Shown here piece after piece: positions 1-20,124 of a DNA stretch of 20,124 nucleotides. Both the position numbers and the translations under genes were made by a program. The notes under the pieces are model-generated. The model was not told where the DNA came from. It saw only the letters and a list, made by a program, of their open reading frames with translations, and ran no database searches. Each line of letters opens with the position of its first letter. Within the stretch, counting starts at the first letter, position 1. Source of the DNA: a virus; the IMG/VR virus record IMGVR_UViG_3300029923_000125, positions 1-20,124 of that record. One strand, written 5' to 3'.

Positions 1-625
1 TCGTTGCAAACTCTATCAAAAACAATGTCTGCAATAAATCCATAACATGGATGTCCATTATCTGATAACCTTTTATCGCGCCAATATTATTAGCTTTTGC
101 CATATCCCTGAACTGTACTATATTTTTGTTTATCAGGGGATATGCGCCAGCTTTTGATTCAAGCTTTGTACCGTCCGTGGTAGTGGCTACATATTTACCC
201 ACATCAATATAATCAAGTTCTAAGCCTGTTGCTTGGTTTTTAAAGCATTCTGGCAGATATGCTCCTGTAAATGGCGTTCTGCTTATCTGTCTTGATTTGT
301 AGCCACTTGCATCAACCTTTTTAATATACATCTTAGGGATTCTTACAAACACATTGCCGTAGCTGTCAGTAACCTCCGTAAAGTCTTTAAACAACGGCGT
401 TAAATCAAATTCGTTGTAGGCTTTTACTGCATCAACTCCTGCGTTTGCCACTGCTCCCCTTGCGTCCTGCATTCTTGTCAATGTTGGGCTTGAGCCTTTG
501 TTCCAAAAACAACCGTAAACTTTGTACTGTTCACGAACAATATTTTCCAATTGTTTGCTATTTAATCTTCCAATATTAGCATTGTGCATCTCTAATATTG
601 TTTTAAAATCATCTTGTCTTTCCAT
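1..625 (-). CDS. Putative tail-fibre / lectin-like receptor-binding protein (5' part, runs off the left edge)
   Basis: The reading frame stays open from the ATG at 625 to the window edge (208 codons). The start is set by AAAGGAGG six bases upstream, inside the end of the preceding small gene. The visible protein holds segments such as YGCFWNKGSSPTLTRMQDA (about 38-56), FVRIPKMYIKK and, near the edge, IMDIHVMDLLQTLFLIEF. From memory this pattern resembles phage adhesins with a C-type-lectin/sulfatase-modifying-factor-like fold, in which a similar LLQTLFxxEF(A/G)T segment precedes the ligand-binding part; no search was run. Its position after BppU-like and receptor-binding-like genes supports an adsorption role. 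CpG-containing codons (acg, gcg, ccg) are more frequent than in neighbouring genes, which may reflect separate ancestry. The gene is clearly coding; the fold is inferred. Confidence 0.75.
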   Translation of the reverse strand, partial: MERQDDFKTILEMHNANIGRLNSKQLENIVREQYKVYGCFWNKGSSPTLTRMQDARGAVANAGVDAVKAYNEFDLTPLFKDFTEVTDSYGNVFVRIPKMYIKKVDASGYKSRQISRTPFTGAYLPECFKNQATGLELDYIDVGKYVATTTDGTKLESKAGAYPLINKNIVQFRDMAKANNIGAIKGYQIMDIHVMDLLQTLFLIEFAT

Positions 626-637
626 AATTTACCTCCT

Positions 638-832
638 TTATGCTTCATTCCAATTAGTACCATCAAAGAATAAATACTTATCTGTTATATGTGTACTAAC
701 ATTGACCACTATCATTTTACTTAATGGGTCACACGCTATATTAGTTGGATAAGTAGATGATAAATCAGTTGTCAAACACATATATGTTTTTATATTACTT
801 CCTTCATTTCTAAATACTTCTTTTACACTCAT
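638..832 (-). CDS. Small virion-type protein, paralogue of the N-terminal domain of the gene at 897-1433
   Basis: 64 codons. AGGAGG lies five bases before the ATG at 832. The protein aligns by eye with the first ~60 residues of the upstream neighbour: NIKTYMCLTTDLSSTYPTNI here against NVKHYVCLPTDAVSTFATDI there, both closing with a FDGxxW motif (YLFFDGTNWNEA here; RLRFDGVVWQYIEE there). Short proteins ending in (Y/F)DGTxW are frequent among phage structural genes beside tail-fibre genes, so a small virion or adhesion accessory protein is likely; this is inference. Its stop lies just before the ribosome site of the tail-fibre gene, so the two are probably co-translated. Confidence 0.75.
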   Translation of the reverse strand: MSVKEVFRNEGSNIKTYMCLTTDLSSTYPTNIACDPLSKMIVVNVSTHITDKYLFFDGTNWNEA

Positions 833-896
833 ATTAACCTCCTAAATTTACAATTATTTATTACAATGGAAAGGGATAATTTAATCTCCCTATTCA

Positions 897-1433
897 CTAC
901 CAAGTACCGAGTATTTTACCATGCCAAGCAGTTCCACCGTTTACTGTGTAGAATTTCAATCTAATAGTTTTACCAGTTGTAAGAGTAGGAGCAGTTCCAG
1001 CATCCCATACTATTCCAGCCATCCATGCACCCATTGTACCAGTTGCAGTTGTTACTACTTTAAGTTCAAACTGTGCTTCCGTAGGAACATTAGCTACTGT
1101 CAAGGTTTTGGAATCCGTATCAGCTATTGCTATCTGGATATACTTAAATGCCTTGTTCTCCAAATCAATTGCATAAGTGTCTAAACCAGTACCACTTCCA
1201 GCAACTATTTTAACATCGAATAAATCTTCAACTTCTGGTTCTTCAATATACTGCCAAACAACTCCATCGAATCTAAGTCTAGCAATTTGCTTAAGTGATA
1301 CTGCATTTCTCACCGACATTGTTGACCCATCACCTATATCCGTTGCGAAGGTAGAAACTGCATCTGTTGGAAGACATACATAATGCTTTACATTGCTTTC
1401 TAAATTATCTATTGATATTTTTACTATTGCCAT
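897..1433 (-). CDS. Receptor-binding / tail-tip protein with C-terminal beta-sandwich
   Basis: 178 codons. The start is taken as the ATG at 1433 (MAIVKIS), ten bases after AGGAG; an in-frame TTG nine bases further upstream sits too close to the ribosome site. Residues 1-60 match the separate 64-codon protein encoded just downstream. The C-terminal half (about 75-178) is rich in short beta-strand-like segments and ends with APTLTTGKTIRLKFYTVNGG followed by a Trp-His-Gly-Lys stretch, a pattern I associate with the tip domains of Gram-positive phage tail fibres and receptor-binding proteins. The gene sits between a BppU-like gene and a fibre-like gene, so a host-surface-recognition role is likely. 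No catalytic motif is visible. Confidence 0.8.
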   Translation of the reverse strand: MAIVKISIDNLESNVKHYVCLPTDAVSTFATDIGDGSTMSVRNAVSLKQIARLRFDGVVWQYIEEPEVEDLFDVKIVAGSGTGLDTYAIDLENKAFKYIQIAIADTDSKTLTVANVPTEAQFELKVVTTATGTMGAWMAGIVWDAGTAPTLTTGKTIRLKFYTVNGGTAWHGKILGTW

Positions 1434-1468
1434 ATTTATCAATCTCCTTTATTAATTATTCATTTACA

Positions 1469-2653
1469 CTATAACCCAATATTATAAATTGTAACCCTAA
1501 ACCAATCAAAGTAAGATTTTCCTACTTCTGCTGTTTCAAAGTCCCATCCTAAACCAACATAATTTGGAGTAAACCCAATTTCCAATCCTATTTTGGAAGT
1601 TATCCAAACATATCCATTTAAACTATAATAGAAATCAACATACCATATTTCACCAACTTTATATATCCTAGTCTTAATATATCCACCTTGTGCTTGAACT
1701 GGTGTACCATAATAAGTATAAGCACCTCTTGTAGCTGGAGTTGCGAAAAATTCACCCATCAAGCCTTTCCAACTACCATCATATGCGTGCCAAATACCAA
1801 GTTGTTTACCAGTTGGAGATTCAGATATTAATATTCCAGTTTTGGAATAATCTTTCCAAAGATTAGTACCTAAAAATTTAGTCACAATAGTGAAATCTAT
1901 ACTATCAGGTGCTGGTTGAATTATACCCCTACAATCAACTCCATTATCTTGATTTTCAGCAGTTAATTCAATAATACTATTATCAACTAAAACACTTGAT
2001 AGTCCTTGGTTTACCCATATCCATTTATCATCAAGAGAATCACCATCAAACTCATCATCTATAATATTAGGGTCAATAGGTGGGGCATCAATTTGATTAG
2101 CATATGCCGAATTACCACCAGTAGATAGTTCATTTAATTTTATTCGTTCACTAACTAACATTGCCACTTTATCCACACCATCGGTCATATTATCCATATC
2201 AAATGCGTCAGATACTATACCCTGTGGGTCATATATATCTTTATTCATATAATACTCGACCAATTGAATATAAGCTGTGTAATCAGATATAGGTATATCA
2301 ATAGGTGTTCCTTCTACCGACATTTTAATTTTGAATGTGAACACACAAGTTTTTATTAATATCTCATCATCAACATTAAATGCTTGAAGTTCAACTTTTA
2401 AATATCCAGAATCAAAAGTTACTGTATTACTTAATTCAAATGATAAGATACCTTCACTTGGTGTTACAGATGCCGAATAAGGTATGTTATCATTAATTTG
2501 GAATACAAGCACATAATCAAATCCAGTAAATTCCTCATTGAGAGTGATTTCAAGCCTTGAAGCTTTACTCTCACCCTGTCTAATAAGGGTATCGGAGGTC
2601 AGTGTAGTGGATATATTATCTAAATCAATTGCTATTACTCTCTGTTCTGCCAT
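1469..2653 (-). CDS. BppU-like baseplate/adhesion protein with C-terminal concanavalin-like domain
   Basis: 394 codons. The ATG at 2653 overlaps the portal stop (TAATG) with AGGAGG upstream, so the two are translationally coupled. Residues 1 to ~125 resemble the BppU N-terminal domain (baseplate upper protein of Gram-positive phages): a beta-rich stretch with RQGESKASRLEITL, then FDYVLVFQIND and LKVELQAFNVDDE. A linker (about 125-190) leads to a C-terminal domain (about 195-394) starting DDEFDGDSLDDKWIWVNQG, with GIWHAYDGSWKG and WFRVTIYN near the end. That arrangement is typical of DUF1349/laminin-G-like jelly rolls that bind carbohydrate. A virion adhesion subunit that anchors through its N-terminus and binds cell-surface glycan is likely. 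Its place directly after the portal, before any capsid gene, is unusual. Confidence 0.82.
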   Translation of the reverse strand: MAEQRVIAIDLDNISTTLTSDTLIRQGESKASRLEITLNEEFTGFDYVLVFQINDNIPYSASVTPSEGILSFELSNTVTFDSGYLKVELQAFNVDDEILIKTCVFTFKIKMSVEGTPIDIPISDYTAYIQLVEYYMNKDIYDPQGIVSDAFDMDNMTDGVDKVAMLVSERIKLNELSTGGNSAYANQIDAPPIDPNIIDDEFDGDSLDDKWIWVNQGLSSVLVDNSIIELTAENQDNGVDCRGIIQPAPDSIDFTIVTKFLGTNLWKDYSKTGILISESPTGKQLGIWHAYDGSWKGLMGEFFATPATRGAYTYYGTPVQAQGGYIKTRIYKVGEIWYVDFYYSLNGYVWITSKIGLEIGFTPNYVGLGWDFETAEVGKSYFDWFRVTIYNIGL

Positions 2654-4146
2654 TATTTACTAACCTCCTTTTTAACTACTTCCTTCTGTACAACTGGTTC
2701 TGGAGGATTTTTTGCAGTTTCCAATGCTACTTTACTAGAATCAACAGCAACAGTAGCTTGTTCTAATCCAGCAAATGCAGTTCCCCAAAAAGCTTTACCT
2801 CTTGATATATACTCATTTACATCTGAAACAATATCAACGATTGTCAAGCAATCTTCTGGACTAAGAGTTTTTGTAGCCAACAGAGTTGTATATCCCTGTG
2901 TTTTAACCAAAAGGTTATTGCTCTTATTTCTTGAGAATTTAATATCAATATCCAATAAAGAAAGGTCAAAACCTAACTTACCATTCACTATATTGAGAAT
3001 GATTCTCAAAGCCTGTTTCTCTGACTTCTTAAATGCAAGTTCCTTATTCCTAGCAAGTGTTTCCAAATCTGCCCAGCCATCTCTAAGTTCAACTGCCTGT
3101 CCAGTATCTCCACCTCCACCAGAACGGTTATTCCTATCTGGTATACCAATCAAGGCATACAACATAGATTCTAATTCCTGTGAAAACAAATTCATACCAG
3201 TATGGTCAAGTTCATTACTCATAGTCTGAACGGAACTTGGATTTCCAGTAGTATTCTTCAGTAGAACGATACCTCTCTCACGCATCTGGTCATATCCATT
3301 TTGGTCTACATCAGCATTTATAAATACTAACAATGACTGTATAACTTGGTCTATATCATCAAGTCTGCCAGACTGTAAATCATTTATGGCATCCATGAGT
3401 CCAATACATAATTCCCAGTCACCTATTCTCCACATATTGTTAGGATATTCTATTATTGGAATACCACCAACTGAGTATGGAAGAAAGTCAATCATTGAAT
3501 CTTCATTTACAAGTCCACTTAAATCGTCAGTTACTATTTCATATCTACCCTTATCAGTATATGCATATATTTTCATTCCAACTATTGCATTATCCTCATT
3601 AACTATGGTATAATAAGTTACCCCCAATAATGGTTTCTCTGCAATATTATTCTGATATACCACATAAGTAGTTGATGGGTCAAGAGTTCTTTCCTCAAAT
3701 GGAACTTCATCTGCAAATAATCCATCGGTATAGATTATCCTATATGCAGTACCAGTCATACTTTGAAATACTCCAAGTTCACTATCAGACGAGGACTTGT
3801 CCTCATACTGTACAAACCTATTGAGCATATCTATCTGTTCTTTCTTATCCGTATATCCACTTTGTATAAACTGAATTGGTGTTCCAAGAAAGTATCCATT
3901 AACACTTCTAGTTATCATCTGAGCATGATTCATGACTATCTTATGGTTTATTTCATCTCTGACTACCTTAGTTTTTAATAAAACAGGCTGGTCACCTTTA
4001 CCATAATTAACCAAATAATCTATCTCAGATTTATTCTGTAAGTGAATTACTCGGCTAGTATTAAGTAATTTAGCCAACTTAGACTTATCGTGAAGTTCTT
4101 CTGGAGTTAATTCACTAGTTATTTTTCTACGTCCTTTGAGAATCAT
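2653..4146 (-). CDS. Phage portal protein, SPP1 gp6-like
   Basis: 497 codons, a normal length for the SPP1 gp6 portal family. AGGAGG seven bases before the ATG at 4146 sets the start. Family-like signals include the N-terminal YLVNYGKGDQPVLLKTK and NHKIVMNHAQMITRSVNGYF (the segment where portals describe entry into a dodecameric ring), the central PIIEYPNNMWRIGDWELCIG, and LMDAINDLQSGRLDDIDQ. A glycine run, RSGGGGDTGQAVELR, falls where the tunnel-loop helix usually begins. The portal forms the ring at one capsid vertex through which terminase drives DNA. It follows the terminase large subunit by 11 bases and shares its stop with the next gene, as expected for a late packaging operon. The C-terminus is Lys/Glu/Val-rich (KEVVKKEVSK). 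Confidence 0.93.
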   Translation of the reverse strand: MILKGRRKITSELTPEELHDKSKLAKLLNTSRVIHLQNKSEIDYLVNYGKGDQPVLLKTKVVRDEINHKIVMNHAQMITRSVNGYFLGTPIQFIQSGYTDKKEQIDMLNRFVQYEDKSSSDSELGVFQSMTGTAYRIIYTDGLFADEVPFEERTLDPSTTYVVYQNNIAEKPLLGVTYYTIVNEDNAIVGMKIYAYTDKGRYEIVTDDLSGLVNEDSMIDFLPYSVGGIPIIEYPNNMWRIGDWELCIGLMDAINDLQSGRLDDIDQVIQSLLVFINADVDQNGYDQMRERGIVLLKNTTGNPSSVQTMSNELDHTGMNLFSQELESMLYALIGIPDRNNRSGGGGDTGQAVELRDGWADLETLARNKELAFKKSEKQALRIILNIVNGKLGFDLSLLDIDIKFSRNKSNNLLVKTQGYTTLLATKTLSPEDCLTIVDIVSDVNEYISRGKAFWGTAFAGLEQATVAVDSSKVALETAKNPPEPVVQKEVVKKEVSK

Positions 4147-4157
4147 TTATTTACCTC

Positions 4158-5714
4158 CTATATTCCTAATTTTCTACGGTCTAAAAACTTAATCTGTCCA
4201 TCTGATAATGATTGCACTAATTGTGCCAACATCGCAATACTATCAACACTATCGTCATGTTTATTATTACCCATTTGTGTCCATTTTAGCATATCTTTCA
4301 TAAATTGGGAATATTGACTATTCGGTGAATATTTACTAGGATGCTTGAACACGAAATGCTTCACAACATAATCAGCATATGTTATAATCTTTACTTGCTT
4401 GTTATTGCTACTGAAGAAAGTCCTAATACTGGTTCTACCACCTTTGGCTTTAATTAGTTCATCCAAATCCTCGGCATAGTAGTTGCCACCATTGTTCACC
4501 TCTACATCAGCACGAACTACTTTATGCTCTACCCATTTATTAGCAACCATTGGTCTAGTTATATCTGGAAGGGCATTACTATAAGTCACATCATCAATAT
4601 ATACAGTATCACCATATACATATCCAATAGGAGCAGACACAAAATCCTTACCCATGTTCTTACTATCGCATATCGCAACGATTGAATCGGCTGGTTCTTC
4701 TGGAAGGTCAAAGAAATACTGCAAGTCCTCTTTATGGTACAATAATCCTTCTCGTTCTATAGGCTCTTGTTTATACAATGCTCCAAAACTGGCTTCATCC
4801 ATTGTAGTTTCTAAGTCCTTGTAATAATCAGTTCCAAAACCACCTAAGAAGTCGAATTGGCTTTCCTCGTTCTCGTCATAACACGATACATTAATAACCT
4901 TGCATCGAGGATTATCCTCATGTGCAGTTCCAAGTTTAGTGATTACATCATGGACAGACCATCTTGTAGCCAAATGTACTTCCTTGCATTTATCCTTCTT
5001 TCTCTGTTTACAGTTAACTGTATACATCTGCCATAATTTATCAAGTCTAGTAATTGAAAGTGCTTCTTCAATACCAGACACCAAGTCATCGCAATACAAA
5101 TACTTACCAGCTTCACATCTACCAGTCATTGAACCACCAATAGGAACAAAGGTTATAGATGGATATCTCTTTGCCACCTTTAACCAGATTTCTTCCCTTT
5201 TTGCGTTCTGTGATACAAGTGGAGCATCTGGGAATATCTCATTGTATCGTGGGTTCTGAATTATCTCCATGACTCCCATATAAAAGGAAGTTGTTATACT
5301 ATCTGAATAGGAAGTTGCCATTTCAGTATGCTCTGGGTACTTTCCTATAATCCAAGACAAAAACCGTATACCAGTAGTGGTCTTACCAGTTCTTGGAGGA
5401 AGTGAAATTAATAATACATCATACTTATCGTAAGTTTCCATATCATTAAAAGCTTCAAACATTTCAGCTAGGTGCTTTTTCCTGTGGTGATAAAATGCTT
5501 TAGTTGGTGACGAATGGTCTTCATCCAATTCTAGATATTTGTTATAAGAAACAAAATCATATGGAGCAACCATTCTCAATACTTCCACATAGAGGTTATA
5601 TAATTCTACAAGGTCAGAAGGGGCAACACCCTCTCTTGAAAGTTCATCTTCAAGATTAGGTATTACCACCTTCACCAATTCCTCTACTTTAGTTAATTCT
5701 AACCCATTGTCCAT
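4158..5714 (-). CDS. terL: Phage terminase large subunit (ATPase-nuclease)
   Basis: 518 codons. It packages DNA by ATP-driven translocation through the portal and cuts concatemers. Walker A is SLPPRTGKTTT (about residues 105-113). Walker B is YLYCDDL (about 205-211), ending in Asp-Asp. LATRWSVHDVI (about 248-258) follows as the likely coupling motif. The C-terminal RNase H-like nuclease begins at IVAICDSK with Asp350, and the last acidic cluster is KHDDSVDSIAMLAQL near 487-500. QEPIEREGLLYHKEDL links the domains, as in T4 gp17-type and related terminases. The ATG at 5714 overlaps the upstream 80-codon gene by 16 bases, with GAAGG nine bases before it. The small subunit is not adjacent but lies 4.2 kb away at 9935-10456. 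Confidence 0.95.
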   Translation of the reverse strand: MDNGLELTKVEELVKVVIPNLEDELSREGVAPSDLVELYNLYVEVLRMVAPYDFVSYNKYLELDEDHSSPTKAFYHHRKKHLAEMFEAFNDMETYDKYDVLLISLPPRTGKTTTGIRFLSWIIGKYPEHTEMATSYSDSITTSFYMGVMEIIQNPRYNEIFPDAPLVSQNAKREEIWLKVAKRYPSITFVPIGGSMTGRCEAGKYLYCDDLVSGIEEALSITRLDKLWQMYTVNCKQRKKDKCKEVHLATRWSVHDVITKLGTAHEDNPRCKVINVSCYDENEESQFDFLGGFGTDYYKDLETTMDEASFGALYKQEPIEREGLLYHKEDLQYFFDLPEEPADSIVAICDSKNMGKDFVSAPIGYVYGDTVYIDDVTYSNALPDITRPMVANKWVEHKVVRADVEVNNGGNYYAEDLDELIKAKGGRTSIRTFFSSNNKQVKIITYADYVVKHFVFKHPSKYSPNSQYSQFMKDMLKWTQMGNNKHDDSVDSIAMLAQLVQSLSDGQIKFLDRRKLGI

Positions 5715-5941
5715 ATATCCATACCTTCATCTGTTGCCATCATATACATAAACATTTCTTCACAGTCACCGAAGCACCACACTTCTTCACACTTTCGCAT
5801 ATAATCTTTCGCATAATCCAAATCTATCTTGTTCGCAAATATGAAATTATGCTTATAACCTTCAGCTTTTAATTCAGCTACTATTTCCTCTTTTGTAAAT
5901 TTAGTTTTATCAAACAAAATCATTATATTTCTAATATCCAT
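5699..5941 (-). CDS. Unknown 80-residue protein, possibly Rossmann/deoxyribosyltransferase-like
   Basis: 80 codons, starting one base after the stop of the metallophosphoesterase gene; the ATG at 5941 follows a GGGGGG run that can act as ribosome site. The N-terminal half is helical and Lys/Glu-rich. The C-terminal half holds CEEVWCFGDCEEMFMYMMAT and ends DEGMDIWTMG. The order 'hydrophobic strand - FGD - S/C-E - helix - G - hydrophobic - W - M' resembles what I recall from small phage proteins with a nucleoside 2-deoxyribosyltransferase/DUF4406-like fold, but catalytic residues cannot be assigned. It overlaps terL by 16 bases, so it is co-expressed with packaging genes. Function unknown. Confidence 0.75.
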   Translation of the reverse strand: MDIRNIMILFDKTKFTKEEIVAELKAEGYKHNFIFANKIDLDYAKDYMRKCEEVWCFGDCEEMFMYMMATDEGMDIWTMG

Positions 5942-5942
5942 C

Positions 5943-6698
5943 CTACATCCCCCCTAAATTGTGTACATCTATTTGTTTCTTTGTTCCAAGCAACGATACA
6001 TATGGTATCCTTCTAAAGTCTGTGGGCATATACATCCCAGCAAGGGCATACCCACCTAATTCCAAGAAACTTGGCACTATCATGTGTATAAAGCCTACTT
6101 GTGCTACAGTTTCATTTCTCAAGTCCATAACCAGTTTAGCTGGATAACTTTCCTCTGGAGTATGAGTATGACCAGTAAAAAATACATCCATGCTGTCAAT
6201 TGAATAGCTGAAATTTTTAGCCTTACCTCTTGACGAGCCATGTCCAACTGCTATTCCATAAGAATACTGCCTTTCTTTATTCTTGTCACCCAAAGATACC
6301 TTGACAAAACACATATTCTCACGATACAAATGCTCTATACCTAGCATACAAGCCACTATATAAATGGGACAATCATCTGATAAGTCAGCCGACCTTTTTT
6401 CATGGTTTCCTCTGGTTATACATAATATCTTATCTTTTAACGGTCTAAGTTCCTCTACAAGCCATTCTCTTTGCTCTCTTGGTCGCATAGTTGCTCCAAA
6501 ACAATCAGTCTTGCTATTCTTTAAACCATTGTCCATTAAATCACCTAAAACTACTATATATCCAAATTCATCCTCCATAACTCTGGTTTTCCACTTATAC
6601 CACTGTTCCAATGAAAACTCACTAGAACCTATATGCAAATCTCCCAGCGAATACAGATTTATATGGTCAACATCCCTACCAAATTTATGCACTATCAT
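5943..6698 (-). CDS. Calcineurin-like metallophosphoesterase
   Basis: 251 codons. All signature blocks of the calcineurin-like superfamily appear in order: GDLHIGS (Asp20, His22), VVLGDLMDNG (Asp53), ITRGNHEKRS (Asn98, His99), AVGHGSS and FFTGHTHTPEE. These residues bind a dinuclear metal centre used to hydrolyse phosphomono- or diesters. The physiological substrate cannot be read from sequence; phage members are thought of as nucleases or phosphatases. It is the first gene of the left-hand late operon. No strong ribosome site precedes the ATG at 6698 (the nearest purine run is about 25 bases upstream), so initiation may be weak or regulated. A divergent plus-strand promoter starts about 110 bases upstream. 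Confidence 0.92.
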   Translation of the reverse strand: MIVHKFGRDVDHINLYSLGDLHIGSSEFSLEQWYKWKTRVMEDEFGYIVVLGDLMDNGLKNSKTDCFGATMRPREQREWLVEELRPLKDKILCITRGNHEKRSADLSDDCPIYIVACMLGIEHLYRENMCFVKVSLGDKNKERQYSYGIAVGHGSSRGKAKNFSYSIDSMDVFFTGHTHTPEESYPAKLVMDLRNETVAQVGFIHMIVPSFLELGGYALAGMYMPTDFRRIPYVSLLGTKKQIDVHNLGGM

Positions 6699-6804
6699 TT
6701 CGTAATCTTTTAAAATATTAATCCCTTCTTTCTTCCTATGTCATTTCTCATAACTACTATAACTGATTTTACCTCATTTTAACCTACATTTCCAAAAATA
6801 TTTC

Positions 6805-6833
6805 TTGACATTACCTATCCTATATGGTATAAT
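6805..6833 (+). promoter_or_regulatory. Perfect consensus sigma-A promoter for the plus-strand operon
   Basis: TTGACA (6805-6810), a 17-base spacer ending in TGG, and TATAAT (6828-6833): a full match to the vegetative consensus with an extended -10. The first ATG with a ribosome site is only 20 bases downstream of the -10, so the leader is very short. It is the only recognisable plus-strand promoter in the window. Confidence 0.9.
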
Positions 6834-6852
6834 ATGTTTAGGAGGTGAGGGA

Positions 6853-7002
6853 ATGGAAGATAAACATAAAAAAACATTAGCATCAATATGTAGAGTTCTA
6901 GGATTGATGTTAATGGATAATAGGATACCAATAGAAATTAGAACCACATATGCACAATTAGTAGAATCAATTAAGGAGGAGGAAGATAAAAATGCCAAAT
7001 AA
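6853..7002 (+). CDS. Unknown 49-residue protein, first gene of the only plus-strand operon
   Basis: 49 codons from the ATG at 6853, preceded by GGAGGTGAGG and a perfect promoter. The protein is mostly helical: a basic N-terminus (MEDKHKKTLASICRVLGLML), a central MDNRIPIEIRTTYAQLVESI and a charged tail KEEEDKNAK. I recognise no family. It overlaps the next gene by 11 bases, whose ribosome site (AAGGAGGAGG) lies within its last codons. Because it runs against all other genes and sits at the early/late boundary, a regulatory or host-takeover role is possible, but that is inference from position only. Confidence 0.8.
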   Translation: MEDKHKKTLASICRVLGLMLMDNRIPIEIRTTYAQLVESIKEEEDKNAK

Positions 7003-7168
7003 AACACCATACACAATAATGGAAATCATAAACACATTCTTTGAGGAGGAAGTAATTTTCTGGGATGGGGAATACTTTTACTCCACAATGCACTCAACTG
7101 AAATCACATATGAGCGAGGACATAAATGGGCATGGAATATAATGACTGGAGGTGTAATGGTAGTTTAA
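6992..7168 (+). CDS. Unknown 58-residue protein, second gene of the plus-strand operon
   Basis: 58 codons, from the ATG at 6992 to TAA at 7168. AAGGAGGAGG lies about ten bases upstream, inside the previous gene, which it overlaps by 11 bases. The protein starts MPNKTPYTIMEIINTFFEEE and is rich in aromatics (FWDGEYFYS, HKWAWNIM), with no Cys and no membrane segment. I recognise no family. It is an acidic, compact-looking protein of the type often found among phage accessory genes. It ends before a 440-base non-coding stretch where transcription from the minus-strand cassette would converge on it. Confidence 0.75.
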   Translation: MPNKTPYTIMEIINTFFEEEVIFWDGEYFYSTMHSTEITYERGHKWAWNIMTGGVMVV

Positions 7169-7334
7169 CTTGCAACTACTAATTTGCTACTAATTCATAA
7201 CCCTACAACCATTGATATAACTGGCTTTGCTAACTTGTCGGTAACTTGCAAAAACTGTTATAGAATTTTCCGAGAATTTTTTGAGGTCACTAAAACTGTT
7301 CAGAAAATTTAGAAGTTGGTAATGGGACTGATTA

Positions 7335-7451
7335 GTCATTGTCAGAATATTCTGAATAGTGGGAGGGGTATGAATATTCACGCAATTCACCATTGTTTAA
7401 ACAATTAAAACAAATCAAACAATTCGTACAAACGAAACAATTAAAATAATT
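7335..7451 (-). repeat. Array A: 13 degenerate 9-base units
   Basis: Read on the minus strand, this stretch splits without phase slips into thirteen 9-base units such as AATTGTTTC, AATTGTTTG, AATTGTTTA, GAATATTCA and GAATATTCT, with an approximate consensus of RAWTRTTYN. The same unit forms two arrays at 9404-9610. Units vary at several positions, so this is an old or selected array, not a fresh tandem duplication. In one frame it stays open and would encode repeating Asn-Cys-Phe/Glu-Tyr-Ser triplets, but no start or ribosome site supports translation. Confidence 0.75.
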
Positions 7452-7468
7452 AATAATATTATGAATAG

Positions 7469-7481
7469 TCAGATTAGTGTG
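7469..7481 (+). repeat. 13-base inverted repeat, left copy
   Basis: TCAGATTAGTGTG here is the exact reverse complement of 9538-9550. After two mismatched bases, TTGTG also matches, giving 18 of 20 bases. It lies immediately to the right of array A, whereas the partner lies at the junction of the two halves of array B, so the pair brackets the accessory cassette. Confidence 0.7.
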
Positions 7482-7534
7482 CATTGTGTACACTATACAT
7501 ACAATTAGTATGCAATAATAGGGCATAATAATAC

Positions 7535-7569
7535 TGTATAACTATACATTATTAGTGTATAACTATACA
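7535..7569. promoter_or_regulatory. Two identical 14-base palindromes, 21 bases apart (operator-like)
   Basis: TGTATAACTATACA occurs at 7535-7548 and again at 7556-7569. Each is a 6-base inverted repeat around AC. The 21-base centre-to-centre spacing is two helical turns, so a dimeric repressor could bind both sites on one face. A partial third copy (TGTACACTATACA) begins near 7486. The binding protein is not identifiable in this window. Confidence 0.6.
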
Positions 7570-7606
7570 GTATATTATATCATGTAATGTAGTTATCTAT
7601 ATCATG

Positions 7607-7681
7607 TTAACCATTAAACTTAACTAAGTTCTTTATTATAACAATCGGTATTATGAGTATATACACCAGCACAGTAAACAT
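7607..7681 (-). CDS. Possible 24-residue hydrophobic peptide
   Basis: 24 codons with a strong ribosome site, AAAGGAGGG, seven bases before the ATG at 7681. The product (MFTVLVYILIIPIVIIKNLV plus four residues) is a single hydrophobic helix with a short basic end, like the other tiny membrane proteins encoded in this genome (33, 34 and 57 residues). It follows the GP88-like gene by 35 bases. The strong ribosome site is the main evidence; length alone would not support it. Confidence 0.45.
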   Translation of the reverse strand: MFTVLVYILIIPIVIIKNLVKFNG

Positions 7682-7716
7682 ATAATGCCCTCCTTTATAG
7701 TATTAGGTATATGTTA

Positions 7717-8349
7717 TTAATGCTTTATGAATATAACATCTAATCCAGTTGGTTCATAACAGTACTTGCAAACAGTGCAATCCCCTCCACATATCCTAAC
7801 ACTTCTACCAGCCTTTTTAAGATTATATACCATAACAGGGGCGTTCTGTCCGTCTTCACATAACCATGCAATAGAGAACTTGTAAGAGAGTTCTGAAGGT
7901 ATATCTAATCCAGTCCACGAAGAAAGTATTATTTTAAAGTTACGTGTCATGTAATTGCGACCATAGATATCTATAAAATATTGCAATATTTTAAATTGTT
8001 TTGTATACGCCATAAAGTTGATATTTTTAAATTCAAACGCTATATCAGCCCACATTTTTAAATAGTCAATTGATACAAAATCACCTGCTGAATGGATACG
8101 GAATATTTTTCCCTTAAATGTAGTAAAGTATTTTCTTAAATCCTGATATAATGTAGGAATGTCATTTATTGCTAGTTCGGTATTTTCGTCCCATGCTGTC
8201 CTAACTGCTGGATATTGCCTATAAGCCTTCAAAGCATAGCAACCATTTTTACCACATGTATTACAAGCTTCTGGGGAACAAGTTCTCAATGGAGTAATGT
8301 TAAAATTTGCTATTTTGCCAAGTTTTGAATTGCCTTTAGATATTTTCAT
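7717..8349 (-). CDS. GP88-like phage protein with two cysteine clusters
   Basis: 210 codons. The ATG at 8349 overlaps the stop of the preceding gene (TAATG). The N-terminus GNSKLGKIANFNITP followed by CSPEACNTCGKNGCYALKAY (Cys24, 29, 32, 37), then FRIHSAGDFVSIDYLKMWAD and FMAYTKQ, matches what I recall of the phage Gene product 88 family (YTK and SAGDF motifs, 'GNxKLG' start). That family has no established biochemical role. Near the C-terminus CGGDCTVCKYCY (Cys187, 191, 194, 197) contains a CX3CX2C arrangement, the spacing of radical-SAM iron-sulfur sites, although at the wrong end of the protein for a classical member. Eight cysteines in two clusters suggest a metal or Fe-S centre. It is the last large gene of the accessory cassette. 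Confidence 0.85.
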   Translation of the reverse strand: MKISKGNSKLGKIANFNITPLRTCSPEACNTCGKNGCYALKAYRQYPAVRTAWDENTELAINDIPTLYQDLRKYFTTFKGKIFRIHSAGDFVSIDYLKMWADIAFEFKNINFMAYTKQFKILQYFIDIYGRNYMTRNFKIILSSWTGLDIPSELSYKFSIAWLCEDGQNAPVMVYNLKKAGRSVRICGGDCTVCKYCYEPTGLDVIFIKH

Positions 8350-8504
8350 TATTTTACACCCCTTTTAATTTTTCTAGCTAAATTCATTATTTCACTACAA
8401 CTTATTTTTTTGTTTGCGTAGTTCGGACAACCTTTACAACCACTTAAAGTTATTGAATTTTCGGCACAAATTCTATCACATTTTAAAATATATTCATTAT
8501 TCAT
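8349..8504 (-). CDS. Small cysteine-rich protein, coupled to the GP88-like gene
   Basis: 51 codons. The start at 8504 is set by AGGAGG seven bases upstream. An in-frame extension to 8543 would read through the leader hairpin and is rejected. The protein contains LKCDRICAE, CKGCPNY and SCSEIMNLARK, i.e. five cysteines in a small fold typical of a zinc- or cluster-binding protein. It has its own promoter (8557-8586) and a stable hairpin directly upstream of its ribosome site, and is coupled by TAATG to the GP88-like gene, suggesting partners. No family recognised. Confidence 0.8.
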   Translation of the reverse strand: MNNEYILKCDRICAENSITLSGCKGCPNYANKKISCSEIMNLARKIKRGVK

Positions 8505-8519
8505 GTAATTACCTCCTAT

Positions 8520-8548
8520 GGGTCGGGGGCTCAAATCCCCCAAAACCC
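8520..8548 (-). promoter_or_regulatory. 5'-terminal mRNA hairpin ahead of the 8349-8504 gene
   Basis: On the minus strand GGGTTTTGGGGG - ATTTGAG - CCCCCGACCC folds into five G-C pairs, a G-U, an A-U, a two-base bulge, and three further G-C pairs. The predicted transcription start (about 8550) falls within two or three bases of the hairpin base, and AGGAGG follows it by three bases. It has no T-run, so it is not a terminator. It could protect the transcript's 5' end or control access to the ribosome site. Confidence 0.7.
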
Positions 8549-8556
8549 TATAACTA

Positions 8557-8586
8557 ATTATACCATGTAATTTTGCATCCTGTCAA
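8557..8586 (-). promoter_or_regulatory. Sigma-A promoter, TTGACA-18-TATAAT
   Basis: On the minus strand: TTGACA (8586-8581), an 18-base spacer ending ATGG, and TATAAT (8562-8557), with an extended -10. It drives the 51-codon gene and the GP88-like gene. Confidence 0.85.
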
Positions 8587-8593
8587 CACTTTT

Positions 8594-8815
8594 TTATAAA
8601 TCTTTTTTGCGTGATACATAATGTAAGTTGTTCACATAACTTCTGCATAATGAGTAGTTATCGACTAATATATAATTTTTTCCATTCTTCATGTATACAC
8701 CATACTGTGGATTACCGTAGACATTGTGCCAACAGTTAACAGAATAGATATCCTCATATTCTAATTCAATTTTCTTTTTGCTGATACTATCATATCCAAC
8801 AATTGTATTTTTCAT
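8594..8815 (-). CDS. Unknown 73-residue protein
   Basis: 73 codons. AAGGGG lies five bases before the ATG at 8815. The protein begins MKNTIVGYDSISKKKIELEY and contains VYGNPQYGVYMKNGKNYILV; it is tyrosine-rich and predicted to be mostly beta-strand, perhaps a small SH3-like or beta-barrel fold. I recognise no family. It is the third gene of the unit driven from 9280-9308 and ends just before the next promoter (8557-8586), whose -35 lies 8 bases beyond its stop. Confidence 0.75.
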   Translation of the reverse strand: MKNTIVGYDSISKKKIELEYEDIYSVNCWHNVYGNPQYGVYMKNGKNYILVDNYSLCRSYVNNLHYVSRKKDL

Positions 8816-8870
8816 CTTATCCCCTTTATTTACTGACTTTATGGATGAACCAGCGAACCATTATTTTTTG

Positions 8871-9008
8871 TTACTCTATTTCTTCTATTTCAATAATCAA
8901 TTTAGCATATTTTAGTACGTCTTCTTTGCCCTGCTCGTCATATTCGAATTCTTGTATTTCTCCAAACATATCAACCCATGTAATATAGTAGATTTTTTCT
9001 TCTTCCAT
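8871..9008 (-). CDS. Unknown 45-residue acidic protein
   Basis: 45 codons, ATG at 9008 one base after the stop of the preceding gene, with AAGGAGGTG ten bases upstream. Strongly acidic: MEEEKIYYITWVDMFGEIQE at the start and KLIIEIEEIE at the end, with a likely beta-hairpin followed by a helix. No family recognised. The tight spacing and strong ribosome site make it a confident small gene. Acidic small phage proteins are sometimes inhibitors of nucleic-acid-binding host proteins, but nothing here shows that directly. Confidence 0.75.
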   Translation of the reverse strand: MEEEKIYYITWVDMFGEIQEFEYDEQGKEDVLKYAKLIIEIEEIE

Positions 9009-9009
9009 A

Positions 9010-9222
9010 TTATTTCACCTCCTTTTCTGTTAGTGTGAAGAATACGGTATCTACTGTTTGGAACTTATAAGTCAACTGCTGTCTTTTTTTATCCAGTAAA
9101 GCTATTGACTTATTAGCGACTCTTAAAAACATGAACTGCTCGGACGTGTCATTGTCTATTTTGTCAAATGATACCAAAACCTCCATGTTACCTTGTTTCA
9201 GTACTAATTCAAATCTTTTCAT
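9010..9222 (-). CDS. Unknown 70-residue protein, first gene of the accessory cassette
   Basis: 70 codons. AGGTGG nine bases before the ATG at 9222 sets the start. It begins MKRFELVLKQGNMEVLVSFD and continues with IALLDKKRQQLTYKFQTVDT; an alternating hydrophobic pattern suggests a small beta-sheet protein with a basic centre. No Cys and no membrane segment. I recognise no family. Its promoter abuts the DnaA boxes at 9315-9371, so transcription of this cassette and any replication initiation there could influence each other. Confidence 0.75.
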   Translation of the reverse strand: MKRFELVLKQGNMEVLVSFDKIDNDTSEQFMFLRVANKSIALLDKKRQQLTYKFQTVDTVFFTLTEKEVK

Positions 9223-9250
9223 AATGTATTACCACCTTTTACCATTTAGT

Positions 9251-9271
9251 AGGTTACCGTTTTCCTAACCT
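9251..9271. promoter_or_regulatory. Inverted repeat in the leader of the cassette transcript
   Basis: AGGTTA and TAACCT form a perfect 6-base inverted repeat separated by nine bases, lying just downstream of the -10 at 9280-9285, where it would overlap the start of the transcript. It could be an operator or a weak RNA hairpin. Confidence 0.4.
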
Positions 9272-9279
9272 CTAAATAT

Positions 9280-9308
9280 AGTATAACATCCATAGTATAT
9301 AATGTCAA
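9280..9308 (-). promoter_or_regulatory. Sigma-A promoter, TTGACA-17-TATACT, for the accessory cassette
   Basis: On the minus strand: TTGACA (9308-9303), a 17-base spacer ending TGT (extended -10), and TATACT (9285-9280). A second TATACT lies within the spacer. The -35 is seven bases from the first DnaA box. Confidence 0.85.
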
Positions 9309-9314
9309 CATATT

Positions 9315-9371
9315 TTATCCACAGATTTATGATACTTATCCACAGAGTTATCCACAGGGTAGTTATCCAAT
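9315..9371 (+). other. Three perfect DnaA boxes plus one degenerate box
   Basis: TTATCCACA occurs at 9315-9323, 9336-9344 and 9348-9356, all in the same orientation, with TTATCCAAT at 9363-9371. TTATCCACA is the established Firmicute/E. coli DnaA box. Start-to-start spacings are 21, 12 and 15 bases. Confidence 0.8.
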
Positions 9372-9403
9372 CCAAAACCTACCTCCAACAACACAATTCG
9401 ATA

Positions 9404-9538
9404 TATTGTTTGAATTGTATGAACTATTCGAATTATTGGAAAAAACACGAACGTTCGTACCATTCCGAACATTCACAATATTCTGAATTATTTCATTTGT
9501 TCTATTTGTTTGAATTGTTTGAACATTTCGCACAACCC
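9404..9538 (+). repeat. Array B1: 15 degenerate 9-base units
   Basis: On the plus strand, fifteen consecutive 9-base units without phase slip, e.g. AATTGTATG, AACTATTCG, GAACATTCA, CAATATTCT, GAATTGTTT and GAACATTTC. Units match the minus-strand array A. There are no stops in the frame of the repeat, but there is no start or ribosome site either. Confidence 0.78.
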
Positions 9539-9550
9539 ACACTAATCTGA
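9538..9550 (-). repeat. 13-base inverted repeat, right copy
   Basis: The minus strand reads TCAGATTAGTGTG, identical to 7469-7481 on the plus strand. It sits exactly at the junction where array B changes orientation. Confidence 0.7.
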
Positions 9551-9610
9551 ATTGTCTGAAAATTCAAAACATTCACAATATTCAGAAGATTCACAATTTT
9601 CGAAACATTC
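9548..9610 (-). repeat. Array B2: 7 degenerate 9-base units, opposite orientation
   Basis: On the minus strand: GAATGTTTC, GAAAATTGT, GAATCTTCT, GAATATTGT, GAATGTTTT, GAATTTTCA and GACAATTCA. These are the same unit as B1 but inverted, so B1 and B2 together form a large imperfect inverted arrangement centred near 9544. Confidence 0.75.
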
Positions 9611-9630
9611 GCACATCCAGTCATAGACAT

Positions 9631-9702
9631 ATAGGGTTTGAAAGTAAAAACCCATAGAGTTTGAAAGTAAACTTTCACATAAACCTATAGAGTTTGAAAG
9701 TA
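9631..9702 (+). repeat. Three 16-base direct repeats (iteron-like)
   Basis: ATAGRGTTTGAAAGTA occurs at 9631-9646, 9654-9669 and 9687-9702; the only difference is one G/A. The second copy runs into an inverted repeat, GAAAGT-AA-ACTTTC (9663-9676). Start-to-start spacings are 23 and 33 bases. They could be initiator-binding iterons or a repressor operator set. Confidence 0.75.
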
Positions 9703-9903
9703 GGTCTAACGGAGAATGATTATTTATGCGATTTAGAGCCATTCTAAGCGACTTTACCCCCTTAGTGAACAAAGTATACGTTGAACACATTTCCCTATGC
9801 TCTCCGTTGAGCAAATCAAAATATCAAGTCTGGGAATCAGCCTATAGCCCCATCGTAAAAATGCCTATTTTGACCACTCTACCCCTATTATTTCTGGGCA
9901 TAG

Positions 9904-9926
9904 AAAAAGCACCCATTTCTGAGTGC
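9904..9926 (-). terminator. Intrinsic terminator of the terminase small-subunit gene
   Basis: On the minus strand GCACTC-AGAAAT-GGGTGC (six pairs including one G-U; 9926-9909) is followed by TTTTT (9908-9904), starting nine bases after the stop codon at 9935. Confidence 0.7.
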
Positions 9927-9934
9927 AATTTACA

Positions 9935-10456
9935 TTATTTAGGCTTATCTAGTCCAAGTTGTGCAATTCTGTCTTGTACTTCATCAGTCTGCATCTGCTC
10001 ATTTGTCGCAACTACATCCAATCTGGAAGTTTCAACATGACCATGAGATGATTTTAGCAAGAATATGTTTGCAGTTGGGTATTTCTCGGCTCTGCCCACA
10101 TAAGACATTTCAATTAATGATGTTGCCCATCTTATAAGGTCAGATTTGAAATCCGTAGATTCTTTTTCCCAAACCCATAAAGTTTGTTTCGTAACCCCTA
10201 ACCATAGTGATAGCCCCACTTTAGCTGGTTTGACTTCATTATCGAAACAATATTCAAAAAAGGCATTAATTTCCATTTTCAAAGTTTCTGGAGTCCAAAG
10301 GCCTTTATAATTCTCTCTGTTTTGAAATCCTCTGTTCCATATAGGCATTAAGCCTTTCATTGTTCCTAAATCATCTTTATGTGTATCTGGATAATTTGGT
10401 GGCATATTTTGTATACCAGCAGTTTCTGGCGAAGTATGAATTCCTTTATTTGCCAA
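9935..10456 (-). CDS. terS: Terminase small subunit, GP3 DNA-packaging-protein-like
   Basis: 173 codons. TTG start at 10456 with AAGGAG nine bases upstream. The central part matches the pattern of the GP3 DNA-packaging/terminase small-subunit family as I recall it: TPETLKMEINAFFEYCFD, then GLSLWLGVTKQTLWVWEKES (a helix-turn-helix-like DNA-binding region, about residues 83-102), then DLIRWATSLIEMSY and ANIFLLKSSHGHVETSRLDV. The small subunit recognises the packaging site and regulates TerL. Direct repeats of GTCGAAAAT lie 40-65 bases upstream of the start and may be regulatory. It has its own terminator and is separated from terL by the origin-like block and the accessory cassette. Confidence 0.85.
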   Translation of the reverse strand: MANKGIHTSPETAGIQNMPPNYPDTHKDDLGTMKGLMPIWNRGFQNRENYKGLWTPETLKMEINAFFEYCFDNEVKPAKVGLSLWLGVTKQTLWVWEKESTDFKSDLIRWATSLIEMSYVGRAEKYPTANIFLLKSSHGHVETSRLDVVATNEQMQTDEVQDRIAQLGLDKPK

Positions 10457-10823
10457 TTATATCAACTCCTTTTCAGTAATACTATAACCGTTTTGGTCGA
10501 AAATTAGAATAGTCGAAAATCGTTCTGTAATTTTGTAATTTTTGAAATCCTCGCAAGCAAGTAATAGCTTAATTCTTTAAATTTCAAATTACAGATTACG
10601 CAACTTTCCTATTCTCTATATATATCATTTATATATTACTTTATATTACTTTTTATTAGAAGAAATAGTTGTATTATATAGTAATATATATGCTCCATCC
10701 AGTCATATCAATAATTACAGAAGGTTACAACCTTTTTAATATATTAAAATTATAATAGTAGTTGTAACCCAGTGATACCAATCATTGTACTGATTTCAAT
10801 TCAACTTGTAACTGGTCTGTAAT
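10457..10823. other. AT-rich intergenic region with repeated regulatory-like motifs
   Basis: No gene seen. It contains two GTCGAAAAT direct repeats (10496-10504 and 10512-10520), several TTACAGA-type motifs (around 10590 and 10716 on the plus strand, and at the right border on the minus strand), an 80-base stretch of almost pure A/T (about 10613-10692) with repeated ATATTACTTT, and a 9-base inverted repeat GGTTACAAC/GTTGTAACC (10723-10731 and 10761-10769). It likely holds the control region of the terS gene and the end of the early operon; no clear consensus promoter is visible. Confidence 0.65.
10723..10769. repeat. 9-base perfect inverted repeat with AT-rich loop
   Basis: GGTTACAAC (10723-10731) and GTTGTAACC (10761-10769) are separated by 29 AT-rich bases. 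The large loop and lack of a following T-run argue against a terminator; cruciform or a pair of operator half-sites is more likely. Confidence 0.5.
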
Positions 10824-11153
10824 TTAATTGTAATCTGTAACTTTATCATACACTCGGTAATTTGCACCTTTTATAGTTTTTACCTTTGACACATATCCAA
10901 ACGATGTCATTTCAATTCCAAACTTTGTCCTTTTGAATGGTCTTTTGTGTTTTACATGACAATACTCTACATATTCATTATACACATCTATAATAACTCT
11001 GTCAAGTATTTTAGGTGAAGTTCCCAACCACCAATTTACAGTAGTTGGTTTTAACTTTTCACATTCACACCTAAACCAATAATTCATAGCTTTTCGTTTA
11101 CCTTTTATGTCAGATACCTCATTTAGCATGACCTTTAATCTATTAGTATCCAC
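10824..11153 (-). CDS. Unknown 109-residue basic protein, winged-helix-like C-terminus
   Basis: 109 codons from a GTG at 11153, with GAGGG nine bases upstream and only four bases after the previous stop. A TTG six codons earlier is possible but has no ribosome site. The protein contains MNYWFRCECEKLKPTTVNWW followed by LGTSPKILDRVI and, near the C-terminus, KRPFKRTKFGIEMTSFGYVS and NYRVYDK. The last part resembles the small winged-helix tail seen at the ends of phage D5-type primases, which suggests DNA binding; this is tentative. The last codons overlap a cluster of TTACA motifs. It is the final gene of the operon starting at 12187. Confidence 0.72.
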   Translation of the reverse strand: MDTNRLKVMLNEVSDIKGKRKAMNYWFRCECEKLKPTTVNWWLGTSPKILDRVIIDVYNEYVEYCHVKHKRPFKRTKFGIEMTSFGYVSKVKTIKGANYRVYDKVTDYN

Positions 11154-11157
11154 TATC

Positions 11158-11478
11158 TCACACCCTCGCAAAATTTATAATATATTCATCGGGACTATGT
11201 TTCAAACCATCTATCTCTCTTTTACCACCTTCAAAGGAAGTTACATCTATTTTGTCAGTGTATGAGCCATCCGAATTGATAGGTAAGTTTACTGCATTAC
11301 CACCACTCTGTATTGCCCTCCAGACAATCCTCATAACATCCTGTGCTATCTCTGGAGTATCATATCTACCAACTGTGTTCCACTGTTCCCCACTGAATAC
11401 CCTAAGCGAACATTCATTGACAAATACACCAGAACATTCGTGTATTGCATTACCTTCCTGTGATTTAACCCAAATCAT
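11158..11478 (-). CDS. Small conserved-type phage protein (MW(V/I)xSQ family), function unknown
   Basis: 106 codons starting at the ATG at 11478, directly after the stop of the previous gene. The start MIWVKSQEGNAI, then VFVNECSLRVFSG and VGRYDTPEIAQDVMRIVWRA, follows the layout of a very common Firmicute phage protein (a 'MWIRSQD...' start, a beta-rich middle, 'G.Y.s.e.A..vl..i' near the end). Its function is unknown. The C-terminal third is specific to this copy and hydrophilic. It is co-transcribed with the adjacent small genes. Confidence 0.78.
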   Translation of the reverse strand: MIWVKSQEGNAIHECSGVFVNECSLRVFSGEQWNTVGRYDTPEIAQDVMRIVWRAIQSGGNAVNLPINSDGSYTDKIDVTSFEGGKREIDGLKHSPDEYIINFARV

Positions 11479-11679
11479 CTAATAACCTCCCAAATTCTTT
11501 GGAGCAAAGTGACATTTACTTGTGGCTAATGTTCCAGAACAATCGTTGCAAGGATAGTCATTCACTTTGATGCTACCGAAGAAACATTGATTGCAAAGTG
11601 GTACACCCATGACTGACTTACCACACCCACATGATTTTCTGACTGTATCTCCACACTCCATACAACTATTCTTTTCCAT
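11479..11679 (-). CDS. Small zinc-finger-like cysteine-rich protein
   Basis: 66 codons. The start is the ATG at 11679, with GAGGAGG upstream and one-base overlap (TAATG) with the preceding membrane-protein gene. Ten cysteines are arranged as CMEC, CGCG, CNQC and CNDC, plus SKCHFAP near the end, enough for two treble-clef or zinc-ribbon sites. Proteins of this type are common in phage early regions, often without a known role. A possible longer start further upstream would overlap the membrane gene and lacks a ribosome site. Confidence 0.8.
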   Translation of the reverse strand: MEKNSCMECGDTVRKSCGCGKSVMGVPLCNQCFFGSIKVNDYPCNDCSGTLATSKCHFAPKNLGGY

Positions 11680-11852
11680 TATTTTCCTCCTCTTATTGTT
11701 GAAATTAATAATGCGATGCAAGTTACAATTGATACCACTTCTATTATTATGTTTACTATACCAGCATTGGAAAGTACAAACATAATTGTTGTTATTATAT
11801 TTAATATCAATAGGATAATGAACATTATGATTGTAAGTGTTCTCCCTTCCAT
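11679..11852 (-). CDS. Small membrane protein with two transmembrane segments
   Basis: 57 codons from the ATG at 11852, with GAGG nine bases before it. After a short charged start (MEGRTL), two hydrophobic stretches of about 18-22 residues follow (TIIMFIILLILNIITTIMFV, and roughly residues 32-52), ending in the basic IRGGK. This is a two-helix hairpin in the membrane with a cytoplasmic-looking basic tail. No family recognised. Its stop overlaps the next start. The neighbours are small soluble genes, so nothing fixes its job. Confidence 0.72.
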   Translation of the reverse strand: MEGRTLTIIMFIILLILNIITTIMFVLSNAGIVNIIIEVVSIVTCIALLISTIRGGK

Positions 11853-11853
11853 G

Positions 11854-12045
11854 TTATAACCCTCTTTCAAGTTTGAAGTATACCCAACCATCAAACTGGT
11901 CTTGGAATCTAAGTTTGGCTTTATCTGGTGAGCATGAGCCGATTATAAATACATCTGGACTACCCTTGACTACCTTTCGATATGATATTGCTGTGCTGTG
12001 AATGTCTATTACTTCTCTCCAATCTCCTGCTACATTAATTTCCAT
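11854..12045 (-). CDS. Unknown 63-residue protein
   Basis: 63 codons from the ATG at 12045, eight bases after AAGGAGG, the best ribosome site nearby. The frame is open further upstream to 12120 and could add up to 25 residues (starts at 12120 or 12096), so the true N-terminus is uncertain. The protein has VFIIGSCSPDKAKLRFQDQF and DGWVYFKLERG, suggesting a small alpha/beta fold. No family recognised. It is the first gene downstream of the promoter at 12159-12187. Confidence 0.65.
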   Translation of the reverse strand: MEINVAGDWREVIDIHSTAISYRKVVKGSPDVFIIGSCSPDKAKLRFQDQFDGWVYFKLERGL

Positions 12046-12158
12046 TATAAATTCCTCCTTAATATACACCTTATTCTCGTCCATTAAATCAATCCACATT
12101 TCTACCGTCCCCAACACCATCCTTTTCTGTTATGTAGCAATCCCTTGCCACTAATATA

Positions 12159-12187
12159 AGTATACTATAAGCAAGGAACTTTGTCAA
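12159..12187 (-). promoter_or_regulatory. Sigma-A promoter, TTGACA-17-TATACT
   Basis: On the minus strand: TTGACA (12187-12182), a 17-base spacer and TATACT (12164-12159). CCTTGC in the spacer is repeated inverted as GCAAGG just after the start site (centre within the -10), a possible operator. It lacks the TG extension shared by the other promoters. Confidence 0.8.
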
Positions 12188-12194
12188 CTGTTTT

Positions 12195-12410
12195 TTATAA
12201 TCTACTACTTAAATTATCTACAAGTTTAGCTATCCTGTCGAATATTGGATATATGTCAATTTCATCAGAGAGTCGGTCTATATCCATGTCTGGATTATTT
12301 CTAGCACCCTCAACCATTTCCTCAAATACTTCCATAACTTTTATGGTTTGTATCAGGGTTTCCTCTAGTAATATTGCCTGTTCAACTAGTGACTTTACAA
12401 ATTCTTCCAT
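12195..12410 (-). CDS. Acidic helical protein, 71 residues
   Basis: 71 codons. The ATG at 12410 follows GAGGGGG by seven bases. The sequence MEEFVKSLVEQAILLEETLI, with the heptad-like spacing of Leu, Ile, Val and Met continuing through QTIKVMEVFEEMVEGARNN, suggests a coiled coil; a second acidic part (DIDRLSDEIDIYPIFDRIAK) and a short helix follow. No family recognised. It lies four bases after a 34-codon membrane gene and just upstream of the promoter at 12187, which begins eight bases after its stop. Confidence 0.78.
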   Translation of the reverse strand: MEEFVKSLVEQAILLEETLIQTIKVMEVFEEMVEGARNNPDMDIDRLSDEIDIYPIFDRIAKLVDNLSSRL

Positions 12411-12414
12411 TTTA

Positions 12415-12519
12415 TTACCCCCTCATTAATTTTACAAACAATGCTATGAGCATTATTAATATCCACCATCCACCCGTTATGCCTATCATTATTAGATTGA
12501 ATACTATTGCCCAGAACAT
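12415..12519 (-). CDS. Tiny single-pass membrane protein, 34 residues
   Basis: 34 codons. The ATG at 12519 overlaps the stop of the DUF3310 gene (TAATG) and AAGGAG lies 11 bases upstream. The product MFWAIVFNLIMIGITGGWWI continues with about ten more hydrophobic residues and ends KLMRG: one membrane-spanning helix (possibly a short hairpin at GITGG) with a basic cytoplasmic end. Coupling to the upstream gene supports it. Function unknown. Confidence 0.65.
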   Translation of the reverse strand: MFWAIVFNLIMIGITGGWWILIMLIALFVKLMRG

Positions 12520-13754
12520 TATAACCCAATCTCCTTGTAATCTTTAATTGCTATAAGCTTGTCTATGACTATGCTTGCTTCTGCTTCTGATAGTTCTTTG
12601 TAGTTGTATAATGGTGAGATATATTCTGGTAGGTCATACCTATCTATTTCTAATTTCTTGGTAAGTCCTGCTATATAACCTATCTGCTTGGAGGTTATTG
12701 GTCTATTACAAGCACCATCCACCTCTGTAGGCTCTGTAGGGGCAGTATGAAGACTAATTGCCTTATTCAGATAGAACTGTGCCTTGAGCATATCTTCAAG
12801 CCTGTCACCCTTCTGTCCAAGCCTTGAGAGGTACTTGAGTGTATTACCTATACAGAATCCCTCAAAGGCTTCTATACCCATCTTGGCTTCAAGGTAGTCG
12901 ATACACTCTATTCCACCAGTCTTGTAGTGTGGTGGCTCGTTGACCATATCTGGAGCAATTTCACAGATTCCCATTTCTTTATATCCAACCTTACCCAATG
13001 GAGCAATATCACACTTCATGATATAGAAATCATCTTCTGTAACCTTTTCTGAATCTACACTTTCAAATCTATCTATGGAATGGAACAACTTACCATCTTT
13101 TCCTTTTACTGAGAGTATCAAATTACCGTCATACATACTTGCTCCGACCATTTCATAAACTTCGCCAAGGATAAGACCCTCGACATTGTCCTTTGTTCTG
13201 GAGATACATCTTACAAATTCTCCCATTTTATATACTGGATTCTCGTCTGATTTCAATTCAACTTCCTCCTTCACTATTTCTGAAACTAACTCCAAACCAT
13301 TCTCACCTATGATATAAACTTGTGATGAAAAATCTCCTTTGGCTTCTCTTATTCCATAAAGAGTTCCACTCCAACTACCATGACTTGCTACTACCATGAC
13401 CTCATACTCGCCATCTTCTGGTGATGCATTGTCTTCATAAAAACCACAATCTGCTAAGTATTCTTCATACCAATCTCTGTAGGTAGTATAAGAAGCACCA
13501 TTATTTATTATCTTTACGATATCTCCAGCCTTGAATTTTCTATCCAGTTCCAATGAATCAGTCCAGCAGTACCAACAACTATCTCCACCAATTCCAAATT
13601 CATGTCCACCATGACCATCATGCCAGTTATCTACCTCAACTAATACCTCACAATCTTTTCTATCATCACCCATTGCTGTTCCGGTGTATCCTTTTGGTAC
13701 GAATGATGCGTTATTTATAAACCTTACTTTGTCACCTTTTCTAAACTTTTTCAT
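12519..13754 (-). CDS. Three SH3-like modules + DUF3310 + C-terminal SKQ-type domain protein
   Basis: 411 codons. AAGGAGG precedes the ATG at 13754, which overlaps the stop of the 59-codon gene. Three N-terminal modules each start with a basic beta-strand pattern: FRKGDKVRFINN (residues 4-15), FKAGDIVKIINN (74-85) and YKMGEFVRCIS (175-185), typical of SH3/KOW-like barrels. Residues 271-334 match DUF3310 as I know it: VNEPPHYKTGGIECID, then FCIGNTLKYLSRLGQK and DMLKAQFYLNKAI. The C-terminal ITSKQIGYIAGLTKKLEI, with LSEAEASIVIDKL, resembles a small domain common in phage recombination- and replication-associated proteins. DUF3310 occurs in phage early regions near nucleotide-metabolism genes; its function is not settled. 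The combination is unusual. CWYCW near residue 60 may add a metal site. Confidence 0.85.
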   Translation of the reverse strand: MKKFRKGDKVRFINNASFVPKGYTGTAMGDDRKDCEVLVEVDNWHDGHGGHEFGIGGDSCWYCWTDSLELDRKFKAGDIVKIINNGASYTTYRDWYEEYLADCGFYEDNASPEDGEYEVMVVASHGSWSGTLYGIREAKGDFSSQVYIIGENGLELVSEIVKEEVELKSDENPVYKMGEFVRCISRTKDNVEGLILGEVYEMVGASMYDGNLILSVKGKDGKLFHSIDRFESVDSEKVTEDDFYIMKCDIAPLGKVGYKEMGICEIAPDMVNEPPHYKTGGIECIDYLEAKMGIEAFEGFCIGNTLKYLSRLGQKGDRLEDMLKAQFYLNKAISLHTAPTEPTEVDGACNRPITSKQIGYIAGLTKKLEIDRYDLPEYISPLYNYKELSEAEASIVIDKLIAIKDYKEIGL

Positions 13755-13933
13755 TAATACATCCTCCTTAGTTCGTTCTGTTCTCGTTGCTTTGTCTTGG
13801 TCTTGTACTTGTTGGGAATATGTACTCCCACCCCTCTCTTGACATTATCATCTGTCCTATCAACCTTACCTCTCCTGTGCAGTAGTAAGTCTATTCCGTT
13901 TATTGTGCCTATGTGTATATCTTTCTTGCTCAT
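13754..13933 (-). CDS. Unknown 59-residue basic protein
   Basis: 59 codons. AAGGAGG six bases before the ATG at 13933; its stop overlaps the next start (TAATG). It begins MSKKDIHIGTINGIDLLLHR and ends in a strongly basic region (HIPNKYKTKTKQREQNELRR), suggesting nucleic-acid binding. No family recognised. It is the first gene after the promoter at 13961-13990, with the DUF3310 gene as its downstream partner. Confidence 0.75.
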   Translation of the reverse strand: MSKKDIHIGTINGIDLLLHRRGKVDRTDDNVKRGVGVHIPNKYKTKTKQREQNELRRMY

Positions 13934-13960
13934 GTGCTACCTCCTTAACCTTATGAACTT

Positions 13961-13990
13961 ATTATACCATGCGAGGTAGTATCTTGTCAA
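13961..13990 (-). promoter_or_regulatory. Sigma-A promoter, TTGACA-18-TATAAT, inside the upstream gene's 3' end
   Basis: On the minus strand: TTGACA (13990-13985), an 18-base spacer ending ATGG, and TATAAT (13966-13961). The -35 and spacer are codons of the 68-codon gene and its stop lies in the -10. Confidence 0.85.
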
Positions 13991-14168
13991 CATCTTTTTT
14001 CTTTTTTCTTAAATTCTTTTTCATTTCATTATATGTCCTGCAACAAATACTGACTACCTTGTGTGACTGTTTACAAGCCTCTGGACACTCATTACAACAC
14101 TTTAGATACTCTATCTCACCTTTTGCATTTTCAAAAAAACTTAGGTCTTCCTTTGGTCTTCTACCCAT
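13962..14168 (-). CDS. Small cysteine-rich protein, 68 residues
   Basis: 68 codons from the ATG at 14168, ten bases after AAGGAG; the three codons upstream (GTG start) are closer to the ribosome site than usual. It begins MGRRPKEDLSFFENAKGEIE and has YLKCCNECPEACKQS and ICCRTY, i.e. six cysteines likely binding zinc, followed by a lysine-rich tail (NLRKKKKDVDK). A GRRPK start with a zinc site fits a nucleic-acid-binding protein; this is inference. Its 3' end carries the next promoter. The gene starts one base after the stop of the 52-codon gene. Confidence 0.78.
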   Translation of the reverse strand: MGRRPKEDLSFFENAKGEIEYLKCCNECPEACKQSHKVVSICCRTYNEMKKNLRKKKKDVDKILPRMV

Positions 14169-14169
14169 A

Positions 14170-14328
14170 TTACACACACTCCTTCATTGCATAAAATTCA
14201 TCGGCTACTTGAATTATATCATAATACTCCCCTTCTGAGGTTTCAACACCATCTATACATCTAATTCCCCTTCTATTCTCTACTAATACTATTGGAATTA
14301 AACCATAATCAATTGTAAGAATACTCAT
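14170..14328 (-). CDS. Unknown 52-residue protein
   Basis: 52 codons. GGGAGG lies seven bases before the ATG at 14328, which overlaps the previous stop (TAATG). It begins MSILTIDYGLIPIVLVENRR, a strand-turn-strand pattern, then GIRCIDGVETSEGEYY and a helical end (VADEFYAMKE). I recognise no family. Tight coupling on both sides (TAATG at its start, one base to the next ATG) makes it a secure gene in the cysteine-rich cluster. Confidence 0.75.
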   Translation of the reverse strand: MSILTIDYGLIPIVLVENRRGIRCIDGVETSEGEYYDIIQVADEFYAMKECV

Positions 14329-14624
14329 TATTCTACCTCCCATACTTCGCCATCACCGTACACCACTTCTATACCATCATCCAATGACCTTCTACACATT
14401 GAACATTCTTTATCACCCCTATCATCTATCTGACCACAGAATGGGCATTTGATACCTTCCTCTACTTCAACATAATCCTCTGAACCACACTTAGGGCAAC
14501 ATGGACATTTTGAATCATCATAATTTCTTCTTTCCCATTTATTACAATCCTTACAATAACAACAAGGTAAAACAATCATTGAAAACACATAGTGTTTACA
14601 GTTCCAACAATTTTTCTTTTCCAT
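14328..14624 (-). CDS. Multi zinc-ribbon protein, 98 residues
   Basis: 98 codons from the ATG at 14624, with AAAGGAG five bases upstream (an in-frame start five codons earlier overlaps the ribosome site and is rejected). Cysteines come as CWNC, CCYCKDC, CPCCPKC, CPFC and CSMC: 14 cysteines, enough for three zinc ribbons. CPKCGSEDYV with the later IKCPFCGQIDD is a classical zinc ribbon; ECSMCRRSL is a second knuckle. The C-terminus is acidic (VVYGDGEVWEVE). Such proteins may act as nucleic-acid or protein adaptors; no specific family recognised. Confidence 0.82.
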   Translation of the reverse strand: MEKKNCWNCKHYVFSMIVLPCCYCKDCNKWERRNYDDSKCPCCPKCGSEDYVEVEEGIKCPFCGQIDDRGDKECSMCRRSLDDGIEVVYGDGEVWEVE

Positions 14625-14640
14625 GATTTCTCCTTTCAAA

Positions 14641-14670
14641 TTACGAATAATTTATTTGAATTGTTCGTAA
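14641..14670 (-). repeat. Intercistronic hairpin after the 43-codon gene
   Basis: On the minus strand TTACGAA (14670-14664) pairs with TTCGTAA (14647-14641), a perfect 7-base stem around a 16-base AT-rich loop holding CAATTCAAA. It begins two bases after the stop at 14673 and precedes the ribosome site of the next gene. Confidence 0.6.
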
Positions 14671-14672
14671 CT

Positions 14673-14804
14673 TTATTTTCCCCATTCCTCATTTTTCGAT
14701 GCGTAGCTGTCACATTCTATGATATTGTCATTACCTACTCCATCACCTTTAATTTCACTGTGTTCACAATCTTTACATCTACAATCAATTTTTACAGTTT
14801 CCAT
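14673..14804 (-). CDS. Small CxCxxC protein, 43 residues
   Basis: 43 codons from the ATG at 14804, with AAGGAG eight bases upstream. It has VKIDCRCKDCEHSEIKGDG and IIECDSY: four cysteines in the CxCxxC...C arrangement of a single small zinc site. It resembles the 'CKDCxH(S/A)' mini zinc proteins often encoded in phage early regions. Function unknown. A perfect 7-base intercistronic hairpin follows its stop. Confidence 0.72.
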   Translation of the reverse strand: METVKIDCRCKDCEHSEIKGDGVGNDNIIECDSYASKNEEWGK

Positions 14805-14835
14805 AAACTTATCTCCTTGCTCGCTCGAATTGCGA

Positions 14836-14997
14836 TTAACGTAATTTATCTAATCTTTTGTTTAAATTAACACCTACATTAGCACATTTAAAACATGATA
14901 TTACCCAACCTTTTTCTTTATTTTCAAAGCATATACCATCTTTTTTAGGCACTTTGCAAGAGCAAAATACACATACTCCATCATATCTATTTTTCAT
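14836..14997 (-). CDS. Small zinc-ribbon protein, 53 residues
   Basis: 53 codons from the ATG at 14997. An extended G-run lies seven bases upstream; another ATG two codons earlier is too close to it. The protein has VCVFCSCKVPKKDGICF and WVISCFKCANVG: CxxC-x-C followed by CxxC, a zinc-ribbon pattern. The C-terminus is basic (NLNKRLDKLR). No specific family. Its stop is followed by TCGCAATTC, part of the gene-end repeat shared with neighbours. Confidence 0.73.
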   Translation of the reverse strand: MKNRYDGVCVFCSCKVPKKDGICFENKEKGWVISCFKCANVGVNLNKRLDKLR

Positions 14998-15019
14998 AAT
15001 CATACCCCCCCTCAATCGG

Positions 15020-15041
15020 TCACAATTTTTTCATGTTGTGA
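15020..15041 (-). repeat. Intercistronic hairpin directly after the SprT-like stop
   Basis: On the minus strand TCACAA (15041-15036) pairs with TTGTGA (15025-15020) around an A-rich ten-base loop, beginning immediately after the TAA. It belongs to a set of TAATCRCAAYAYRAAAAA sequences at gene ends in this region. There is no T-run, so it is not a terminator. Confidence 0.6.
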
Positions 15042-15674
15042 TTAATCTTCATCACTTTCTTCGCATATCATCATCCATAAATCATCTTCTGTTGAACACT
15101 CACCACAAAGTATTTTGATTTCTTTAGTGGCTCTGATTGACTGACCACATTGTGTACATACGTATTTTCTACTACTTGACTTCTTTGTTGAAGATGAACT
15201 TTCAACTTTGCTTCTGAATAGTACAAAATCTATTCCTGTTACAGTGTCAAGGAATCTGTTGGTTTCTGGGTTCAACTGTGTGTATGCCCATCCGTTTTTC
15301 TGGCTCTGCTCTACCATGAGTCCCTTTGTTTCAGCCATGATTTTGAATTTCCTGTTATGGTAAGTGCCACCTCTTGAACAGTCCTTTATACCCTTCTGGA
15401 GATTGTACAGATGAACTAGTTCGTGTAATAATGTTTCAGCTAATGCTTTGTAACCTCTTGCAGTATGTTCTGCACACAAGTTGATTTCATAGTAACCTTC
15501 TGTACCTTCTTCTTGCCATGCCCTCCAATTAGTCAGCCATCCATAAGCACCTTTAGTAGTGTCTGGTGCGATTGTTATAACTGGTTTTTCCAATTCACCA
15601 TTAAAGTATTCTTCATTAAGTACTACAAATAATAACTCTAGGTTTTCTATCATTGGTCTAATTGATGCTTTCAT
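15042..15674 (-). CDS. SprT-like zinc metallopeptidase
   Basis: 210 codons. The ATG at 15674 follows GGAGG by eight bases. It contains the SprT-type core: EYFNGELEKPVITI near the N-terminus, ETLLHELVHLYNLQKG with HELVH at residues 84-88 (HExxH zinc ligands and catalytic Glu), and GTYHNRKFKIMAE, supplying the third histidine. A serine-rich linker (VESSSSTKKSSSRK) leads to a C-terminal zinc ribbon, CTQCGQSIRATKEI then CGEC. This is the layout of SprT/Spartan-like proteases, which in eukaryotes act on DNA-protein crosslinks; the phage role is unknown. It is transcribed from the promoter at 15715-15743 and leads the cysteine-rich small-gene operon. Confidence 0.9.
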   Translation of the reverse strand: MKASIRPMIENLELLFVVLNEEYFNGELEKPVITIAPDTTKGAYGWLTNWRAWQEEGTEGYYEINLCAEHTARGYKALAETLLHELVHLYNLQKGIKDCSRGGTYHNRKFKIMAETKGLMVEQSQKNGWAYTQLNPETNRFLDTVTGIDFVLFRSKVESSSSTKKSSSRKYVCTQCGQSIRATKEIKILCGECSTEDDLWMMICEESDED

Positions 15675-15714
15675 TTTAACTACCTCCGTTTGATTTATTT
15701 AACTTTCTATACTT

Positions 15715-15743
15715 AGTATACCACTTTGAAGTGTACTTGTCAA
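15715..15743 (-). promoter_or_regulatory. Sigma-A promoter, TTGACA-17-TATACT
   Basis: On the minus strand: TTGACA (15743-15738), a 17-base spacer ending GTGG, and TATACT (15720-15715). AAGTATAGAAAGTTAAAT follows, a downstream block shared with the promoters at 19671 and 19306. Confidence 0.88.
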
Positions 15744-15746
15744 CAA

Positions 15747-15848
15747 CTATTTTTCAGTTTTGTAGACTAATATTCCACCTATGATACATGGAATTATTAT
15801 CCACCATAATTTAATTATGCAAACCACTACCATTTCTTGACCACTCAT
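15747..15848 (-). CDS. Tiny single-pass membrane protein, 33 residues
   Basis: 33 codons. GAAGGAG about eight bases before the ATG at 15848, a near-consensus promoter directly upstream, and a stop just before the next promoter: an independent one-gene transcription unit. The product starts MSGQEMVVVCIIKLWWIIIP and ends ILVYKTEK: one hydrophobic helix and a charged tail. Function unknown. The dedicated promoter argues that it is a real gene. Confidence 0.7.
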   Translation of the reverse strand: MSGQEMVVVCIIKLWWIIIPCIIGGILVYKTEK

Positions 15849-15882
15849 GTATCTCACTCCTTCTTTAATTTGACTATACCTT

Positions 15883-15911
15883 ATTCTACCATGAATATTA
15901 CACCATGTCAA
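15883..15911 (-). promoter_or_regulatory. Sigma-A promoter, TTGACA-17-TAGAAT
   Basis: On the minus strand: TTGACA (15911-15906), a 17-base spacer ending ATGG, and TAGAAT (15888-15883), with an extended -10. It starts just after the terminator of the nrd/dUTPase operon. Confidence 0.82.
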
Positions 15912-15920
15912 CCCTTTTTA

Positions 15921-15951
15921 AAAATAAAAAAGAGAGGATTCCTCCCCTCTC
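15921..15951 (-). terminator. Intrinsic terminator of the redoxin-nrdD-nrdG-dUTPase operon
   Basis: On the minus strand GAGAGG (15951-15946) and CCTCTC (15937-15932) form the stem, followed directly by TTTTTTATTTT. It lies 25 bases after the stop of the 49-codon gene. Confidence 0.85.
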
Positions 15952-15977
15952 AATCACACTATTTTTGTATTGCGATT
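15952..15977 (-). repeat. Gene-end hairpin after the 49-codon gene
   Basis: On the minus strand AATCGCA, starting within the stop codon, can pair with TGTGATT (one G-U) around an A-rich loop ATACAAAAATAG. It is a member of the TAATCRCAA gene-end repeat set, placed directly before the terminator. Confidence 0.5.
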
Positions 15978-16125
15978 AATCCGCTTCAAAAGATTTGCAT
16001 ATTGATACACCATTTTCAACTTCAATTTCTACACAGTTTCCTGTTTTCCAATATGTGCATTTACCCTCTGTTCGCCAATATTTGCACAAATCATTGTTAC
16101 AAACAATATAGTTATTATCTCCCAT
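15976..16125 (-). CDS. Small cysteine-rich protein, 49 residues
   Basis: 49 codons. GGAGG seven bases before the ATG at 16125. It has YIVCNNDLCKYWRTEGKCTY followed by WKTGNCVEIEVENGVSIC and ends in SFEAD: five cysteines in a pattern like a small knottin/zinc fold. Short proteins of this pattern (C.....C.yw....C.y....C...) are familiar from Firmicute phages without assigned function. It is the last gene of the nucleotide-metabolism operon. Confidence 0.75.
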   Translation of the reverse strand: MGDNNYIVCNNDLCKYWRTEGKCTYWKTGNCVEIEVENGVSICKSFEAD

Positions 16126-16169
16126 TTTTGAACCTCCATATAGTTGCTCGCCATTTATTCATATTATGA

Positions 16170-16670
16170 TTATTTACCAGACGAACCACATGACCCCGAA
16201 CCTCGCTCGGACACATAATTTGAAAGCTGGTCTTTGTGAATTTGTTTGATTCTTACAACTGGAACATCCACCAATATTGCTTGGCAGACTGCTTTCTTAT
16301 AAGAATAGAATATGGTATCTATTGGAAATAAGTCTGAGTCCAACAATTCTATACATTTATAGATTACCAGTGGAACATCATTGTGATTGGTGATAGGTAC
16401 AAACCATTCACCTCTATAGCCACTATCAATGACTCCTGCCCTCTGTCCCATACCATTAGTACCAGTAGACCCTCGCTCCTTTAGAACGAACACTAGGCTA
16501 TCTGGAAGGACACTAGCAATTCCTGTTGGTATCATCTTGGTTTCATGTGGCTCTATAACTATATATTCCTCTGGAAAGTTGGCATACACATCATACCCAG
16601 CATTTTCCAGATTCTTACTAGGAATGATTGCATCCACTCTCATTTTTGCGAAACATATCTCCCTCTCCAT
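16170..16670 (-). CDS. dut: dUTP pyrophosphatase (dUTPase), trimeric family
   Basis: 166 codons. It starts one base after the nrdG stop. It hydrolyses dUTP to dUMP and PPi, lowering uracil in phage DNA. All five trimeric-dUTPase motifs can be placed: I, NAGYDVYAN (residues 23-31); II, ERGSTG (65-70); III, AGVIDSGYRGEW (78-89, with the base-contacting Asp82 and Tyr85); IV, KAVCQAILV (about 130-138); V, ERGSGSCGSSGK at the C-terminus. In motif V the usual aromatic after the Gly (RGSGGFGSTG) is replaced by Cys. Between motifs III and IV there is an insertion (about 95-128) that lengthens the protein relative to the classic ~150 residues. Its operon with nrdD/nrdG fits dNTP supply. Confidence 0.93.
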   Translation of the reverse strand: MEREICFAKMRVDAIIPSKNLENAGYDVYANFPEEYIVIEPHETKMIPTGIASVLPDSLVFVLKERGSTGTNGMGQRAGVIDSGYRGEWFVPITNHNDVPLVIYKCIELLDSDLFPIDTIFYSYKKAVCQAILVDVPVVRIKQIHKDQLSNYVSERGSGSCGSSGK

Positions 16671-16671
16671 A

Positions 16672-17229
16672 CTACACCTCTTTCTGAATTTTTATAACAT
16701 TCTGATTACTTGTTGCCAATGTCACACCAAATGCTTCTCTACCAGTTACTTCCAGTTCCTTTACATATGCTCCAGATTTTATATAATAATCACTATGGAT
16801 TGCATTATCAAGAACCATCCCACCAATACAAGCATACATCATTGAAGTATCATTGTAATCTTTTGGAAGTTCTTTAATTCCAACCTTATCGCAACAAGCC
16901 TTGCCTATCCTCATTTCAAACTCACCCAAATCTAATCCTGTGTATATCATTATCTTCAGACCATGTTTATCGGCTTCTGTGACCAGTTCTACGAGGTCTG
17001 TAGGTGTGCTAGACCACTCCAAGCCAGCTAGTATAATACCCTCGTTGAATGGATTAGAAAGCACCTCCTTGATGATATTCTGTGCAGTATCCTTCTTCGT
17101 TTCCATCTTTTTGATGTCACGGTTAAAACATCCTCTACATTTTATTTTGCAATCAGATGCTACTATCAATGCTCCAATAAAATTAGCATCTTCACTGCGT
17201 TCATGTTCTATATATTTATATCTAACCAT
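16672..17229 (-). CDS. nrdG: Anaerobic ribonucleotide reductase activating enzyme (radical SAM)
   Basis: 185 codons. GGAGG lies ten bases before the ATG at 17229. SDCKIKCRGCFN (Cys27, Cys31, Cys34; CX3CX2C) is the radical-SAM [4Fe-4S] site. IILAGLEWSSTPTDLVELV and KIMIYTGLDLGEF correspond to the G-E and YTG segments of NrdG; GLEW replaces the common GGEP. It generates the glycyl radical on NrdD. It lies about 55 bases downstream of nrdD with a TTGACA-like element in the gap but only a poor -10, so co-transcription with nrdD is most likely. Length is normal for NrdG. Confidence 0.92.
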   Translation of the reverse strand: MVRYKYIEHERSEDANFIGALIVASDCKIKCRGCFNRDIKKMETKKDTAQNIIKEVLSNPFNEGIILAGLEWSSTPTDLVELVTEADKHGLKIMIYTGLDLGEFEMRIGKACCDKVGIKELPKDYNDTSMMYACIGGMVLDNAIHSDYYIKSGAYVKELEVTGREAFGVTLATSNQNVIKIQKEV

Positions 17230-17285
17230 TTGTTGTATACCTCCACCTTCTATTATTATTTATGTCACTTATACATTGTCAATCT

Positions 17286-19064
17286 TTATTTTAAATCAAT
17301 TATACCATTAAATTGTTTTCTATCATAAAATTCTTCTTTTTTACCATCATTGAAATTTTCAACTTTCCTTAAATAACCAGTTACGCGTTGCATAATATCC
17401 AACTTCATACCACACTTAGGACAATTTTCAACTCGTTCTTCAATATAACCATGTTCTGGACAATATCTATTTACTGGAGAAAGGCTTATATATGGATTTC
17501 TATAATTTGTTAAACAAGTTTTAACCATATGTTTAGCTTGTTCACCAGATATTGCTCCATCTAAATATATATGATTTACACATCCTCCAGTAAATTGAAC
17601 TTGTAAAGCTTCTTGATGTGCCATCATATCATTGATAGTAGTTACTTTGGATACTGGTATATGAGAAGAATTAGTGTAGTATGGAACTGAATTACCTTGT
17701 GTTATTATATCGGGAAATAACTCTTTATCTTTTTTAGCCAGTCTATAACAAGTTGATTCGCTAGGTGATGCTTCATAATTATATAGATGACCAGTTTCTA
17801 CTTGAAATTCTTTTATTTTATTTAAGATATATTCACCAACTTTTACGGAGAACTCTTTACCTTCTATTGATAGTATGTCTTTTCCTAAAAAGTTTTCACA
17901 CATTTCATTAAACCCAATTATACCAATAGTGCTAAAATGATTATCAATCGTTCCAACATATTGAGAATAAGCTGGAATTAATCCACCATCCAATACTTCA
18001 TTTTGCAAGAATACTCGTTTGAGTTCTAATGAATCTTTTGCTAAATTCAATATAATATCTAGTTTATTAAAAAATTCAATCTCATTTGATGATATATAAC
18101 CTATTCTAGGCATATTTAGAGTCACTACACCAATTGAACCAGTTGAATCTCCTGCTCCAAATAATCCACCATTTCTTCTTCTTAACTCGGTTAAATCTAA
18201 TCTAAGTCTACAGCACATACTTCTTATATCAGATTCATCCATTTCAGAATTTATAAAATTTGAAAAATATGGATATCCAAACTTACCAGCCATTTCAAAT
18301 ATTTTATCATTTTTAGGATTATTCCAATCAAATCTCTTTCCTATATTATAAGTCAATACTGGATATGAAAATGGCTGACCCTTACTATCTCCTTCTAGCA
18401 TTATTTCAGCAAAACATTCATTAAATAAATCCATTTCCTTTTGAAAATCACCATATACATCCAATCTATAATCTCCACCTATGATTATATTTTTACGCAA
18501 CATATCTGGTGAAGGAGTTATATCTAATGTTATATTTGTAAATGCTGGTTCTGCCCCCATTCTTGAATTGCTATTTAAGGCAAATATAAAATTCTGTAAT
18601 TCTTGTTTAACTTGGATTTTATCCAAATCATCTTCTCGTATAAAAGGTGCTAATAACGTATCTACGGAATTGAATGCTACTGCTCCAGCTTGTTCATTTT
18701 GGTATACTGTTGCCAAATTTACAACTTGTGATAAAGCACTTTTGAAATGTTTAGGTGGACTTGATACTGGTATATTACTTATACCTTGTACCCCCATTAA
18801 TAGTATGTTTTCTAATGAATATCCAACGCAGTATAATGTTAATGCCCCTAAATCATGGATGTGAAAATCACCATTAAGATATGCACATTTTATTTCTTTA
18901 TTGTATACTTCATTCAACCAATAGTTTTTACTAACTTCTCCAATTATATATTTATTGAGCGAGCCAAAACTTCTAGGTGCGTTTGAATTTTCTTTTGTCC
19001 TCCAATCTTTATTGAATAAATAATCCTCCACTAATGTTTTAGAATCTAATAATTGCTTTTCCAT
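17286..19064 (-). CDS. nrdD: Anaerobic (class III) ribonucleoside-triphosphate reductase
   Basis: 592 codons. AAAGGGG lies seven bases before the ATG at 19064. It reduces NTPs to dNTPs under anaerobic conditions using a glycyl radical. The radical site is RVTGYL near the C-terminus (Gly563). It is preceded by a metal site, CPEHGY...ENCPKCG (Cys535, Cys548, Cys551). SMCCRLRLDL holds the candidate active-site cysteine. NGDFHIHDLGALTLYCVGYS and AFTNITLDIT are characteristic family segments. The protein starts at the catalytic region and lacks an N-terminal ATP-cone, so it is probably not inhibited by dATP in the usual way. The first operon gene is a redoxin, suggesting a thiol-type electron donor. 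An obligately anaerobic host is implied. Confidence 0.95.
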   Translation of the reverse strand: MEKQLLDSKTLVEDYLFNKDWRTKENSNAPRSFGSLNKYIIGEVSKNYWLNEVYNKEIKCAYLNGDFHIHDLGALTLYCVGYSLENILLMGVQGISNIPVSSPPKHFKSALSQVVNLATVYQNEQAGAVAFNSVDTLLAPFIREDDLDKIQVKQELQNFIFALNSNSRMGAEPAFTNITLDITPSPDMLRKNIIIGGDYRLDVYGDFQKEMDLFNECFAEIMLEGDSKGQPFSYPVLTYNIGKRFDWNNPKNDKIFEMAGKFGYPYFSNFINSEMDESDIRSMCCRLRLDLTELRRRNGGLFGAGDSTGSIGVVTLNMPRIGYISSNEIEFFNKLDIILNLAKDSLELKRVFLQNEVLDGGLIPAYSQYVGTIDNHFSTIGIIGFNEMCENFLGKDILSIEGKEFSVKVGEYILNKIKEFQVETGHLYNYEASPSESTCYRLAKKDKELFPDIITQGNSVPYYTNSSHIPVSKVTTINDMMAHQEALQVQFTGGCVNHIYLDGAISGEQAKHMVKTCLTNYRNPYISLSPVNRYCPEHGYIEERVENCPKCGMKLDIMQRVTGYLRKVENFNDGKKEEFYDRKQFNGIIDLK

Positions 19065-19067
19065 TGT

Positions 19068-19271
19068 CTATCCCCTTTTCTTTATGGCATACATCATGGC
19101 TTCATCATAGAGCATGAAACTTCCATCTTCAAATTCTAAGCATGGTGCAGACCTTATATTCAATTCAATCAACCTTCTGTAATCACTTGAAACTTGATAT
19201 TCAATTTTAGATATATCCAGTTGCTCTTTCAATCGTTCACAGTTTGTGCATCCGTTACTATAAAGTATCAA
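19068..19271 (-). CDS. Glutaredoxin/NrdH-like redoxin
   Basis: 67 codons. TTG start at 19271, eight bases after AGGAGG; no better ATG is in frame. MILYSNGCTNCERLKEQLD has the redox motif CTNC (Cys8, Cys11), and SAPCLEFEDG carries the conserved cis-proline (Pro43) of the thioredoxin fold. LYDEAMMYAIKKRG closes the fold. It is first in the operon, three bases before nrdD, so it probably supplies electrons to NrdD; some class III enzymes are known to use a redoxin rather than formate. Length fits a minimal redoxin. Confidence 0.88.
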   Translation of the reverse strand: MILYSNGCTNCERLKEQLDISKIEYQVSSDYRRLIELNIRSAPCLEFEDGSFMLYDEAMMYAIKKRG

Positions 19272-19305
19272 TTATTAATCCTCCTTAAATTTAACTTCTG
19301 TAATC

Positions 19306-19334
19306 ATTATACCACATTATAAGCCTAATGTCAA
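19306..19334 (-). promoter_or_regulatory. Sigma-A promoter of the redoxin-nrdD operon, inside the mazF-like 3' end
   Basis: On the minus strand: TTGACA (19334-19329), a 17-base spacer ending GTGG, and TATAAT (19311-19306). The -35 is codons of the MazF-like gene. ATTACAGAAGTTAAATTT follows, sharing the TTACAGA motif of the 10.6-10.85 kb region. Confidence 0.88.
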
Positions 19335-19637
19335 CCTTATTGTTTCAGATATATTAATCATAGTATAATCACTTACCGTAGCAATATAACCCTTTACTCT
19401 TTTCTTATCAACTGTTCTTATCTGCTCACATAATGCTATTGATGGTTTAATAAGACCATCTACTGGGGCATGAGTTATCGTGAAACTCTTGGTAGCAGAC
19501 GTTATTGGAACAATTGTTACTGTAGGCGAGGTTGCATTACCTAAATTGGCTTGTATTATTAAGCATGGTCTACATCTCCTCTGTTCACTACCTACTGTTT
19601 CCCCTAAGTCTACCCAATATATCTCTGCTCTTTTCAT
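19317..19637 (-). CDS. MazF/PemK-family mRNA interferase toxin
   Basis: 106 codons. AAAGGAG about 13 bases before the ATG at 19637. MKRAEIYWVDLGETVGSEQR, with the CRPCLIIQ that follows, is the N-terminal strand-loop of MazF/PemK proteins (GSEQ and RP motifs). TVTIVPITSATK holds the conserved Thr/Ser region, and PSIALCEQIRTVDKKRV the second conserved block (SxALxEQIRTIDKxR). These are ribosome-independent mRNA endoribonucleases. No MazE-like antitoxin gene is seen beside it: upstream is a 46-codon gene of different appearance, downstream the redoxin. It has its own consensus promoter. In a phage this could reprogramme host mRNA or be a stand-alone regulator. Confidence 0.9.
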   Translation of the reverse strand: MKRAEIYWVDLGETVGSEQRRCRPCLIIQANLGNATSPTVTIVPITSATKSFTITHAPVDGLIKPSIALCEQIRTVDKKRVKGYIATVSDYTMINISETIRLTLGL

Positions 19638-19670
19638 AATTTATCTCTCCTTTATTTAACTTTATAACTT

Positions 19671-19699
19671 ATTATAGCATGATATATTGGGTATGTCAA
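19671..19699 (-). promoter_or_regulatory. Perfect consensus sigma-A promoter for the mazF-like gene
   Basis: On the minus strand: TTGACA (19699-19694), a 17-base spacer ending ATGC, and TATAAT (19676-19671), then AAGTTATAAAGTTAAAT, the downstream block shared with other promoters here. An imperfect hairpin (GGT-AATATC/GATATT-ACC) lies upstream at 19742-19765. Confidence 0.88.
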
Positions 19700-19861
19700 G
19701 TACATTGTGAATAATATTTTTGAATTGTTCGTGATTAGCAAGGTACAATATCAACCGATATTACCTTAATCCAGCCTTTAATGCTGATTTCTTTTAGCTT
19801 GCATCCATATTCTTCTCTCTCCGCATTCTTCTGTTCCTTTCATCCATCCAATCTCTCTTGC

Positions 19862-20002
19862 TCAAAACATTTGTACCTTGTAATATATGACCTTTTTGGT
19901 GAACCTCAGTATCATAAATTTGAACCAGCTGTTTGTATATTCCGATAGATAAACTTGCAATGTATCGTTGTAACAATATCGTACTTCATACTTTCCACCC
20001 AT
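19862..20002 (-). CDS. Small 46-residue protein of phage type
   Basis: 46 codons, with AAGGAGG seven bases before the ATG at 20002, one of the best ribosome sites in the window. The product starts MGGKYEVRYCYNDTLQVYLS and continues EYTNSWFKFM, then ends in a basic, hydrophobic stretch (TKKVIYYKVQMF). The '(K)YEVRY ... EYTNSxxKFI ... YYK' pattern resembles small Firmicute phage proteins I recall without function. Beyond its TGA, open frames continue in the other two phases (ending at 19794 and near 19738), so a frameshift or tiny overlapping genes cannot be excluded. Confidence 0.65.
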   Translation of the reverse strand: MGGKYEVRYCYNDTLQVYLSEYTNSWFKFMILRFTKKVIYYKVQMF

Positions 20003-20041
20003 GTTGAGACCTCCTTATGTAGAATATTTTTGTATTGCGCA

Positions 20042-20124
20042 CTAAACAGCAATAACAGGTGTAAGTATATTTTCGGCAATATTGCATATATATCCATCCG
20101 ATAAACGATATAGCGAATACCATA
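20042..20124 (-). CDS. C-terminal end of a gene entering from the right edge
   Basis: 26 codons are visible up to TAG at 20042: WYSLYRLSDGYICNIAENIL, then TPVIAV. The stop is followed by TGCGCAATACAAAAATA, the same kind of sequence found after several true stops here, and then by the strong ribosome site of the next gene, which supports this frame over the two others open at the edge. The family cannot be told from the fragment. Confidence 0.45.
   Translation of the reverse strand, partial: WYSLYRLSDGYICNIAENILTPVIAV

Follow-up and report, generated by a model that had tools for sequence, protein, structure and literature searches.

The terS spacer and its gene neighbourhood

The window, by which we mean the whole stretch of 20,124 bases that was analysed, is a virus record identical to part of a 52,555-base phage contig. 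Both terminase genes are read from the minus strand, with terS, coding for the small subunit, at 9935–10456 (PF16677, phrog_606) and terL, coding for the large subunit, at 4158–5714 (phrog_38). Other genes of the phage code for an SPP1-like portal and an anaerobic ribonucleotide reductase, and the larger contig adds a DNA polymerase (phrog_1252), a D5-type primase-helicase (phrog_864, PF19263), and annealing and single-stranded-DNA-binding proteins. The Pox_D5 profile at the C-terminus of the primase-helicase scores below its cut-off. On the contig these replication genes lie about 33 kb from the region described here; should the circle be closed by the join that contig G003 shows, the distance would shrink to about 12 kb. 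The primase shares 41% identity with its counterpart in Paenibacillus larvae phages, a hint of a host in the Bacillota.

Several further features of the phage were recorded. A MazF/PemK-like toxin gene (PF02452) lies at 19317–19637, and two small plus-strand genes at 6853–7168 oppose their neighbours, with a sigma70-type promoter at 6805–6833 that matches at 12 of 12 positions. Contig G001 equals contig G004 exactly over 25,180 bases and stops where the window begins (G004 25180). At its other end G001 carries different structural genes, and the first 353 bases of these genes are 96% like G004 25609–25961. This pattern, located at a tail-protein gene, points to swapped modules or a mixed assembly.

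The block of interest (9303–9702) is flanked by terS on one side and, on the other, by small genes that run leftward. Three perfect DnaA boxes of sequence TTATCCACA occur on the plus strand at 9315–9323, at 9336–9344 (21 bases from the first) and at 9348–9356 (12 bases from the second), with a degenerate fourth box, TTATCCAAT, on the same strand at 9363–9371, 15 bases from the third. Shuffled windows contained 0.46 perfect boxes on average, and none of 500 held two perfect boxes on the same strand within 60 bases. A further perfect box at 2169, with a one-mismatch box 21 bases on (2169–2198), lies inside the gene at 1469–2653. The AT-rich DNA beside the cluster is among the least stable in the window (top 1.2, 1.9 and 3.4% for stretches of 50, 80 and 100 bases).

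On the minus strand, a sigma70-type promoter (TTGACA-17-TATACT, 9308–9280; 11 of 12 positions, with TG preceding the second hexamer) points into the gene at 9010–9222 and onward. This first gene, also on the minus strand, codes for 70 residues without a family match. Box 1 is separated from TTGACA by six bases and occupies positions −51 to −43 from the predicted leftward transcript start; together the perfect boxes span −84 to −43.

Towards terS the boxes are followed by an array with a 9-bp period (9400–9612), the unit of which, read by eye, is near GAATATTGT. Its lag-9 identity is 0.603, compared with 0.289 ± 0.032 and a maximum of 0.387 in 2000 shuffles. A terminator-like hairpin on the minus strand (9446–9477) lies within this array, and its CGAACGTTCGTG is also found in the related locus L006. 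Three direct repeats of 25 nucleotides come next on the minus strand (9622–9646, 9645–9669 and 9678–9702), sharing the core ACTTTCAAAC on the coding strand; the second and third copies are 76% and 88% identical to the first. A non-coding spacer (9703–9934, minus strand) then leads to terS, and a second terminator-like hairpin is predicted after that gene (9909–9926, minus strand). This hairpin and the promoter at 9308–9280 set the block between two transcription units. All the parts listed in the initial annotation, namely three perfect boxes in one orientation, a degenerate fourth, 9-base arrays, three direct repeats and a promoter in non-coding DNA, are present. Mechanically called open reading frames do traverse the block (9302–9550, plus strand; 9542–9814, minus strand), but the array along which they run is present in some relatives and missing in others. 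Rfam models at gathering thresholds gave no match within the window.

What related phages keep and lose

For comparison we used 12 loci with terS, G012 being left out because its terS is too near the contig end. In eight relatives measured, TerS is 34–46% identical to that of this phage; three more were matched via a relative. Perfect-box clusters occur at two of the 12 loci, in this phage and in L187, and each of the remaining ten shows no more than a single box that carries one mismatch. L202 has no box cluster, although its TerS and that of L187 share 73% identity. Conservation of the boxes, which had been suggested as a check, is therefore seen in L187 and fails at ten other terS loci. Of the six contigs with a PF19263 primase, five are devoid of a triple-box cluster anywhere, the sole exception being that of this phage.

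The 9-bp array is likewise kept in part, standing above shuffles 3′ of terS in six of 13 different records. Repeats of the TTTCAAAC type occur 3′ of terS at all 12 loci and within 1.2 kb of that gene lie 37 times on the coding strand and twice on the other, by a motif that was defined after the data had been seen and whose expression leaves the majority of the TTTCAAATCGG repeats in L149 and L189 undetected. By eye, additional CTTTAACGTGCTAAAGT-type repeats are seen in the terS spacers of L187 (6470–6640), L193 and L201. Two arrays with a 9-bp period were also noted in G014 (L236, L237) near 23662 and 25138, outside the terS spacer, and the TerL of L143 (8113–10716, contig G005) is a protein of 867 residues with what looks by eye like an intein-like insert.

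Between this phage and L208, the spacer on the terS side is 82% identical (190 of 231 aligned bases), compared with 64% for terS and 68% for the box side. Identity between the spacers of L149 and L189 is 88% over 649 bases. Those of L187 and L202 reach 62% over 140 bases, with no conservation peak beside terS. The terS-facing part of the block, that is, the spacer and the oriented TTTCAAAC repeats, is thus most likely a packaging signal recognised by TerS. Since L187 and L202 are only 62% identical, the case for such a signal beside terS depends on the repeats together with a single pair, this phage and L208. That packaging alone accounts for the whole block, with boxes that are incidental or relics, is quite improbable. 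The peak of conservation with L208 beside terS would suit this explanation, but intact boxes at regular spacings, situated beyond the array in faster-diverging DNA, speak against it, as does the lack of a peak on the terS side in L187 and L202.

DnaA boxes here and in other viral contigs

A scan of viral_contigs returned at least 120 stretches with a triple-box cluster, this phage's included. Spacings were collected from 57 flank-similarity groups of 78 clusters among the 80 loci listed, a non-random sample that leaves out our own phage and one unscored locus. Of these 114 spacings, 90 equal 11, 12 or 21 bases, three classes that were named after the counts had been seen. The boxes of this phage are spaced by 21 and 12 bases and those of L187 by 11 and 12. 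These values are near one or two turns of DNA, which we interpret as helical phasing of the boxes; a test of six trial periods gave 0.69, 0.70 and 0.68 at 9.5, 10 and 10.5 and 0.58 at 12, and does not single out the helical repeat. The C-terminal domain of DnaA (PF08299) was found in none of the 50 records scanned out of the 80 loci listed, on which ground contamination by host origins was rejected as a source of the viral clusters. A link between clusters and terminases was also considered and dropped: phrog_38, phrog_2 and phrog_51 had three members each among 91 flanking proteins (six of the nine named), and 90 control open reading frames from the same loci gave three for phrog_2 and two for phrog_38 (25 families listed per set). 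Among the matches listed, a literature search turned up no work that follows DnaA-box arrays through different phages; in one paper on a phage genome, an origin with DnaA boxes is predicted by Ori-Finder (PMC11512268).

Regularly spaced boxes are therefore recurrent in phages, and host DnaA probably binds them. For the block itself, binding is likely because its spacings of 21 and 12 bases fall into the classes that dominate other viral triple-box clusters. It is also probable in that the boxes are non-random, non-coding, spaced like viral clusters, and situated beside AT-rich DNA of low stability. Rather tentatively, and with more doubt than assurance, we suggest that short phased DnaA-box arrays may be a recurrent device, gained independently by unrelated phages, which would capture host DnaA, whether to assist replication, for regulation or as a decoy. 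In the present case, the terS spacer would have acquired or shed one such array, with the replication genes retained.

As DnaA has an established role as a transcription factor (PMC12371093), the boxes could make the adjacent promoter responsive to this protein. DnaA on the boxes would then activate or repress the small-gene operon located between terS and terL and couple it to the host DnaA level. The position of box 1 next to the −35 element is consistent with this proposal, and so is L208, which has the second hexamer and the leader in common with this phage but TTGTGT as its first hexamer and no boxes. The boxes of L187 also lie upstream of a promoter-like site in the same relative orientation, at a greater distance (first bases at −128 to −105), but that promoter reads towards terS, and in the next 900 bases the sole ATG-started open reading frame of at least 36 residues begins 332 bases on. 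Moreover, a promoter of this kind is found on that side in only five of the 80 clusters listed, this phage's included, and was discarded as a general rule. On balance we regard a DnaA-responsive promoter as possible, although somewhat unlikely.

Titration of DnaA is a less probable alternative, and we consider it unlikely. A high phage copy number would multiply the boxes, pull DnaA off the host origin and halt new rounds of host replication, much as titration by plasmid-borne boxes is known (PMC5835720). Viral clusters reach 11 boxes among the loci listed, perfect boxes are gained and lost independently of the replication genes, and the absence of the DnaA C-terminal domain from the 50 records also fits a decoy, but three boxes per genome are few.

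The initial annotation had read the block as a sign of replication dependent on host DnaA or of a phage-plasmid lifestyle, an interpretation that finds partial support. Of the first idea, the likely binding of DnaA survives, and dependence on DnaA does not fare well. The relatives speak against it, in that five of the six PF19263 contigs and L202 have no triple-box cluster. In addition, the 200 bases around the boxes contain no run of at least three DnaA-trios ([TA]A[GA]) on either strand. Analysis of GC skew, which had been proposed as a check, showed no switch. AT skew at fourfold sites shifts near terS in this phage and in G17, not in G9, and may merely separate gene modules.

The phage-plasmid idea found no footing in the gene content. 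Profiles for tyrosine integrase (PF00589), ParA (PF13614) and Rep_3 (PF01051) matched in none of the 13 contigs of the group, which may be incomplete, and the positive control for Rep_3 matched in two of 14. On the basis of the PF00589-type integrase profile, and with the same proviso on contig completeness, we take the phage to be non-integrating. A TerL pattern scan of genome_contigs (84,980 genomes) returned 223 stretches, none of them a relative. Matches of TerL in plasmids were distant (20 records, all under 60%, with the ten best of the 20 at 21–25% identity).

A proposed composite control region and its counterparts

A second array with a 9-bp period, absent from the initial annotation, lies about 2 kb away at 7331–7480 and is inverted relative to the first. 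It overlaps a second non-coding element (7230–7425, minus strand) with a C-rich motif, which by eye is also present in L188, L202 and L187. A model of this element was built from the same four loci that it found, and no other record passed the inclusion threshold; a scan of viral_contigs with the E2 motif returned one contig, already known.

Upstream of terS, the gene at 10824–11171 (minus strand) codes for a protein of 115 residues that resembles the C-terminal part of the primase-helicase, with 31% identity to the phage's own primase C-terminus over 67 residues. The protein is present in this phage, G016 and G006. Its predicted fold is a winged helix (mean pLDDT 78), and it is a possible candidate for a binder of the arrays. 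VIA-align lists the origin-binding domain of P4 among its moderate matches to the model (1ka8, Z 5.8, rmsd 2.6, 65 aligned residues). Against this assignment, RFX (7.6) and Orc1/Cdc6 winged helices score equal to or above 1ka8, with all Z values under 8, Foldseek returned no match at E 0.001 or better, and G005 has an array and no detected gene for the small protein. A sequence search of the PDB gave a single row at chance level.

Taken together, we favour the view that the terS spacer is a composite cis-acting control region with a lineage-specific, accessory module for host DnaA, serving as an auxiliary DnaA-assisted start of replication. We give this reading a probability of roughly one in three. 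On one side of the block is the terS unit and on the other the next leftward operon, and the phage brings its own DNA polymerase and D5-type primase-helicase. Besides the packaging signal proposed above, the 9-bp arrays would offer multiple binding sites to a DNA-binding protein of the phage; plausible candidates are the winged helix of the primase-helicase and the separate small protein that resembles it. The DnaA boxes would be a lineage-specific addition, bound cooperatively by host DnaA, which may help to open the AT-rich DNA at 9260–9314 and so assist an auxiliary start of phage replication. The low stability of the DNA beside the boxes supports such a helper role at an origin. The sequence data establish the sites, the statistics on them, how far relatives conserve them and the similarity of the small protein to the primase, from which the binding events, the role in packaging and the function as an origin are inferred. 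The presence of boxes at two of 12 terS loci, the lack of DnaA-trios and of a GC-skew switch within the scope given above, and the distant replication genes argue against it. Our confidence in this composite reading, as in packaging alone, was lowered because L187 and L202 do not have a conserved spacer on the terS side. Since relatives with the same replication enzymes are mostly without a cluster, the boxes look less like the essential origin of the phage than like an extra site with a helper or sensor function.

If DnaA does act here, the phage, despite coding for a polymerase and primase-helicase of its own, would still read or use the replication clock of its host, through a site that appears and disappears between relatives. 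L187 (boxes) and L202 (none), and this phage (boxes) and L208 (none), are pairs in which the function of such boxes in phages could be tested directly. The question is a general one, given that regularly spaced clusters also occur in many other viral contigs.

The block can be compared with several known systems. F ori2 is an iteron-plasmid origin with DnaA boxes. Origins of this type, such as RK2 oriV and P1, are described as combining three components, namely repeats, DnaA boxes and AT-rich DNA (PMC4980987), and a repeat array, DnaA boxes and an AT-rich stretch are found together here. The repeats of the phage have 9 bp instead of 17–22 bp, and the order of parts is unlike that described for RK2. 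In addition, no Rep_3 match was found in the contigs of the group and the boxes are not conserved among relatives.

Phage P4 has two separated short-repeat arrays, ori and crr, and a D5-type primase-helicase, the alpha protein. The present phage likewise has two separated arrays and a primase-helicase of this type, but its arrays vary or vanish while the primase stays, and binding to them is putative.

The SPP1 origins oriL and oriR combine direct repeats with AT-rich DNA, and SPP1 pac has direct repeats at terS (PMC6316719, PMC4737164); both combinations recur here. Replication from the SPP1 origins relies on gp38 together with a DnaB-type helicase, and the word DnaA is absent from the main text of the SPP1 paper. 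Unlike in pac, the repeats of this phage sit 3′ of terS. Finally, although the block differs from the basal unwinding system of bacterial oriC in its lack of detectable DnaA-trios, it shares with that system consensus TTATCCACA boxes that are adjacent to one another and lie beside AT-rich DNA (PMC10201434).
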